Of a stretch of DNA of 64,000 nt, positions 1 through 64,000 are shown piece by piece (position 1 is the first letter of the stretch; the number at the start of each line of letters is the position of its first letter). The DNA comes from Geminocystis sp. NIES-3708. Its GTDB lineage: Bacteria > Cyanobacteriota > Cyanobacteriia > Cyanobacteriales > Cyanobacteriaceae. The notes under the pieces are model-generated. The model saw nothing but the letters and a program-made list of their open reading frames with translations, had not been told where the DNA came from and did not search any database. The position numbers were made by a program, and so were the translations under genes. The DNA is taken from the NCBI RefSeq assembly GCF_001548095.1, contig NZ_AP014815.1:1115656-1179655 (forward strand), read 5' to 3'.

Positions 1-71
1 AATGTTAAGAAATATAGCAATATATGAATCTTTTTAAAAAAAAGTTATTTAGATTAAAAGAAAATGTTACG

Positions 72-113
72 TTGATTTTGATGAGAAAAAATTATATACA
101 TTATCAAAATCAA
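72..113. repeat. 11-bp perfect inverted repeat just upstream of a small ORF
   Basis: TTGATTTTGAT at 72-82 is mirrored exactly by ATCAAAATCAA at 103-113, with a 20-nt spacer. The right arm ends only 4 nt before the ATG at 118, so a hairpin in the RNA would cover the ribosome-binding region, or a dimeric regulator could bind the DNA. Function is inferred from position only. Confidence 0.4.
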
Positions 114-117
114 AATA

Positions 118-291
118 ATGAATAATAACCAACAAAAAGATTTAGTGAGTGCAGGTTTAACCGCTGCTATCGGTGCTGGAATTATTACTTCTTTTGCCGT
201 TAGTCAAGGACAACATCCTTTAGTTGCAACAGGAATTACAGTTTTTTCTGCACTTTTAGCCGTAATTATTCATCAAGCGGATTTAATTTAA
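118..291 (+). CDS. small hydrophobic membrane protein, 57 aa
   Basis: An ATG-initiated ORF of 57 codons ends at TAA 289-291. The polar N-terminus (MNNNQQKDLV) is followed by two hydrophobic stretches, about residues 11-28 and 36-52, rich in Ala, Gly, Ile and Val with small-residue spacing. This fits a two-helix membrane miniprotein. I recognise no family and infer no function. It sits 65 nt upstream of ureF on the same strand, but that spacing does not prove an operon. Confidence 0.5.
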   Translation: MNNNQQKDLVSAGLTAAIGAGIITSFAVSQGQHPLVATGITVFSALLAVIIHQADLI

Positions 292-355
292 AACATATTT
301 ACAAGTACAAGTTATTAATCAAAGATTATTGATAATTAACAATTTTTAGTATTTC

Positions 356-1036
356 ATGTCAGAAAAATTATTACTACTGTTACAACTGTGTAATTCCAGC
401 TTTCCTTTAGGAGCTTATAGTTACTCTGAAGGTTTAGAAACTTTAATAGAAGAAAAGCGAATAATTGATAATCAAAATTTAAATCAATGGTTAATTAATG
501 AGTTAAAATATGGCTCAATTAGAATAGAATTAGCTATCGTTATTCGTAGTTATAATTGTTATTTAAAAAAAGATTTAGAAGGTTTATTATATTGGAATGA
601 TTGGTTTAGTGCTAGTCGAGAAACCTCAGAATTAAGACAACAAAGTTGGCAAATGGGAAAAAGTTTTCTAAGATTAATGCTCTCTTTTGAGTCTGAAAAT
701 CAAGACTTATTTGATATTATTAATAGTTTTGATAGTCATTGTAATTATGCTATAGCTTTTGGTATTCTCACTGCCCATTGGGAAATAAAAATAGAAGATT
801 TATTATTAGGATATATTCATAATTGGATAAATAATTTAATAAATGTAGGAGTAAAATTAATCCCTTTAGGACAAACAGAAGGACAAAATTTATTATTAAA
901 TATTAAATATGAAATCTTAAAAAATGTTGATGCTATTTTATCTTTGAAAGATGAAGAATTATCTAGTTGTAGTTGGGGTTTATCTTTAGCAAGTATCAAA
1001 CATGAACAGCTATATAGTCGTTTATTCCGTAGTTAA
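356..1036 (+). CDS. ureF: urease accessory protein UreF
   Basis: UreF acts in the cytoplasm with UreD and UreG to load nickel into the urease active site, checking the GTPase step of UreG. The 226-residue length is normal for the family. The N-terminus contains the family signature LLQLCNSSFPLGAYSYSEGL (residues 7-26), and the C-terminal part has the conserved LIPLGQTEGQ segment (about 167-176). No urease structural genes or other ure genes are adjacent, so the accessory gene is solitary here, as is common in cyanobacteria. The lipoprotein gene downstream is probably a separate function. Confidence 0.93.
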   Translation: MSEKLLLLLQLCNSSFPLGAYSYSEGLETLIEEKRIIDNQNLNQWLINELKYGSIRIELAIVIRSYNCYLKKDLEGLLYWNDWFSASRETSELRQQSWQMGKSFLRLMLSFESENQDLFDIINSFDSHCNYAIAFGILTAHWEIKIEDLLLGYIHNWINNLINVGVKLIPLGQTEGQNLLLNIKYEILKNVDAILSLKDEELSSCSWGLSLASIKHEQLYSRLFRS

Positions 1037-1093
1037 AGAAATTTGTTATATAATATTAAGTTAATAAATAAATTGGTTGTGAGCATAAAATCG

Positions 1094-1558
1094 ATGAAGA
1101 TTATTGTTTCAATGTTATTAATTATTAGTACCTTAATAGTAGGATGCGATCGACAAACCTTGGATGGTTTAAACTTAAAAATCAATGCGGAAGTAAATTC
1201 TGAATATGATAAAGATAAAAATCTTTCGGAAGAAGAGAATCAAACACAAGTAACAGAAAAAGAAGAAATATCTTCAGAAGAAAAAACATCAACATCAGAA
1301 TCTGACAAAGAATTAACTACAGAAATTGTTAATAATAAACAAGAAAAAGAAGAAGAAAAAATAACAGAAAATGACCCTGATCAACCCATGGCATTTAAAG
1401 AAATTAATGAATGTTCAAAGGCAGGAATTACCTCTAAAACCAACGAAATTTTTTATGCCGATAATCCTCAAGTAAAATCCATTGATTCTAAAAATGAAAA
1501 ACAAGTTAAAGCATGGAAAAAAATCTATAATGAAGTAGAAAAAAATTGTAATAATTAA
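1094..1558 (+). CDS. putative lipoprotein with a highly charged low-complexity region
   Basis: The ORF is open from 1043, but the internal ATG at 1094 gives a textbook lipoprotein signal: MKIIVSMLLIISTLIVGC, with a lipobox ending in Cys. The mature protein has about 75 residues dominated by Glu, Lys, Ser and Thr, then a short C-terminal domain (roughly residues 100-154) with two Cys (NECSKAG and EKNCNN) that could form a disulfide. Only 9 nt separate it from the ABC ATPase gene downstream, so the two are probably co-transcribed. The family is not recognised; an envelope role is inferred. Confidence 0.6.
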   Translation: MKIIVSMLLIISTLIVGCDRQTLDGLNLKINAEVNSEYDKDKNLSEEENQTQVTEKEEISSEEKTSTSESDKELTTEIVNNKQEKEEEKITENDPDQPMAFKEINECSKAGITSKTNEIFYADNPQVKSIDSKNEKQVKAWKKIYNEVEKNCNN

Positions 1559-1567
1559 GGCTTTCTT

Positions 1568-2341
1568 ATGAATCTATCTGAACCCATAATAGAGTTAAAG
1601 GAAGTCTCTAAATCTTTTGGCAATAAAATCATTTTAGATAAAGCCAATTTAAAAATTTATGAAGGTGATGCTTTAGTAATTATTGGACCTAGTGGCACGG
1701 GTAAATCAACAATATTAAGAATAATAGCAGGTTTAACAGAGCCAGACGAAGGAGAAATATATATTAAAGGAAAAAAAAGAGTCGGATTTATTGAAGATCA
1801 TCAAGACTCAATGATAATTAGTATGGTATTTCAACAAGCTGCCTTATTTGATTCTTTGAGCGTTAGGGAAAATATCGGCTTTTCCTTATATCAACATTCT
1901 GGATTGTCTCACGATAAAATCAAAGATATTGTCAATAATGCGTTAGACATGGTTGGTTTACCCCTAGAAACCGCAAATCTTTTTCCCGCAGAATTATCGG
2001 GAGGAATGCGTAAAAGAGTCAGCTTTGCAAGGGCAATGATTTTTAATCCTAATAAACCAGAAGAAAGACCTGAAGTAATTCTGTATGATGAACCAACTGC
2101 GGGTCTTGATCCGATCGCTTCAACTATGGTAGAGGATTTGGTTCGCCATTTGCAAATTACTTGTAATGCTTACCTTATGGTAACACATCAAAATAGTACT
2201 ATTCGTCGTACTGGCGATCGCTTAGTTTTTCTTTATGACGGGCAATTTCAGTGGGATGGTCATATTCAAGAAATTGATACGACAGATAATCCTCTAGTCA
2301 GACAATTTTTTAGTGCTAGTATTGAAGGACCGATAAAATAA
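1568..2341 (+). CDS. ABC transporter ATPase, MlaF-like (lipid/Mce transport)
   Basis: A 257-residue ABC ATPase: Walker A GPSGTGKST (about residues 39-47), Q-loop FQQAALFDSL, signature LSGGMRKRVSFARA, Walker B VILYDEPTAGLDP and the switch histidine in VTHQN. The FQQAALFDSLSVRENI and LSGGMRKRV forms are characteristic of the MlaF/Ttg2A group, which energises an MlaE-type permease with an Mce-domain lipid-binding protein. In cyanobacteria these partners are usually encoded elsewhere and none is present here. The upstream lipoprotein gene lies 9 nt away. The 3' end faces a MITE-like repeat and the convergent kinase gene. Confidence 0.85.
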   Translation: MNLSEPIIELKEVSKSFGNKIILDKANLKIYEGDALVIIGPSGTGKSTILRIIAGLTEPDEGEIYIKGKKRVGFIEDHQDSMIISMVFQQAALFDSLSVRENIGFSLYQHSGLSHDKIKDIVNNALDMVGLPLETANLFPAELSGGMRKRVSFARAMIFNPNKPEERPEVILYDEPTAGLDPIASTMVEDLVRHLQITCNAYLMVTHQNSTIRRTGDRLVFLYDGQFQWDGHIQEIDTTDNPLVRQFFSASIEGPIK

Positions 2342-2357
2342 ATAGTACATAAACTTC

Positions 2358-2564
2358 ATCTTAGTTAGATATAAATTTGTTTGCGAAGATAGAACAGGTG
2401 GACAGCCAGAGAGGTACAAAGAGGGATTGTATTTCTTGTGAATCAATAAAATTCTCTCAAAAGTGCATCGAATATTGACAAGTTTTTTTCCATTCTACTT
2501 GTCTACCTGTCTCGTCTTCACCATTTTTCTTCTGTCGAACTCAGGAGAACTCACGAACTGAGGT
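2358..2564 (-). mobile_element. MITE-like repeat, copy A
   Basis: This non-coding element of about 207 bp matches the copy at 8973-9166 when read on the minus strand. Shared blocks include CAGAAGAAAAATGGTGAAGAC-like, GACAGGT, and GATTCACAAGAAATA at its centre. The end at 2564 carries two tandem versions of the terminal GAGTTC motif. The opposite end near 2358 is degenerate (TTAGTTAGATATA against the consensus TGAGTTCGATATA). It fills the space between two convergent genes. Confidence 0.65.
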
Positions 2565-2590
2565 AAAATCGAGTGTTTTTACCATTGCCC

Positions 2591-5500
2591 CTAAATAATC
2601 GCCTCTCCTTTAATTAATTTTTGGGCGGCATTGAGCAATTCTTCCTCTAAATAAGGTTTAGTAAAATAGGCTTTTGCACCCAAATCGGCGGCAATTTTAC
2701 GATGTTTTTCTGCACCACGAGATGTTACCATCGCCACAGGTAATTTAGATAACTTTTCGTCCTGTTGCATTTTTGCTAGTAACTCTAAGCCATTCATTCT
2801 GGGCATTTCAATATCACACAATAAAAGATCACAGGGTAAACCATCTACGACTTTATCCCATGCGTCTTGCCCGTCTCTAGCTTGTTCTACTTGATACCCA
2901 GCTTTTTTAAAAGTCATAGATAACATTTCTCGTACTACAACAGAATCATCGATAATTAAAACCATCGGTGCTGACTTTGATTTTTTCTTAAGGTTAGAGT
3001 TATTTTGTTGTTGAGGAGGTGTGGTAGATTTATTTACTTTTATGGTCGGTTTTTTCGTACTACCGGGTAATAATACTTCCCCTTCTACCATTCTTTTTGC
3101 CGAATCAATTAGATCTTTTTCTACATAAGGTTTAATGAGATAAGCAGAAGCACCTAATTCTGCGGCAATTCGTTGATGTTTTTCTGCACCACGAGAAGAA
3201 AGAATAGCTACGGGTATATGAGCTAAACTGGCTTCTTCTTGCATATGTTGTAATAACTCTAATCCGTTCATTCTCGGCATTTCAATATCACAGAATACAA
3301 TATCACAAGGTAATCCTGATTGTAATTTTTGCCATGCTTCTTGTCCATCTCTAGCTTGTTCAACCCGATAATTAGATTTTTTGAAACTTATAGACAACAT
3401 TTCTCTTACCGTAATCGAGTCATCAACAATCAACACTAATGGTTGAGTTTTAACTGGTTCAGAAACTGTGCGATCGCCCTCAAATCGTCCGGGCATATCC
3501 ACATGAACTTTCGTACTTAAATTACCTTGAGCAATCTCAATCAACTCAATCACATCACCGATAGCCATAACGATTCCGTCACTACGCACGGTTGCTCCAG
3601 CTATACCTTTGGGCTTAGGTAAAGGACCAGAAATTTGTTTAATAACGATTTCTTCTTGTCCTAACACCTGATCTACTTGAATAGCTAATAAATTATTTCC
3701 CCCCCGTAAAATGATAATAGGGATAGTTTCCTCATCCTGATTATTGGTATAGATAATACTACGAGTAATTTGACGGTTATAATTCATCAAAGTACTTAAA
3801 GGACGAAATGGTAATAAAGTATTTTTCCAAAGAATACATTTTTGACCTTGGGCATTAATTTTAATTTCACTAGCAGAATAATCTTTAGTGTCTTCAATTC
3901 CATCAATAGGAAAAGCGATACGAGCATTATCATTCATACAACATAAAGCTTTACCAATACTCAAAGTTAAAGGTAAACGAATAGTGAAAGTTGTTCCTTG
4001 TCCGGGGGTTGAATCAACATTAACACTGCCTCTAATCTCGTTTAGTTTCGTTCTAACAATATCTAAACCAACCCCTCTTCCCGCATGACTATCAGCTTTT
4101 TCTTTCGTGGTAAAACCAGCATTGAATAAAAAATCGTAAGTTTCTTGATCTTTTAAATTTTTAGCTTGTTCGGGGGTAATTAATTTATTTTGAATAGCTT
4201 TGCGCTTAATTTTTTGAGGATCGATTCCTGCACCATCATCAGAAATAGAAATTACAGTTTGTGGTCCTTGCAAAAAAGCTCTAACGGTAATTGTACCGAT
4301 GGGAGACTTACCAATTTCTTCTCTTTCTTGAGGTAATTCAATTCCATGGGTGATACAGTTTTTGGTAATTTGTAAAAGAGGATCCCATAAATGTTCAAGG
4401 ATCATTTTATCAATTAAAACTTCTCGCCCTTCTATTTTTAGTTGTACTTGTTTATCATATCCTTGAGCAATTTTACGAATAGGCAGAGGAAGACGATCTG
4501 CATTTTGGGCAAAAGACACCATGCGAGACTTATTAATTTCTTCCTGTAACTGTGTGGTTACTTGTCGTAAATTTCTACCTAATTGATCAGTCTCATCCAC
4601 AAGGAATTGAATATCAGAAGTTGATTCTCTTACCCTGACGATTAATTCGAGAATGTCTTGAGCAAGTAAATGAAATCCCGTAAAGCGATCAAGTTCTAAT
4701 TCATCTAATTCTGGTAATTGAAATTGTTTATTCTCATTATTACTGACATTTTTAGGACTTTCACCATGAAAAGTCGATTCAGATCTATTTTCTGCTCTTG
4801 CCAATTGTGCTTTTACTGTCGCTTCATTTCTTTTGCGACTATCAATTAAAGCACCTTCCATAAGGCTTTTTTCATAAGTATCTTGCATTCTTGCTCCCAC
4901 ATCACTCAAATTCTGAACATGGGAAAGAAGATTATCTAAAAATTGTCTTAATTTCTCTTGATCTTCTTCTAAGCGATTACGACGAACTACCATTTCTCCC
5001 ACAAGGTTATTGAGGTTATCCAGTTGTTTTACTGGCACTCTCATACTTTGTTCAAAAGTTTTAGCTTGATTATTATTTAATCCTTTATTGACGGGAGGAG
5101 TCCATTTTTGAGGTTTTCTTTCAACTTTTCCTGCTTCAGCTAATAGTTGATCTAAATCACTTAACTCTGTATCCACAGAAGCTTGATTTTCAGGAACAAA
5201 AGTTTTAATTTTATGATTCAGGAATTGTGAATCTTGTATATCTTCAATGGTGTTAGATAAATTTTGCCAGTCAACTTCTTCTGAATGTTTATAAGAAGAA
5301 TTTACCAATCTTTCTAAATCGCTCTGATCTTCATAATAATTAATCACAGAATTATTGATAATAGATTCTAAATCTTCAAAAGAATCTTCTGTCCATGTAG
5401 CTAAACGATGTTGTAATAAGCTGCTTAAATCTTCAAACTCATCATAGAAAACCAAAGATATTAATTTTGATTTCACAGGCTGTAAAATTTGAAAAGTGTT

Positions 5501-6598
5501 AAAAGTTCCTGTACTAGGAAAATCATCTTCTATTTCTAAATCATCGAGATTTCGTAAAATATTTTTTAATTCTTCTTGAGGATCATCTATGATAACAGTA
5601 CTTCTAGCTACATCATCAAATAAATTATCTAAATCATCCACATCAAAGTTTTCTTGAATTACCGTGACTTTATAATCATCTTCAGAAGACTCTAGTGATT
5701 CATTATCATTAAATAAACTATCTAAATCATCAGAATCATTTTCATTATCCGTGGCAATATGCTCATCTTCGTCTAAAAGAAATTCCCAATCTTCTGATGA
5801 ATCCTGATTTTGATTATGACTTTCAAAAGTCTTATTTTTTTCATCAATTTTCCAAGCATCATCATTTTCTTGATTATTAAATAAATCCCTAACTTCTTCT
5901 GCTGTTTCAGGTTTACCGCTATGGGTAATGAGATCTTGTTCTGTTAAAAATACGGCACTAACTTCTTGACTTTGATTGGCAAAAGAATCGTCTTCTAACC
6001 ATTCATCCAATAAACCATCATCATCAGAAATATTTATTTCGCCGAAAATATCACTATCATCCTCAGAAGTTTCATTCGTGTTATTATCTTGCTCAAATTG
6101 TTCGGGAGTGGGGGGATTAAAATCGATTTGGGTTTCTCGCCATAAATCTCTTTCAATCGTATTCTTTTGTTGATAAGTATCATCTTGAGGTATTTGATCT
6201 CTCATATCAGCGAAAATGGTTTCTACATCCATTAATCTCGCCCTAGATTGTGGAGCTAAACTTCTTAATTCATCACTAACACAGATGGCATTAATTTCAT
6301 TTTTGACTAAATACTCTCCCGCATTTTTTATTTCTTTGATAATTAATTTGGTAGTAGATACATAATCATTCTCAGATTTGATGATAGCCGCTTTTGCCGT
6401 TTCCATGACTTCTACCCAACCAAAGAGATTTTGTTTTTTACCTTGGTTAGATAAATAATCACAATGGGATTTAATATTTTCCCGATTACGGTTACTATCC
6501 TCTTCTTTCAAAATCTTTAACATTTCTCCCAGACGTATTAGAGTCTGCTTATATAGTTTTTGGTTTTTGTTGGCTTGTTCGCTGGTAATCATAGACAT
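2591..6598 (-). CDS. CheA-like hybrid histidine kinase with CheW and two receiver domains
   Basis: A 1335-residue chemotaxis-type kinase of the cyanobacterial PilL/PixL class. In order: an alpha-helical N-terminus (1-140), a very acidic linker (about 145-340), a dimerisation segment (about 510-680), a CheA-type ATPase (N-box KNCITHG near 750, DDGAGIDP, GRGVGLDIV), a CheW-like domain (about 885-1030), then receivers near 1053-1175 (VLIVDDS, CDIEMPRMNG) and 1208-1330 (VLIIDDS). The two receivers are so alike that tandem duplication is likely. I find no canonical H-x-x-K-G phosphotransfer motif, so the phosphorylated His may sit on another protein, as in the split PilL-N/PilL-C pair. Role in motility or phototaxis is inferred; no che or pil genes are adjacent. 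Confidence 0.88.
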   Translation of the reverse strand: MSMITSEQANKNQKLYKQTLIRLGEMLKILKEEDSNRNRENIKSHCDYLSNQGKKQNLFGWVEVMETAKAAIIKSENDYVSTTKLIIKEIKNAGEYLVKNEINAICVSDELRSLAPQSRARLMDVETIFADMRDQIPQDDTYQQKNTIERDLWRETQIDFNPPTPEQFEQDNNTNETSEDDSDIFGEINISDDDGLLDEWLEDDSFANQSQEVSAVFLTEQDLITHSGKPETAEEVRDLFNNQENDDAWKIDEKNKTFESHNQNQDSSEDWEFLLDEDEHIATDNENDSDDLDSLFNDNESLESSEDDYKVTVIQENFDVDDLDNLFDDVARSTVIIDDPQEELKNILRNLDDLEIEDDFPSTGTFNTFQILQPVKSKLISLVFYDEFEDLSSLLQHRLATWTEDSFEDLESIINNSVINYYEDQSDLERLVNSSYKHSEEVDWQNLSNTIEDIQDSQFLNHKIKTFVPENQASVDTELSDLDQLLAEAGKVERKPQKWTPPVNKGLNNNQAKTFEQSMRVPVKQLDNLNNLVGEMVVRRNRLEEDQEKLRQFLDNLLSHVQNLSDVGARMQDTYEKSLMEGALIDSRKRNEATVKAQLARAENRSESTFHGESPKNVSNNENKQFQLPELDELELDRFTGFHLLAQDILELIVRVRESTSDIQFLVDETDQLGRNLRQVTTQLQEEINKSRMVSFAQNADRLPLPIRKIAQGYDKQVQLKIEGREVLIDKMILEHLWDPLLQITKNCITHGIELPQEREEIGKSPIGTITVRAFLQGPQTVISISDDGAGIDPQKIKRKAIQNKLITPEQAKNLKDQETYDFLFNAGFTTKEKADSHAGRGVGLDIVRTKLNEIRGSVNVDSTPGQGTTFTIRLPLTLSIGKALCCMNDNARIAFPIDGIEDTKDYSASEIKINAQGQKCILWKNTLLPFRPLSTLMNYNRQITRSIIYTNNQDEETIPIIILRGGNNLLAIQVDQVLGQEEIVIKQISGPLPKPKGIAGATVRSDGIVMAIGDVIELIEIAQGNLSTKVHVDMPGRFEGDRTVSEPVKTQPLVLIVDDSITVREMLSISFKKSNYRVEQARDGQEAWQKLQSGLPCDIVFCDIEMPRMNGLELLQHMQEEASLAHIPVAILSSRGAEKHQRIAAELGASAYLIKPYVEKDLIDSAKRMVEGEVLLPGSTKKPTIKVNKSTTPPQQQNNSNLKKKSKSAPMVLIIDDSVVVREMLSMTFKKAGYQVEQARDGQDAWDKVVDGLPCDLLLCDIEMPRMNGLELLAKMQQDEKLSKLPVAMVTSRGAEKHRKIAADLGAKAYFTKPYLEEELLNAAQKLIKGEAII

Positions 6599-6807
6599 TC
6601 TCTCAAGAAGTTTCGACTCTAAAGGATGGGATTAAATGTTAAACAGAAATTAAATATTGTTCGGGCTAAAATTTTTGATTAAATTGTGACTTTGATTTAG
6701 TAAAGTATCACTAATTTTCTCAAGTATAACTTAGATTTTGCTGTCCATTAAGTATTTTTGTTAAAGGTGCAAAATCTCAGAGGGTAGGCAATGAGTAATG
6801 GGGTAAT

Positions 6808-7014
6808 ACCTGAGTTCGACAGAAGAAAACTGATGGAGGCAAAACGGAGAGGAAGGGGGTGATTATTTTCAAAATGAGTCAACATCTGAATTAAATGAGA
6901 TAAATAATGATCGAAAATCAATTTTAATAATGTTTAAGTCGATTCTCTCCTAGTCTTCTAGTCCGCTAGTCTTAAGAGTCTCACTTTTACCGACAATTTT
7001 ATATCGAACTCAGG
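6808..7014. mobile_element. MITE-like repeat, copy B
   Basis: The element begins with ACCTGAGTTCGACAG and ends with TATCGAACTCAGGT, an almost perfect terminal inverted repeat. The internal 180 bp are AT-rich and non-coding and diverge from copies A and C except for the first ~35 bp (GAAGAAAA, GG.GGCAAAAC) and the last ~20 bp. GGTAGGCAAT occurs on both flanks (6783-6792 and 7013-7022). The rest of the 6599-7075 gap is plain AT-rich sequence that should hold the kinase promoter. Confidence 0.7.
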
Positions 7015-7075
7015 TAGGCAATAGCAATAACAATTTATCATCTCTTGATTAATCAATTCTAAAATATATTACATA

Positions 7076-7753
7076 TTATTTTTGTTGTAAAATAAATTCG
7101 GCGATCGTTAAATCAAGAGGAGTTGTTACCTTAAGATTGGTTTCTTCTCCCGTGACGATTTTTACAGAAAAGCCACATTTTTCTAATAATGCCGCATCAT
7201 CAGTAACTTCCCAACCTAAATTAAGTCCTTTTGCATGACATTCTTTTAATAATTTTACGTCAAAACCTTGAGGAGTTTGTGCTGCCCATAAATTTTCCCT
7301 TGGAGGAGTATCTGTAATCATCAGATCTGAGTTGACAACTTTTATGGTATCTTTAACGGGTATAGCCGCAATTAATCCTTGGCAATGTAATAAACTTTCA
7401 GCACAACGATCAAATAATTGAGGAGTAGCTAAACACCTTGCACCGTCATGTATTAAGACTTTTTCAGCTTCTTCAGGTAAGGCTTGTAAACCGTTATATA
7501 CTGATTCTTGTCTTGTATCTCCTCCTTTAATTAGTTGCACAGGTTTTGAGGGATTAACTTCGGCAATAATTTTTTCAAAGACAGGAAAATCATAGGGTTG
7601 TCCCATAATACCAATCCATTTTATACTTTTAGATTCATTAGCCGATTTTAATGTCCATGCTAATAAAGGTTTTTCCTGTAATTTTAATAATAGTTTATTT
7701 TGATTACTTCCCATTCTTTTGCCCATTCCCGCCGCTGGAATTAATAAATACAT
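7076..7753 (-). CDS. ispD: 2-C-methyl-D-erythritol 4-phosphate cytidylyltransferase
   Basis: IspD joins CTP to methylerythritol 4-phosphate in the non-mevalonate isoprenoid pathway that feeds carotenoids, phytol and quinones. The 225-residue length is typical. The N-terminal nucleotide-binding loop reads LLIPAAGMGKRMG, followed by the lysine-containing NKLLLKL. The family motifs HDGARCL (usually HDGARPL), IPVKDTIK and TPQGF are present in order, with WEVTDDA near 180. It is divergently placed from bioF with only 64 nt between the start codons, so both promoters share that short AT-rich gap. Confidence 0.95.
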   Translation of the reverse strand: MYLLIPAAGMGKRMGSNQNKLLLKLQEKPLLAWTLKSANESKSIKWIGIMGQPYDFPVFEKIIAEVNPSKPVQLIKGGDTRQESVYNGLQALPEEAEKVLIHDGARCLATPQLFDRCAESLLHCQGLIAAIPVKDTIKVVNSDLMITDTPPRENLWAAQTPQGFDVKLLKECHAKGLNLGWEVTDDAALLEKCGFSVKIVTGEETNLKVTTPLDLTIAEFILQQK

Positions 7754-7817
7754 ATTTTTAAATGATAGTTAGAAAATTGTTCATGATTTATTGTTAATTA
7801 TTAATTATTAATTATTT

Positions 7818-8978
7818 ATGTCTCTTACTGAATATCTATCAAAATCTTTGAATACCATAAAACGGGCTAATTGGTATCGTCAAGAAAAAACAATTACTGG
7901 TTTATCAGGTGCAGTGATTGAATTAGACGGAAAAAAATTAGTTAATTTTGCTAGTAATGATTATTTAGGATTAGCTTCTGATGAACGTTTAATCAATGCC
8001 GCCATAGAAGCCTTACAAAAATATGGAACAGGTAGCACAGGCTCAAGATTATTAAGTGGACACCGAAAATTACATGAAGATTTAGAAACAGCGATCGCAT
8101 CTTGGAAAGGTACGGAAAAAGCCTTAATATTTAGTTCAGGTTATAGTGCCAATATGGGAACAATTGCCGCTTTAATGAATCAAAAAGATTTAATTTTAGG
8201 GGATGAATATAATCATTCGAGCTTAAAAAATGGAGCAAAACTAAGTCAAAGTCAGGTAATTGAATATAGTCATAATAATTGTCAAGATTTAGAGGCAAAA
8301 TTACACAAAAATAGAAGTCATTATCGTCATTGTCTTATTATTAGCGATAGTGTGTTTAGTATGGATGGTGATTTATGCCCTTTACCCGAACTGGTGGCGA
8401 TCGCAAAAAAATATGATTGTTGGTTATTATTAGACGAAGCCCACGCCACAGGAGTTATAGGAAAAACAGGAGCAGGATGTTTAGAGCATTTTGATGTTAA
8501 AGGAGAAAATATCATTCAAATTGGCACATTAAGTAAAGCTATGGGCAGTTTAGGGGGTTATGTCACAGGAAGTGAGGTTTTAATTGATTTTTTGCGGAAT
8601 CGTTGCCCTACATGGATTTATACCACAGCGTTATCTCCTGCGGATACGGCAGCCGCCTTAAAAGCAGTGGAAATAATTCAAAGGGAATCTGAAAAACGAC
8701 AACAATTATGGCAAAATATAACATTACTTAAACAAAATCTTACTTCTTTGAATTTGAGCTTTTTTCCTTCAGAATCAGCGATTTTATGTTTAAAGTCAAA
8801 AACTGCTGAACAAGCCCTCATTTTAAGCCTAAAACTACAAGAAAATGGATTTTTTGCTCCTGCTATCAGACCGCCCACCGTACCGACTAGCCGTATTCGT
8901 TTTTCTGTGATGGCAACCCATAAACTAGAGCATTTCACACAATTAAATAAAGCGATCGCACGAATAGATAATACTTGA
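7818..8978 (+). CDS. bioF: 8-amino-7-oxononanoate synthase
   Basis: This PLP enzyme condenses pimeloyl thioester with alanine in biotin synthesis. The 386-residue protein has the fold-type-I features of the alpha-oxoamine synthase family: [10 protein letters not shown] near residue 43, the [13 protein letters not shown] segment, DEAHATGV, and the lysine-bearing [14 protein letters not shown] near 240. The last codon and the TGA stop (8976-8978) fall inside the terminal repeat of the adjacent MITE-like element, so the present C-terminus was probably set by that insertion. No other bio genes are nearby. Confidence 0.94.
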
Positions 8979-9166
8979 GTTCACTTCAGTTCGATAGAAG
9001 AAAAATGGTGAAGACAAAACAGGTGGACAAGTGGACAAGGAGAAAAATTCTCAATATTTGCACATTTTTGCGATAATTTTATTCATTCACAAGAAATATC
9101 ATCCACCTGTCGCTCCTTCAACAACGAGAGTCAGTCATCACCGATAGTTTTATATCGAACTCAGGT
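8973..9166 (+). mobile_element. MITE-like repeat, copy C, overlapping the bioF stop codon
   Basis: It starts ACTTGAGTTC followed by a second TTCAGTTCGATAG, and ends TATATCGAACTCAGGT, so the terminal inverted repeat is preserved. The interior matches copy A (reverse strand), including GAAGAAAAATGGTGAAGAC, a GTGGACAAG-type block and ATTCACAAGAAATA. No ORF of note is present; an element of this size would need a transposase in trans. It occupies most of the 303-bp gap between bioF and hpsA. Confidence 0.7.
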
Positions 9167-9281
9167 AGATAATTAGGGAAAATTATTAGCAGAAGTTGGA
9201 CAGGAAGATAATTGCTTAGATTGATTTACAAAACTTAAATCAAAATAAACTTATTACTTATTACTTGGCTAACTTAGCCTT

Positions 9282-11975
9282 TTATTGATCGAAACTACGA
9301 ATGAAAGACTCTTGTTTAAGAACAACGAATTGGGGAGTTAAAGGAGGTAAATTTTCAATGTCGTTAAAAGCGATATCATAATCCCAAGGACGTAAAGGAG
9401 GACTATAAACATTACCACCTCCCCATGCACCTTGGGCATAAAGAGGAATTGAAATACTCACGAAAGAACCCCTGTAACGCCATTCTTTATTGCTCCAATT
9501 TTCCAAAAAGCGAGGATAATTTTCTAAACCACCATTATATGCGCCTGGTTTTCCACTAATATCCGTTCCAGAAAGAATAGCGGCATTTTGTTCCGTATGG
9601 GAAGAAGTAATTTTACTAGCCGCATCCCCAATACCATTATCACAATTAACATTCGTAAAGTGATTAATAGAACGATCTTGATTAAGACAAGCATTCGTAA
9701 GAGGGTAAAAAGTATCTGCTAGAAATGCCGCTGGTTGTTTATTATGAACTCGAACTTTAGCATTAGCTTCTGTTGTTGGATTAGTCAAATCAGCACTTTG
9801 ACCTGTATGATAATCTTTTTCCCCTACATTGTAATCCCCTTGAACATAAAGACCTTGATCAGTTGCTATAGTCATCCCCGTAGGATCTTTATAGGTTGTA
9901 GTTTTACCTAAACCTAGTAATTGTCTCCCCCCAGTAAGAGCAAAACCATAAGGACTTTGTTTTGTTTTTGCAGTAGAGTAAGTAGTATTATCGATAGTAG
10001 CGTGAATAACTAATCCTCCGTCGGAAGTATCTTGAGCCGCTAAACCAAGACGCTGAAAAGAATTTACTGGTGCAGAAGTATCAGCATTGGCTTTTTTGTA
10101 CAATAATTCGTTGGCGGAAACAAGATTAGTACCATTCAAATAAACCCCTTGGTGATTCCAAATTGCCAAACTTTGGATATTTAACTGTAAGATTCGCATA
10201 TCTCGTCCTTCTCTTTCATTATAGAAACGAGTCAAAGCTTTATGAGTAGCCGCATTTCTTCCTATATCGGTAACAGGCGCACTTATATAACAACGAGAAG
10301 TATCTGCTACAGCAGTTCCTGTAAGTAAACCTGTGTACTCTCTTAAACCAGCTATTTGTTGGGGATTCATTTCCCTGAGATTATTCCAAGCGATAGTTCT
10401 TGAGGCTGTCGTGGTGAATTGTGCCGTCAAGCGAGAGTCATTGGAAAAAGAAGTGGGAGCAGTTGTTGGACCAAAATTAGTGAGGAAAGTATCTGTGGTG
10501 TTTATAGATTTTAGAGCTGTACCCATTAAAGAAAAACGCACAGGAGCATTTTGAGATTGTATTTGTGTTTGAAGATAGTCTTGGGCTACCAATCTAAAAG
10601 CATTTTTTTGAGCTGTAGTTAGAGTATTCCACCAAACTTGTACAGTAATACCTGAAAGGCTTATGGTAGGTAGAGCATTATCAAGAATAGGGGTACAAAT
10701 ATTAAAAGTACCATAAGTGCTAGTAATAGGTGAAACAAGAGGGGTGGATGCTGGAATTTTTGCTAAATCTGCACTCACCAGAACTGGCTTTCTTAAACTG
10801 TTTAGTTGAGCTTGTGAAAGATTTATTTCTACAGGACTTGTACCACTACGATCAATGGCTGTAATAGCAAAGGGGATAGTTGTTAATAATGTACTTGATG
10901 AACTGAGATTTGTCGTAGAAGTTGCTACAGGTTTATATTCAATGCGAATATCAGCTTTTTTGTAATAATCTCCTTCATTATTTAAAATACTAGGCTTAGG
11001 AATAGATACAGGGGCATCGGTTCTTACTTTTATTTGACTACCCCATATGTTATTAAGGCGTACAGGATCCATAAAGTTTGTTGTTTGAGTAGTACTACCA
11101 GTACCATTGAAAAGTAAGTTTAATAAACTTCCTCCTGCATTAGCGACTCTGACTCTTCCATCAGGAAAGGTTTCAGTAGTATTTTTTCTGCTATGAAAAA
11201 TATCCTTAACAGTTGTCACTTGAGCTTTAAGATCAAGCCCGTTACTACTACCCATATATAAATTACCATTAGTGTGAACCGGACCGCTTAAAGTCATGGG
11301 AGGAGAAGGAAAAATTTCTAAATCTTCCGTATAAAAAGCAGCGAATTGAAACATGGGGATTAAGCGACTTTTCACATCCATTTGTAAGATAGCCGTTGCC
11401 TGTTTACCATCTTTTTGATTATTAATATCAGTCTCTTTAAAACTAAGGGCATAAATAGAATGACCAACTTCTAGCATGGATAAACCTTGATAAGCATCTC
11501 CTTGAGGTACTTTTCCTTTAACTCCTACTCCTCCATTTTTTTCTGTTACATAAGTAGTAACTAGAGTATCACTCATCTTTTGATCTGGAGATTCTATGGT
11601 TTTATCCTCACAAGCAAAGTCTCCTGAACCTTGATTAGCATTATTATCAAAACAGGCATCAGCTTTACTGGGAGAAGTACCTTGAGGTGTTCCATAATCT
11701 AAAAACTTTTCTCTGAGTCTATTTGCCCGAATATTTAATTGTGCCTCTGCACCATAAAATCCACTATTGCTACTGACGGCTGCGGTGCTGGTTTCTTTTT
11801 CCGATTGATTATTAGTTTTAGCATATAATGCCATAAGTCCACTTAAGGCTAAAACAACACCTAAAGCAATAACTAAAATGTAACCTTGTTCTTGATTAGA
11901 TTTATGACTACCTTGAGTTTTTAGAAGGTGCAAAAGGAAGAAATTTTTGGGAGAAGAATTACGATTAATTTTCAT
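9282..11975 (-). CDS. hpsA: hormogonium-polysaccharide-type protein HpsA
   Basis: An 897-residue protein with one N-terminal membrane helix (GYILVIALGVVLALSGLMAL, about residues 31-50) preceded by a charged leader, resembling PilX-like minor pilins, and a long Ser/Thr/Asn-rich exported body. Its place at the end of an operon of three pseudopilin genes matches the HpsA arrangement known from Nostoc, where the cluster is needed for polysaccharide secretion tied to gliding. It is probably assembled or exported by the type IV pilus machinery. The biochemical activity is unknown. The start is the ATG at 11975, 182 nt after the preceding gene. Confidence 0.75.
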   Translation of the reverse strand: MKINRNSSPKNFFLLHLLKTQGSHKSNQEQGYILVIALGVVLALSGLMALYAKTNNQSEKETSTAAVSSNSGFYGAEAQLNIRANRLREKFLDYGTPQGTSPSKADACFDNNANQGSGDFACEDKTIESPDQKMSDTLVTTYVTEKNGGVGVKGKVPQGDAYQGLSMLEVGHSIYALSFKETDINNQKDGKQATAILQMDVKSRLIPMFQFAAFYTEDLEIFPSPPMTLSGPVHTNGNLYMGSSNGLDLKAQVTTVKDIFHSRKNTTETFPDGRVRVANAGGSLLNLLFNGTGSTTQTTNFMDPVRLNNIWGSQIKVRTDAPVSIPKPSILNNEGDYYKKADIRIEYKPVATSTTNLSSSSTLLTTIPFAITAIDRSGTSPVEINLSQAQLNSLRKPVLVSADLAKIPASTPLVSPITSTYGTFNICTPILDNALPTISLSGITVQVWWNTLTTAQKNAFRLVAQDYLQTQIQSQNAPVRFSLMGTALKSINTTDTFLTNFGPTTAPTSFSNDSRLTAQFTTTASRTIAWNNLREMNPQQIAGLREYTGLLTGTAVADTSRCYISAPVTDIGRNAATHKALTRFYNEREGRDMRILQLNIQSLAIWNHQGVYLNGTNLVSANELLYKKANADTSAPVNSFQRLGLAAQDTSDGGLVIHATIDNTTYSTAKTKQSPYGFALTGGRQLLGLGKTTTYKDPTGMTIATDQGLYVQGDYNVGEKDYHTGQSADLTNPTTEANAKVRVHNKQPAAFLADTFYPLTNACLNQDRSINHFTNVNCDNGIGDAASKITSSHTEQNAAILSGTDISGKPGAYNGGLENYPRFLENWSNKEWRYRGSFVSISIPLYAQGAWGGGNVYSPPLRPWDYDIAFNDIENLPPLTPQFVVLKQESFIRSFDQ

Positions 11976-12157
11976 AATATTTTTTTGTGATTTTTTTTTG
12001 TGATTTAGTAATAAAAAATAAAAATTTTAAAAGTATATAATTTTGAAACAACATTTCCATTTTCTGGAATATTTATCCGAAACTTTCCTTTAAAGCTCTG
12101 GGAATAAAAAGCCTTGTTAATCCTTCGGGGAGCAAATAGTATTTTTTCATGGCATTG

Positions 12158-13174
12158 TTAATTAAGAGTGTTACGGATAAAGAATTTTTGAGACATTGTT
12201 AAATCTTCTGATCTTAATTTTTTTGCAGAAGGATTATCCTTATTTTTTTGTTTAACTGTTGCCTTTATATCTAAATATTTTATATTCTCAAATTTGTAAT
12301 TATTGGGAGTAGTGTCACAATTTGTTGGTGTACCACTTTCGGGGATTCCTTTACATTTAGAGTCGGAAATCGTACCATTATTAGCTATACTTTTAATGGT
12401 GGCTTCGATATTTAGCTTTTCTACATATTCAACTAACTTAAAGGTATCTTTATCATTGACAGTTAAGGTTAATATATTATCTTTCACCTCATACTTTCTC
12501 TTATCCATCAAATAAATTGAACTACCGCTCGGATAATTTTCTGTCCAAGTGGTACTAGAGATAGTAATAGTACGAGGATCAGCAGTAAGATTTTCTCCTT
12601 TATAGTCAAAAAATTGTCCTGTATTTGTTGCTGAGTTATGGATATAGCCTTGAACAGTACCGCCATCAGCAATTCTTTTATTTTTCCATTGTTCAAGAAT
12701 ACTGGTATCGGTACTAATTTTTAAAGTAGTATTAGATTGATTTTTTATTAATGCCTCACTAAGATTTAAGGGTGTGGGGATACTTACTTTGCGAGTAGTA
12801 ATTATCGAAGTCTCATTGGCGGTGCCAACATTAAAGACTTCTAATTTAACCAAAGGAATAGAAGTATCAGTTAATCCTTGTCCTATCTGTTGCATATCAG
12901 GACCAATAGTAGCCAAAACGGTTTTTAATCTTTGGTTAACATCGGCGACTCCTTCATCTTGGACAAAACTTTGTCTCATACTATTAAAGCCACCTAAAGC
13001 AAAGCCTAAAAGAATCATCCCCATCACCGTACTGGCGATAACTTCAATGAGGCTAAACCCACTAAAACTGTTATTATCATCTTTTTTATTACTTAAGCCT
13101 AGTAAAAGCAGCTTGGGCAGTATAGTAAACTTGTTCGCTTGTGGTACTTGTGGATTGTCCTGTATTTTTATCAT
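12158..13174 (-). CDS. hpsC: pseudopilin, HpsC-like
   Basis: A 338-residue protein with a prepilin N-terminal signal: G|FSLIEVIASTVMGMILLGFA, with the conserved Glu at +5 after cleavage before the Phe, near residue 39. The globular part is Thr/Asn-rich. The first 29 codons overlap the 3' end of the upstream pseudopilin gene by 86 nt in another frame, and no ATG or GTG start lies between the overlap and the prepilin motif. Either the overlap is real and translationally coupled or a rare start codon is used. Assignment to HpsC rests on size and gene order. Confidence 0.65.
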   Translation of the reverse strand: MIKIQDNPQVPQANKFTILPKLLLLGLSNKKDDNNSFSGFSLIEVIASTVMGMILLGFALGGFNSMRQSFVQDEGVADVNQRLKTVLATIGPDMQQIGQGLTDTSIPLVKLEVFNVGTANETSIITTRKVSIPTPLNLSEALIKNQSNTTLKISTDTSILEQWKNKRIADGGTVQGYIHNSATNTGQFFDYKGENLTADPRTITISSTTWTENYPSGSSIYLMDKRKYEVKDNILTLTVNDKDTFKLVEYVEKLNIEATIKSIANNGTISDSKCKGIPESGTPTNCDTTPNNYKFENIKYLDIKATVKQKNKDNPSAKKLRSEDLTMSQKFFIRNTLN

Positions 13175-13667
13175 AGGTATATTTTATAATTTTTGGATGT
13201 GTAACTTGAATAATAATAGATCTGATATTAGATGCAGCATTAGAGCCACAGTTACTAATTACATTGTTATTGTTGATGGCAGGGTATTCATTGGAACAAA
13301 TAGTGACTACTACCTTATATTTGTATCCTCCAAAATCTTTTTTTTCATTATCAGTTAGTTGAAATATTGTTGATCCTAGTTTGTTAATGGTTTTAGTCCT
13401 GAATTTAGGAATGGTGTCGAAGGTTTCTCGGAAATCATATCGAATACCTTCTAAAATTTCTTTAGATAAAGACACAGCACCAGTGGTTATTTTTTGTTCT
13501 AAATTTTGTACCTTTAGCATTAACAGAAACTGTAAATTAATGGCAAAGGCAATACTTAAAATCGTCATGGCTACTATCGTCTCGATAAAAGAAAATCCTT
13601 CGGGTGATTTCTTTTTGTGAGTGAAAAAATAATATTTAAGTTGTGAGAAAAAATTGTGTTTAGTCAT
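13089..13667 (-). CDS. hpsB: pseudopilin, HpsB-like
   Basis: A 192-residue prepilin-like protein with leader ending G|FSFIETIVAMTILSIAFAIN near residue 25, including Glu+5 and a single hydrophobic helix. The C-terminal domain is small, with two Cys (VVTICSNE and ISNCGSN) that may pair. It is the second gene of the pseudopilin operon, starting 46 nt after the preceding GspH/FimT-like gene and overlapping the next one. A minor pseudopilin role in a pilus-like polysaccharide secretion device is inferred. HpsB is assigned from length and context, so the exact letter is less sure than the class. Confidence 0.62.
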   Translation of the reverse strand: MTKHNFFSQLKYYFFTHKKKSPEGFSFIETIVAMTILSIAFAINLQFLLMLKVQNLEQKITTGAVSLSKEILEGIRYDFRETFDTIPKFRTKTINKLGSTIFQLTDNEKKDFGGYKYKVVVTICSNEYPAINNNNVISNCGSNAASNIRSIIIQVTHPKIIKYTYDKNTGQSTSTTSEQVYYTAQAAFTRLK

Positions 13668-13713
13668 AGGGGTTATTTTTTAAAAATGGTCGAGCTAAAT
13701 AAGTAATTGATAA

Positions 13714-14478
13714 TTAATCACTAATTGCACCTCCCTGATTTATGGTTATTAGTTCTTGCTGTTGGGTTGTAAGATTTTTAAAAGTTAAGGTTAATGAACT
13801 TATCGGGGCGTTATTTCCATCTAAAATAGAAATAATACCCCGACTATTAACACACATAGTCCAATTTTCCTTTGGTGTAAAAGTAACTAAAGCTTTGGGT
13901 GGATCTTTTCTTTTATCTTGAGGTAAAGTTACATCATCTCCCTGAAGACGTTTATTCTCTGACCAGTTATCAGCTAATTCTACTACAGCATCTTTTGGTT
14001 TAGTAACGGCAGTGCCTAATTGAATTGTCAAAGAGTCAGGAATTCCTATAATATCTGCCTCCGTGCCACCTACGGCAATTTTGTCTCCGACATTAAATCC
14101 GGCGGAAGAGAGGACTTTTATATCTGTTGTGGAAGACGCATCTTCTGACAACTTAGTGACTGAACCACATCCTCTAGTTTGTGCTATTTCCACCAGAAAT
14201 TTATTCTCTGGTTGATCAGGATCGGGTTTAATCCTAATGGCAGAGGTACTAGCAACGGCTGTATTACGAACTTGTAGTAAAATATTTTTAAATTGATTCC
14301 GACCGTCTATTTCTGCGGTGGACTCCCCTCTTTGTTGTAAAATAGTAGGGGCGGCAATAGCACTTAAAATACCAAATATTGCAAGGGCTGTGAGGATTTC
14401 AATGAGGTTATAGCCATCATTTTTATTGATATTTAAAGACTTGAATAAATTAATTATAATTGCGGATTTTTTTTTCAT
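13714..14478 (-). CDS. GspH/FimT-type pseudopilin
   Basis: A 254-residue protein with a prepilin leader and cleavage site DG|YNLIEILTALAIFGILSAIA near residue 22, then the APTILQQRGE continuation typical of GspH/FimT pseudopilins and a beta-rich C-terminal part. Two Cys (RGCGSV and WTMCVNS) could form the disulfide seen in this class. It is the first gene of the leftward operon that continues through the two other pseudopilins to hpsA. Its promoter should lie in the 400-bp AT-rich gap upstream. Confidence 0.75.
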   Translation of the reverse strand: MKKKSAIIINLFKSLNINKNDGYNLIEILTALAIFGILSAIAAPTILQQRGESTAEIDGRNQFKNILLQVRNTAVASTSAIRIKPDPDQPENKFLVEIAQTRGCGSVTKLSEDASSTTDIKVLSSAGFNVGDKIAVGGTEADIIGIPDSLTIQLGTAVTKPKDAVVELADNWSENKRLQGDDVTLPQDKRKDPPKALVTFTPKENWTMCVNSRGIISILDGNNAPISSLTLTFKNLTTQQQELITINQGGAISD

Positions 14479-14881
14479 ATATTCCCTCTCTCCCTATGAA
14501 AAACATCTTATTTTTTCGATAACTCTACTTTCCATTATATATAGTTTAATAGCTTATCTTTATCCGTGTTAATACTGATTTTTATATAAACTTTCAATAA
14601 AGAAATATTGCAAGATATTTAACTTTATAAAACTTTTATTAATGAGGAAAAATAATTAAAAATTTCATAAAATAATGGATTTTAACAATGATATTTTAGG
14701 ATGATAAATGAATGATAAAAATTAGCTTATTATAAATAGAAATTAAATTTTCAAATAGATGATTTTAAAAAGTTTTTTTGAGAAAGAATAATTTAAAATT
14801 GATAAGTAATTAAAAATTATTAGTAATATTTAATTGTTTTAGTTTCCTTAAAAATTTTTATATTTTTATTTAGGTTATATC
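14479..14881. other. AT-rich intergenic region, promoter side of the hps operon
   Basis: About 400 bp of very AT-rich sequence between the first hps pseudopilin and the 3' end of the S9 peptidase gene, both leftward. No ORF with coding features, hairpin terminator or repeat could be supported. A purine-rich AGAGAGGGAATAT on the minus strand directly before the 14478 start is a plausible ribosome-binding site. Confidence 0.4.
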
Positions 14882-16768
14882 TTAATTAAAAATAAGAGCA
14901 TAAAATTCAAATTCTTCTTCTAAAGCTCTTTTAATATTTTCAGCTTTTCTAAAGCCATGTTGTTCATCAGGAAAAGTTACATATATTGTTTTAATTCCTT
15001 TGTTTTTTAGAGCTTTAACCATCATCTGTGCTTGATTTGGTGGCACAATTTTATCTTCTAATCCTTGAAAAAATGCCACAGGACAAGATAATTTTTCTAT
15101 ATGATTAATAGGTGATCGAGCTTGATAAATAGCTTTTTCTTCAGGATATTTACCGATTAAATTATCTAAATAACGAGATTCAAATTTATGGGTATCTTGA
15201 GCTAAGGCTTCTAAATCACTAACACCATAATAACTAGCACCAGCTTTGAAAGTATCATAAAAAGTTAATGCCGCTAGGGTAGTATAACCTCCTGCACTAC
15301 CTCCAGAAATTGCTAATTTATTTTCGTCAACTTTTCCTTGTTTAACTAAATATTTTGCAACATTTATACAATCTTCTACATCAACAATTCCCCAATTTTT
15401 ATTTAACCTTTGGCGATAATCTCGACCATAACCAGTACTACCACCATAGTTAACATCAACAAAAGCAAAACCCCTACTTGTCCAGTATTGTATTCTTAAA
15501 TTATAACTGGCTGTGGTGGCAGCAGTTGGGCCTCCATGACTTTTGACTAATAAGGGGGGCAATGAGTCTTTTGGGGCACAAAAATCTTTATTTTTCGGAG
15601 GATAGTACCATGCAAAGGCTGTTTTACCATTACTAGTAGGAAATTCTATCTGTTGAGGTTCGCTTAAGTAACCAGTATTAATACTTAAATTACTGGATTG
15701 TTTAAGTATTTTTGTTTCACCTGTGGCAATATTGATTTTAATTATCCCTGTTGGTTGAGTGGGTGAACCTCCAGTAAATAAAATATTATGATCTTTTACT
15801 TGTAAATAAGCGATATTGGTAAAGGAAATATTAAGATCTGTTAAGCTTTTATTTTTAGTGTGTAAACTTGCTAAATGAGAAATACCATCTTGGGTGTAAG
15901 TACAAATAACAGTATCATCATCCGCAAAACCATAAACTGATTCTCCGAAAACCCAATGAGGATAACCAAACTCTGCATCTAAAGCGTATAGTGAAATAAT
16001 TTTTCCTTTTTTTTCTCGTCGATAAATATTCCACCAATTACGGCGATCGCAACTAAAGTATAATGTACCATTAGGACTAAATTCTGGTTGGCAAACGGAT
16101 TCATTTTTACCACCTGCCACTAATTCGATATTAGTTAAAGTACCATCAGGGTTAATATCAGCTAAATATAATTCTGTACTATCCCAAGGCATATTTGGAT
16201 GATGCCATGATAACCATGCTAATTGAGAGTTATTAGGGGAAATACGAGGAGAAGAGTAAAAATCTGCTCCACTAATTATCGTTTTCACTTCTCCTGTGTT
16301 TAAATCAATGGTAACGATTTTATTTTCAGGTTCAGTGTTAGGATTACTATGATCTTCGGCGACACAAATTAAACAATTACGAATCTTATCAAAGGAAAAA
16401 TCAGCATAACGTAAAGAAGATTCCGCCGTTAGGGGTTGAGGAATTTCTCCTTTTTTTTGTAAATATAACCGTTGATCACTAAAGTTGGTAAAATAGATAG
16501 TATCGTCATGAATAAAAAAAGCACCTCCCCCATACTCATGAACACGACTACGAACATTAAAGGGTTTTGGGGTAATATCAACCGTTGTACCATCTTCTTG
16601 TAAACAGACAATAACAGATCTTCCGCCTTCTGATGGACGACTTTCTAACCAATAGATATTATTTCCATCAAATTTTACCGCTCCTAAACCGATGGTGCTA
16701 GATACGATTAAATCTGAACTTATAGGCGATCGCCATGATCCGTAATTTGCGATTGTAGTTTCTGTCAT
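14882..16768 (-). CDS. S9-family prolyl oligopeptidase (acylaminoacyl peptidase-like)
   Basis: A 628-residue serine peptidase. An N-terminal beta-propeller (about 1-360) with repeated SPxxS-type blades (SPRISPNNSQLAW, QPEFSPNGTLYFS) precedes an alpha/beta-hydrolase domain. The catalytic Ser is in GGSAGGY near residue 489, the Asp in QGLEDKIVPP and the His in DEQHGF near the C-terminus. KSHGGPTAA supplies the oxyanion region. No signal peptide is evident, so a cytoplasmic role in peptide turnover is likely. It lies between the hps cluster and mrdA and is probably its own transcription unit. Confidence 0.9.
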   Translation of the reverse strand: MTETTIANYGSWRSPISSDLIVSSTIGLGAVKFDGNNIYWLESRPSEGGRSVIVCLQEDGTTVDITPKPFNVRSRVHEYGGGAFFIHDDTIYFTNFSDQRLYLQKKGEIPQPLTAESSLRYADFSFDKIRNCLICVAEDHSNPNTEPENKIVTIDLNTGEVKTIISGADFYSSPRISPNNSQLAWLSWHHPNMPWDSTELYLADINPDGTLTNIELVAGGKNESVCQPEFSPNGTLYFSCDRRNWWNIYRREKKGKIISLYALDAEFGYPHWVFGESVYGFADDDTVICTYTQDGISHLASLHTKNKSLTDLNISFTNIAYLQVKDHNILFTGGSPTQPTGIIKINIATGETKILKQSSNLSINTGYLSEPQQIEFPTSNGKTAFAWYYPPKNKDFCAPKDSLPPLLVKSHGGPTAATTASYNLRIQYWTSRGFAFVDVNYGGSTGYGRDYRQRLNKNWGIVDVEDCINVAKYLVKQGKVDENKLAISGGSAGGYTTLAALTFYDTFKAGASYYGVSDLEALAQDTHKFESRYLDNLIGKYPEEKAIYQARSPINHIEKLSCPVAFFQGLEDKIVPPNQAQMMVKALKNKGIKTIYVTFPDEQHGFRKAENIKRALEEEFEFYALIFN

Positions 16769-16846
16769 ACTTCCTGTTATAACTGCTTAATGATTATCTT
16801 GACATAAATTTTCGTCAGAGAAAATATCTTTTCATTGACTTATTAA

Positions 16847-18670
16847 CTATGATTTCGCTTTAAAATACGCTTCTAAAACCTGTTTAACAATAGGTCCAGC
16901 CGTTGAACCCCCTCCCCCACCAGAGTGTTCGACAAAGGCAACTACAACGATTTCAGGCTTATCATAGGGAGCAAAACCACCAAACCAAGTATGAGATTTC
17001 CCTGGAGGTGCTTCAGCAGTACCACTTTTTCCTGCTACAGCGATACCACTAAGGGCGGCTTTACCACCTGTACCGCTACTAACCACTGCTCGTAAACCTT
17101 CTCGAATGGTACTGACGGTTTCAGGTTTTAAATTGAGAGATTGACGTTTTTTGAGGAAAGCAGTTTTATCTTCATAAAGATGGGGTATTACTTTATAACC
17201 GCCATTAGCAGGTACAGCAAACATGACAGCTACTTGTAGGGGAGTGGCTTGGGTAAAACCTTGTCCTATGGACATATTAACAGTATCACCAACAGTCCAT
17301 TCCCAATCAAATCGCTTTTTTTTCCATTCATTGTCAGCAATTAAGCCCGGGGTTTCTTCAGGAATTTCGATACCTGTCTTACTACCAAAACCGTATTTTC
17401 TTGACCAATCTATCAAGGTTTCACCACCGACACCATTGCCTATTTGCCCAAAGAAAGTATTACTACTCCATGCCATTGCTCTTACAAAACCCATCGGTCC
17501 AAATCCCGCTCGATTCCATTCTCCAAAGGCTGTCCCCCCCACATGAAGGTAAGCATAAGTAGGTAAAACTGTTTTAGACGAAAACTTCCCTGATTCCATT
17601 CCAGCCGTAGCCGTGACGATTTTAAAGGTGGATGCGGGAGGAAATCCCATTAAGGCACGATTAATTAAAGGGTAGCCTTTTGCTTGTACTTCTTGCCATA
17701 CTTGTTCTGTAATTTTGCCAGAAAAAATATTAGGATCAAAGGCTGGATAGCTCACCATCGCTAGGACTGCACCATCACGAGGATCAAGGGCTACTACAGC
17801 ACCTTTGCGATCACCTAGAGCTTTTTCGGCTACTTTTTGTAATTCTAAATCTAGGGTAAGGGTAACGTCATTTCCTGCTTTTGCTTCTTTGATGCCTAGT
17901 TTACGAATAACTTTTCCCGTGCCATCTCTTTCCATGAGGATTCCGCCCCATTCTCCTCGCAATTCTGACTCAAAACCAGCTTCAGCCCCCATTTTACCAA
18001 TCACATCTCCCATACGATAACCTTCTTTTTGACGTTCTCTTAATTCATCAGCATTAATTTCTCTTGTATAACCTAGAACATGAGATCCAATTTTATGATT
18101 AGGATAATATCTTACAGTGTCAGCATCGACTTCTACTTCTGAAAGTAAATTCCTATTTTCTTCAATGGCAGTGATTTGTTGAGGGGTTAAATTACGGGCG
18201 ATACGCACAAGAGTAGGAGAATCATAACCTTCTTTTTCTAAAATATTTTGTAAGTTATCTTCTGATATACCCAAAATTTTTGCTAACATCGTCTTTGCTT
18301 CTTGCCAATTTTCCTTTTTTTGGGCAATAGGCCACAAGTAAGCAGAATGAGACAGCCGAGTTGCTCCTAAAATTCGACCTTTGCGATCAAATAAATTACC
18401 TCTAACGGGAGGTTTTGGGATAATTTTAGTGCGGTTATTGTCAGCTTTAAGGGAATACTTGTCACCTTCGACTATTTGTAGGTATCCTAGACGAAAGCCA
18501 ATAGTGCCCACAAGAAAAAGACTGATTAAGAGCATAATAAATACTGGTTGGTCATTTTGTCCTACGGTTAACCAAACTTTTTTCTGTTCACTTCTAAGAC
18601 GATTGACTGTATTTTTTTTGCCCCTAATATAATTATCTTTAGGCTTTTTGACTAAGTTTGCGAATCCCAT
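16847..18670 (-). CDS. mrdA: penicillin-binding protein 2
   Basis: This transpeptidase cross-links peptidoglycan during lateral wall growth together with RodA. A cytoplasmic basic N-terminus is followed by one membrane helix (FIMLLISLFLVGTIGF, about 44-60), the dimerisation region with RGNLFDRKGR, and the transpeptidase domain. The catalytic motifs are all present: STFK near residue 346, SSN in AWSSNTFF, and KSGT in GKSGTAEAPPG. The 607-residue length is normal for class B PBP2. It is divergent from the 135-residue gene at 18704 with only 33 nt between starts. rodA and mre genes are not in the window. Confidence 0.93.
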   Translation of the reverse strand: MGFANLVKKPKDNYIRGKKNTVNRLRSEQKKVWLTVGQNDQPVFIMLLISLFLVGTIGFRLGYLQIVEGDKYSLKADNNRTKIIPKPPVRGNLFDRKGRILGATRLSHSAYLWPIAQKKENWQEAKTMLAKILGISEDNLQNILEKEGYDSPTLVRIARNLTPQQITAIEENRNLLSEVEVDADTVRYYPNHKIGSHVLGYTREINADELRERQKEGYRMGDVIGKMGAEAGFESELRGEWGGILMERDGTGKVIRKLGIKEAKAGNDVTLTLDLELQKVAEKALGDRKGAVVALDPRDGAVLAMVSYPAFDPNIFSGKITEQVWQEVQAKGYPLINRALMGFPPASTFKIVTATAGMESGKFSSKTVLPTYAYLHVGGTAFGEWNRAGFGPMGFVRAMAWSSNTFFGQIGNGVGGETLIDWSRKYGFGSKTGIEIPEETPGLIADNEWKKKRFDWEWTVGDTVNMSIGQGFTQATPLQVAVMFAVPANGGYKVIPHLYEDKTAFLKKRQSLNLKPETVSTIREGLRAVVSSGTGGKAALSGIAVAGKSGTAEAPPGKSHTWFGGFAPYDKPEIVVVAFVEHSGGGGGSTAGPIVKQVLEAYFKAKS

Positions 18671-18703
18671 GAATTTGTTATTGATTGCTTAATTATTTTT
18701 ATT

Positions 18704-19111
18704 ATGATCCAAAATAGCTTATCTCCTCTTTTTTTAGAACTAGAATCTCATTGTAGCTCTACTGCTATCCTTACTTTTCTTGATAGTGAAGGAGAAGTAT
18801 TTGTGGTAGATTTAACCAGAAAACGTAATCAAGTTAATTATGGTTATCAAAAGGGGATAAAGGAACTATTTATGATTCGTTTACTCAAGGGCATTACTAC
18901 TCATGGTTCAATTATTTTGCGATCTTTTACTGATGAAATTGATCAATATACTAATTTACCGATCAAAGAATTAAGAGGATATTTGCTTAAAAGGGAGGGC
19001 GATCAGATAGAATTTGAAAAGTTATCGTCGAATATGATGTTTGCTTGTCATAACACCGATGCAGAAACGGGAGAGCCTCGAGCATTAGAACAATCTGTAC
19101 GTTATTGTTAA
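18704..19111 (+). CDS. conserved hypothetical protein, 135 aa
   Basis: A soluble 135-residue protein with no signal or membrane segment. It is mildly acidic at both ends with a beta-strand-rich middle (GEVFVVDLTRKRNQVNYGY). It contains three Cys (SHCSS, FACHN, VRYC). I do not recognise a domain. The start is ATG 18704, 33 nt from the divergent mrdA start, so the two genes share a promoter region and may be co-regulated. The 235-bp gap after it contains a TAGGCAATGGGTAAT repeat at 19114 and nothing else I can support. Confidence 0.6.
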   Translation: MIQNSLSPLFLELESHCSSTAILTFLDSEGEVFVVDLTRKRNQVNYGYQKGIKELFMIRLLKGITTHGSIILRSFTDEIDQYTNLPIKELRGYLLKREGDQIEFEKLSSNMMFACHNTDAETGEPRALEQSVRYC

Positions 19112-19346
19112 ATAGGCAATGGGTAATAGTCGTTAAAATTAATAATCTTTTATTTTAAATTGATTTTATTTTTAAATGTAGTTGATGTCTAATAAGTAAG
19201 AGTTTTTTAATTTTTTACTAATTTGAAAAGATGCAACTTAAATAAATGGGTTTTACCTTTAGTTTATTTTTTACCAGATTGGCATCCCAACACCTGTTTG
19301 ATATTTTTTTGTTTTTTGAAAACTAGGCGTGGGATTTCTTTTGATA

Positions 19347-20294
19347 TTAAGTGAAAGTTTCACTATTTTCCCGATACCATTGAATAGTATTTTTTAAACC
19401 CTCTTTTAAGTCTATTTTGGCGGTAAAACCAAAAGCATCTTTAGCTTTAGAAGTATCTAAACAACGACGAGGTTGCCCATTCGGTTTATCAGTTTCCCAA
19501 CGTAACTCACCGTCAAATCCCATCAATTCACAGATTAATTCTGTTAAGTCTTTGATGGTAATTTCAAAATTAGTTCCCAAATTCACAGGATCAGAATTAT
19601 CATAAAATTGAGTCCCCATAACAATACCCCTTGCCGCATCATTAGAGTATAAAAACTCACGGGTAGGACTTCCATCACCCCATACAGGAATCACTCTATC
19701 TCCTCTTTGTTGTGCTTCGTGAACTTTACGAATTAATGCAGGTATCACATGAGAACTACGAGTATCAAAATTATCTTCAGGTCCATACAAATTTACTGGT
19801 AAAAGATAGATACCGTTAAAACCGTATTGAAGACGATAAGATTCTAATTGTACAAGTAAGGCTTTTTTGGCGATGCCATAAGGTGCATTTGTTTCTTCAG
19901 GATAACCGTTCCATAAGTCTTCTTCTTTGAAAGGTACTGGGGTAAACTTAGGATAGGCACAAATAGTACCAACACAAGTGAATTTTTCTACCTCAGCTTG
20001 ATAGGCCGCATGAATTAATTGAGCCCCCATCATTAGGTTGTCATAAAATAATTCCGCAGGTTTTTCCCTATTTAAACCAATACCTCCTACGTGGGCAGCT
20101 AAATGTATAATTACATCTTGATTTGTTACCACTTTTTGACAGTTTTCCCATTTAGTCAAATCATAATCTTTTGAGCGTGGAATGGTTATTTTATCTGCAT
20201 TTGCACCAGCTTTAATTAATTCGGCGACAACTTGCTTACCTAAAAAACCAGCACCTCCTGTAACAAGGATTTTTTTTGTACTTAAATCTAACAT
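19347..20294 (-). CDS. fcl: GDP-L-fucose synthase
   Basis: Fcl (WcaG) epimerises and reduces GDP-4-keto-6-deoxy-mannose to GDP-L-fucose using NADPH. The Rossmann loop is VTGGAGFLG near the N-terminus, and the short-chain-dehydrogenase triad is present: the Tyr-x3-Lys is APYGIAKKA. The [10 protein letters not shown] segment is typical of the enzyme. The frame is open to 20324, but Met at 20294 ([14 protein letters not shown]) fits the family N-terminus better. It follows gmd by 97 nt, with a TAGGCAATGG repeat in the gap, and the pair makes the complete two-step pathway. Confidence 0.92.
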
Positions 20295-20391
20295 AGTAGT
20301 TAATAGTTGATATACTTCTTTCAAAAGTTAGGCAATGGTGAATGGTGATAAGAATTTTTTTAAATTTTAACGAGAGTTATTTATTTAATTC

Positions 20392-21456
20392 TTAATTAAC
20401 GTTATGTAGCATATTTTGACGAATATAAGCTTGATCTTTTATTTTATTACCATTAGTAATTCCAATAGCTTCTAAATCAGCATCTACCATTAGATGAACT
20501 AAATCAGTGAATGTAACGCTAGGTTGCCAACCTAATTTTTCTTTTGCTTTTGTAGGATCACCTATTAATAAATCTACCTCCGCAGGGCGCAAATAACGTT
20601 CATCAAAGGCAACATAATCTTCCCAGTTTAAGTTAACGTGAGAAAAAGCCAACTCTAAAAATTCTTTGACTGAATGGGTTTCTCCTGTGGCAACAACATA
20701 ATCATCTGGTTCTTGTTGTTGCAACATTAACCACATGGCAACGACATAATCTTTCGCATAACCCCAATCTCTTTTTGAGTCGATATTACCTAAATAGAGT
20801 TTTTTTTGTTTTTCTGCTACGATACTGGCGATCGCTCTGGTAATTTTTCTGGTTACAAAAGTTTCACCACGACGGGGACTTTCATGATTGAATAAGATAC
20901 CGTTACAAGCAAATAAATTATAAGATTCACGATGATTAATTGTCTGCCAATGGGCATATACCTTTCCACAAGCATAAGGACTACGAGGATAGAAGGGGGT
21001 GGTTTCTTTTTGAGGAATTTCTAAGACTTTTCCGAACATTTCTGATGATCCTGCCTGATAATAACGTATATCAGTAGAAGTTCTCTGCTGATAATCTCTA
21101 ATGGCTTCTAGTAATCTTAGTGTACCCATAGCGACACTATCAACAGTAAATTCTGGGGCATCAAAACTTACCCTAACATGAGACTGCGCACCTAAATTAT
21201 ACACTTCATCAGGTTGTGTCTCTTCTAAAATACGACGTAAAGTAGTACCATCAGTTAAATCACCATAGTGAAGAAAAAATCTAGCATCTTCTTGATGAGG
21301 ATCTTGGTATATATGATCTATTCGATCAGTATTAAAAGTGGAAGTCCGTCGGATAATACCATGAACGTGATAACCTTTGCTCAATAATAGTTCACTTAAA
21401 TAAGAGCCATCTTGTCCTGTAACGCCTGTAATTAAAGCTGTTTTATGATTGGTCAT
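20392..21456 (-). CDS. gmd: GDP-mannose 4,6-dehydratase
   Basis: Gmd converts GDP-mannose to GDP-4-keto-6-deoxy-mannose, the substrate of the fcl product encoded downstream. The 354-residue protein has the NAD-binding [16 protein letters not shown], the catalytic [10 protein letters not shown] (Tyr-x3-Lys), GSSEMFGKV and the family-specific [17 protein letters not shown]. The gmd-fcl pair is transcribed away from the Wzm/Wzt-type exporter genes across a 314-bp gap, suggesting fucose goes into an exported surface polysaccharide. Confidence 0.95.
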
Positions 21457-21770
21457 TTTTGATTAAATCAATTTTGATATGTCTTTATGGAAGGTTATAT
21501 AGCAGAAAACGAGTTGATTAGGACATTATTAAAGCCCAAGTAGTAACTAATTATAGTTTATGTTTTGGTTAAGTTTATTCTATAGAATATCATTTTCAAC
21601 AGACTATAAAATAGTTGAGACTCATATTTAACTTTAAAATGAACCGATTTTATAGTAACTTATTTCAATTATCCTTTTAAATGGGGAGAATAGCTAACAG
21701 GAAAAGAAGGTAACTCTAAGATACAATAATTTTATTAAATAGCAATAGTTAATTATTATTTTTAATATTT
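21457..21770. other. divergent promoter region between gmd and the polysaccharide exporter
   Basis: A 314-bp AT-rich gap between two divergently oriented polysaccharide units. No ORF, terminator or convincing operator was found. Both promoters must lie here. CTATAGAATATCATTTTC around 21580 contains a TATAGAAT that could be a -10 element, but I see no good -35 partner. Confidence 0.35.
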
Positions 21771-22598
21771 ATGATTTTAACCAGAAAAAAAACTTTAATC
21801 TTTGTAGAAAAATTGTCTTTTTGGCATGAGCTGGAACGTTATTGGCAATTACTTTCTGTTTTAGTGCCACAAAACTTAAATACTCGTTATCGTGGTTCTT
21901 TTTTAGGAGTATATTGGTCATTATTAAATCCCATTATTATGACTACTTTATATACTGTTATTTTTGGTACAACATTTGCTTCTTATTTCGGAGATTCTAT
22001 TATTAATTATATGTTTGCGGCTTTTACTGGTTTATTAATAATTAATTTTTTTAATTCTTCTACCACTCAAGCCTTAAGTAGTATTGTTATTAATGGAGAT
22101 TTATTAAATAAAATTAAGTTACCATTGCCTGTTTTTCCCTTATCAATGATAGCCGCTAATATTTTCCAATTTGTGGTTGGTTCATTACCATTATTAATCA
22201 TTGTTACATTAATAAAAACTCACAATCTCTTATCTGTATTTTTATTATTATTACCTTTTATTGCCCTAGTTTTAGTTTGTACTGGAGTCGGTTTATTTTT
22301 AAGTGCTTTATTTGTCTTTTTTAGAGATTTAGGGTACTTTTATGAAATTATGACTTTTATTGTTTGGATTACCAGTCCCGTATTTTATCCTGCAGAAATT
22401 GTTCCTCAAAGAGTACAACCATTTCTATATCTTAATCCTTTAGTACCAATTATTGAAAGTTTACGACAAATAAGTTTAGAGGGAACTTTTCCTGAAATTA
22501 GTCACTTGATGAAAGGCTTTTTAAGTGGCATAATTATTTTAACTTTAGGGTGGTTATTTTTTCGTCGAGTACAATCATCTTTTATGGATTTACTTTAA
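21771..22598 (+). CDS. polysaccharide ABC exporter permease (Wzm type)
   Basis: A 275-residue ABC-2 permease with about six hydrophobic helices and the family opening RYRGSFLGVYWSLLNPIIM near residue 39. FFRDLGYFYEIMTFIVWITS and FYPAEIVP are typical of the TagG/Wzm/KpsM group, which flips lipid-linked polysaccharide to the periplasm. It is followed after 57 nt by its ATPase and faces the GDP-fucose genes. The exact substrate (O-antigen, capsule or teichoic-like polymer) cannot be read from the sequence. Confidence 0.88.
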   Translation: MILTRKKTLIFVEKLSFWHELERYWQLLSVLVPQNLNTRYRGSFLGVYWSLLNPIIMTTLYTVIFGTTFASYFGDSIINYMFAAFTGLLIINFFNSSTTQALSSIVINGDLLNKIKLPLPVFPLSMIAANIFQFVVGSLPLLIIVTLIKTHNLLSVFLLLLPFIALVLVCTGVGLFLSALFVFFRDLGYFYEIMTFIVWITSPVFYPAEIVPQRVQPFLYLNPLVPIIESLRQISLEGTFPEISHLMKGFLSGIIILTLGWLFFRRVQSSFMDLL

Positions 22599-22655
22599 AC
22601 AAGTTTTCTTTTTAATTACTATTTATTACTTTTATTATCACTATTAAAAATTGCA

Positions 22656-23429
22656 ATGGATCAAGAAGTTATTAGACTAAATAATGTTTCTTTATGGCGT
22701 AGAACTCAAGAAGAATTTTCTTACGATTTAAAAAAAACAGTTCTCTCTTTTTTACAAGGAAAATATGTTAAACCCGCAAAAAAACAAGTATTAAAAGATG
22801 TTGATTTTGTAGTTAATAGCGGTGAAAAAATTGGAATAATTGGTTCAAATGGTGCAGGTAAATCTACTTTACTAAAAGTTATCTGCGGTATTTTATCTCC
22901 CACTTTTGGCACGGTTAGAGTCAGAGGAAATATTGCACCTTTAATTGAATTGGGTGCTGGTTTTAATATGGAAATGTCTGTTAAGGATAACATCATTTTA
23001 TATGGTGTTTTATTAGGTTATTCTAAAGAAGAAATGAGAAGTCGGACTTATGAAATTCTTGAATTTGCAGAGTTACAGGAATATGCAGAAGTGCCTGTTA
23101 AAGCATTATCTTCAGGGATGAAAGCACGTTTAGGTTTTGCTGTTGCAACGGATGTAAAACCAGATATTCTCATTCTCGATGAAGTTTTATCTGTTGGGGA
23201 TGCTAAATTTACTCATAAATCACGAGGACGTATTCAAAGTTTGTGGGAACAAAGTAGTACAATATTATTTGTTTCCCATAGTTTAGAATATGTAAAAGAC
23301 TTATGTGATCGATCTATTTGGTTAGATCATGGCGAAATTGCTTATCATGGAAATACTCAAGAGGCAATAAAACTTTACTTAAATTCAGTGGGTGTCAAAG
23401 AGTATATTCGTCCTCCTTCTGCGTTATAA
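22656..23429 (+). CDS. polysaccharide ABC exporter ATPase (Wzt type, no C-terminal sugar-binding domain)
   Basis: A 257-residue ATPase with Walker A GSNGAGKST (about 69-77), an LSSGMKARLGFA signature, Walker B ILILDEVLSVGD and switch His in FVSHS. The ELGAGFNMEMSVKDNI segment is diagnostic of the Wzt/TagH/KpsT group. The protein ends shortly after the ATPase core, so it lacks the extra carbohydrate-recognition domain of E. coli O9a Wzt; export is probably not governed by terminal capping. It pairs with the permease upstream. Confidence 0.9.
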   Translation: MDQEVIRLNNVSLWRRTQEEFSYDLKKTVLSFLQGKYVKPAKKQVLKDVDFVVNSGEKIGIIGSNGAGKSTLLKVICGILSPTFGTVRVRGNIAPLIELGAGFNMEMSVKDNIILYGVLLGYSKEEMRSRTYEILEFAELQEYAEVPVKALSSGMKARLGFAVATDVKPDILILDEVLSVGDAKFTHKSRGRIQSLWEQSSTILFVSHSLEYVKDLCDRSIWLDHGEIAYHGNTQEAIKLYLNSVGVKEYIRPPSAL

Positions 23430-23618
23430 TGATATATCCATTACAAATTACTTATCCCCCTGTGTGGTATTTACGTTAGTTTTTAAGGATTAGTATAATT
23501 AAATATTATTCCTATTCATCACAAAAATTTAATGCAAATGAAACTTCAAATGGGGAAGTAAAAATGAATTGTAAAATCTGTAAATTCCGTCTCAATGCTT
23601 TAAAAAATGATGATCATT

Positions 23619-23657
23619 GATAATGATAGTCATGATAACTCTTATCATAACTATGAT
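23619..23657. promoter_or_regulatory. Fur-box-like site within a 35-bp inverted repeat upstream of sipA
   Basis: GATAATGATAGTCATGATA at 23619-23637 matches the classical 19-bp Fur box consensus at 16 of 19 positions by eye. Overlapping it, 23623-23638 and 23642-23657 form near-perfect 16-nt inverted arms (14 of 16 pairs) around a 3-nt loop. The site lies 118 bp upstream of the sipA ATG in an otherwise featureless 325-bp gap. Regulation by Fur or another dimeric repressor is inferred; a simple RNA hairpin is the alternative. Confidence 0.5.
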
Positions 23658-23754
23658 ATTGATCCTTTGGCACAACTGATCCCCTATAAAGTATTTGGGA
23701 AACACCTTAATCAGACATTAAGCATAATTGCTTTGTGTAATCATATGAAAAATA

Positions 23755-24000
23755 ATGACAAACTTAAATATTAAATCAGGTAATCGAGTGAAAGTCATTG
23801 AGATACCACCATACATCAAAACTGCTGATCCAATGCCGATGTTACGCCCATCAAGTGTAATATCATTAGGAGAAGAAGGTATTGTTTTAAGTCCACGCCC
23901 TGGAGGTTATTGGGCGATTCGTTTTACTCAAGGTTGTTTTTTATTAGAAAGTAAATATTTTCAGCAGTTGACAGTTGACAATGGAGAGTTGAAAATATAG
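23755..24000 (+). CDS. sipA: NblS-interacting regulatory protein SipA
   Basis: SipA is a small SH3-like protein that binds the ATP-binding region of the essential cyanobacterial sensor kinase NblS (DspA/Hik33) and modulates high-light and nutrient stress signalling. The 81-residue product has the near-invariant core KTADPMPMLRPSSVISLGEE (residues 22-41), then RPGGYWAIRF and FLLESKYFQ. The first ~10 residues are variable, as in the family. The neighbours are polysaccharide genes and a TPR protein, and nblS is not in the window. A Fur-box-like site lies upstream. Confidence 0.9.
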   Translation: MTNLNIKSGNRVKVIEIPPYIKTADPMPMLRPSSVISLGEEGIVLSPRPGGYWAIRFTQGCFLLESKYFQQLTVDNGELKI

Positions 24001-24075
24001 GTAAATTATTGATTATTGAGATCAATTTCATTCACTTCTATAAAATTGTTTATTCCTCATCCTTAACTATTATTC

Positions 24076-24510
24076 ATGGCAAAAGTAACTTCTAAAGAGA
24101 TTGTAAAAAAAAGTTTTATTATAATTTCTGGCTTGGCTTTTTTCTGGTTTTCAGCGTCTAGCGTCATTGAAATGATTACTAAACCAGCGACTCCATCTGT
24201 AAATCAAAGTCAGGGAGAAGATTCTTCTGCTGAGGCTCTACTAAAGAAAGAAGTGAAAGGTTATGAGTTAGTATTGGAAAAAGAGCCTGATAACCGTTTT
24301 GCTTTAGAGAAATTAGTCGAAATTCAGTTACAATTACGAAATTTACAGGCTGCTTTACCTTTAACGGAAAAATTAGTTAAACTTGATCCTCAAAATACTA
24401 GATATCAACAGGTTTTGAAGATTATTAAGCAAGGCTTAGCACAAGAAAAATCTCAAACCCAACCCCCCATTAATTCTCCTAACAATAATGAGGAAAATAA
24501 AGAAAAATAG
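24076..24510 (+). CDS. membrane-anchored TPR-like protein
   Basis: A 144-residue protein with an N-terminal uncleaved membrane helix (SFIIISGLAFFWFSASSVI, about 13-31), a short Ser/Gln linker, and about two tetratricopeptide-like helix pairs (residues 56-120, e.g. LEKEPDNRFALEKLVEIQ and LVKLDPQNTRYQQVL). The tail is Pro/Asn/Glu-rich and disordered. It is probably periplasmic or lumenal and acts as a protein-interaction tether. It lies 75 nt after sipA and 53 nt before the aminotransferase gene on the same strand. The specific partner is unknown. Confidence 0.65.
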   Translation: MAKVTSKEIVKKSFIIISGLAFFWFSASSVIEMITKPATPSVNQSQGEDSSAEALLKKEVKGYELVLEKEPDNRFALEKLVEIQLQLRNLQAALPLTEKLVKLDPQNTRYQQVLKIIKQGLAQEKSQTQPPINSPNNNEENKEK

Positions 24511-24563
24511 TGTAAACTCTAAGGTTAATCTTTATTTCTTCTTGATCTTATCATAACATTTAC

Positions 24564-25733
24564 ATGAAAATTCCTGTTCTTGATTTAAAGCCTCAATATC
24601 AACAACTTAAAGCAGAAATTGATCAGGCGATCGCTAATGTGTTAGAATCAACACAGTTTGTCTTAGGACCTGAAGTTAAACTACTAGAAAGTGAAATTGC
24701 TAATTATTTAGGGATTAAACACGCAATCGGGGTTAATTCTGGCACAGATGCGTTGATTATTGCCCTACGTGCTTTAAATATCGGTGCAGGAGATGAGGTT
24801 ATTACTACTTCTTTTTCTTTTTATGCTACGGCGGAGTCAATAAGTTTAGTAGGTGCAAAACCTATCTTTGTGGATATTCAAAAGGACAGTTTCAATATAG
24901 ATCCTAACACCATCAAAGACAAAATTACCAGTAAAACGAAAGCTATTATCCCCGTACATTTATATGGGCAACCTGCCGCTATGACTCAGATATTAAGCAT
25001 TGCCAAGGAATATGGCTTAAAAGTGATTGAGGATTGTGCCCAAGCCTTTGGAGCAAGTTATGATGGAAATTGTGTAGGATGCTATCAAAATTGTGATGAT
25101 AATCAACGGCAAAACATAACAGGGAAATATGTCGGTGGTATTGGCGATGTTGGAGCATTTTCATTTTACCCTACAAAAAACTTAGGCGCTTATGGAGATG
25201 GTGGCATGATTGTAACTAATAGTGATGATATTGCCGAATTAAGTCGAATGTTGCGAGTGCATGGGGCAAAAACTAATTATAATAATGAATTATTGGGTTA
25301 TAATTCTCGCCTTGATAGTTTACAGGCTTGTGTTTTAAGAGTGAAATTAAAATATATAAATCAGTGGAATCAATTAAGAAGAAAGATAGCCCAAACGTAT
25401 AATGAATTATTGGCAAATAATCCTAATATTATTACTCCAAAAATGAGTAAAGGTCATGTTTTTCATCAATATACTATTAGAATTACTAACGGTAAACGAG
25501 ATCAATTAAAAGATTATTTAGCTGATTTAGGAATAGGTAGTATGATTTATTATCCAATTCCGCAAGATCAATTACCTGTTTATAAAAAACAATATCAACC
25601 CAATTCTATCACTATGAAATTAGCAGAAGAAGTATTAAGTTTACCGATTTTTCCTGAATTATCTTTAGATAAAGTTGTTGAAGTTGCCCAAGCAATTAAT
25701 AACTTTAATATACACGTCAATAAAGTTGATTAA
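24564..25733 (+). CDS. DegT/DnrJ/EryC1/StrS-family aminotransferase with a Cys-containing insert
   Basis: A PLP-dependent sugar aminotransferase (389 residues) of the type that makes amino-deoxy sugar nucleotides. Conserved parts are GVNSGTDALIIALRAL, IIPVHLYGQPA, EDCAQAFGASYDG, and the PLP-lysine segment FSFYPTKNLGAYGDGG (Lys near 206). Between GASYDG and GGIGDVG an extra loop of about 18 residues holds three Cys (GNCVGCYQNC) where relatives have a short KGRRVGSLG-type link. The loop could bind a metal or be oxidised. Context with GDP-fucose and exporter genes suggests a surface-polysaccharide sugar, but the substrate is not determinable. Confidence 0.87.
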   Translation: MKIPVLDLKPQYQQLKAEIDQAIANVLESTQFVLGPEVKLLESEIANYLGIKHAIGVNSGTDALIIALRALNIGAGDEVITTSFSFYATAESISLVGAKPIFVDIQKDSFNIDPNTIKDKITSKTKAIIPVHLYGQPAAMTQILSIAKEYGLKVIEDCAQAFGASYDGNCVGCYQNCDDNQRQNITGKYVGGIGDVGAFSFYPTKNLGAYGDGGMIVTNSDDIAELSRMLRVHGAKTNYNNELLGYNSRLDSLQACVLRVKLKYINQWNQLRRKIAQTYNELLANNPNIITPKMSKGHVFHQYTIRITNGKRDQLKDYLADLGIGSMIYYPIPQDQLPVYKKQYQPNSITMKLAEEVLSLPIFPELSLDKVVEVAQAINNFNIHVNKVD

Positions 25734-25909
25734 ATCATAGTTATATAAAATGAATATATCAAAAAAACAAGTTATTCTTGCTTCTACCCACGAAAAAATT
25801 TTAGATTTTATTCCATTAGAAGTTGTACAAAAACACAGTTAGTTGCTAGAGGTGGTTTATGAATTGCCTTTATAGATAGTTTATAGTTAATTATTTTGCC
25901 TTTTGTATT

Positions 25910-26899
25910 GTGAATAAAATAGATTATTTGCGGATTAGTTTAATCGATAAGTGCAATTTTCGTTGTCAATATTGTATGCCAGAAGAGGAAAAATTAAACT
26001 ATCTTTTATCTTCAGAAATATTAACAAAATCTGAGCTATTAACTTTACTAAAAGAGGTTTTTATTCCTTTAGGTTTTACTAAATTTCGGTTGACGGGAGG
26101 TGAGCCTTTATTACGTTCAGATTTACCTGAAATTATCACAGAAATTATTAATTTACCTCAAACAAAAGATTTAGCTTTAACTACTAATGGTTATTTATTA
26201 TTAGAAAAAGCACAATTATTATTTGATAGTGGATTACGCCGAATAAATATTAGTTTAGACTCTCTGAATCCTCAAACTTTTGATCAAATTATTGGTAATA
26301 AAAATAAAAGCCGTTGGCACAAAACGTGGGCTGGAATTCAAACAGCTTATGAAATAGGATTTAACCCTTTAAAGTTAAATGTGGTAATTATCCCAGAAGT
26401 TAATGATGGTGAAATTTTAGATTTAGCCGCATTAACAATTAATCGTAATTGGCACGTTAGATTTATCGAATTTATGCCTATTGGAAATCATGAATTATTT
26501 TCTGAAAAAGCGTGGATTCCCTCGGTGGAAATTAGGCAACAAATTAAGGCTAAATGGGGTTTAGAAGAGGCTCATATTACTGGAAATGGTCCTGCTGATA
26601 TATTTAAAATTCCTGATAGTAAAGGCACTTTAGGCTTTATTTCTCAAATGTCTGAGTGTTTTTGCGATCGCTGTAATCGAGTCAGATTATCCGCCGATGG
26701 TTGGTTACGTCCTTGTTTATTAAATGAGACAGAACAGATTGACTTAAAAACCTTGTTAAGAGGGGGAATTAATACACAAAAAATTAGAAAAAAAGTGGCT
26801 AAATTATTATTATTAAAACCTGAAATTAATTATAAAGAAAGAGATTCAGGAACAAAAAATAATACCTATTATCGCACGATGTCACAAATTGGTGGTTAA
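25910..26899 (+). CDS. moaA: GTP 3',8-cyclase MoaA (molybdenum cofactor synthesis)
   Basis: A radical-SAM enzyme that converts GTP to 3',8-cyclo-GTP in the first step of molybdopterin synthesis. The N-terminal cluster motif is CNFRCQYC (residues 14-21), the second cluster uses CFCDRC and the Cys of WLRPC, and the protein ends in the functionally important double Gly (SQIGG). The start is GTG at 25910; the frame upstream has no ATG before a stop at 25877, so the N-terminus is about 10 residues shorter than usual. Its 3' end overlaps the convergent gene by 18 nt. No other moa genes are near. The 176-bp gap before it holds only a 30-codon ORF without recognisable features. Confidence 0.93.
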
Positions 26900-27865
26900 A
26901 TAATCTTGATATTTAAAATAAATAGATTCTCCCGGTATAGTTTCTGTAAATGTAGGAGAAATTTTATATTTATGACTAGGATATTTTTGTCTAATTTCTG
27001 ACACAGTTTGATAATGTTTATACCATTTATTAATAATATCTAATAGTTGTTGAAAACGGTAAATAAGAATTTCATAACGATTAGATAAGGCGATATATTG
27101 AATAATTTTGGCATAGGTAATAACGTCTTCTTCATTATGATTAATACCAATTAGTTTTCCCAATTTATCTAATTCATCATAATTAACTTTTACGATCATC
27201 ACTAAGGCTTTTAAATTAGTCAAATCTTGTTGTTTAAACTGTTTTAGAATACTATTAATAATGCTAAATATTGCATAATCAGATACTTGATATTTTTTAA
27301 ATAGTAATAACAAATTTAAGCCAATTTGAGTTACCATAATTTTATTTAAAGCTGTTTGATATGATAAAAGAGCTTTTTGAGTAGCTTCATTAGTAATGAT
27401 TGCTAATAATTGCTCAATTTCTTCTGTAACAAGTGTTTTAAAAAGTATTGGATCTGAATTGTGATTTAATTGATCTTCAATAAATTCATATAAGTCAACT
27501 TGATTTTGATCTTGAAAATCTAATTCCATTCTTCTAATGGTACGAAAATCATTAATATGTTTAATAGCAAAGCTAAAAATTTTAATGAATGTTTGTAAGC
27601 CCTTATATTCATCAAGATTATTTTCTAGCTTATATTTAATTTTCATAAAACAAAGAAATTCAGAGGTATATTGATCATTATCGAGCATTCGTAAAGTTGG
27701 CTCAATTTTAACCAATTCTTCTAATTCAGTATCATGTAAAGATAATGCTAACTCTGGTATTTCTAGGGGATTTAATGCTCCTGAAATTCTTTCTACAACA
27801 CTAATATCACCGAAAAGAGGGCGATTCCACCAAGATTTTGATTGAGTGTCTTTATCTTTTGCCAT
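26882..27865 (-). CDS. conserved hypothetical alpha-helical protein, 327 aa
   Basis: A soluble, mostly alpha-helical protein with a Trp-containing N-terminus ([25 protein letters not shown] is spread over residues 9-33). It lacks signal peptide, membrane helix, Cys clusters or nucleotide-binding motifs. I do not recognise a domain. It follows the cyAbrB gene by 76 nt on the same strand and overlaps the 3' end of moaA by 18 nt in convergent orientation, which implies tight packing rather than function. An operon with cyAbrB is possible. Confidence 0.6.
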
Positions 27866-27941
27866 TTTTCAAAAACAAGAGCATTGATTAACCATGATTA
27901 TAACGAAGAAAGTTAATTGTTAATTGTTAATGATCAATGGT

Positions 27942-28325
27942 TTAAATTTCGTCTAAATCAACTTGTTTAAGATGAATATTTTTTCTCCCTAATACAACTT
28001 CAAACTCATCACCAGGTTTTAAACCCATTTTATCAGTGTAGGCTTTGCCAATGGAAAGATTACCATTAGATTGTACATTAATGCGATAATTAGCACTTCT
28101 GCCTCTTTTTTTACTATCAATGGTGGTTTCATTATCAAGACTAATGCCTTCTGCTTCGATTAAAGCATTAAGAAATTTAACCATACTAACTCTTTTTTGA
28201 CCATTATCTGTCAAAGTATAATAACCACACTCAATGGCTTTTTCTTCACGAGAAACGTTACCTAATTTTTTTACTGTTTTTAGTAAATCTTTTCCCACTA
28301 GAGGTTGTTGTTTTTTTGTTGCCAT
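27942..28325 (-). CDS. cyanobacterial AbrB-type transcription regulator (cyAbrB)
   Basis: A 127-residue member of the cyAbrB family, which in Synechocystis (Sll0359/Sll0822) controls carbon/nitrogen balance and hydrogenase genes. The N-terminal half (LLKTVKKL, ECGYYT, KRVSMVKFLNALIEAEGI) is the cyanobacterial extension, and the C-terminal half (INVQSNGNLSIGKAYTDKMG, GDEFEVVLGRKNIHL) is the DNA-binding AbrB beta-barrel, placed at the C-terminus as is usual for this family. Which of the two paralogue groups it belongs to is not certain. It is divergent from the Rrf2 gene at 28535 across 209 nt. Confidence 0.9.
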   Translation of the reverse strand: MATKKQQPLVGKDLLKTVKKLGNVSREEKAIECGYYTLTDNGQKRVSMVKFLNALIEAEGISLDNETTIDSKKRGRSANYRINVQSNGNLSIGKAYTDKMGLKPGDEFEVVLGRKNIHLKQVDLDEI

Positions 28326-28534
28326 TTACTTTAATTTTGCTAAATTTTAAACTAGCTATTTTGAGTCAATCTACAAAATAGTTCTTAAATTTTTGTTCAT
28401 AAACTATAATATACTAATATAGCAAAATTTAACTTTTTTTACTAAACTTAATCTTTGATAAACTGATTTATAATCTCTGAGATAATAAAATCTGTTTGAA
28501 ACTTAAACTTATCGTGAAATCCTAAAATTTAAGC

Positions 28535-28978
28535 ATGAAGTTAACCACTAAAGGCTATTATGCGGTAAAGGCATTATTAGATTTGAGTCTTCAATCTAAT
28601 TCTCAGCCCACTTCTGTTAATGCTATTGCTAATCGTCAAAATTTACCGGCTGCTTATCTGGAAAAAATTTTAATCAAAATTCGTAAAGCTGGGTTAATAA
28701 AATCTATTAGAGGTGCAAATGGCGGTTATCAATTAGCTTCTTTGCCAGAAGATATTTCTTTGGGAGATATTCTTGTAGCAGTGGGAGATAAAATTGAGCC
28801 TTTACCTAATTATAATATCGATGGTGATTCCCCAGAAGATTGGGTGACAATTTGTTTATGGCGACGGTTAAATAACAAGTTAAAAGAGGCAATTTATAAT
28901 ATAACTTTAGCTGATTTATATTATGATGCTCGTAGTCGTCAAGCATCTTATGGAGAAGAAAATAATTTTATTATTTAA
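28535..28978 (+). CDS. Rrf2-family transcriptional regulator
   Basis: A 147-residue winged-helix regulator: MKLTTKGYYAVKALLDLSLQ at the start, the recognition-helix region LPAAYLEKILIKIRKAGLI, and the wing SIRGANGGYQLA. Sensory Rrf2 proteins such as IscR ligate an Fe-S cluster with three clustered Cys; here only one Cys (VTICLW) occurs, so cluster binding of that type is unlikely. In cyanobacteria such proteins are often annotated as Fe-S or stress regulators. The adjacent genes give no specific target; autoregulation from the 209-bp divergent region is plausible. Confidence 0.87.
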   Translation: MKLTTKGYYAVKALLDLSLQSNSQPTSVNAIANRQNLPAAYLEKILIKIRKAGLIKSIRGANGGYQLASLPEDISLGDILVAVGDKIEPLPNYNIDGDSPEDWVTICLWRRLNNKLKEAIYNITLADLYYDARSRQASYGEENNFII

Positions 28979-29078
28979 AGTTATTTAGAATTAGCCAAAT
29001 AAATAGAAATAAACAAAATGTAATGGGCAACAGAATAAAATACAATGTAATTGTCAATTGTTAGTTTTTCGTTATTAG

Positions 29079-30029
29079 TTGTTAATTATTTACTTTGCGT
29101 CAGTTTTAGATTATCTTCTTGGTGATCCTTGGGGGTGGATTCATCCTGTACAATTAATGGGATGGGTGATTAATACTTATACTAATTTTATTCTCAAAAA
29201 TACTGAACATAAATTACTGCGAAAAATTGCAGGATTTATTCTCTGCGTAGTTTTAGTTATCGGTAGTGGTGTAATGACTTGGTTGTTAATTGATATTGCC
29301 ACGAAAATTAATAATTATTTCGGTATCGTTATTCAAGTTATTTTATTAGCTAGTTGTTTTGCTGGAAAAAGTTTAAGATGTGCCGCAGAAGATGTTTTAC
29401 AATACCTCAGAAAAGATGATTTACCTCAAGCGCGTTATCGTCTTAGTTTTTATGTCGGTAGAGACACTGATAATCTATCCACTGATGAGGTTTTTCGGGC
29501 TATTTTAGAAACCGTTGCTGAAAATACTACCGATGGCGTTACTGCACCTTTATTTTATGCTTTGTTAGGAGTATTTATTCCTGTGATTGGTTGTGTTCCT
29601 TTAGCGATCGCATATAAAGCATTGAGTACATTAGATTCTATGATTGGCTATAAAAAAGAACCATTTATTGACATCGGTTGGTTTAGTGCTAGATTAGAAG
29701 ATTATATAACTTGGTTGCCTTGCCGCTTAACAGTTTTAACTCTTGCTATTATTTCTGGAGATGTTAAAAATATAATTACTGAATGTAAGCAATATGCAAT
29801 TCAAGATCCTAGTCCTAATTCAGGATGGAGTGAAGGAATTTACGCTGTGATTTTAGGAATACAATTAGGGGGCGAAAATACTTATAAAGGAGAGAAAAAA
29901 TTTAAACCTTTATTGGGAAAACCAATTAATAAAATCGATGAAAACATTATCCAAAAAACATTGTTATTAACTCGATATTGTTTTTTATCATGGATTTTTT
30001 TTTCCAGTTTAATTTTTATAATGATTTGA
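29079..30029 (+). CDS. cbiB: adenosylcobinamide-phosphate synthase CbiB/CobD
   Basis: A membrane enzyme that attaches aminopropanol (phosphate) to adenosylcobyric acid in cobalamin synthesis. The family motifs are clear: DYLLGDPWGWIHPVQLMG at the N-terminus, LPQARYRLSFYVGRDT, ETVAENTTDGVTAPLFYALLG near 140-160, KALSTLDSMIGYK and DPSPNSGWSEG. Four to five hydrophobic helices are visible. The likely start is TTG at 29079, since no ATG occurs before the first motif. The 3' end faces the c-di-GMP gene with 18 nt between the stops. No cobalamin riboswitch-like structure was recognised upstream. Confidence 0.92.
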   Translation: MLIIYFASVLDYLLGDPWGWIHPVQLMGWVINTYTNFILKNTEHKLLRKIAGFILCVVLVIGSGVMTWLLIDIATKINNYFGIVIQVILLASCFAGKSLRCAAEDVLQYLRKDDLPQARYRLSFYVGRDTDNLSTDEVFRAILETVAENTTDGVTAPLFYALLGVFIPVIGCVPLAIAYKALSTLDSMIGYKKEPFIDIGWFSARLEDYITWLPCRLTVLTLAIISGDVKNIITECKQYAIQDPSPNSGWSEGIYAVILGIQLGGENTYKGEKKFKPLLGKPINKIDENIIQKTLLLTRYCFLSWIFFSSLIFIMI

Positions 30030-30047
30030 TTCTATATTTAGTAAAAT

Positions 30048-32567
30048 TTAACCGTCATAAATATTGAGGGAATTTTTAATTTGTTTCTGTTGTTTTAAAA
30101 GATATTGTATAAAATTTATAGTAGATAAAGGCTCAGAAAAAAAATAACCTTGTCCATAATCACAACCTAAATTTATTAGTATATCTAATTGTTCTTTTGT
30201 TTCTATATTCTTAGCAATAGTTTTAATATTCAATACTTTTGCTACTGAAATAATGGATTTAACCAAAAGTTTTATTTTATCGTCTTCTACTATTCTATGG
30301 ATTAAAGAAGAATCTATTTTTATTGATGAAAAAGTAAACTTACTTAAGTTAGTTAAAGAAGAAAAACCTATACCAAAATTATCTAAACATAAGTCAATAT
30401 TTAACTTTAGAATATCATTAAAAATAGTTGTTATTGATTTTTTTTCTAATAACATTTGCTCTGTTACTTCTATTTGAATATTATTATGTTGACGGTGATT
30501 TTCAGGAATAAATTTAGTTAATCGATTGATAATATTTTCATCTTCAAACTCATATTCTGATAAATTAACACTAATGGGAATATCTTTGATTTCTTCCCAA
30601 GTTTTTATATCTTCAACAACAGATTGTAAAATCCAATTTTCCAAAGGAATAATCATACCATTTTTTTCGAGAATAGGAATAAATTTTTCAGGCCAAATTA
30701 AACCTAATTCTTTATTTTCCCACCTGATTAAAGCCTCAGCACTATTGATTAATTGTGTGGTAAGTTCTACCACTGGTTGATATACTAATTGAAACTCTTT
30801 TCTTTCAATAGCTTGGTGGAAATTTTTTTCTAAATTAGATTTATTAATTTCTATTTTATTCATCTCTGACTGATAAAATTTAAACTGATTTTTACCTTGT
30901 TTTTTGGCTTGATACATAGCTAAATCAGCATTACGAATCAGTTGTTTTAAATTATCGCCATCATAGGGAAAAAAGGTAACACCAATACTGGCAGAAATTG
31001 ATACTGAATGATCAAAAATATTAAAGTTTTGTCTTAACAATTTGATAATTTTTTCTGCAACAGTTTCTAAATGACTGAATTTTTCCACAAAAGGTATAGC
31101 AATAAAAAATTCATCTCCTCCTAACCTCGCCAATAAATCTGTATTGCGCAATGCTTTTTTCATTCTTTCTGTTGCTTGAATTAATAATTCATCTCCAAAA
31201 TCATGACCTAAATTATCATTAACTTCTTTAAAATGATCTAAATCAATAAACATTAATCCTAAATTTGTTTGAGTTTCTTTTGCTTGTGCTAATAAATAAT
31301 TAACTTTTTCTAAGGCATAATTACGGTTAGGAATATTTGTTAAATGGTCATATTTTGCTTGATATTGTAGTAAAGTCTCTTGTTGTTTTTTTTCAGTAAT
31401 ATCCTCTTTAACTGCCATATAATGAGTAATGACACCAGCAGAATTAAAAATAGGAGAAATTAAAGCTTTTTCCCAATATAATTCACCATTTTTTTTGATA
31501 TTATGAAATTCACCGTGCCATTCTTTTCCTTTAGTTAAAGTTGCCCATAAATTTTCATAATCTTTACTAGTAGTATGTCCTGATTTGAGAATACGAGGAT
31601 TTTTACCAATTATTTCTTCTTCTTTATAACCAGAAATAGCTTCAAATTTTGGATTAACATATTCTATATTACCATCAGTATCTGTTATTATAATTGAGGC
31701 TGGACTTTGTTCGGATGCTTGAAACAAAATATTTAGTTTTTCTTCTATTTTTTTTTGCTCAGTAATATTAGTCAAAGAAATTAAAAAAACATTATTATCA
31801 TTCCAAATAATAGGCACAGCTCTAATTTCAACAGTAATCAATTGCCATGAAGAATGAGGAATGTCTAATTCAATAATTTTGTCAAACTCAAGAGGAATTC
31901 CTAAAATTTCCCCTAGCATTTTTTCTCTTTTGCGATTAAATAATTTTTCAGCTTCAGAATTAAGAAATAAAATCTTACCATTTTGATCAACAATAACCAT
32001 ACCATTCAGATTATTATTAATAATAGTTTTTAATTTTTTTTCACTATTTTTTAATTCTAATTGTGCTTTTTTTCTTGCTAAAATTTCATCAGATAAAAGT
32101 TGATTTTGTTGTTGTAAACTTTTTGTTAAATTTCTGATTTTTAAAGAACTATTAATTCTTGATAATAATTCTGGTAAATGAATCGGTTTGATTATGTAAT
32201 CTACTGCACCTAATTCTAATCCTTTGATTTTATTTTCAATGTCATCTAAAGCTGTAATAAAAATAATGGGAATATCTTTTGTTTGAGGAGAAGATTTTAA
32301 TAAACAACAAGCATCAAAACCGCTTAAATTAGGCATCAAAACGTCTAACAGAATTAAATCAGGACAAGTTTTTTGTATTTCTGGTATTGCCTTCATAATA
32401 TCTGTTTGAGTTAAGATATTAAAACCCTTATGTTTTAAAAAAATACTAATCAAGTCCAAATTAATATGTTGATCATCAACAATATAAATTAAGAATGATG
32501 TTTCTTTTTCATTCAAGATTTTAACTCCTTTACGGGTCATTTTGTTAATACTGATATTAACACTCAT
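30048..32567 (-). CDS. response regulator with PAS, GGDEF and EAL domains
   Basis: An 839-residue c-di-GMP signalling protein: receiver (about 24-140; VDDQH, LLDVLMP, IKP), coiled coil, two PAS domains (about 180-280 and 285-400), GGDEF (about 415-575) and EAL (about 590-830). The cyclase active site RLGGDEFF is intact, with an RNTD inhibitory site five residues upstream. In the phosphodiesterase domain EALIRW, the IEVTEQ Glu and QGYFFS are present, but the metal-binding DDFG motif reads LDNFGIG near residue 728, so the second Asp is Asn. Net cyclase activity is therefore more likely than hydrolysis. No partner kinase is adjacent. Confidence 0.92.
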   Translation of the reverse strand: MSVNISINKMTRKGVKILNEKETSFLIYIVDDQHINLDLISIFLKHKGFNILTQTDIMKAIPEIQKTCPDLILLDVLMPNLSGFDACCLLKSSPQTKDIPIIFITALDDIENKIKGLELGAVDYIIKPIHLPELLSRINSSLKIRNLTKSLQQQNQLLSDEILARKKAQLELKNSEKKLKTIINNNLNGMVIVDQNGKILFLNSEAEKLFNRKREKMLGEILGIPLEFDKIIELDIPHSSWQLITVEIRAVPIIWNDNNVFLISLTNITEQKKIEEKLNILFQASEQSPASIIITDTDGNIEYVNPKFEAISGYKEEEIIGKNPRILKSGHTTSKDYENLWATLTKGKEWHGEFHNIKKNGELYWEKALISPIFNSAGVITHYMAVKEDITEKKQQETLLQYQAKYDHLTNIPNRNYALEKVNYLLAQAKETQTNLGLMFIDLDHFKEVNDNLGHDFGDELLIQATERMKKALRNTDLLARLGGDEFFIAIPFVEKFSHLETVAEKIIKLLRQNFNIFDHSVSISASIGVTFFPYDGDNLKQLIRNADLAMYQAKKQGKNQFKFYQSEMNKIEINKSNLEKNFHQAIERKEFQLVYQPVVELTTQLINSAEALIRWENKELGLIWPEKFIPILEKNGMIIPLENWILQSVVEDIKTWEEIKDIPISVNLSEYEFEDENIINRLTKFIPENHRQHNNIQIEVTEQMLLEKKSITTIFNDILKLNIDLCLDNFGIGFSSLTNLSKFTFSSIKIDSSLIHRIVEDDKIKLLVKSIISVAKVLNIKTIAKNIETKEQLDILINLGCDYGQGYFFSEPLSTINFIQYLLKQQKQIKNSLNIYDG

Positions 32568-32799
32568 GTGATTTTTAGTTTAGTTAGAAAATTTTTTTTG
32601 ATATCGATCATTTAATTAAAAGTTAAATTTTGTTTAATGAAGATTTTTAACAAGATAAATTAGGATTGATAGTTAAATTATTAAATATATTTTGACAGCG
32701 AAAAAAAATAAATATTTATTAGATATAAAATAAAAACAATTTACTTTAAAATGAAATGGTGATTTTTAAAATACAAAATAATTTACTGATTGACCGAAT

Positions 32800-33591
32800 A
32801 TGGAAATTTTTGTTATATTTACTACTATTATAATGTCTCTATTCTCCTCTATTGGATTTATTCTTAATAATTCTTTAACCTATACAATTCGTAATATGTC
32901 TGAAGAGGTTGAGGATGTAAAAGTCAGAATTAATAGTCTTCCTACTCATCAACTAGCAAAAGGCGAAGCCGACTCTATCAAAATTAGTCTTAAACAATGG
33001 CAACTAAAGGCAAATATTAGTGTAGAATTACTGGAATTAGAGACAGATTCTGTGGGGTTAAATTTATCTGAAATTAGACAAATAAGGGGGAATAACTGGC
33101 AAAAATCCCTAAAAAAACCTTTAAATATGGGTTATAGAATTATCTTAACAGAAAATGATTTGAATAAATTGCTAAAATCTCCACAGGCACAAGCAATGAT
33201 GACAAAATTGGGAGGAAATTCTCAAGATTTACCCCTTGAAATCATTGATTTAACTTTAAATTTACTACCAAATAATCGTCTTGCCATTGAAACAAAATTA
33301 AAATTACCGATTCGGGGGGAAGAATTATTAAATGTTAACCTAGAATTGAGTTTAGAGTTAATTAAAGGTCATACATTGAAAATTAATAATATTCAAGGAA
33401 CATTAAATAATAGACAACTATCATCTAAACTACTACAAGGATTTGCTGATAATATAAATACTCAGTTAAATCTGCGAAATTTAGAAAAATCAGGTATTAC
33501 CATGAGACTTTTGCAATTAAATATGAATGAAGATAAATTGGAAATAGCTGGTTTTCTCCATCTTCAACCGTCATTATCATTTAAAAATTGA
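32800..33591 (+). CDS. LmeA/DUF2993-family phospholipid-binding protein
   Basis: A 263-residue protein of the DUF2993 (LmeA-like) family common in cyanobacteria. The N-terminus (IFTTIIMSLFSSIGFIL) looks like a signal or anchor. The body has the family pattern: KGEADSIKISLKQWQLK near residue 60, LELETDSVGLNL, ILTENDLNKLL and repeated beta-strands (LPLEIIDLTLNLLPNNRL). The homologous fold binds lipids in the periplasm. It is followed by a GerMN-domain gene after 57 nt, so the two may form an envelope operon. The 232-bp gap upstream is AT-rich with no visible feature. Confidence 0.82.
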   Translation: MEIFVIFTTIIMSLFSSIGFILNNSLTYTIRNMSEEVEDVKVRINSLPTHQLAKGEADSIKISLKQWQLKANISVELLELETDSVGLNLSEIRQIRGNNWQKSLKKPLNMGYRIILTENDLNKLLKSPQAQAMMTKLGGNSQDLPLEIIDLTLNLLPNNRLAIETKLKLPIRGEELLNVNLELSLELIKGHTLKINNIQGTLNNRQLSSKLLQGFADNINTQLNLRNLEKSGITMRLLQLNMNEDKLEIAGFLHLQPSLSFKN

Positions 33592-33648
33592 ATATTATTA
33601 ATTAAAATTAAATATAAGTAAAAATATAAATAATAAAAATAAAAAACT

Positions 33649-34251
33649 ATGGCAGAAAATAAAAAACAAAATCCTTTTTTATCGACCAAAGCTATTGCCG
33701 CTTTAGCCACAACAGTATTAGCAATTGGCACAATTACCGCCTGGTATTCTTATAGTAAATTATCAGTAAAAACTTCCGAAAATAATCCACCTACTGATAT
33801 AGTAATAGAACCCAATATTAATAAACAACAGATTGAAATTTATGGTATTGACAATCAGTTAAAAGTCACTCCTACCATCATTGAAATTGAAAAAGGACAA
33901 AATGATCAACAATCTTTAACTATTGCATTTAATAAATTATTAACAGGTTTCAATAGTAATAATATTACCACTGCCATTCCTGAAAATACAAAATTAATGA
34001 ATTTAACGGTAAAAAATGACGGCATTCACATCAACTTATCATCAGATTTTACCACTGGTGGTGGTAGTGCTTCAATGATTAGTCGTTTAGGACAAGTGAT
34101 TTATACTGCTAGTAGCGTTAATCCTGCCGCTAATGTGTGGATTAGCATTGAAGGTAAACCTTTAGAAATTTTAGGGGAAGAAGGGTTAATGGTAGAGCAA
34201 CCTATGACAAGAGACATATTTATGAAATCTTTTCCTTCCTCCGAAGAGTAG
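33649..34251 (+). CDS. GerMN-domain membrane-anchored protein
   Basis: A 200-residue protein with an N-terminal helix (AIAALATTVLAIGTITAWY, about 15-33) as signal anchor, then a GerMN domain from about 85 to 190. Recognisable parts are SLTIAFNKLLTG, IPENTKLMNLTVKNDGIHIN, LSSDFTTGGGS and VIYTASSVNPAANVWISIEG. GerMN domains occur in GerM and LpqB-like envelope proteins and probably bind cell-wall or lipid ligands. It is probably co-transcribed with the DUF2993 gene and precedes a secreted phytase-like protein, all of which point to the periplasm. Confidence 0.85.
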   Translation: MAENKKQNPFLSTKAIAALATTVLAIGTITAWYSYSKLSVKTSENNPPTDIVIEPNINKQQIEIYGIDNQLKVTPTIIEIEKGQNDQQSLTIAFNKLLTGFNSNNITTAIPENTKLMNLTVKNDGIHINLSSDFTTGGGSASMISRLGQVIYTASSVNPAANVWISIEGKPLEILGEEGLMVEQPMTRDIFMKSFPSSEE

Positions 34252-34354
34252 CAGTGAATTGTATTCACCCAATTAATCCAAATAATATTTACCCAATTAA
34301 TAAAGGTATGAAATTTTTTTGTTTTTTTATTAAATCAATTGACATAATTATATA

Positions 34355-35485
34355 GTGATGGGAAAAAAGTTTAAGTTTTTCTGTATTTTTTTTTCATGTT
34401 TATTCTTAATTTTCGGTTTTTCTAATCTAAATGCCTTAGCTGAAAATAGAGATTTTTTAAACTTAAAATTAGAATTTTTAGATGAATATGAGTTAACAGA
34501 TAATAATTATCAAGACACAGTAATAGGTGGTTTTTCTGGTATTACATATAACTCTGAAAAAGATATTTACTATGTGATTTCTGATGATAGAGCCAACTTA
34601 TCTCCAGCTCGTTTTTATACCTTAAAAATCGAAATAGAAAATAATAAAATTGATAAAGTTAATATAAAAAATGTTACTTTTTTAAAAGATACAAATGGAG
34701 TAAATTACTCTAAAAATACTAGCGATACAGAAGCTATTACATTTAGTCCTAAAAATAGTTTATTTATCACAAGTGAAGGGGTTTATAAAACTAAAAAATC
34801 ACCTTTCATAAATGAATATAGCCTTGATGGTAAATTAATAAATTCAGTGAAAATACCAGATAGATATATACCAAGAGAAGATGAAAAAAAAGGAGTTGAA
34901 AATAATTTAGGCTTTGAATCTTTGACCATCAAAGCTAATGGTACAATGCCTCAAGATCCTTTTCGATTATTTACGGTAACAGAATCAGCCCTAGTACAAG
35001 ATGTAAATCTTAATAACCCTGAAACTATATTAAGATCAAGATTAATGCACTATGTAATTAATCCTATAGGAGAGCCAGTATTAATAGGCGAACATCTATA
35101 CATTGTCAATAATCCAGAGTTAGGAGTGCTATATAACGGTGTCTCAGAATTATTAGCTTTACCTAAAGAAGGATATTTATTAAGTTTAGAACGTACTTTT
35201 GGTTTAAGGGGATATGGAGCTAAAATTTTTCAATTAGTTATGGGTAATGCTAGTGATATTTCTAATCAAAAAACTTTAGGAGGAGATATAAATAATATTA
35301 CTCCAATTCGCAAAAAATTAGTTTTAGATTTACAAAAGTTAGGCATTAAATTAGATAATTTAGAAGGTATCACTTTTGGTCCTCGTTTAACAGATGGTAG
35401 TCAAAGTTTAATTATAATTAGCGATAATAATTTTGCCAAAGAAGGCAAACAAAAAAATCAATTTCTTTTATTCAAGTTAACTTAA
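34355..35485 (+). CDS. secreted esterase-like phytase-family protein
   Basis: A 376-residue exported protein with a clear signal peptide (KFKFFCIFFSCLFLIFGFSN, cleavage near NALA|EN, residue ~31). The mature part has the phytase-like beta-propeller features of PF13449: GGFSGITYNSEKDIYYVISDD, AITFSPKNSLFITSEG, GFESLTI, LISLERTF-type segment LLSLERTFGLRGYG, and NLEGITFGPRLTDGSQSLIIISDNN split over residues 333-357. A phosphate- or ester-hydrolysing role in the periplasm is the family assumption; catalysis is unproven. It follows the GerMN gene by 103 nt. Confidence 0.85.
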   Translation: MMGKKFKFFCIFFSCLFLIFGFSNLNALAENRDFLNLKLEFLDEYELTDNNYQDTVIGGFSGITYNSEKDIYYVISDDRANLSPARFYTLKIEIENNKIDKVNIKNVTFLKDTNGVNYSKNTSDTEAITFSPKNSLFITSEGVYKTKKSPFINEYSLDGKLINSVKIPDRYIPREDEKKGVENNLGFESLTIKANGTMPQDPFRLFTVTESALVQDVNLNNPETILRSRLMHYVINPIGEPVLIGEHLYIVNNPELGVLYNGVSELLALPKEGYLLSLERTFGLRGYGAKIFQLVMGNASDISNQKTLGGDINNITPIRKKLVLDLQKLGIKLDNLEGITFGPRLTDGSQSLIIISDNNFAKEGKQKNQFLLFKLT

Positions 35486-35566
35486 TTAGGCGTTGATGAA
35501 AATTATAAAGTATTAAAATAACTAAAAATATTTTCTATTATTTTTTATTTTAGAAATTAGTTAATC

Positions 35567-37603
35567 CTAATTATTAATAATTTGTTCTAACAATTGATCT
35601 ATTGTTGTAGCAGGTTCAGCACAAGATAAAATACGACAGACAACAGCAATAATTTGAGAAGGTAAATCATCTGAGATTCGATACATTACCATCGGTAAAT
35701 ATTGTTTATTTAATTTTGATTTGATTTCATGGCTAGTTTTCACACTTACACCTTTTAAATACCAGTTTAGGGCAACAAATAAACTCGGACAACTGACAGA
35801 GGATTTCGCCATAATGTCATTAAAAAGTTTTAAGGTTTTTTCAGCTTTATCAAAATAGTCTAAATTATCGGTTATTAAGGCTAATCTTACTAAATTTGCG
35901 ATGGCAATACCATTAGCAGAAGGAGTCGCATTATCAATATAACTTTTTTCCCTGAGCAATAAATCGGCAAAATTATCATTAGCATTATTATAATAACCAC
36001 CTTCTTGGGTATCATAAAAATAATGATCAAATTCTTGTTGTACTTTTATAGCTTGACTTAAATAATAATTAGAATTATCCTCAGAATATTGAGACAAATC
36101 TAATAAAGCCTTAATCAAAAAACTATAATCCTCTGATTGTGCTAAAGTGGTTATTTTTCCATCATAATTGAGACGATATAAACGATTATTTTGCCATTGA
36201 TTAGTTAAGATAAAATTAGTAGCTTTTCGTGCTAATTCTAAATATTTTCTATCCTCAAAAATGCTATAAGCTCTCACTAATCCTGAAATCATCAAACTAT
36301 TCCAAGAAACAATCATTTTTGTATCAGTAACGGGAGGAATTCTTCCTTGCCAATTAATACTTTTAACTTCTTTACTATCTTTCGCTGGAGTAAAATTACT
36401 TAGATTAGTAGAATTTTTACCATAACGAATAGTAAACAATTTTTCTAAAGCATTTTTAACAATATTAGTAATAGATTTTTCTTCTTGTTTTTGTAAAACA
36501 TTTTTTCCTTCAAAATTTCCTTTTTCACTAATAATAAAAGTATCTTCAAACCCATTAAATTCTTCTTCAGATAGAATCTTTTTTAACTGCTGATAACTCC
36601 ATACGTAAAAATCTCCTTCCTCCGGCTCAACATTATCAATATTACTAAAATTATCAGCATCTTGAGAAGCATAAAAATAACCTTCTTCGGCTGTTATCTC
36701 TCGTTTTAACCAACCAAAAATTCCTTCACAACTAACTTTAATTTCTGGATTTGTTACACCACTAGTCCATAAATTAGCTAAAAATTCCATGATTAAACCA
36801 TTATCGTAGAGCATTTTTTCAAAATGAGGAACAGTCCATGTAGCATCAACTGTATAACGATGAAAACCACCGCCAACATGATCATAAATACCACCATTAA
36901 CTAAATCTATGGCTCTTTTTATAGCTAAACCATGATGATTATTATTATAGATCGCTCCTTGTAAAGTAAGATTACTATAGGGCATCATCGGAAAACGTGG
37001 TGAGCCATAATCATTACGTGCAATGACTTTACTATTATTTTCGATGCCTTGGATTAACAACTCGTCATTTAACTCACTATCAGGAGAAAATTTTATCTGA
37101 GAACTACTGGTTATACCCTTGACAATTTCAGCTTTTAATGCTATGAGTTTATCTTTTTCATGATGATAAAAATTATTAAGAGATTGTAATATTTGTAAAA
37201 ATCCCGGTCTTCCATAACGAGGTTCAATGGGGAAATATGTACCACCGTAAAAAGGGACTAAATCATCAGGGGTGAGAAATATGTTTAAAGGCCATCCTCC
37301 TTGCCCTGTCATCATCTGCAATGCCGTCATATATATACTATCAATATCTGGACGTTCTTCTCGATCAACTTTGATAGCTACAAAATGTTCATTTAAGTAA
37401 TCTGCGATCGTCTGATCAGAAAATGCCTCTGATTCCATAACAGTACACCAATGACAACTAGAGTACCCTATAGACATAAAAATAGGCTTATTTTGATTTT
37501 TAGCACTACTTAAGGCTTTTTCACCCCAAAAGTTCCAATGAATAGGGTTATGTGCGTGTTTTCGGAGATATAAACTTTGGCTATTAATTAAATTATTTCT
37601 CAT
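35567..37603 (-). CDS. thioredoxin-domain protein of the YyaL/SPATA20 family
   Basis: A 678-residue protein with an N-terminal thioredoxin-like domain (DUF255; GYSSCHWCTVMESEAFSD with a CxxC at about 50-53, then KVDREERPDID and GQGGWPLNIFLTPD) followed by an (alpha/alpha)6-barrel like that of N-acylglucosamine epimerase (HVGGGFHRYTVDATWTVPHF, SQDADNF). Family members are widespread; the function is not established, with redox or glycan-related roles suggested. The gene is convergent with the phytase-like gene, 81 nt apart. Confidence 0.9.
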   Translation of the reverse strand: MRNNLINSQSLYLRKHAHNPIHWNFWGEKALSSAKNQNKPIFMSIGYSSCHWCTVMESEAFSDQTIADYLNEHFVAIKVDREERPDIDSIYMTALQMMTGQGGWPLNIFLTPDDLVPFYGGTYFPIEPRYGRPGFLQILQSLNNFYHHEKDKLIALKAEIVKGITSSSQIKFSPDSELNDELLIQGIENNSKVIARNDYGSPRFPMMPYSNLTLQGAIYNNNHHGLAIKRAIDLVNGGIYDHVGGGFHRYTVDATWTVPHFEKMLYDNGLIMEFLANLWTSGVTNPEIKVSCEGIFGWLKREITAEEGYFYASQDADNFSNIDNVEPEEGDFYVWSYQQLKKILSEEEFNGFEDTFIISEKGNFEGKNVLQKQEEKSITNIVKNALEKLFTIRYGKNSTNLSNFTPAKDSKEVKSINWQGRIPPVTDTKMIVSWNSLMISGLVRAYSIFEDRKYLELARKATNFILTNQWQNNRLYRLNYDGKITTLAQSEDYSFLIKALLDLSQYSEDNSNYYLSQAIKVQQEFDHYFYDTQEGGYYNNANDNFADLLLREKSYIDNATPSANGIAIANLVRLALITDNLDYFDKAEKTLKLFNDIMAKSSVSCPSLFVALNWYLKGVSVKTSHEIKSKLNKQYLPMVMYRISDDLPSQIIAVVCRILSCAEPATTIDQLLEQIINN

Positions 37604-37866
37604 TATTTATTGATAAAGTCTTTTCCCACGTCTATTAATTATTATAATCATAAGCTTAATCAAGTATTTGGAATTAGTTTAAGCATGAAATTAATTGCAT
37701 CCTTAAAATATAAAATCACACTTTTTTCTTTTTTAAGTGATCAGATTAAATGATTTTGAATGAAAAACAGTTTTTTAAACTTCAAAAAAATTATAGTTTC
37801 ATCGTATTTTTAAAATGTGAAGATTATTTGATAATATAAAAATTAAAAATATAGCAAAAATACCAA

Positions 37867-38599
37867 ATGAGAGGAGAAGTTGAATTTAGATCAGATAAAT
37901 TAGCTGTTTTAATCGATGCTGAATAATACCAGTACAAAAGTGATGGAATCTTTATTAAGAGAAATTGCTAAATTTGGCACTGCTTATGTAAAAAGAATAT
38001 ATGGTGATTGGACAAATCCTCAAATGAATACATGGAAAAAACTCCTTAACGACTTTGCTGTGTTACCAATACAACAATTTTCTTACACAACTGGCAAAAA
38101 TTCAACGGATACAGCTTTAATTATTGATGCAATGGATTTGCTTTATACGGATAAATTTGACGGTTTTTGTATTGTCTCTAGTGATAGTGATTTTACTAGG
38201 TTAGCCCATCGTATTAGGCAAAATGGTTTAGTTGTTTATGGTTTTGGGAAAAAAACGACTCCGAAAGCTTTTGTTTCTGCTTGTGATCGATTTATTTGTA
38301 CTGATTTATTAGATGTTGATACAGAAAATTTAGGTAATGAAATTGTCCAAGAAAATATACCTGTTGAAATAAATAATACTCAAAAAAAAGATAAAAAGTT
38401 AAATAAATTGTTAAAAAATGCCTCTGATTCAGTTGTAGGAGATGACGATAAAACAGTGAATTTAGGGACTCTAAATCAACAATTGTTAAAACTAGATTCT
38501 TCTTTTGATCCTAGGGCTTATCACTGTAAAAAACTAGGAGAATTATTAAAATCAACAGGATTATTTATTGTAGAAGGAAATAATGTAACTTTAAAATAA
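37867..38599 (+). pseudogene. NYN-domain / OST-HTH protein interrupted by a 1-nt frameshift
   Basis: The N-terminal fragment (ATG 37867) reads LAVLIDAE and hits TAA at 37924. One base away, the other frame continues NTSTKVMESLLREIAKFGTA to 38599. Family members read LIDADNTS here, so GATGCTGAATAAT carries one extra A relative to the expected GATGCTGATAAT. The break falls in the first catalytic Asp motif of the NYN (PIN-like) nuclease. The remainder is intact: TDTALIIDAMDLLYTD, SSDSDFTRLAHRI, and a C-terminal OST-HTH/LOTUS domain (about the last 50 residues). It may be a pseudogene, a programmed frameshift or a sequencing error. An internal start at 37916 would give a 227-residue protein lacking the first Asp. 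Confidence 0.75.
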
Positions 38600-38652
38600 T
38601 AAAATTAAAACCTAACTATAATCTCATCAAAACATATCCACCCCACTAACGG

Positions 38653-38706
38653 TTATTCAATGCTTTCGAGTTCGTTTTCTGCTTTGTCGTACATTTGTTT
38701 GATCGA
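38653..38706 (-). pseudogene. decayed copy of the chlH 3' end (remnant 1)
   Basis: On the minus strand this reads SIKQMYDKAENELESIE and stop, aligning without gaps and in frame with the last 17 residues of ChlH ([17 protein letters not shown] and stop). Seven residues are identical and most others conservative; 35 of 54 bases match. It lies about 4.9 kb from the live chlH 3' end in the same orientation. Upstream codons do not continue as chlH. Confidence 0.65.
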
Positions 38707-38811
38707 GCTTTATAATAACTTTTTAATTAGTTTTTCTAATTTACTCATTATTTTAAATTCAAAAGGTGAAGTGTGCATCACTCTACAATGATTTTATAAA
38801 AGAGTTAATTA

Positions 38812-39010
38812 TTACTCAATATTTTCGATGCGATCGCACAGTGCCACTTTGTCTTCGGCGTAGCCGCACCTTCGATGATCGAAAACTTCTTGTTATGATA
38901 ATTGAGATTTGATCGATATTCTTCTCTGAGATTTCCCCATAAAATATACTTTTATTGAGCCTTCTTGTTAAAATAGAGATGCCATAGAGCCTTTTCAATA
39001 CAACGGTTAA
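38812..39010 (-). pseudogene. decayed copy of the chlH 3' end (remnant 2) with a short insert
   Basis: The minus strand ends DRIENIE and stop, against DRIEGIE and stop in ChlH (21 of 24 bases). After an insert of about 50 nt (38833-38883, containing the CTTCGGCGTAGCCGCACCTT repeat) homology resumes with YGEISEKNID against [10 protein letters not shown] at 38910-38945, and weaker similarity continues to about 39010. It sits directly before the DUF262 gene. Confidence 0.65.
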
Positions 39011-39089
39011 AATGTCAAAAAAGTTATTTATATAAATTTTGGAATTTGTTAGAATTAGTCTGATTAAGTATATTTCATTTCCGTCAAAT

Positions 39090-40220
39090 ATGATAACCAC
39101 ATCAACTATTGAAATAAGTCAAGAAAGACAAAATGAAGCGGAAGAACAAATCAGAGAATTACATAAAACAGTTGACTACAATACAATAGAATATCCCATT
39201 GAAGTTATTGTCAATAAATTTATAGAAGAAGAAAACGGAAAAACAGAATTATTTATTCCCGATTATCAAAGAGAATTTGCATGGGATGAAATACGTCAGT
39301 CAAAATTTATCGAATCTATTTTATTAGGATTACCTATTCCTGCCATTTATGTTGCTGACAATTCGGAAGAGTTACTAGAGGAAAATAATTTAGAAACAGA
39401 AGATTTAGGCCGTTGGGAAATTATAGATGGCACTCAAAGAATTCGTACTTTAGCAAGATTTATTAATCAAGAATTAAGATTACAAGGTTTAGAAAAATTA
39501 ACTAAATTAGAAGGGTTTTTATTTTCTGATTTACCATTGGCACGACAAAGAAGATTTAAAAGAGCATCAATCAGAATTATCGAATTAACGGAAGATACTG
39601 ACGAAGAAACTCGTAGAAATTTGTTTGAAAGAATAAATAGTGGCAGTGTTGAATTGAACGCCATGGAAAAACGTCGAGGAATTAGGAGAGGAAAATTTCT
39701 TGATTTGCTCGATAAATTGGCTAAAAATACTAAATTTCTTGAGCTTTGCTCTTTTTCAGAAGCACAAATAAAGTATAAAGATCCCCAAGAATATATATTA
39801 CGTTTTTTTGCATTTTTAAATAATTATGATAACGGTTACGAAAGTTTTATAAAAAAAAATATAACTGATTTTCTCGATGAATATTTAGAAGAAACAAATC
39901 AAATTACTTCTGACAAAATATTAGAGATGGAAAAAGAATTTAATCAGATGTTAAATTTTGTAGAGAGATATTTTCCGAATGGATTTTACCAAGAAAATAA
40001 AACAGGAAAAAAACCTGTCACCAGAATTAAGTTTGAGTCTTTATCGGTGGGAATAGCTTTAGCGTTGAGAGAAAATCTTAATTTAAAACCCACCTCTAAT
40101 GCTCTTTCTTTATTATATTCAAAAGAATTTAATGATTATACTAAAGGGGATGCTAGTAGCTCGAAAGTTAAAGTTCTTCGCAGAATTAACTATGTTAAAA
40201 GTATGCTGTTAGGAGAATAA
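39090..40220 (+). CDS. DUF262 (GmrS/ParB-like) protein, probable defence component
   Basis: A 376-residue protein (start ATG 39090; an upstream TTG at 39039 is less likely). The DUF262 core is clear: IPDYQREFAWDEIRQSKFIE, SILLGLPIPAIYV, the nucleotide-binding WEIIDGTQRIRTL (usually DGQQR) and LFERINSGSVELN. The C-terminal half is helical without an HNH nuclease (no DUF1524 part), so it resembles stand-alone GmrS-like sensors. A GTG-started HEPN nuclease gene begins 3 nt after the stop, with the RBS AGGAGAA inside this gene's end. The two-gene unit is probably an antiviral or abortive-infection module. Confidence 0.87.
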   Translation: MITTSTIEISQERQNEAEEQIRELHKTVDYNTIEYPIEVIVNKFIEEENGKTELFIPDYQREFAWDEIRQSKFIESILLGLPIPAIYVADNSEELLEENNLETEDLGRWEIIDGTQRIRTLARFINQELRLQGLEKLTKLEGFLFSDLPLARQRRFKRASIRIIELTEDTDEETRRNLFERINSGSVELNAMEKRRGIRRGKFLDLLDKLAKNTKFLELCSFSEAQIKYKDPQEYILRFFAFLNNYDNGYESFIKKNITDFLDEYLEETNQITSDKILEMEKEFNQMLNFVERYFPNGFYQENKTGKKPVTRIKFESLSVGIALALRENLNLKPTSNALSLLYSKEFNDYTKGDASSSKVKVLRRINYVKSMLLGE

Positions 40221-40223
40221 CAA

Positions 40224-40910
40224 GTGCAAACAGTATTGGATGATTTTAACCAAAGAGCAAAAGAAGTTACTGATTATATAGATTTTGTTAAAAACTTAGA
40301 AGAACAGGAAAAAAAAGCAACTAATGATCACTATTTATCAATAGTAAAGGTTAATTTGTTAACTACACTTAAAGCTACTGCATATTTATTATTATACAAT
40401 CTAGTTGAATCTACAATTAGAAATGCGACTCAACTTATTTTTGATGAAATAATTACTAGAGAAATAAATTTTGATGATCTTCGCAGGGAAATAAAAAAAT
40501 TTATCTGGAAAAATGTTAGAGATAGAGACAAAAACTTTGATCGCTTTATTGAGAATACCAACCATATAATAAAAGATCTTGTGAATCAGCAAACTTTGGA
40601 TACTGATAAGATGTTTTCAGGTAATTTAGATAGTAAAGCTATTAAAACAATTTCTGAAAAATTCTTAGGCTTCTCAACAGAAACTAAATCACAAAAAACT
40701 TGGGATGGAAAGGATTTAAGATCAATTAAAGATAATAGAAATGATCTGGCTCATGGTTTAAAATCTTTTAGTGATATTGGTAAAGACGTAAGTTCAAATG
40801 AAATTTGCCAAATTAGTGAAAGAGTTATCGAATATTTAAAACAAATTTTAGAAAATATTGATCATTATTTAGCTAATGAAGAGTATTTGGAGTCAAATGT
40901 AAAAAGGTGA
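40224..40910 (+). CDS. HEPN-family nuclease (MAE_28990/MAE_18760-like)
   Basis: A 228-residue alpha-helical protein with the HEPN RNase signature R-x4-H in RNDLAHG near residues 173-179, preceded by DLRSIKDNR. The N-terminal half (LKATAYLLLYNLVESTIRNA) matches the MAE_28990/MAE_18760 HEPN-like family defined in Microcystis. HEPN toxins cleave RNA, often as dimers. The start is GTG, tightly coupled to DUF262, which probably controls it. The 3' gap (40911-41117) contains a possible further chlH-end remnant near 40961 (ACCTTTGATTCGATCGCA). Confidence 0.85.
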   Translation: MQTVLDDFNQRAKEVTDYIDFVKNLEEQEKKATNDHYLSIVKVNLLTTLKATAYLLLYNLVESTIRNATQLIFDEIITREINFDDLRREIKKFIWKNVRDRDKNFDRFIENTNHIIKDLVNQQTLDTDKMFSGNLDSKAIKTISEKFLGFSTETKSQKTWDGKDLRSIKDNRNDLAHGLKSFSDIGKDVSSNEICQISERVIEYLKQILENIDHYLANEEYLESNVKR

Positions 40911-41117
40911 GCTAAATGTTTAAAATACATAATTTTATGAGATAATTAATAATCATTAAATACCTTTGATTCGATCGCACTGATAGGATATGATGAGTTC
41001 GATCGAACCTAATTTTCAATCATTAATTTAAGGCATAATTAATTTTGTATTTGAGTGCTAAACTATGATTTGAAAGTAATATCAATGGTCAAGATAAGAT
41101 CATTGCTTATTAGAAGT

Positions 41118-41332
41118 ATGATAAAAACTTTTACTGCCAGAGTCTTTCCAGAGGGAAATTGGTTTGTTGCCCAATGTTTAGAAGTTGAGATTGCTAGTCA
41201 AGGAGAAACAGAAACTGAAGCATTAGCAAATCTTCAAGAAGCCCTTGAATTGCATTTTGAGCGTCCTTGTGCCACTATTTCCCCACATTAGAAAAATTAC
41301 AAGTAGAAATCGATTATGATAATGATCAATAG
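41118..41332 (+). pseudogene. HicB-family antitoxin truncated by a 1-nt frameshift
   Basis: The gene starts MIKTFTARVFPEGNWFVAQC (ATG 41118; the frame is open from 41055) and has the HicB core ASQGETETEALANLQEAL. After CATISP the frame hits TAG at 41289-41291. One frame over the text continues PTLEKLQVEIDYDNDQ to a stop at 41332, which is the expected HicB tail, so one C has probably been lost in the CCCC run at 41280-41283. A 57-residue truncated product remains possible. No HicA gene follows. Confidence 0.65.
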
Positions 41333-41362
41333 TTTTTTAGAGCGGGTTTATAGAAAAGGATT

Positions 41363-41551
41363 ATGACTAAACTCTCCATTGATATACCTATTAGAAATAT
41401 TGCAGAATTAATAACCTCTATGAACAAACAAGAAATTGAAACCCTATATCTTCTTTTAACAGAAGAAGGGGCAGAACTTTTGGAGAGGAAAAATGATGTT
41501 TTACTAAAGAAATTAAAATTTTTAGACAGAGACGAAGCCTTTGATGTATAA
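41363..41551 (+). CDS. putative antitoxin of a RelE-type pair
   Basis: A 62-residue acidic, helical protein (MTKLSIDIPIRNIAELITSM; LLLTEEGAELLERKNDVLLK) with no classical ribbon-helix-helix or AbrB motif. Its stop overlaps the start of the RelE-like toxin gene by 8 nt, the usual layout in which the antitoxin is translated first. Antitoxin function is therefore inferred from context and size. Confidence 0.65.
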   Translation: MTKLSIDIPIRNIAELITSMNKQEIETLYLLLTEEGAELLERKNDVLLKKLKFLDRDEAFDV

Positions 41552-41831
41552 AGATCAATATCATCCAAGAATAAAAAAAGACTTGAAAAAACTTGATCCA
41601 CGAATTCGTGAAGAGATCAAGAATAAATATATACCCAATATTTTATTATCCCCTAATATAGGTCATAATCTCGAAGGTGATTTAAGTGGTATTCTTTCTT
41701 ATCATATTACGATCTTCAAGCAACAATATCGCATTGCCTATATTGTTGATGAAAATGTGAAAACAGTGTTTATTCTTATGATTGGTAAAAGAGGCGATTT
41801 TTATACTCTCTTGAAAAGAAGAATTGCATAG
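41544..41831 (+). CDS. RelE/ParE-superfamily toxin
   Basis: A 95-residue basic protein starting at ATG 41544 (MYKDQYHPRIKKDLKKLDPR). The first ORF codon, TTG at 41541, is less likely. It has the RelE fold features: N-terminal HPRIKKDLKKLDPRIREEI helix pair, GHNLEGDLSGILSYHI, the strand QQYRIAYIVDEN and the C-terminal IGKRGDFYTLLKRR. RelE proteins cut mRNA on the ribosome. It overlaps its antitoxin by 8 nt. The module is bounded downstream by a chlH-end remnant at 41850. Confidence 0.83.
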   Translation: MYKDQYHPRIKKDLKKLDPRIREEIKNKYIPNILLSPNIGHNLEGDLSGILSYHITIFKQQYRIAYIVDENVKTVFILMIGKRGDFYTLLKRRIA

Positions 41832-41849
41832 TTTCAGGGATAGGGAATG

Positions 41850-41989
41850 AAAGATTTGATCGAACAGCACCACTTCGTGATCAAACCCTTCTTGGTAGAA
41901 GCATTAAAGTCATTTATATAAATCACATCCTACAATAAGTTAGAGAGGGTTAGAATTTAAAATCATCAACCGTTTACTAATCTTATCGA
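41850..41989 (-). pseudogene. decayed copy of the chlH 3' end (remnant 3)
   Basis: The clearest part is 41948-41989, which reads on the minus strand DKISKRLMILNSN, against [14 protein letters not shown] in ChlH (KRLM-LN-N conserved). The C-terminal part is recognisable by GATTTGATCGAAC and CCCTTCTTGGTAGAAG, with the same kind of short insert as remnant 2. The distance between the two parts is close to that in chlH. It separates the RelE module from the 497-residue gene. Confidence 0.65.
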
Positions 41990-42066
41990 TGTTTTACAAT
42001 TACAAGATTAGAGATAATAAAAGCTAAAATAGATAGTATATTTGTTCAATATATTGCACTTAAACA

Positions 42067-43560
42067 ATGAGCATGAATCCACAACATTTGATAGCTCAAA
42101 TTGACAAGCCCATATATCTTCATTTTCTGAATCGAGAACTTTTATCTCCCATAATTAATTACAATTCTGATTCGATTAGAAATAATATTTTAATGGATGT
42201 ACGTTTAACATTATTAATGGGCGATAGGCACTGTTATTTATCACCTTCATTAATATTTGAAGATCGTTTTGCACGTTTAGTTATTAATCAATTTCCAAAT
42301 TTGTTCCAAGAAGGACATATTCGTTTATCGTCAAATTACTATAATATATGCGAGTTTATTGACGAAAAAAAAGAACAATATTCTCATGCTCAGAAATATT
42401 ACCCATTTTACTTTAATGATACATACAAAAAAATTGAAGATGTTGGTTTAATCTATCAGAGAAAAGATACAGATACTAGCCTGATTTTAACTGACAACAT
42501 AAAAAATAAACTGCACGATAAAAACAATAGTGATCAATTATTACTCAATCTTAAATTGACTTCATCTCAACCAAGAATAGACGGATTTAAGCCCTATGCT
42601 ATTGAAGCGATAGAAAAAAGAGGTAATTTTGCTGTGACAGGATTATTATTTGAGAATGATTTTAACAAACATGATTTACAAGAAAAAGAGAGAAAATATT
42701 TTGATTTAATAATTGTTGAGCAATATATAATCAGCTATTTATTAGATTTTAACGGTGTCATTGCCACTAATTTACTATCTGGAATTAATCATTTTAACTA
42801 TCTTGCTACTGAATTTCCCTTCTATGATATATCACTATGGCAGTATATTTACGACAGATTAGGATGTATTGATTTTATTCGTAAATGTTCAGATATTGAA
42901 ATTATATCTATCAGAGAAGAACCGATATATAAAAAATTTATTAATACTATTCGTCTTTGTATTAATGAAGCAGTAAACTCAATCGTAATTGATACAATCA
43001 AAATCTCTAACACTGCAAAGATAGAAAAAATAAAGAGTCAATTAAGTGGAAATTTATACACTGTTAGGCTATTTAAAAAAAGTAAAAATATCGATGATTT
43101 TTTAGAAAACTTAAATTTAGCAACAGAAATTCTTGAGTCTCATGGATTTAAAATAGAAGTATTGTCTTCAAATGTCAAAGAAAATTGTCCAAAACAATTA
43201 AATCAGCAAGGCTCACAAACTAATAATTATAATAACTGTACAATATTTAACAATTCAGGAAACAATCATATGACGGATAAGAGAAGTACTAATATTAATA
43301 ACGGAAATTATAACGAAAGTGTTGATCAAAGCCGTAATTTTACAACAGGGAATGTAGGTGGAGATTTAAAAATTGAAGGTACATCCATAATGAATGATAA
43401 TCATGAAATAACCGAAAAAAACAAGAGAAAAATGATCATAATCAGTGTATTAATATTCTTAATACCAGTTTTTGCATCTCTTTTTGGAGGTTTATTTAAT
43501 CCAGAAACTAGACAATTGTTAAAGTTAGATCATCCAATCGAAACTAAAGAAGAAAAATAA
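42067..43560 (+). CDS. unrecognised 497-aa protein with C-terminal membrane helix
   Basis: No known domain was recognised in the first ~390 residues, which look globular with mixed alpha/beta content (LTLLMGDRHCYLSPSLIFED near 50; HAQKYYPFYFNDTYKK near 107). A Asn/Gly-rich stretch follows (about 393-440; NNYNNCTIFNNSGNN, INNGNYNESVDQS, FTTGNVGGDLKIEG) that resembles short beta-repeat linkers of cyanobacterial accessory proteins. One strong membrane helix (IIISVLIFLIPVFASLFGGLF, about 458-478) and a short charged tail end the protein. It is the module nearest to the chlH 3' end and is convergent with it. A sensor-plus-membrane-effector role in defence is a guess from context. Confidence 0.6.
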   Translation: MSMNPQHLIAQIDKPIYLHFLNRELLSPIINYNSDSIRNNILMDVRLTLLMGDRHCYLSPSLIFEDRFARLVINQFPNLFQEGHIRLSSNYYNICEFIDEKKEQYSHAQKYYPFYFNDTYKKIEDVGLIYQRKDTDTSLILTDNIKNKLHDKNNSDQLLLNLKLTSSQPRIDGFKPYAIEAIEKRGNFAVTGLLFENDFNKHDLQEKERKYFDLIIVEQYIISYLLDFNGVIATNLLSGINHFNYLATEFPFYDISLWQYIYDRLGCIDFIRKCSDIEIISIREEPIYKKFINTIRLCINEAVNSIVIDTIKISNTAKIEKIKSQLSGNLYTVRLFKKSKNIDDFLENLNLATEILESHGFKIEVLSSNVKENCPKQLNQQGSQTNNYNNCTIFNNSGNNHMTDKRSTNINNGNYNESVDQSRNFTTGNVGGDLKIEGTSIMNDNHEITEKNKRKMIIISVLIFLIPVFASLFGGLFNPETRQLLKLDHPIETKEEK

Positions 43561-43570
43561 TTATTCCTAT

Positions 43571-43593
43571 TAAAAAGGTGGGCAATGCCCACC
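43571..43593 (-). terminator. intrinsic terminator of chlH
   Basis: GGTGGGC-AAT-GCCCACC (43577-43593) forms a perfect 7-bp GC-rich stem with a 3-nt loop. Read on the minus strand it is followed by TTTTTA (43571-43576), giving a standard rho-independent terminator 14 nt beyond the chlH stop codon. The hairpin would also serve the convergent gene ending at 43560, but without a T-run on that strand. Confidence 0.8.
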
Positions 43594-43607
43594 CTACGAT
43601 TTAATGA

Positions 43608-46600
43608 TTACTCAATGCCTTCGATGCGATCTTCCGCTTCTTGGTACAGTTGTTGTAATCGACCGATATTCTCTTCTGAGGTTTCCCAGTAACCACGCCC
43701 GTTAACTTCTAAGAGGGTGCTTACCATACGGCGGAATGAGTTGGGGTTTAAATCCATTAACCGTTTACACATCTCTTCATCTTGGATAAAGGTGGTGTTG
43801 GTGTCTTCATAAACCCAGTTATCCACAGCGTCGGCGGTGGCACTCCATCCCATGGTATTTACAAGGCGTTTCGATAATTCCCTTACCCCTTCGTAGCCGT
43901 GAGATAACATCCCTTCGTACCATTTGGGATTTAATAATTTGGTACGGGCATCTAAACGCACGGTTTCCGATAAAGTACGGACTTGAGCGTTAGCGGTGGT
44001 AGTGTCTGCGATATATGCAGAGGGTTTTTTCCCGTCATCGCGCAAGGATGCAACTACTTTTGTAGGATCAGAGTCGAAATAGTGGGAGACATCCGTTAAG
44101 CTAATCTCAGAAGAATCGAGGTTTTGGAAGGTTGCATCAGCCGTTTTTAAGGATTTCTCAAAAATGCCTCGACTTTCATCCATGACTCCCGGATTATCGG
44201 AGTTAAACGCAAAGGATTTACGGTTTAAGTACATATCCCGCAATTCTTGCTCTTCTTCCCAACTACTGTTTTCTACCGCTAGGTTAACGTTACTAGAATA
44301 TGAACCAGATGCGTTGGAAAAGACACGGGTTGCCGCTTGACGTAGGTTGATACCCATTTCTTCCGCTTGTTGCAGTGCATGTTTACGGACGAAATTCATC
44401 TCTAAAGGTTCGTCTGCTTCGGCGGCTTTTTTGACGGCTTGATCAAGTAAATTCATTTGATTGATGAATAGATCACGAAATACACCAGAACAGTTAACAA
44501 CTACATCAATACGAGGTCTGCCTAATTCTTCTAAGGGGATTAATTCGAGTTTGTTGACGCGCCCTAAAGCATCAGGAACGGGTTTAACCCCAATCATCCA
44601 CATAATTTGTGCTAAGGATTCCCCATAGGTTTTGATGTTATCCGTTCCCCATAATACACAAGCGATCGTCTCTGGATATTTTCCGCCGTTGTCTAGCTTT
44701 TGACGCTCTAAGAGTCTGTCCACAACGATTTTAGCTGATTGTACCGCCGCTAAAGTCGGTATTTTTTGGGGATCGAGAGCATGAATGTTTTTACCAGTCG
44801 GCAACACATTGGGGTTACGGATGGGATCGCCACCGGGTCCAGGTAATACATATTCACCCTCAAGGGCTTTTAATAACGCACCTAATTCATTATCCGCACA
44901 AACTTGCTCTAAGCAAAATTCGAGATATTCAAAGAGTGGTTTTATGGCTTTTTCGTCAACTTTGGTGTAACCTAATTCGTGTAATTTAGCAACCCAAGGC
45001 TCTTTTTTGCCCATATTGAAGAAATTTAGCTTAGAAACAAAAGAAACTCGCCCTTCTGCGTTGATTTGTTCCTCTACTAAGGCTCTTACTGCCGCTCTTG
45101 TGGCTTCGGTGATGTTTTGTAATAACTCCACATCCGCTAAAACTCCTTTATCAGCGTTACGGTAAATATCCTCAATTTTACGCCCGATACTATTAGCAAT
45201 GATGGTGGTTAAAGCCAAAATGCCCTCATCTTCTCTGTCTAAACTAGCAATATTGACAAGAGTTGCGATCGCTTCCTCAGCAGTGGGAGGTTTACCGACA
45301 ACGTGCAATCCACAAGGAAGTAAACGGGATTCAATTTCCATCAACTTGCGATAAACTGAACCGACAATGTGATCACGTTCATTTTGAGACATGGTGCTAG
45401 AGTCGATCATTTCGGCTTCTTGCCCTTCAGGAGTCGCAATTTCAGGGATGTCTTTATCTAAGTTGCAAATTCTGGCTTTGTCGATGATGGTGTTAACAAT
45501 TTGGATGGCGCGCCCACTATCTTTAAGGCTTTGATATGAACCGATTAACTCGCTTAATTCTTCTAAACCCTTGTACAGTCCAGCATTTTCCGCAGGGGGG
45601 GTTAAGTAAGAAATGGTAGCGGCATAACTACGACGTTTAGCGATAGTTGCCTCACTGGGGTTGTTAGCGGCGTAATAGTAGATATTAGGAATATTACCGA
45701 TAAGGCTATCAGGATAACAGTCACCAGACATCCCCATTTGTTTACCCGGCATAAATTCAAGAGATCCGTGTGTTCCAAAATGCAACACTGCATCTACACC
45801 CCAAACTTTTTCGAGGTAGGTATAGTATGCCGCAAAACCGTGGTGAGGAGAGGCAGAGCGAGAAAAAAGTAGTCTCATAGGATCGCCTTCGTAACCGAAG
45901 GTAGGTTGCACACCAATGAAAACGTTACCAAATTCTTTACCGTAAATTAACAGGTTTTGTCCATCGCTGTTGAGATGCCCCGGAGGCGCACCCCAGTTTT
46001 CTTCTAATTTTTTGGAGTAGGGGGTTAAACGCTCGTATTCTTCCACACTCATGCGATAGGCAACGTTTAATTCGGGGCTGGAATATTGGGCTTGGGCATC
46101 GTGAATTACCATCTCCATTAACTCCTTGGCAGTTTCTGGCACGTCTTGCACGTCATAGCCGTTGTTTTTCATGCCCTTTAATACTTCGTGAATTGAGCCG
46201 AAAACGTCTAAATAAGCGGCTGTACCTACGTTACCCTTATCAGGAGGGAAGCTAAAGACGGTAATCGCTAATTTTTTGTCAATTTTGGGCTTTTTACGTA
46301 AATTTGTCCATTTTAAAGCACGAGAGGCGATCGCCTCTACCCTGTCTTGTAAAGTGATAGAGCGTCCTGTATTACCATCCCGTCCAGATAAGATGATAGG
46401 TTCGATCGCACCGTCTAATTCGGGGATAGCGATTTGTAGTGCAACTTGGATAGGATGCAAACCGAGATCGCTTTCTTCCCATTCTTCCGTAGTTTGGAAT
46501 ACCAACGGTAAAGCCACCATATAAGGGCGATTCAGACGTTTTAAAGATTCGATCGCCTTGGGATGATCTTGTCGTGCAGGGCCACCTACAAGGGCAAAGC

Positions 46601-47630
46601 CCGTTAAAGATACTACAGCATCAACAATTGGTAATGGCTCAACACCAGCGACGGCTTTATCTAAGAAATACTCATCAACAGGCTTGGAAAAGTCTAAACC
46701 ACCTGCAAAAATAGGAATAACACGAGCGCCACGATATTCTAACTCTTGCAACATTGCTACATAGTGAGCATCGTCACCAGTGACAAGGTGAGTACGTTGT
46801 AATACTAAACCAATAGTAGGAGCAAGAGGATCTCTTAAATCTCCATTGATATCATCACGGTTATTGTACCAGTTGAGGTATTCCTTAATGTCCTCAAACA
46901 TTTTGGGTGCGAGGGGATGCCAAATACCCATATCAGGATACACCACAGGCTCGTTATATTCTCGGTTGCTTAGTAAGGATTTTTCTCCCGTGAAGACGTA
47001 TTTATCCGCTAACATCAAGAAGAAGTTTTCGAGGTTATCGGCATTACCCCCCAACCAGTACTGAAAACTCAACATAAAGTTACGTGCGTCTTGGGCTTTC
47101 TCGACGGGAAGATATTTTAAGACGGTGGGCAGGGTGCGTAATAATTTGAGCATGGCATCTTCAAAACCTGCACCATTTTTCTGCTTACGCTTCTTCATAA
47201 ATTCACCGATGACACTCTTACTTTGTCCGAGTTGTGCCATACTGAAGCTACCCATTTTGTTAAGACGCATTACTTCAGGCATGGAAGGGAAAACCACCGC
47301 CGCATCGAGTTTGTCACGGTAAGGGGTGACGGCATCGACAACTTTTTGGGCTAAGTCTTCGATAAAGATAAGGGAGGCAATGAAGATATTTGCTTCTGAT
47401 ACGTCTTTTTTAAATTCTTCATAGTTTTCGGGGCTTCGTAACTCCTCGATAAGATAACCGCTTACTTCGATCGCAAGGTTAGGATTATGGGCGTTAATGG
47501 CTTTGACGGCGGCGGTGATTGAGCTTTGATATTGTGCTTCTAACAACACATAAACCACCTTCATTAAAGCACGTCCTTGTAAATCTTCGGGTGCGATATG
47601 ACGAACGGCGGATTTTACGTTAGTAAACAT
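43608..47630 (-). CDS. chlH: magnesium chelatase subunit H
   Basis: ChlH binds protoporphyrin IX and, with ChlI and ChlD, inserts Mg2+ in the first committed step of chlorophyll synthesis. The 1340-residue length is typical. The frame is open to 47696, but Met at 47630 ([20 protein letters not shown]) matches the family start. Recognisable segments include [80 protein letters not shown] and [20 protein letters not shown]. The gene ends at an intrinsic terminator. Beyond its 3' end lie three decayed copies of its own last 54-160 nt between accessory modules. Confidence 0.97.
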
Positions 47631-48246
47631 TAAGTAGTAAACTCCTGTTAAGTTAGATTGTAAAAGAAATATGAAAAAAATGATGACAGTGCTCAAAATA
47701 CACTCTTTATTGTTTTTACCACGAAACTAGGCTTTTTTACTTAGTATTACCTTAATCTTTACGGTAATCCGTAGTTTTTCGTTACATTTATTCATATCTG
47801 TAGCTTACTAGGGAGAAAGTCAACTCGGACAGTTTTCAATACCAATTTACTATTTCTCAGCTATAAGGAAAAAATCAGGAATTACTACTATTCAAATATA
47901 AATTGTAATTAAAAATAAAGATATAAAAATAACTAGCAGGATTAATGGCTTATACATGGCAAAATAAAAACCAAAATAGCAGTTAGGAAAAGATGAGATA
48001 AATTCATTATTTGGATTAGTAATTTAATTTTTTTCCATATTAAAGATAAATAAAAATAGGCTAAAAAGGCTTATTTTAGCGATGATTTCTGATGTATATT
48101 TGTTATTTTAAATTATTATAAAATTCAAAATACTTGATATATCTTAATTTTCAAGCTTTATTGTTACATCAAACTCAGGACAACTATTAGTAATCTTAAA
48201 GAATTTATCAACAAATAAGAATTGATTTCCCATCTATTAACAGGAG
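47631..48246. other. chlH upstream region, about 600 bp without genes
   Basis: AT-rich sequence with no supportable ORF on either strand. The chlH promoter and leader must lie here; on the minus strand AACAGGAG just upstream of the 47630 start is a plausible ribosome-binding site. A weak imperfect hairpin (AAAATAGGCT/AGGCTTATTTT) occurs near 48055. The region ends at the YoeB-like remnant. Confidence 0.4.
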
Positions 48247-48386
48247 TTAGAGGGGATGTAATTTTACAACTTGTTGAAAAGGCTCTTTTTGTATTTCTTT
48301 AATTAGCTTAATAATTTTTAGAGCTTTTTATGATCGTTTTCTACCCACTAGGCTAAATCCTCAAAACCACAAATATCAAATTCCAA
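48247..48386 (-). pseudogene. YoeB/Txe-type toxin remnant
   Basis: The minus strand reads LEFDICGFEDLA, a TAG stop, WVENDHKK, then after a 1-nt frameshift ALKIIKLIKEIQKEPFQQV and VKLHPL with stop. The order matches the N-terminal two thirds of YoeB/Txe toxins (FEDLxYW, KKxLKIIKLIKEIQ, PFxGxGKPxPL). The catalytic C-terminus is missing. No YefM/Phd gene is adjacent. Confidence 0.7.
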
Positions 48387-48451
48387 GTCTCGTCTCTCAC
48401 AGGCTTCCCCTAAAGATATTCTCGTTTATCTTTTTTATCTCTTATCAGGTT

Positions 48452-48570
48452 TGATCGAACCCTACACCTATCTCCCAACGACCGCAACCCTCAACCACAT
48501 TAACAGTACTCTATAAAGACGATCGAACCCTTAACCATATTAATATTAGCTCATAGGCTCGATCTCAACA
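48452..48570. repeat. 40-bp repeat cluster 1 (chlD-end-like)
   Basis: Two to three divergent tandem units, with starts near 48453, 48479 and 48520. The best copy begins CGATCGAACCCTTAACCA and ends TCATAGGCT. Units are about 40 bp, the same family as clusters at 49205 and 50570. It lies between the YoeB remnant and the BrnTA module. Confidence 0.7.
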
Positions 48571-48589
48571 GTCTGAATTATATTGAGAA

Positions 48590-48841
48590 TTAAGAACATA
48601 ATTTTAATAATTCATTATTAATAAAAACCTGATAATTTATTCCCTGTTTTTCCGCTTCATTTTTTGCCCAAGCAATAATTTTTGGGTTTATTTTTAAAGA
48701 TACTCATTCATAATCATCATCCTTCGAGCGTACAAGATATTCATCGCCAAATTGTTTCTGAATGGCAATTTTTGCCTGATTAACTTCTTCTGGTGTAATT
48801 CTTCGAGCTTTAGCAAAAGGAAACTCAGTATTATTGCTCAT
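48590..48841 (-). pseudogene. BrnA-like antitoxin interrupted by an in-frame TGA
   Basis: From ATG 48841 the frame reads MSNNTEFPFAKARRITPEE and continues to DDDYE at residue 45, then TGA (48704-48706), then VSLKINPKIIAWAKNEAEKQ and GINYQVFINNELLKLCS to TAA at 48590. The second part is the conserved DNA-binding end of BrnA-type antitoxins, so the TGA is a nonsense mutation in an otherwise complete 83-codon gene. The start overlaps the brnT stop by 11 nt. A 45-residue fragment would lack DNA binding. Confidence 0.75.
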
Positions 48842-49100
48842 ATTGTCTTCTTTCATTTTTCGTTGCTGATCTGGCACTAATAATTCTTATTCTATCATTT
48901 CTGATAGTATAAACCACAATTAAAAGACGACCTTTGTAAGATTCCCCGATAATCCACTCTCTTTCTTCTTGCCAAGAATGTTCAGGATCGGGAGCGATTA
49001 ATGCTAGACTATCCATCCATACTGTACTTGCTTCCTCAAAAGAAATTCCATGTTTTTTGATGTTGATTTCGTATTTATTTTTATGCCATTCAAATTCCAA
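48831..49100 (-). CDS. brnT: BrnT-family toxin
   Basis: An 89-residue ribonuclease-like toxin of the RelE superfamily. The hallmark N-terminus is FEWHKNKYEINIKKHGISFEEA, spanning residues 3-24, followed by FEEASTVW, REWIIGES, RLLIVVYTIRNDRIRIISAR and a C-terminal ATKNERRQYE with the usual basic/acidic end. The start is TTG at 49100, with AGAGGAAG upstream; no ATG exists before an in-frame stop. The toxin gene is intact while its antitoxin gene carries a stop. The 48387-48415 and 49100-49127 leader sequences are similar (GGGGAAGCCTGTGAGAGAC against GAGGAAGCGTGTTAGAGAC). Confidence 0.87.
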   Translation of the reverse strand: MEFEWHKNKYEINIKKHGISFEEASTVWMDSLALIAPDPEHSWQEEREWIIGESYKGRLLIVVYTIRNDRIRIISARSATKNERRQYEQ

Positions 49101-49204
49101 GTCTCTAACACGCTTCCTCTAAGTATATTTTTAGATTTTTCAGACTCTAATCTGTTTTAATGGATTATACCTTATCAAAAGCGATCGCACTGTCCCCTCA
49201 AAAA

Positions 49205-49375
49205 AGATTGAACCTTTAACCACATCAACATCACTTCATAAGCACGATCGCACCCTTAACCACATCAACATTATGACCTAAGAACGATCGAACCCTTAAC
49301 CACATCAACATTACCTCATAAGCTCGGTCAGCCACGCTGTGCCTTCGGCATCGCACCTTGAAGCATATCAACACT
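49205..49375. repeat. 40-bp tandem repeat cluster 2 (chlD-end-like)
   Basis: Four head-to-tail units start at exactly 49205, 49245, 49285 and 49325. Each has a GATCG(A/C)ACC core, TTAACCACATCAACAT and CATAAGC-type end. The fourth is interrupted by about 20 bp containing GTGCCTTCGGCATCGCACC. Units 1-3 differ from each other at a few positions, so they have drifted. There are no unique spacers, so this is not a CRISPR array. The cluster sits between brnT and hicA. Confidence 0.85.
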
Positions 49376-49404
49376 GCAAATTAATCATTTAATCTTAAAC
49401 TATG

Positions 49405-49617
49405 TCAATCAAATTTAATACCAGACTGTTCTTCAATGGCTTTTAATGTGCCAATAGGAATTATTTTTCCTTGATGAATAGGTACAATAGCTGTTCTTTG
49501 AGTACTATAATTAAATAATTTTAGATGAGAACCTGTTTGCGAAATTTCTATAAAACCTTTATTTTTTGGTTGCTTAATGATTTCTTTGGATGTTAAACGA
49601 GGAGATTTAGAAGACAT
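49405..49617 (-). CDS. hicA: HicA-family toxin
   Basis: A 70-residue dsRBD-like mRNA interferase. The family core is present: SKEIIKQPKNKGFIEISQTG, then GSHLKLF with the catalytic His, RTAIVPIHQGKIIPIGTLKA and a final EEQSGI. It lies 13 nt downstream of the HicB gene on the same strand, antitoxin first. The pair appears intact, unlike several toxin-antitoxin genes nearby. Confidence 0.88.
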   Translation of the reverse strand: MSSKSPRLTSKEIIKQPKNKGFIEISQTGSHLKLFNYSTQRTAIVPIHQGKIIPIGTLKAIEEQSGIKFD

Positions 49618-49630
49618 TTTTAATTGTTTT

Positions 49631-49837
49631 TTAAACTAAGATTTCGATGCGATTATTAATATCATTATTCGATGAAATTTCAGGTATTGGTTCTAAAAGT
49701 AATTGAATGGCATCTTTTAGGTTTTCGATGGCTTCTTCTTTTGTATCTCCGCAGGAAGAAATATAGTTTGATTCAGGACAAGTAGCAGAATAAGATTGTG
49801 CATCTTCATCCCATTCTAATATTGCTTTAACAATCAT
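49631..49837 (-). CDS. hicB: HicB-family antitoxin (short form)
   Basis: A 68-residue protein with the HicB partial RNase-H-like fold: VKAILEWDEDAQSYSATCPE, then YISSCGDTKEEAIENLKDAI. It lacks a C-terminal DNA-binding extension, as in other short HicB forms, so regulation may need a partner. It precedes hicA by 13 nt and forms a standard neutralising pair. A single 40-bp-type repeat unit lies between it and the DUF4926 gene. Confidence 0.87.
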   Translation of the reverse strand: MIVKAILEWDEDAQSYSATCPESNYISSCGDTKEEAIENLKDAIQLLLEPIPEISSNNDINNRIEILV

Positions 49838-49894
49838 TGTGATTTATTTTGATTAAAATAATATTGATTTTGTCTATATATTAACTTATTTTCA

Positions 49895-49921
49895 CGATCG
49901 AATCTTCAACCAATCAAAATT
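49895..49921. repeat. single partial copy of the 40-bp repeat
   Basis: CGATCGAATCTTCAACCA followed by ATCAAAATT matches the repeat core at about 23 of 28 positions. It occupies the whole boundary between the hicBA and DUF4926/DUF6883 modules. Confidence 0.6.
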
Positions 49922-49922
49922 A

Positions 49923-50168
49923 CTAAGCAACTTCAGATAAAAGTCTTACAGTAGGTATATCTGATTTAGTCGGTTGACGAAAATAACTCATAGGTAGCGT
50001 GACAACCGATCTTGTATTTCCTAATAAATCAAAAAACTCGACACTGTAACCAGTTTCTAAACCACTAACATTATGTATATCTACAACTGTGCCAATATCA
50101 CCAGCAAATAAACCATCTTCGACTATATCTTTTAATAAAATTACATCAGAATAAAGAGCAAAATTCAT
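49923..50168 (-). CDS. DUF4926-domain protein
   Basis: An 81-residue protein (Met at 50168; six more residues are open upstream) with the DUF4926 pattern FALYSDVILLKDIVEDGL, GDIGTVVDIHN and YSVEFFDLLGNTRSVVTLP. This small beta-barrel family is commonly found beside DUF6883 genes. The upstream DUF6883 gene ends 21 nt away, so the two form a unit that is toxin-antitoxin-like by size and setting; that function is inferred. Confidence 0.82.
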   Translation of the reverse strand: MNFALYSDVILLKDIVEDGLFAGDIGTVVDIHNVSGLETGYSVEFFDLLGNTRSVVTLPMSYFRQPTKSDIPTVRLLSEVA

Positions 50169-50189
50169 ACTGTTTAAAACCTCCAATTT

Positions 50190-50522
50190 TTATTCAGGAA
50201 TCATCGTAATTAATCGAGGAATTTCTGTACCTTTGTCAATTTGCCATATACTTTTCATCAATAAGGGCTTGTGAATAGGAGTAAGTATTTCTGATATTAT
50301 TTCGTATCTTATGCCATAGGATGTTTCTTTGATAATAGAAACTTCTGCATTGAGATGAAACTTGCGAATATCTGACTCTAATTGTTGCCAATTTTCAGGA
50401 GAATAGCCATAATTAAGCAACATTTTTGCTTTTGAACCTCCCCTTTTGTGATTAATATTCAATAAATAATCTATTATTTTCGATTTTTCAATGATGGCGA
50501 GATCGAAATTAGGAATTTGCAT
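50190..50522 (-). CDS. DUF6883-domain protein
   Basis: A 110-residue protein with the DUF6883 opening IPNFDLAIIEKSKIIDYLLN, then HKRGGSKAKMLLNYGYSPEN, and a C-terminal IWQIDKGTEIPRLITMIP. It is the first gene of a two-gene unit with DUF4926. The family is typical of mobile or stress islands and often lies among toxin-antitoxin genes; activity is unknown. The module is bounded on both sides by 40-bp-type repeats. Confidence 0.8.
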   Translation of the reverse strand: MQIPNFDLAIIEKSKIIDYLLNINHKRGGSKAKMLLNYGYSPENWQQLESDIRKFHLNAEVSIIKETSYGIRYEIISEILTPIHKPLLMKSIWQIDKGTEIPRLITMIPE

Positions 50523-50569
50523 TACACTTCACTCCCAATTATTTTTATTATTTCATTATATCTCATGAG

Positions 50570-50670
50570 CTCAATCACACCTTAAAGCATATCAACATTA
50601 CTTCAGAAGAAAGATCGAACCCTTAACCATATCAACATTATTTCAAAAGCACTATCGCACCCCTTAACAA
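50570..50670. repeat. 40-bp repeat cluster 3 (chlD-end-like)
   Basis: Two and a half tandem units: 50570-50611 (CTCAATCACACCTTAAAG then CATATCAACATTA), 50612-50651 (AGATCGAACCCTTAACCA then TATCAACATTA) and a partial from 50652. The first unit is the repeat that looks most like the real chlD 3' end (CTCAT, AATC-CACC, GC-ATAT). It lies between the DUF6883 module and the pentapeptide gene. Confidence 0.75.
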
Positions 50671-50720
50671 TAATATCCTAAATTAAGATTATGTTGTACA
50701 ACACATACATAATAAAATTG

Positions 50721-52112
50721 TTATGACCAACCTTCAATTGCACCTGCTACGAATGCACCGATGGGATTAGTTTTTATTGCTTCTAATAATCCTTGTTGAA
50801 AGGCTTGAATCGTTTTTTGTTTCCAATTAGGATCATCTTCAATCTTATTAATAACTTTGGTCGCAACTATCATTTGTTGAACAGTACTATCAATAGAAGA
50901 ATCTTTGCATAAATCATTGATTAAAGTTTCAATTCTGGTAACGGTTTGATTCAAGCTCGAATCAGTATAATTGTTTATCACATTACCAGTATAATCTCTC
51001 CCCGCAACTCCCCCACTGATTTTAGCACCTCGAAAGTCATTATAAGTTTGGTTATCTTTTTCTGCCATTGTTTTAATTATATTTAATAATTTCGTATTAT
51101 TTTTTCTTTTAGATTCTATCTCTTTCTGTAAGGATTTGTTATGGGAACTTAGTAATTTAATTTGATTTTCTTTTGAATCAAGAATAGGTTGATAATATTG
51201 CCAAAAAGATTTTTCTACTTCTCCTTTATCTATTTGATTAAGTTGAGCAGTATTTATTCTTACAACAAATATACCATCATCTTTGTGTTCAATGCCTCGA
51301 ACTGATAAGTCTTGACGGCCGTCTTCTACCCGTAAATTATTAAAAGAAGTTAAAAAAGCACTCCAATCAATACCATTACTAAATATTAGATCAATTGTAT
51401 TCATTACTTTTTTGATTAAGCGTTGAAAATCACCTTGATCAAATATTTTATTTGGATCAGAAGGACGACGTTCTTGTTCAGGCAATCGTAAATAAATATA
51501 ATCACAAATAACCTCATCGAGATTTGTATAACTATTAATATTCCAATCTTCAATACAAGCACCTGTCAATTTTGCTTTTTGAAAATTCGTGAATATTGCT
51601 TGAACTGCACACAAATTAGTTGATCTTAAATCAGCTTTCGTTAAGTCTGCCGATGTTAAATCAGCTTGTTCTAAAGTAGAGGCGAACAATTTAGCATTAC
51701 AAAGACTTGTACTTATTAGTTTAGCCCCCAAAAAATTAACTTCTCTGAGATCCGCACATCTAAAATCGGCAAAGGATAAGTTAGCTCCTTCAAGATTCGC
51801 ACCAAAAAGATTGACTCCAAAACAATTTGCCTCTCTCAAATTCGCTTTACTCAAGTTAGCTCCGGAAAGATTAACCCATCTGATTCCAGCGACAGGAGGT
51901 TTAAAATAAATTTCCCTAATTTGTTGCTCTTTCAAAGTCGCATTTTGTAAATCCATAATTGAAGTATTAGGTTTAATTTTCCACTCAATAAGATTCACTC
52001 CAATTAAATCTGCACCAACTAAATCAGGTTTGATGTCTGGATTTTCCTGTCTCCATTTATTCCATACTTCCACACCTTTGTTTAGTATTCTTAAGTGTTC
52101 TTCATTTGCCAT
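50721..52112 (-). CDS. pentapeptide-repeat protein with C-terminal helical module
   Basis: A 463-residue protein. Residues about 25-190 hold pentapeptide repeats of the A(D/N)Lxx type (SGANLSKANLREANCFGVNL; GANLEGANLSFADFRCADLR), which build a right-handed beta-helix. A coiled-coil segment lies near 300-345. A Gly/Asn-rich stretch (SGGVAGRDYTGNVINNYTDS) leads to a helical end finishing AIKTNPIGAFVAGAIEGWS, a tail recurring in cyanobacterial accessory proteins. It is the module next to the chlD 3' end. The role is unknown; a similar Gly/Asn linker occurs in the 497-residue protein near chlH. Confidence 0.78.
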   Translation of the reverse strand: MANEEHLRILNKGVEVWNKWRQENPDIKPDLVGADLIGVNLIEWKIKPNTSIMDLQNATLKEQQIREIYFKPPVAGIRWVNLSGANLSKANLREANCFGVNLFGANLEGANLSFADFRCADLREVNFLGAKLISTSLCNAKLFASTLEQADLTSADLTKADLRSTNLCAVQAIFTNFQKAKLTGACIEDWNINSYTNLDEVICDYIYLRLPEQERRPSDPNKIFDQGDFQRLIKKVMNTIDLIFSNGIDWSAFLTSFNNLRVEDGRQDLSVRGIEHKDDGIFVVRINTAQLNQIDKGEVEKSFWQYYQPILDSKENQIKLLSSHNKSLQKEIESKRKNNTKLLNIIKTMAEKDNQTYNDFRGAKISGGVAGRDYTGNVINNYTDSSLNQTVTRIETLINDLCKDSSIDSTVQQMIVATKVINKIEDDPNWKQKTIQAFQQGLLEAIKTNPIGAFVAGAIEGWS

Positions 52113-52274
52113 AATTATCTTTGAGTTTTTAAAGAGAAATTTTTGGGCGTTGCTGAGTTAAAGTATGAAAATAAAAACTCAGCAATCTGGAATGCTTATT
52201 ATTCAATTGTTTAGCAGGTGCAAATATAAATCGTACTCGAAACCGACAACGCTTTAATTTTATCTTATAAAAAA

Positions 52275-54311
52275 CTACCTCATTTCACTAATCGCACCCT
52301 TTGCCATATTCGCAATAGCCTGATCTGTAGCCTTTGGTAACTGATAATAAGTGCCTCCTGCGGTATTTGCCAACTCCTTACCGAAGCCCGTAGAAACAAA
52401 CTTCTTCTCTGTGTCGATAACCAGTAATTTCATGCCCATAGCACGGATTTTTGTGGCAATATCCAACAATTCCGCCTTAATGTCGGGTTTTTCCCCTTCC
52501 TCAAGGGTTTCACCCAACGATCGAGCCAGAGGAATATTCCCCCTTCCGTCAGTGATTGCTACAATCACCACCTGTCCAATATCCCCCGACATTTGTGCAT
52601 TTATTCCTACATGAACCGCCTGAGTTAAAGCATGGGATAAAGGCGAACCCCCACCGCAAGGCAGGGTTTCCAAACGGGTACGGGCTAAAGTAATGGAACG
52701 AGTAGGAGGTAATAATACGTCCGCTTGTTCACCTCGGAAGGGAATTAACGCCACCTGATCTCGATTTTCGTAGGCTTCCGTTAATAAGCGCATTACCGCC
52801 CCCTTTGCTGACTGCATCCGATTAAGCGCCATCGATCCCGAAGCATCCACAACAAAGACGATTAAAGCCCCTGCTTTCCTTGCGAGGCGTTTTGACCTCA
52901 AATCACTCTGTTCCACGATCACACGGCGATTAGGATTGCGTTCCCTGCGACTTTTTTGGTAGGGTGCCGCCGCCCTCAAAGTAGCATCAACGGCGATGCG
53001 TCTTACCTTGCCTTTGGGTATCATCGGCTTGATATACCGCCCTCTGTCATCGGAAAAAATCAGGTTACGAGCGCCAGATTTTCCTTGTCTTTGGGCTTGT
53101 TGAGCAAAATACAACACACTGGGATCTAAAATTACCCCTTCAATATCAAAAATGAACTCTTCTGGAACTTGGGGCGTTTCATTTTGTTCCTGATTTTCAT
53201 CCTCTTTTTTATCTTCTTCCGTTTCCTCCTCTTTTTCTTCTTCCCCTTCATCCTCACCTTGATCTTGAGGTTGTGGAGGTGGCGGCGGTGGGGGTTGCAT
53301 TTGATCTTCGGGCGGTTGTTGCTGAATAATGGTTGTACGAGGAACAATTACTAACTCAACAGCCTTGCGTAAATCATCAGCAGTGACGTTATTTCTTCCT
53401 TCTAAGGCGGCGGCTGCCATAGCGACTCTGACGGCAAAAATTTCCGCTCGATGTCCTTCTACACCACCTCTAATGGCTTCTTCTACCAAATATTTAATCT
53501 GTTCAGGAGTTATTTTCACCTCTTTGAGCCATTCCCTAGCCAAAATGATTTCGGTTTTGAGTGCATCCATGTCTTCGTCATACTGCTCAAGGAATTTCAC
53601 GGGAGATGACGCATAATCGATTACTTGATCCACCGCTTGGACTCTTTCATCTAAAGCTAAGACTCCATCTGCACTAAGGGCGATAGCAATTCTGTCTAAT
53701 AAATGTTCTCGTAATGCACCTTCTTCGGGGTTATAGGTAGCAATAAGTAAAGGTTTGCATGGATGCGCAAAACTGATCCCCTCCCGTTCAATTTGGTTTT
53801 TACCATCAGTTAAAACCGTTAACAGTTGATTAGCGATTTGGTCATCCAACAAGTTAATTTCATCGATATATAATACTCCTCGATGGGCTTGTGCCAACAA
53901 TCCGGGCTGAAATACAGGTTCACCTCTTTGCACGGATTGCTCCACATCCACCGAACCTAAAAGCCTGTCTTCGGTAACGCCTAAAGGTATTTGTATAAAG
54001 GGTGCTTTGATTACTTCCGTAGGGATTTGATCAGGTGCTGTATCAGCGTATTGTTGCCATGTATCACTATCCCAATCTTCGGAATTTTCAGGCTCACAGT
54101 TAAAGCGATTATCTTTAATTACTTCAATGGGAGGTAATAGGGCATGAATACCCCTTGCCATGACCGATTTAGCTGTACCACGCTTACCTGCGATCGCCAC
54201 ACCTCCCAAGGCTGGATCAACGGCGGCGAGAAGAAGGGCAGTTTTAATGGCTTGTTGTCCGATAACCGCAGTTAAGGGAAAATTGATATTTTTAGTGGTT
54301 AATGTGGACAT
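52275..54311 (-). CDS. chlD: magnesium chelatase subunit D
   Basis: ChlD couples the AAA+ motor ChlI to ChlH in Mg insertion. The 678-residue protein has an N-terminal AAA+ domain ([60 protein letters not shown]), a Pro-rich then strongly acidic linker (PPPPPPPQ followed by a Glu/Lys run, about 335-375), and a von Willebrand A domain with the metal site [12 protein letters not shown] near 488 and [12 protein letters not shown]. The ChlD Walker A is degenerate, as is normal. Both chelatase genes point leftward, 4.6 kb apart. The last 40 nt resemble the 40-bp repeats found downstream. Confidence 0.96.
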
Positions 54312-54450
54312 TGATATAGATTTTATTATAAATGCGATGTAAGCTATATTTTACCGTACATTGGTTATAGGCTCGATTAGCCTCAAAAAAGAGTTAGAAT
54401 CACTAATTTTTAAAAGTATAATAAGCACATCTAAAGTTTCTCTAAATTTT

Positions 54451-56547
54451 ATGGCTAATACTATTTGTTGTCTCAATCCTTATTGCGAACATCCTAATAA
54501 TTTACCGAAGCAAGAACTTTGTAAGTATTGTGGAAATAAATTAGTTACTCTCAGAAATCGTTATCAACCAATTAGATTAATTTCCGATGAAGGAGGATTT
54601 GGACGTACCTATTTAGCAGAAGATTTAGATAAACTCAATACTGAATGTATTATTAAACAACTTGCTCCTCAAGTTCAAGGTACTGAAGCATTAAAAAAAG
54701 CGACAGAGTTATTTGCTCAAGAAGCTCGACAGTTACAAGAATTGGGTGAAAATCCCCAAATTCCACAATTATTAGCCTATTTTGAAGAAGAAGGCTATTT
54801 ATATTTAATTCAACAGTATATTAGAGGCAAAACTTTAGATAAATTAATTACTCAGAAAGTCTGGAATGAACAAAAAGTTAAAAATTTTTTAACCAATATT
54901 TTACCAGTGTTAAAGTTAATACATGGCAAAAATATTATTCATCGGGATATCAAACCAACTAATATTATTCAAAGAGAAGAAGATGGACAATATATCCTAA
55001 TTGATTTTGGAGCTTCGAAGGAATTAAGAAAGACTATTGCCACAAAAGCCACTCAAATTGGAACATTTGGTTACGCACCTTTTGAACAACTAACAGAAGG
55101 AAATGCTTATCCATCCAGTGATTTATATTCATTAGGAGTTATTTGCTTTTATTTACTAACTGGAGAAGATCCAAATAATTTATATATTAATCAAGGTTAT
55201 CAATGGGTAAAAAATTGGGATTTATATTTGAAACAACCTATTTCTCATAATTTTAAAAATATCTTAAATTTGTTATTGCAAAAAGATCATAAAAATAGAT
55301 TATCTTCTGCTCAAGAAGTTGTTGATATTTTATCAAAATCATCTTTATATCAAAAAAAATCATTCAGCAAAAATATCCCAAAAACAGAACGTATTATACC
55401 TTCTTCCACATTAGAAAAAACTGTATTAGTTGCTCCAGCAGGAAGAAAAAATAAGAATTATCCTGAACAAGCTAACAAAAATGTGAATTCAACAAAAATA
55501 AGTAAAATAAAAAAGAAAAAAAGTATATTTGACTTATTTCACGATTATGATGCTTATATTTATGTAACTATCGCCATTCTCATAATTGTACCGATGATAA
55601 TATCTGGCTATAAAGATCATTCTTTAAATAACCTTAATACTTCTTTAGAACAATCAAAAATTCCTCAAGAAAGAATTGAAATTAACACTCAAAGAATAAG
55701 AATAAATCCTAGAGAAACTGCTTTTTATGTTAGTCGTGGATTGGCATATTACGATTTAAAAGATTGGGAAAATGCGTTTTCTGATTTTTCTAAAGCGATT
55801 GAACTAGATCCTTCTAATGATCCAGCTTACAATAATATTGGAAATGTATATAGTCGATTAGATAATTCTCAAAAAGCGATAGAAAATTATGATACTTCAA
55901 TTAAATTAAATGGTAATAATCCTACTGCCTATAGTAATAGGGGAAGTAGTTATATTACATTAAAAGAATATAAAAAAGCTCTTGCTGATGCCAATAAAGC
56001 CATTGAATTAGATCCCAATATTGCATCGGCTTATAATGTTCGTGGGGATGTTTATGTTGAGTTCAAACAATATGATAAAGCAATCACTGAATATAATAAA
56101 GCTATTGAATTGGAAAAAAAAGATAATGATCCATTATGGGATGAATCTACAACCTACAATAGTAGGGCGATACTTTATAATATTTTAGAAAAATATGAAC
56201 AAGCAATCGTTGATGTAGAAGAAGCCCTTAAACTTGATATCAATAACGAGAATTCTTATGACATTGGAGCGGACGCATACAAAGGATTGAAACAATATTC
56301 TAAAGCAATTTTTTACTATGATACATCTATAAGGTTAAATCCCAAAAACTCTTATTCTTATTTTGGTCGTGGTTTAACTTATATTGAAATGAAAGAATAT
56401 AAAAAAGCCATAGCTGATTACAATAAAGTAATTGAGCTTAAACCCAATGATGCTTCTGCATATAATAATCGGGGCGTTGCCTACGAAAGATTCGGAGACT
56501 CCCAAAAAGCTCAAGCAGATTTTGCTAAAGCTGAACAATTAAAATAA
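54451..56547 (+). CDS. Ser/Thr protein kinase with zinc ribbon, membrane helix and TPRs
   Basis: A 698-residue kinase (start MANTICCLNPYCEHP at 54451; the frame opens at 54361). A zinc ribbon (CCLNPYC, CKYCGNKL) is followed by the kinase domain (about 40-290): EGGFGRTYLAED, invariant Lys in CIIKQL, IIHRDIKPTNII, LIDFGASKEL and the GTFGYAPFEQ activation segment typical of cyanobacterial kinases. A membrane helix (YIYVTIAILIIVPMIISGY, about 367-386) leads to about seven TPR units (416-695; AIELDPSNDPAYNNIGNVYS). A membrane sensor kinase with a periplasmic or cytoplasmic TPR scaffold is likely. Confidence 0.92.
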   Translation: MANTICCLNPYCEHPNNLPKQELCKYCGNKLVTLRNRYQPIRLISDEGGFGRTYLAEDLDKLNTECIIKQLAPQVQGTEALKKATELFAQEARQLQELGENPQIPQLLAYFEEEGYLYLIQQYIRGKTLDKLITQKVWNEQKVKNFLTNILPVLKLIHGKNIIHRDIKPTNIIQREEDGQYILIDFGASKELRKTIATKATQIGTFGYAPFEQLTEGNAYPSSDLYSLGVICFYLLTGEDPNNLYINQGYQWVKNWDLYLKQPISHNFKNILNLLLQKDHKNRLSSAQEVVDILSKSSLYQKKSFSKNIPKTERIIPSSTLEKTVLVAPAGRKNKNYPEQANKNVNSTKISKIKKKKSIFDLFHDYDAYIYVTIAILIIVPMIISGYKDHSLNNLNTSLEQSKIPQERIEINTQRIRINPRETAFYVSRGLAYYDLKDWENAFSDFSKAIELDPSNDPAYNNIGNVYSRLDNSQKAIENYDTSIKLNGNNPTAYSNRGSSYITLKEYKKALADANKAIELDPNIASAYNVRGDVYVEFKQYDKAITEYNKAIELEKKDNDPLWDESTTYNSRAILYNILEKYEQAIVDVEEALKLDINNENSYDIGADAYKGLKQYSKAIFYYDTSIRLNPKNSYSYFGRGLTYIEMKEYKKAIADYNKVIELKPNDASAYNNRGVAYERFGDSQKAQADFAKAEQLK

Positions 56548-56812
56548 TACAGCACCAATATCATAAAAAACTTTAGTATAATTATCGAATTATTTCAAAA
56601 ATTCAAACTGTTAATTATGAATAAAAATATTACTATTCCTGTTAAATTAGAAATAGCTACCACTTTTGGTAATTAACCTTTAAAAAAGAAAAATCAAATA
56701 CAAAATTTTCTGAGTTCACAATTAGAAATAGTTTTAAAATCTAAGCACTCTTTACTAAAATTTTTTTCTGGAACTTATTTAATTTCAGTATTATTTTATT
56801 TGCATCAAAATT
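56548..56812. other. degenerate intergenic region
   Basis: AT-rich sequence holding only a 19-codon ORF at 56617 (MNKNITIPVKLEIATTFGN) and short open stretches after it. Nothing here can be assigned. It may be decayed coding DNA, since a toxin-antitoxin remnant follows directly. Confidence 0.35.
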
Positions 56813-57014
56813 TTAAATATAATCAAAGAGTTTTAGTGTGCGATCGCTACGTTTTTCTCGAAAACTTTTCTGTTTTAGCCGTAAGAGCTTATTTTCAGCA
56901 ATTAAAGCTAAATCATTGCCATTATATCTTTTAATGACAATAATTTTACTATAATCAATCATAAACTTGATCTATCACTATGGCTAAATTTTCTTTTAAT
57001 AGAGGGCAATTCAT
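56813..57014 (-). pseudogene. Phd/YefM-type antitoxin remnant with a 1-nt frameshift
   Basis: From ATG 57014 the frame reads MNCPLLKENLAIVIDQVYD and stops. With one T removed near 56957 it continues DYSKIIVIKRYNGNDLALIA, ENKLLRLKQKS and on to TAA at 56813, giving 66 residues. The pattern ENLxxxIDQVxDDxxxIxIxRxNGxxxALIAxxxL is that of Phd/YefM antitoxins. No toxin gene is adjacent; the only YoeB-like piece in the window lies 8.4 kb away. Confidence 0.6.
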
Positions 57015-57084
57015 GTCTGTAAATTAATATTAATTTCCTTAATAGTCAGACTAAATTAAATCATCTATAAATTAATTCTTCAAT

Positions 57085-58749
57085 TTATTTAATGTTATTT
57101 TCTCTTCTAAATTTATCAATTTCAGTTTTTAATTTATCACTAGAATTAGAGGTAATAAAACTGAGCTTAAATTCTTTATTTTCGCTGAGATATTCTGCGT
57201 AAGAAGATTGTAAATAAGGGCGATAATTTTGATTATTATTAAGATGAACTTCAAAAAAAGCTAATGTGATACCTTTGACATAAGAACTAATTAAATCTTG
57301 GGGAGGAAAAGTAAAATTAAGGGTAGAATCAAGCGCTTCTTTAATTCCTCCATCGATTTCGTTAAAATTAACATGGGCTTGTCCTTCAATTAATGCCCAA
57401 TATTTATTCGGAGTGTTTAACCAAATAAAAGGTACGGCTTGTTCAAAGGCTGGAGGGGTTGCTGGATCGTCACTTCCCGAACCTAGCATAACAGGAATGT
57501 TAATTTTACTGATACCTTTTTCGCCGAAAATAAAACGATTAACTGGATTTCCCGCAAATACCGCACTTACACGAGGATCACGAAAGTTATAATTTTCTCT
57601 AGGTAATTCTAAAGCTCGACATTGTAATAATATTGCAGGGTTGAAGCCACTGTAAAGGCGATCGCAAGACTGTTGTAAATAATCAAAATCAATGGTTGCA
57701 CCTGCAACGGCTAACACAGTATAACCTCCAAAAGAATGTCCTGAAAGCCCTATATTCTTAAGATTGAGTTTACCTTGAAATTCTCCTTGATTACGTCTTT
57801 CTAACTCATCAATAACGAAACTAATATCTTTCGGGCGGTTAATAAATTCATCTCGATCAAATATATTTTTATTTAAACCTTCAAACATTTCTTTAAAGTA
57901 AGTTGCATCGCTACCAATATGTTGAGGTGCTGCCACTAAAAATCCATAGGAAGCAGTATGTTTCAAATTTTCTGCGTAATCATCAGGACTAGAACCTAAA
58001 CCATGAGAAAATACAATCACTGGTATATTATTCGTTACTGCTTGAGGCACAAAAACATCGACATAAAAACTGCGGTTACGGCTTTTATCGGTTAATTGCC
58101 ATCTTTCTTTTTTTACCTGATATTGACCTGTTTTGCGAATATCAGCTAATTTGTTGTAATCAGTCGCTGGATTCGTTACTGCTTCTTCTGCTGTCCAATT
58201 ACGCATTTCTTCGACTAAAGTATTGGTAGCTTTAATCACTTTTTTTCCATAGTCTGCCGCTCCCATAACTAATTCCCCTTGGATTTGTAAGTCTGTGGGA
58301 TATTTTTTTAATACATTAAGTAATGTTAAGCCAGAGGGATCTAATGCTGATTGTATGATCGCACCTCGTAAAGCAATACCACCATTTGTACCTCCTTGAA
58401 GGGTGATACCTTTTCCTAAACGCAACAAAATACTTTCTCCCATTTCGGTGTTAAAAAAGCGAGAAACTTTGACACCATCTATATTAATTTTTTTCGTTAA
58501 AGATTCTCTAAATTTAGCTTGATCTTCGGGACTAATTCTGTTTAAATATTGTCTTAAATCTTCGTTAATCGTACCATCTTTTGCAAATAATTCTAAGGAT
58601 TCTACTTTTACAGATAACTTGAGTGGTCCATAAGTAAATAATAATTTTTCTGCTGCTTTTACTGGTAATGAAGTTAAAAAAGTTGAGGCTAATCCTAATA
58701 AAAATAAAGGTATTTTCTCTGATGTTTTCTTGATTTTAAAATAAGACAT
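57085..58749 (-). CDS. secreted alpha/beta hydrolase with DUF1400 domain
   Basis: A 554-residue exported hydrolase. The signal peptide (IPLFLLGLASTFLTSLPVKA|A, cleavage near residue 33) is followed by the cyanobacterial DUF1400 domain (FTYGPLKLSVKVESLELFAK; DLRQYLNRISPEDQAKFRES). The hydrolase domain has the oxyanion segment VFSHGLGSSPDDYAENLKH, nucleophile LSGHSFGGYTVL near residue 338, GSGSDDPATPP and the His in EGQAHVNFNE. It is related to platelet-activating-factor acetylhydrolase-like lipases. It is the last gene of a leftward series of envelope genes, 73 nt after the MscS gene. Confidence 0.87.
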   Translation of the reverse strand: MSYFKIKKTSEKIPLFLLGLASTFLTSLPVKAAEKLLFTYGPLKLSVKVESLELFAKDGTINEDLRQYLNRISPEDQAKFRESLTKKINIDGVKVSRFFNTEMGESILLRLGKGITLQGGTNGGIALRGAIIQSALDPSGLTLLNVLKKYPTDLQIQGELVMGAADYGKKVIKATNTLVEEMRNWTAEEAVTNPATDYNKLADIRKTGQYQVKKERWQLTDKSRNRSFYVDVFVPQAVTNNIPVIVFSHGLGSSPDDYAENLKHTASYGFLVAAPQHIGSDATYFKEMFEGLNKNIFDRDEFINRPKDISFVIDELERRNQGEFQGKLNLKNIGLSGHSFGGYTVLAVAGATIDFDYLQQSCDRLYSGFNPAILLQCRALELPRENYNFRDPRVSAVFAGNPVNRFIFGEKGISKINIPVMLGSGSDDPATPPAFEQAVPFIWLNTPNKYWALIEGQAHVNFNEIDGGIKEALDSTLNFTFPPQDLISSYVKGITLAFFEVHLNNNQNYRPYLQSSYAEYLSENKEFKLSFITSNSSDKLKTEIDKFRRENNIK

Positions 58750-58822
58750 TGATTTTATAGTTTGAGTATTAGTTTTTTATTTTAAAGATGATATTATATT
58801 TTTACAAATTAATGGTTAATTA

Positions 58823-60133
58823 TTAATTATTCTTAATATAAATATCTCTTTGGGGATAAGGAATTTCTATATTTTTATCAGAAAATTCTTTTAATATTTT
58901 ACAATTTAGTTCGCTAATAACACCTTTTCTAATATTAATATCATCTAACCAAAATTTGAGTTCAAAATTTAAGCTAGAATCACCAAAATTAAGAAAAAAA
59001 GCTATGGGAGAAGGACTTTTTAATACTCTTTTATTATCGTAAGCAATTTCTAATAATAAATTCATAACTTGTTCAGGTTTAGAATTATAGCCCACACCGA
59101 TTAAAATAGAACAATAAACTAAATTATTAGTGCCTGTATAAGTAGTTAAATCTTCGGTAAAGAAAATTTGATTAGGAATAATTTTTTCTGAATTATCTAT
59201 TGTCATTCTTACGGTAGTAGCTCGAATTCCTAGTTCTTTTACTTCACAAGTTTGCCCTTCAATACTAATAATATCTCCGGGTTTTAATACTTTTTCAAAT
59301 AAGAGAATAATACCACTAACAAAATTACTAATAACTTCTTTTAAAGCAAAGCCTATACCCACAGATAAACCGCCGCTAATAGCAGTTATCGCCCTACCGT
59401 CCACTCCAACATAACCTAAAATTAACACGATTCCTAAAGTGATTAAAAAATAACGTATTAATAATATAGTTGCTTGAATTTCTCCCTTCTCTGAAGCAGT
59501 TTTAGGTTTAATAAATGTTATTAACAAATTTTCTAAAAGGGTGACAATTACGAGCCAAAAATATAGTCCGATAAACAGAGTAAATATAGATTGAAAGGTA
59601 ACAGGATTATTAAATAATTTAATTACAACTATATCAGAAAATTCTGCAAAATTTCCCGAAAGCTCAAGGATTTTTCTGAAGACAAACAGGATAAATAAAG
59701 GATAAAATATTTTCCATTGATATTCTCGAATAATATTTAAGGGAAAAGTACTATATAAAAATGCTAATAAGCATCTTAAAATTAAATAAACTACTACTAT
59801 TGTTTCTCCTAAATTTATTAATCCGATTGTCCAACTTTGACTATCAAAAAAAGCCTCGATTAAATTAAGTAAAATTAAAGTAATTAAAGGAAAGTCGATA
59901 GATTGTAAAAATAAAGCAATATACTCATTAGGTTCGAGTTTTTCATCTCGCCAAATAAAAGTAGTAAATTGAGGAATTTTTTGATGTAACCAACGCCAAA
60001 ATACCTTAGATAATAACCAAGATAAAATTAAAGTAAAAACTATAACTAATGACTGAATTAAAATATCTGAACGACTGAAAAAAATCGATTGTTTAAGAAG
60101 AATATCAGAAAAAGTTATAACTTTACTTTCCAT
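58823..60133 (-). CDS. MscS-family mechanosensitive channel
   Basis: A 436-residue channel with five or more N-terminal hydrophobic helices (for example SLVIVFTLILSWLLSKVFW and LLIRYFLITLGIVLILGYVG) and the pore helix region AITAISGGLSVGIGFALKEV (about 252-271), rich in Gly and Ala. After it come the beta domain (FEKVLKPGDIISIEGQTCEV, VRMTIDNSEKIIPNQIFF) and the C-terminal alpha/beta part. It would open under membrane tension during hypo-osmotic shock. It lies 15 nt after the solute-binding gene, so co-transcription is likely. Confidence 0.92.
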   Translation of the reverse strand: MESKVITFSDILLKQSIFFSRSDILIQSLVIVFTLILSWLLSKVFWRWLHQKIPQFTTFIWRDEKLEPNEYIALFLQSIDFPLITLILLNLIEAFFDSQSWTIGLINLGETIVVVYLILRCLLAFLYSTFPLNIIREYQWKIFYPLFILFVFRKILELSGNFAEFSDIVVIKLFNNPVTFQSIFTLFIGLYFWLVIVTLLENLLITFIKPKTASEKGEIQATILLIRYFLITLGIVLILGYVGVDGRAITAISGGLSVGIGFALKEVISNFVSGIILLFEKVLKPGDIISIEGQTCEVKELGIRATTVRMTIDNSEKIIPNQIFFTEDLTTYTGTNNLVYCSILIGVGYNSKPEQVMNLLLEIAYDNKRVLKSPSPIAFFLNFGDSSLNFELKFWLDDINIRKGVISELNCKILKEFSDKNIEIPYPQRDIYIKNN

Positions 60134-60148
60134 AGAAATATATTTTTT

Positions 60149-61405
60149 TTAACTACTAAAATTATTCAATAATAACATTAATTCTTCCGCCGCTTTGAGA
60201 GTGGAAATTTCTCCAACAAAGGCTTGTTGATATAAAGTTTCTCCTTGTTCAAAAATTAGTAAAATTTGTTCTAAATTATTAAGAGGAATAGCCACCGCCG
60301 ATTGAGCTTGTTTTAATAAAACAGATTCAATAGGCAGTAAAGTAACATTTGGATTTACATTACGATTGGTGGGAATAAAACTCTGAGTTTTAATAATTCC
60401 AGCTAATTGTTGTTCAGGATTAGTGATATATTTTCCGAAAGCTAATCCTAAACGGTTTTCATTATCTGTGTTACTATGATTAAATACGATAACCTTGGTA
60501 TAAATCAAAGGAGTCGCTTTTCCTCCTTCCCCTTCAGGTAATAAAGCAACTCGGAAATCATCCCCTAAACTCTCACTAAAATCGGGAATTTCCGTTGATT
60601 CACAAACATAATAAGCCAATTTACCTTTATTAAAAGCATTGTGGAGAATATTGCGATTTCGGCTAAAAATAAAATTAGGTTGTAAAGAAGCATTTTTGAG
60701 CCAATCAAGCCATTTTACCCATCCATCAAGATTAGGTTCAAGTAAATCAAATTCATTGAATAATTTACCACCAAAAGTACCCATGCCCCAAAAAGTATCT
60801 TCAAAAGAGGAAACTAAACCCACTGTATAACCTTTTATTGCCCTTTGAATTAATCCGTCTAAATTTGTTGGTGGAGTGCTTAAAATGGGGTCTTTTGTAG
60901 CATCTAATTTTGCTTTATTATAACAAAGAACTCTGGTATTTGAACCTAATGGAATACCATAAATTTTTCCTTGATAACGTACTTGACTTAAAGCAGAAGG
61001 AGAATAAGTAGAAGTGTCAATAAATTGGGAATTAATAGGATTAATTAATCTTTTTTTGAGTAATTCTGTGAGGTTTCTTGCATAAAGAATTAAAGCACTT
61101 GAACCAAAACCTGCTTCTGATTTTTCAATAAAAAAAGAAGGATTTTTTTGCTGAGGAATTGATTGAATGAGAATATTAACTTCTGGTTTTAACTCTTTAA
61201 ATTTTTCCACAGCAGTGGTTAGCATATTCGCAACTTTTCCCTCTGTAGAATGCCAAATTAGTAAATTTCCTTGCAGTTGTGTTGATGATAGATTTACTTG
61301 ATTAATTAAAGCAAATTTAATCAACAAAATTAGGGTAATACTAATAATAAAGTAATAAAATAAACTAACTATTTTTTTATGTTTAAACAACTTTGACATT
61401 TGCAA
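60149..61405 (-). CDS. extracellular solute-binding protein (family 1-like)
   Basis: A 418-residue periplasmic-type binding protein. The N-terminal hydrophobic segment (IVSLFYYFIISITLILLIKF) has no lipobox Cys, so it is a signal or membrane anchor. The mature part begins LQGNLLIWHSTEGKVANMLT, the opening of sugar-binding protein family 1, and contains YGIPLGSNTRVLCYNKAKLD, VGLVSSFEDTFWGMGTFGG and the C-terminal GETLYQQAFVGEISTLKAAE. No permease or ATPase gene is adjacent; instead it sits between a beta-barrel protein and a MscS channel. The ligand is unknown. Confidence 0.82.
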   Translation of the reverse strand: MQMSKLFKHKKIVSLFYYFIISITLILLIKFALINQVNLSSTQLQGNLLIWHSTEGKVANMLTTAVEKFKELKPEVNILIQSIPQQKNPSFFIEKSEAGFGSSALILYARNLTELLKKRLINPINSQFIDTSTYSPSALSQVRYQGKIYGIPLGSNTRVLCYNKAKLDATKDPILSTPPTNLDGLIQRAIKGYTVGLVSSFEDTFWGMGTFGGKLFNEFDLLEPNLDGWVKWLDWLKNASLQPNFIFSRNRNILHNAFNKGKLAYYVCESTEIPDFSESLGDDFRVALLPEGEGGKATPLIYTKVIVFNHSNTDNENRLGLAFGKYITNPEQQLAGIIKTQSFIPTNRNVNPNVTLLPIESVLLKQAQSAVAIPLNNLEQILLIFEQGETLYQQAFVGEISTLKAAEELMLLLNNFSS

Positions 61406-61451
61406 AAAAAATTATACCCATTTAACTAATTTAACCAATTGTTGATTATGA

Positions 61452-63152
61452 TTAAAAATGAAAAGTTGCTGACAAAAATGGTCCGTTAAAACTTTCTTTA
61501 AATCCGAAAGCATTATTGCCACTACCCCAAGAATAATCGATTTCATAGAAACGATAGCCTAATTGTAAAGCTGTGTTATAACCTACCCACCAATCCATAC
61601 CTCCTAAGACATTCCAACTCATGTCAGTTTCTCCAGCTAATCCGAATCCTGACGCATCTCCTCTTAACCACAGTCCAATTCGATCATTTAATTGCATTCC
61701 CAATTTAGCACCTATCATCGGTTCAAGCCAAGTTCTAGTCTGTCCGTAGTTATTTTGAAAACTACCGTTAAAATTCACTAAAGTACTAGTGGCGATAACA
61801 TTAATAGTTTCTTCTATATTGATACTGATGTTATTAAGTCTCATTCCAGCGATGGGTTGAAACCACAAAATGGGATAATTACGCCCTGATGGTTTTTCAG
61901 GTAATCGATAATTGGGAATTTCTCCAAAATGATAACTCACGGCAAAATCATAAATTCCCTGTTGAAAACTCAAATTGCTATTACTACTTATATCTAAATT
62001 TTGAGGTGATCGATTTTCGATGAAATCCTTAGTTTGTTCAATTTTAGTCAACTCTTGATCAATTAAAATTTTAGCTTCTTCTAATTCTTTTTGCAATGCT
62101 TGTAACTGTTCTGTATCTTCAATTTTCCGTTCTTCGATAACAGTTTTAATACCCTGCTGTATAGTATCACGAGTTTCTGTCAATTTGTGCCTAACTTCAG
62201 GAATAGAAGATAAAACTTTTCTAACTCTCGTCTCTTCAATTCTCTGATTTAACTTTTCTAAATCTTGAATTTGGGGAAAATCTTTGATATTTAAAGCCAA
62301 TAATTCCTTAAAACCTTCAGGAGTTAATTTGAGGTTTTCTAAATCTTGAAAATTCAAATCACCAATGCGAGAATCAACAAAATTAGCCAAATTATTTCTA
62401 ATTTCTTCTACTTTTATATCGACAGTTTTTAATTTTTCTAAATCTTGGTTAGTAGTTAGTTTTAAATCCTCAATTTTTGTATCTATTTTTTTTGTAATTT
62501 CATCCTTTTTTAACTGTTCATTTTCTTTTGCTATTTTGATTTTTTGATCTAGATTATTAACTAATTCTGTTACTCTTGTATTAGTGCCTTTACTCATTAA
62601 ATAATTGAGAGAATTTAAAGCTGAGGGAGTTCGATTAGCTTGTTTACTTAAGTTAATAGTATCACCTAAATTAACGTAATAACCATCAAAAATAAGTCCA
62701 AATCTACCTTTCCATGCTTCCACCCTAGCACTGGCAGTAAAGTTTAAAGAGTCTAATATTTGCCCTAAATTCATATCATAATCAACAGTTCTACCTCTAG
62801 CTGTAGCTGTGCCGTAAGTGTTTAAGGGTACTGTTACATAGGGTTGAAATTGAAAACGCCATTTATTCGGATCTACGACTGTGGTAATTTCTGAATTTTG
62901 GGCTTGAATTTGAGGAAATAAATTATTATTATTTTGATTAAATTGATTGTTTTGAAAAGTATCTAAATTTGGTTTTTTAAGCTGTGATTCTTGAAAATAA
63001 TTCCCTCTCAAATCTTCTGCACAATCACAGCTATTAGAGGGAAATAGATCGTCTTTTTCTTGAAGAGATATAGGTTCAGCAATCGCCTTTAAAGGAGAAC
63101 AAATACTACCGAATGCCAATATAAACATGAAAGATTTTGTGAAAAATAACAT
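61452..63152 (-). CDS. outer-membrane beta-barrel-like protein with a long coiled-coil insert
   Basis: A 566-residue exported protein. A signal peptide (SFMFILAFGSICSPLKAIAE, end near residue 27) is followed by a Gln/Asn-rich segment and alternating-strand sequence (WRFQFQPYVTVPLNTYGTAT; ARVEAWKGRFGLIFDGYYVN, about 98-170). About 200 residues of heptad-like coiled coil (about 190-395; EELRN, KKIDTKIEDLKLTTNQDLEK) interrupt the strands, which resume (FQQGIYDFAVSYHFGEIPNY; LQLGYRFYEIDYSWGSG) and end with an aromatic SATFHF, a typical outer-membrane protein terminus. I recognise no named family. It starts 5 nt after the DUF202 gene. Confidence 0.7.
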   Translation of the reverse strand: MLFFTKSFMFILAFGSICSPLKAIAEPISLQEKDDLFPSNSCDCAEDLRGNYFQESQLKKPNLDTFQNNQFNQNNNNLFPQIQAQNSEITTVVDPNKWRFQFQPYVTVPLNTYGTATARGRTVDYDMNLGQILDSLNFTASARVEAWKGRFGLIFDGYYVNLGDTINLSKQANRTPSALNSLNYLMSKGTNTRVTELVNNLDQKIKIAKENEQLKKDEITKKIDTKIEDLKLTTNQDLEKLKTVDIKVEEIRNNLANFVDSRIGDLNFQDLENLKLTPEGFKELLALNIKDFPQIQDLEKLNQRIEETRVRKVLSSIPEVRHKLTETRDTIQQGIKTVIEERKIEDTEQLQALQKELEEAKILIDQELTKIEQTKDFIENRSPQNLDISSNSNLSFQQGIYDFAVSYHFGEIPNYRLPEKPSGRNYPILWFQPIAGMRLNNISINIEETINVIATSTLVNFNGSFQNNYGQTRTWLEPMIGAKLGMQLNDRIGLWLRGDASGFGLAGETDMSWNVLGGMDWWVGYNTALQLGYRFYEIDYSWGSGNNAFGFKESFNGPFLSATFHF

Positions 63153-63157
63153 ACTAT

Positions 63158-63601
63158 TTAAAAATTTAAGGATTTAATTAACACGCCAATAAAGCTAAGT
63201 AAGCCAATCACCAGTAAAGCCACCGCTACAATTTCTGCACTTTGAGAGTTTTCATAAGTATAACGATCGCTTTCAATTTGTTTAAGTACTTTACGATGTT
63301 CTTTCAATCCTAAAGCCAAACCAAACATTCCTACACTGATAAAACAAAGTCCCACAATTACGGAAAATCTGATGGGGTTTAGATGACTAGCAGTATCAAT
63401 TTTTTCAATGGCAGTCGTAATGGTAGGAATACCGAAACCAAAACCGATTAAAGATAAAGAAGTCCGTATCCAAGCCATTAAAGTACGATCTGCTGCGGCA
63501 CGACTGCGATATTTCGCTAATTCAGTACGATCGATCGCCAAATCATCATTAGAAAGTTTTTTCGGTGTCTCTGAGTCTTGAAAAGGTTGATTCATAATCA
63601 T
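63158..63601 (-). CDS. DUF202-domain membrane protein
   Basis: A 147-residue inner-membrane protein of the DUF202 (YidH-like) family. The signature RSRAAADRTLMAWIRTSLSL (about 32-51) is followed by three hydrophobic helices (IGFGFGIPTITTAI, FSVIVGLCFISVGMFGLALG, IVAVALLVIGLLSFIGVLI). Family function is unknown. It begins 22 nt after the DUF1622 gene and ends 5 nt before the beta-barrel gene, so these three are almost certainly one transcript. Confidence 0.87.
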   Translation of the reverse strand: MIMNQPFQDSETPKKLSNDDLAIDRTELAKYRSRAAADRTLMAWIRTSLSLIGFGFGIPTITTAIEKIDTASHLNPIRFSVIVGLCFISVGMFGLALGLKEHRKVLKQIESDRYTYENSQSAEIVAVALLVIGLLSFIGVLIKSLNF

Positions 63602-63623
63602 TAGTTTAGGGCAACAATTTGAT

Positions 63624-63974
63624 TTACTTTTCCTTTGTATTGCGTTGAGATTCTAATTCTTTAGTCAGAAAATAATTAAGAAACGTTCGGATTAGTGCAA
63701 CCATTCCTAATTTCCCTAAAGAATCAAAGGTTGAACTTATACTTGTGGAAACAATATCAGCACCTAACTGAAACTCTAACGCTAGTACAAGCCACATTCC
63801 AAATTCTAGGCGTATTTCTGTAAATAAGTTTTTATTACGATCGTATTTTGACCGATAAGCTAATAGTCCAGTTTTTAATACACCTAAAAGGATACAAAAA
63901 ACAGCGATGGCTTCTAATAAAAATTTGAGGAATGTAACAAGGAGTCCTAATCCACTTTCTAAATTTTCCATCAT
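63624..63974 (-). CDS. DUF1622-domain membrane protein
   Basis: A 116-residue membrane protein with two to three helices (FLKFLLEAIAVFCILLGVL; EFGMWLVLALEFQLGADIV) and the DUF1622 pattern IRLEFGMWLVLALEFQLGAD near 49-68. The function is unknown. It appears to head the leftward envelope operon, with its start 26 nt from the window edge, so further upstream genes cannot be excluded. Confidence 0.87.
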   Translation of the reverse strand: MMENLESGLGLLVTFLKFLLEAIAVFCILLGVLKTGLLAYRSKYDRNKNLFTEIRLEFGMWLVLALEFQLGADIVSTSISSTFDSLGKLGMVALIRTFLNYFLTKELESQRNTKEK

Positions 63975-64000
63975 TATTTTAAGTACTTATTACAAGATTG

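What the first reader, a model, noticed from the sequence alone, without database searches (positions are those of the whole stretch)
38653..43607. Accessory cassettes stacked at the chlH 3' end, each bounded by a decayed copy of that end
Three stretches downstream of chlH, all in its orientation, match its last 54-160 nt. Remnant 1 (38653-38706) keeps 17 ChlH-like codons and the stop in frame. Remnant 2 (38812-39010) ends DRIENIE and stop against DRIEGIE and stop. Remnant 3 (41850-41989) keeps KRLMxLNxN. A weaker candidate lies at 40961. Between them lie separate modules: DUF262-HEPN, HicB/RelE, and a novel 497-residue gene. This is what repeated insertion at one site would leave if each insertion restored the host gene's 3' end and pushed the old end outward. 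No integrase is present.
Basis: partly seen in the sequence, partly recalled or inferred. Interest (0 to 1): 0.85.

Follow-up and report, generated by a model that had tools for sequence, protein, structure and literature searches.

The report
Displaced chlH ends between defence cassettes
Behind an essential chlorophyll-synthesis gene of a cyanobacterium lie worn copies of that gene's own last stretch, probably fossils of successive arrivals of small accessory gene packets (toxin-antitoxin and phage-defence types among them); fresh copies are seen in related cyanobacteria, and no dedicated insertion enzyme was found.

Summary
Window remnants r1, r2, r3 and the "weak" 40961 candidate (r4) are decayed chlH 3' ends (r3 marginal by score alone). 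Relatives show what they are. The HEPN-DUF262 block between r4 and r2 lies directly behind intact chlH in G004; the HicA-gene start behind r2 lies directly behind chlH in G010; the RelE block next to r3 recurs in G011. Fresh cases exist: G282 has a 1.4 kb module, then a 134-nt chlH-end copy, then the cassette that directly follows chlH in G105. End-anchored copies (score >=44, within 4 kb) occur in 10 of 133 chlH loci of the order against 6 of 742 neighbouring genes. Of 50 cargo ORFs of relatives scanned, 20 match toxin-antitoxin, Uma2, restriction-modification or HEPN families and none an integrase. Duplicated length varies from about 26 to over 600 nt, which argues against one attachment site. 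Best reading: homology-anchored illegitimate recombination (insertion with long target duplication) adds cassettes behind a conserved gene and pushes the old end outward. chlH is not unique: chlD and cobN-like paralogs show it too. The remnants are not all independent: r2, r3 and G013's share a derived insert. New variant of a known kind.

The parts
43608..47696 (-). chlH (magnesium chelatase H subunit), the anchor gene, complete; its 3' end is at 43608
   Evidence: ORF; chlH orthologs at 84% identity or more in 13 of 15 family genomes, the own genome included
43573..43607 (-). sequence after the chlH stop with a GTAGGGTGGGCATTGCCCACC hairpin, shared with the chlH-adjacent sequence of G010, G014, G008 and G001
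42067..43560 (+). module 1: 497-aa gene without Pfam or PADLOC match (E up to 0.01), found in none of the 14 other family genomes searched
   Evidence: no relative in the genome-contig scan
41850..41993 (-). r3: decayed chlH end (chlH -176..-114 at score 21.5; weaker pieces after it), carrying the shared insert at 41858-41875
41310..41834 (+). module 2: ParE-like toxin (41541-41831) and 62-aa partner (41363-41551); 94% identical to a block of G011 whose far side is followed by a chlH-end piece. In the window its far edge (41310) is followed by the 78-aa gene, not by a remnant
41055..41291 (+). 78-aa DUF7387 gene
40929..40976 (-). r4 (the 40961 candidate): last ~21 nt of chlH plus its former 3' UTR
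39019..40912 (+). module 3: DUF262/GmrSD_N (39090-40220) and HEPN_MAE_28990 (40224-40910); same block directly behind chlH in G004 (82-83% nt)
38812..39010 (-). r2: chlH end copy to the stop (DRIENIE-stop), interrupted by a hairpin-like insert that contains 38832-38849
38712..38811 (-). truncated start of a HicA-type cassette that follows intact chlH in G010 (96.5% over 57 nt)
38653..38713 (-). r1: outermost chlH end copy (last 62 nt and stop)
37916..38599 (+). NYN/OST-HTH gene beyond r1; its G009 ortholog is far from chlH, so it is probably outside the array

Best explanation
The remnants are former 3' ends of chlH, displaced outward as accessory cassettes were added behind the gene. Proposed mechanism: DNA from a related strain, carrying its chlH 3' part plus the cassette behind it, pairs with the resident chlH. 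One junction is a homologous crossover inside chlH. The other end of the incoming DNA, which has no counterpart in the recipient, is joined illegitimately to a point somewhere in the last part of the resident chlH. The result is a complete hybrid chlH, the new cassette, a truncated copy of the old chlH 3' end, and the old cassette. Shown: copies of chlH ends, their order, equivalence with relatives, variable duplication length, no recombinase in scanned cargo. Inferred: the direction (gain, not loss), the recombination route, and that some incoming blocks already carried decayed remnants (r3 with its cassettes placed in front of r2's). Addictive or defensive cargo would help retention.
For: Window modules sit directly behind intact chlH in relatives (HEPN-DUF262 in G004, HicA start in G010), and block edges lie beside remnants (39019 beside r2; 40912 beside r4; 41834 beside r3). 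Empty-site comparison: G282 against G105, the stretch from the copy onward being 94% identical over 1.38 kb, copy included, to the chlH end and cassette of G105. The G282 copy is identical to the chlH end of G204, whose downstream sequence begins as in G105, while G282's present end departs from the majority at two sites. The outer junction shows at most 2 nt of microhomology. Copy starts for chlH at -49, -61, -134, -144, -165, -173, -221, -223 and beyond -600, for paralogs at -96, -205, -221, for chlD at -42 and -93 do not fit one crossover point. 10 of 133 chlH loci against 6 of 742 other genes, Fisher p=1.7e-5; without G282, which an earlier search had flagged, 9 of 132, p=7e-5. No opposite-strand copy at score 34 or more in the 133 loci. 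Each gene (chlH, chlD, cobN-like) is followed by a copy of its own end, as homology anchoring predicts.
Against: r2, r3 and the G013 remnant share a derived insert, so simple one-by-one displacement of functional ends does not explain all of them. Several starts cluster near -205..-223, in chlH and in paralogs, which could hint at a preferred position. The allele linkage in G282 rests on very few SNPs: the copy has 0 differences to G204, but 2 to G105, which also has the cassette, and 1 to three strains without it. Microhomology was read at only one junction. The far edge of the RelE block has no remnant in the window. DNA uptake was not tested. Loss of a cassette by recombination between repeats would give the same two end states. 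The counts do not correct for shared ancestry of the genomes.
Confidence: 0.72

Rival explanations
1. Site-specific integration: integrase-dependent islands (integrase in trans or lost) use the chlH 3' end as attachment site and restore it.
For: Restoration of the gene end and direct-repeat bounding are the usual signature (recalled); several starts cluster near -205..-223 in chlH and paralogs.
Against: No integrase or resolvase among 57 proteins scanned, though only 50 of 82 listed ORFs of relatives were scanned; duplicated length from about 26 nt to over 600 nt; another gene (chlD) shows the same pattern with its own end.
Confidence: 0.1
2. Local tandem duplication of the chlH 3' end first, with accessory genes landing later between the copies by unrelated means.
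For: Truncated 3'-end copies also occur at 6 of 742 other genes, in one case 85 nt behind the gene.
Against: In G282 the segment after the copy is what follows intact chlH in G105, so the module and one chlH end together look like the added part; block edges lie beside copies in the window.
Confidence: 0.08
3. Nuclease-driven spread: cargo nucleases (Uma2, GmrSD/DUF262, restriction enzymes) cut chlH ends that lack the cassette, and repair from a cassette-bearing donor copies it, sometimes joining wrongly.
For: Uma2 is the commonest single family (5 of 50 scanned ORFs: G201, G076, G369, G025, G234; by sequence reading also G044), HicA being next with 4; GmrSD_N is in the window.
Against: Many modules carry no nuclease of that kind (HicAB, the 198+167-aa pair, PIN-MazE); no cleavage site was tested; Uma2 is recalled to be abundant genome-wide in cyanobacteria.
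Confidence: 0.06
4. Coincidental similarity in AT-rich DNA, or a dispersed repeat unrelated to chlH.
For: With loose scoring, AT-rich control genes reach scores of 30-37, and one opposite-strand chlH match (G031, 32.0, shuffles 25.5) appears; it is gone with strict scoring. The G010 copy alone (20.0) does not exceed its shuffles (22.5).
Against: Fresh copies such as G282 (136 nt, 98.5%), G369 and G234; matches of the remnant family lie at chlH ends and remnants apart from three bits of 24-25 nt; r4 and r2 are placed by orthology.
Confidence: 0.02

Closest known systems
Insertion with long target duplication (Nobusato et al. 2000, Gene 259:99; restriction-modification genes in Helicobacter pylori)
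   Same: Gene unit added between direct copies of a long, variable target stretch; cargo is restriction-modification genes
   Different: Here the target is repeatedly the 3' end of a core photosynthesis gene, in nine families of one order, with stacked and decayed copies. The original paper was not seen; known from passages of PMC1643837 and PMC3031569
Sequential displacement of T6SS effector-immunity modules in Vibrio cholerae by proposed homology-facilitated illegitimate recombination (PMC5361080)
   Same: A conserved anchor upstream, a new module added, the older part shifted downstream, arrays built by repetition
   Different: There the anchor belongs to the toxin cluster and the effector is replaced; here an unrelated housekeeping gene is the anchor and stays complete. 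Passages seen
Rhs/CDI orphan module arrays
   Same: Strings of displaced 3' ends behind a conserved gene
   Different: Displaced ends there encode toxins; here they are decayed pieces of chlH. Known from passages of PMC5361080 and recall
Parallel: ParE/ParD-like module behind maoC1 in Microcystis aeruginosa PCC 7806, fenced by two 152-bp direct repeats (PMC7935541)
   Same: Toxin-antitoxin unit behind a cyanobacterial gene between long direct repeats
   Different: The repeat begins 14 bp after the stop, so it is not the gene's own end. Passages seen

Membership tests
Insertion with long target duplication | insert flanked by direct copies of a long (tens to hundreds of bp), variable target stretch | tested here: met
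   copies of about 26 to over 600 nt
[quoted passage not shown]
   G282 against G105; window against G004
Insertion with long target duplication | restriction-modification or similar addictive cargo without transposase | tested here: inconclusive
   20 of 50 scanned ORFs of relatives are toxin-antitoxin, Uma2, restriction-modification or HEPN; 11 match other families, 3 only below cut-off (one Y1_Tnp in G037), 16 none
Homology-facilitated illegitimate recombination | one homologous junction and one illegitimate junction with little or no homology | tested here: inconclusive
   G282: at most 2 nt at the outer junction; the homologous crossover point could not be located
Homology-facilitated illegitimate recombination | uptake of foreign linear DNA by the host | not testable with these tools
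   needs an experiment
Integrase-dependent genomic island | integrase gene in the element | tested here: not met
   0 of 57 scanned proteins; 32 of 82 listed ORFs of relatives not scanned
Integrase-dependent genomic island | constant crossover position in the target gene | tested here: not met
   copy starts vary
Integron cassette array | IntI integrase and attC sites | not tested
   no IntI or attC model was run; no integrase appeared in the Pfam scans
Rhs/CDI or T6SS displaced-module array | cargo is an alternative end of the anchor gene | tested here: not met
   chlH is complete and the window's cargo genes are separate; in G044 a Uma2-like ORF reads into a chlH-end copy

The most novel reading that the evidence does not exclude
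A recombinase-free, integron-like cassette array: core-gene ends serve as shared landing pads in all strains, displaced ends that travel with cassettes serve as portable homology anchors for further joining (which would explain the shared insert of r2, r3 and G013's remnant), and nuclease cargo such as Uma2 may provoke its own capture by cutting cassette-free alleles.
Probability: 0.12. Interest if true: 0.85.

Novelty: new variant of a known kind. Interest (0 to 1): 0.62.

Why it matters
Small defence and toxin-antitoxin modules move between bacteria without visible mobility genes, and how they do so is an open question. Displaced gene ends are a fossil record of such events, readable from sequence alone. 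Finding them repeatedly behind the same essential gene across an order of cyanobacteria gives a natural series, from fresh to decayed, in which the route of capture can be tested, and a search rule (truncated own-end copies behind core genes) that should locate more integrase-free accessory loci.

Tried and rejected
Loose DNA scoring (+1/-1) against other genes' ends was not discriminating in AT-rich DNA; replaced by +2/-3. I first took chlH to be a unique hotspot. chlD in 20 genomes not picked for chlD (19 fetched plus the window; G144 left out because it was picked as positive) gives 2 of 20 (G036; G011 with only 26 nt), not different from chlH (p=0.66), so chlH is at most one of several such genes; these 20 were chosen partly because their chlH was positive. 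cobN-like paralogs gave 0 of 13 at score 44 but three copies elsewhere. At protein level: chlD 1 short copy in 148 genomes, four more second copies being full-length; a penicillin-binding-protein-like control none in the rows listed for 110 genomes, the list being cut (protein named by reading); chlH at least 5 of the same 148 handles (G025, G036, G041, G076, G132, only flagged genomes checked). In the 133-locus count the locus G013 reaches 45 but is not end-anchored and is left out of the 10; G132 and G041 were fetched because one search showed two matches, and neither counts among the 10; G282, G234 and G292 had also shown extra matches before I fetched them. Idea that the remnant family is a dispersed mobile repeat: rejected. 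Idea that r2 and r3 were independent displaced ends: weakened by the shared insert. RAYT (Y1 transposase) as general mover: Y1_Tnp only in G037, just below the curated cut-off, with a similar fragment in G076 recognised by reading. The genome-contig scan with the 497-aa protein confirmed nothing, so no organism was named by a tool; Microcystis for genus g61 is my guess.
Full report
Observation. chlH occupies 43608-47696 on the minus strand. Aligning its last 260 nt to the 6.6 kb behind it gave r2 27.5, r1 26.5, r3 21.5 and the end of r2 18; 200 dinucleotide shuffles reached 20.5 at most, the opposite strand of the same region 17, and the rest of the window at most 18. With stricter scoring the window has hits of 38, 34 and 33, two of them reaching the stop (in that of 525 other genes had a best hit of 36 or more, many of them whole-gene tandem copies). 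r3 is thus marginal by itself.

What relatives show for the window. The closest genomes are four of the same genus and ten more of the family. Blocks of the array recur there: window 40912-39019 (HEPN and DUF262/GmrSD genes) is 82-83% identical to G004, where it begins within 50 nt of the chlH stop. In the window the same block stands 2.7 kb out, and just in front of it lies r4, 40976-40929, which aligns with the G004 chlH end and 3' UTR at 26 (200 shuffles, maximum 19; 105 other segments, maximum 20). The block ends at 39019, where r2 begins. Behind r2, 38768-38712 is 96.5% identical to the sequence at 31-87 nt from the start of the chlH stop codon in G010, the start of a HicA gene. G010 itself has a weak chlH-end copy (20.0; its shuffles reach 22.5) followed by that sequence again. 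Window 41834-41310 (ParE-like toxin and partner) is 94% identical to a block of G011 whose far side is followed by a 31-nt piece 93.5% identical to r2; in the window it starts 16 nt from r3, but its far edge is followed by the 78-aa gene and not by a remnant. So four of five block edges lie beside a remnant, and two cassettes are next to intact chlH elsewhere. The 497-aa gene has no relative in the 14 other family genomes, in the genome-contig scan, in Pfam or in PADLOC.

Fresh cases. chlH-downstream DNA was scanned at 133 loci of 132 genomes of the order (fetched; scans). G132, G041, G282, G234 and G292 had shown extra matches before they were fetched; the rest were not picked for copies. Eleven loci have an own-end match at score 44 or more within 4 kb: G282, G201, G076, G037, G009, G174, G008, G142, G044, G312 and G013, the last not reaching the stop; none has an opposite-strand match of 34 or more. 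Two more copies lie further out: G132 at 8.5 kb, and G234 at 9.8 kb with a second at 15.3 kb. The window's r1 and r2 lie beyond 4 kb; G064 has 41. Flagged genomes added G369 and G025, and a copy in G036 on another contig. The cleanest case is G282: a 134-nt copy (136 nt with the stop at 98.5%), and from there 1.38 kb, copy included, 94% identical to chlH end and downstream sequence of its congener G105. The copy is identical to the chlH end of G204, whose downstream sequence begins as in G105, whereas the present G282 end departs from the majority at two sites. Only a few SNPs are involved: G105 differs from the copy by two bases, three strains without that cassette by one. The outer junction lies in an interspersed repeat and shares at most two bases with chlH.

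Controls. Among 742 other genes of the same loci 6 have an end-anchored truncated copy at the same score. Like for like, chlH has 10 of 133 (p=1.7e-5); without the flagged G282, 9 of 132 (p=7e-5). cobN-like paralogs: 0 of 13, but G292 and G167 (two loci) show copies of the paralogs' own ends. chlD: G144 by protein search (1 of 148 genomes) and, in 20 genomes not picked for chlD, G036 and G011 (the G011 match is only 26 nt). So conserved genes of this kind seem to be affected more than neighbouring accessory genes, and I cannot claim that chlH exceeds chlD (p=0.66). These controls do not correct for shared ancestry of genomes.

Cargo. Pfam was run on the window's 7 proteins and on 50 of 82 listed ORFs of relatives. 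Of the 50, 20 match toxin-antitoxin, Uma2, restriction-modification or HEPN families above cut-off: Uma2 (G201, G076, G369, G025, G234), HicA or HicB (G167, G009, G008, G010), PIN and MazE (G292), ParE (G008), PhdYefM and HigB (G234), two DNA methylases and TdeIII (G234), HEPN (G013). Eleven match other families (UvrD-like and DUF2290 in G009, PP-binding in G008 and G010, 2OG-FeII oxygenase, DUF1848 and HTH_3 in G234, HTH_37 in G008, DUF5615, TPR and DUF4352 in G132), 3 only below cut-off (Y1_Tnp in G037, a PIN in G174, UPF0150 in G008) and 16 none. No integrase or resolvase appeared. PADLOC puts the window DUF262 protein with NsnA (1.6e-64) and PD-T4-2_A. In G044 a Uma2-like ORF reads in frame into the chlH-end copy. 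The chlD copies enclose an antitoxin-and-PIN-like pair in G144 and a NYN-like gene in G036 (named by reading, not by a family search).

Mechanism. Copy starts for chlH range over -49, -61, -134, -144, -165, -173, -221, -223 and beyond -600, for paralogs -96, -205, -221, for chlD -42 and -93; each gene is followed by its own end, and no recombinase is seen. That fits a homologous anchor in a conserved gene plus an illegitimate second junction, and not one attachment site. The partial clustering near -205..-223 is unexplained. r2, r3 and the G013 remnant share an insert, AAGTGGYRCTGTKCGATC, that occurs exactly twice in the 64 kb window (expected 0.05). They therefore probably share a decayed ancestor. 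I read this as two arrays, each already holding the old remnant, being placed one in front of the other, with r4 as the newly displaced end; this step is inference.

Comparison with what is printed. Insertion with long target duplication is described for restriction-modification genes (passages in PMC1643837 and PMC3031569; search listing; the original paper was not seen). Homology-facilitated illegitimate recombination is proposed for displaced T6SS modules in Vibrio (passages of PMC5361080). A toxin-antitoxin pair between 152-bp repeats behind maoC1 is reported in Microcystis (passages of PMC7935541). Searches combining chlH, cyanobacteria, genomic islands and insertion sites (12 of 62 listed) or chlH, toxin-antitoxin and Microcystis (8 of 88 listed), and the two mechanisms with cyanobacteria or toxin-antitoxin systems (8 of 539; 5 of 7), listed no paper that by title or start of abstract describes chlH-end copies; apart from the papers named above, only listings were seen. 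Verdict: real, explained in outline, a new variant of a known kind.

Noticed in passing
window 42067-43560: 497-aa orphan gene with an Asn-rich middle and a C-terminal hydrophobic segment; no Pfam or PADLOC match and no relative in the family's genomes. Possible new effector.
   Followed up: partly
L209 (G144) and L208 (G036): chlD is also followed by copies of its own 3' end (93 and 42 nt before the stop) beyond small accessory genes.
   Followed up: partly
L171 (G292), L172 and L173 (G167): cobN-like chlH paralogs carry copies of their own 3' ends behind PIN-MazE, small-gene and HicA modules.
   Followed up: partly
L068 (G132): Two chlH 3' parts with 8.5 kb between, alike over at least the last 600 nt; the second has an open frame of 792 codons. 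Could be a large duplication of the same origin, or an assembly problem.
   Followed up: no
window 43573-43607 and L009: GTAGGGTGGGCATTGCCCACC hairpin directly behind the chlH stop in several family members resembles REP elements (recalled); RAYT-like genes lie behind chlH in G037 and, as a fragment, G076.
   Followed up: no
L088, L082, L152: An uncharacterised gene pair (182-198 and 131-167 aa) recurs directly behind chlH in G282 and G312 and, after two small genes, in G174, all of family f8.
   Followed up: no
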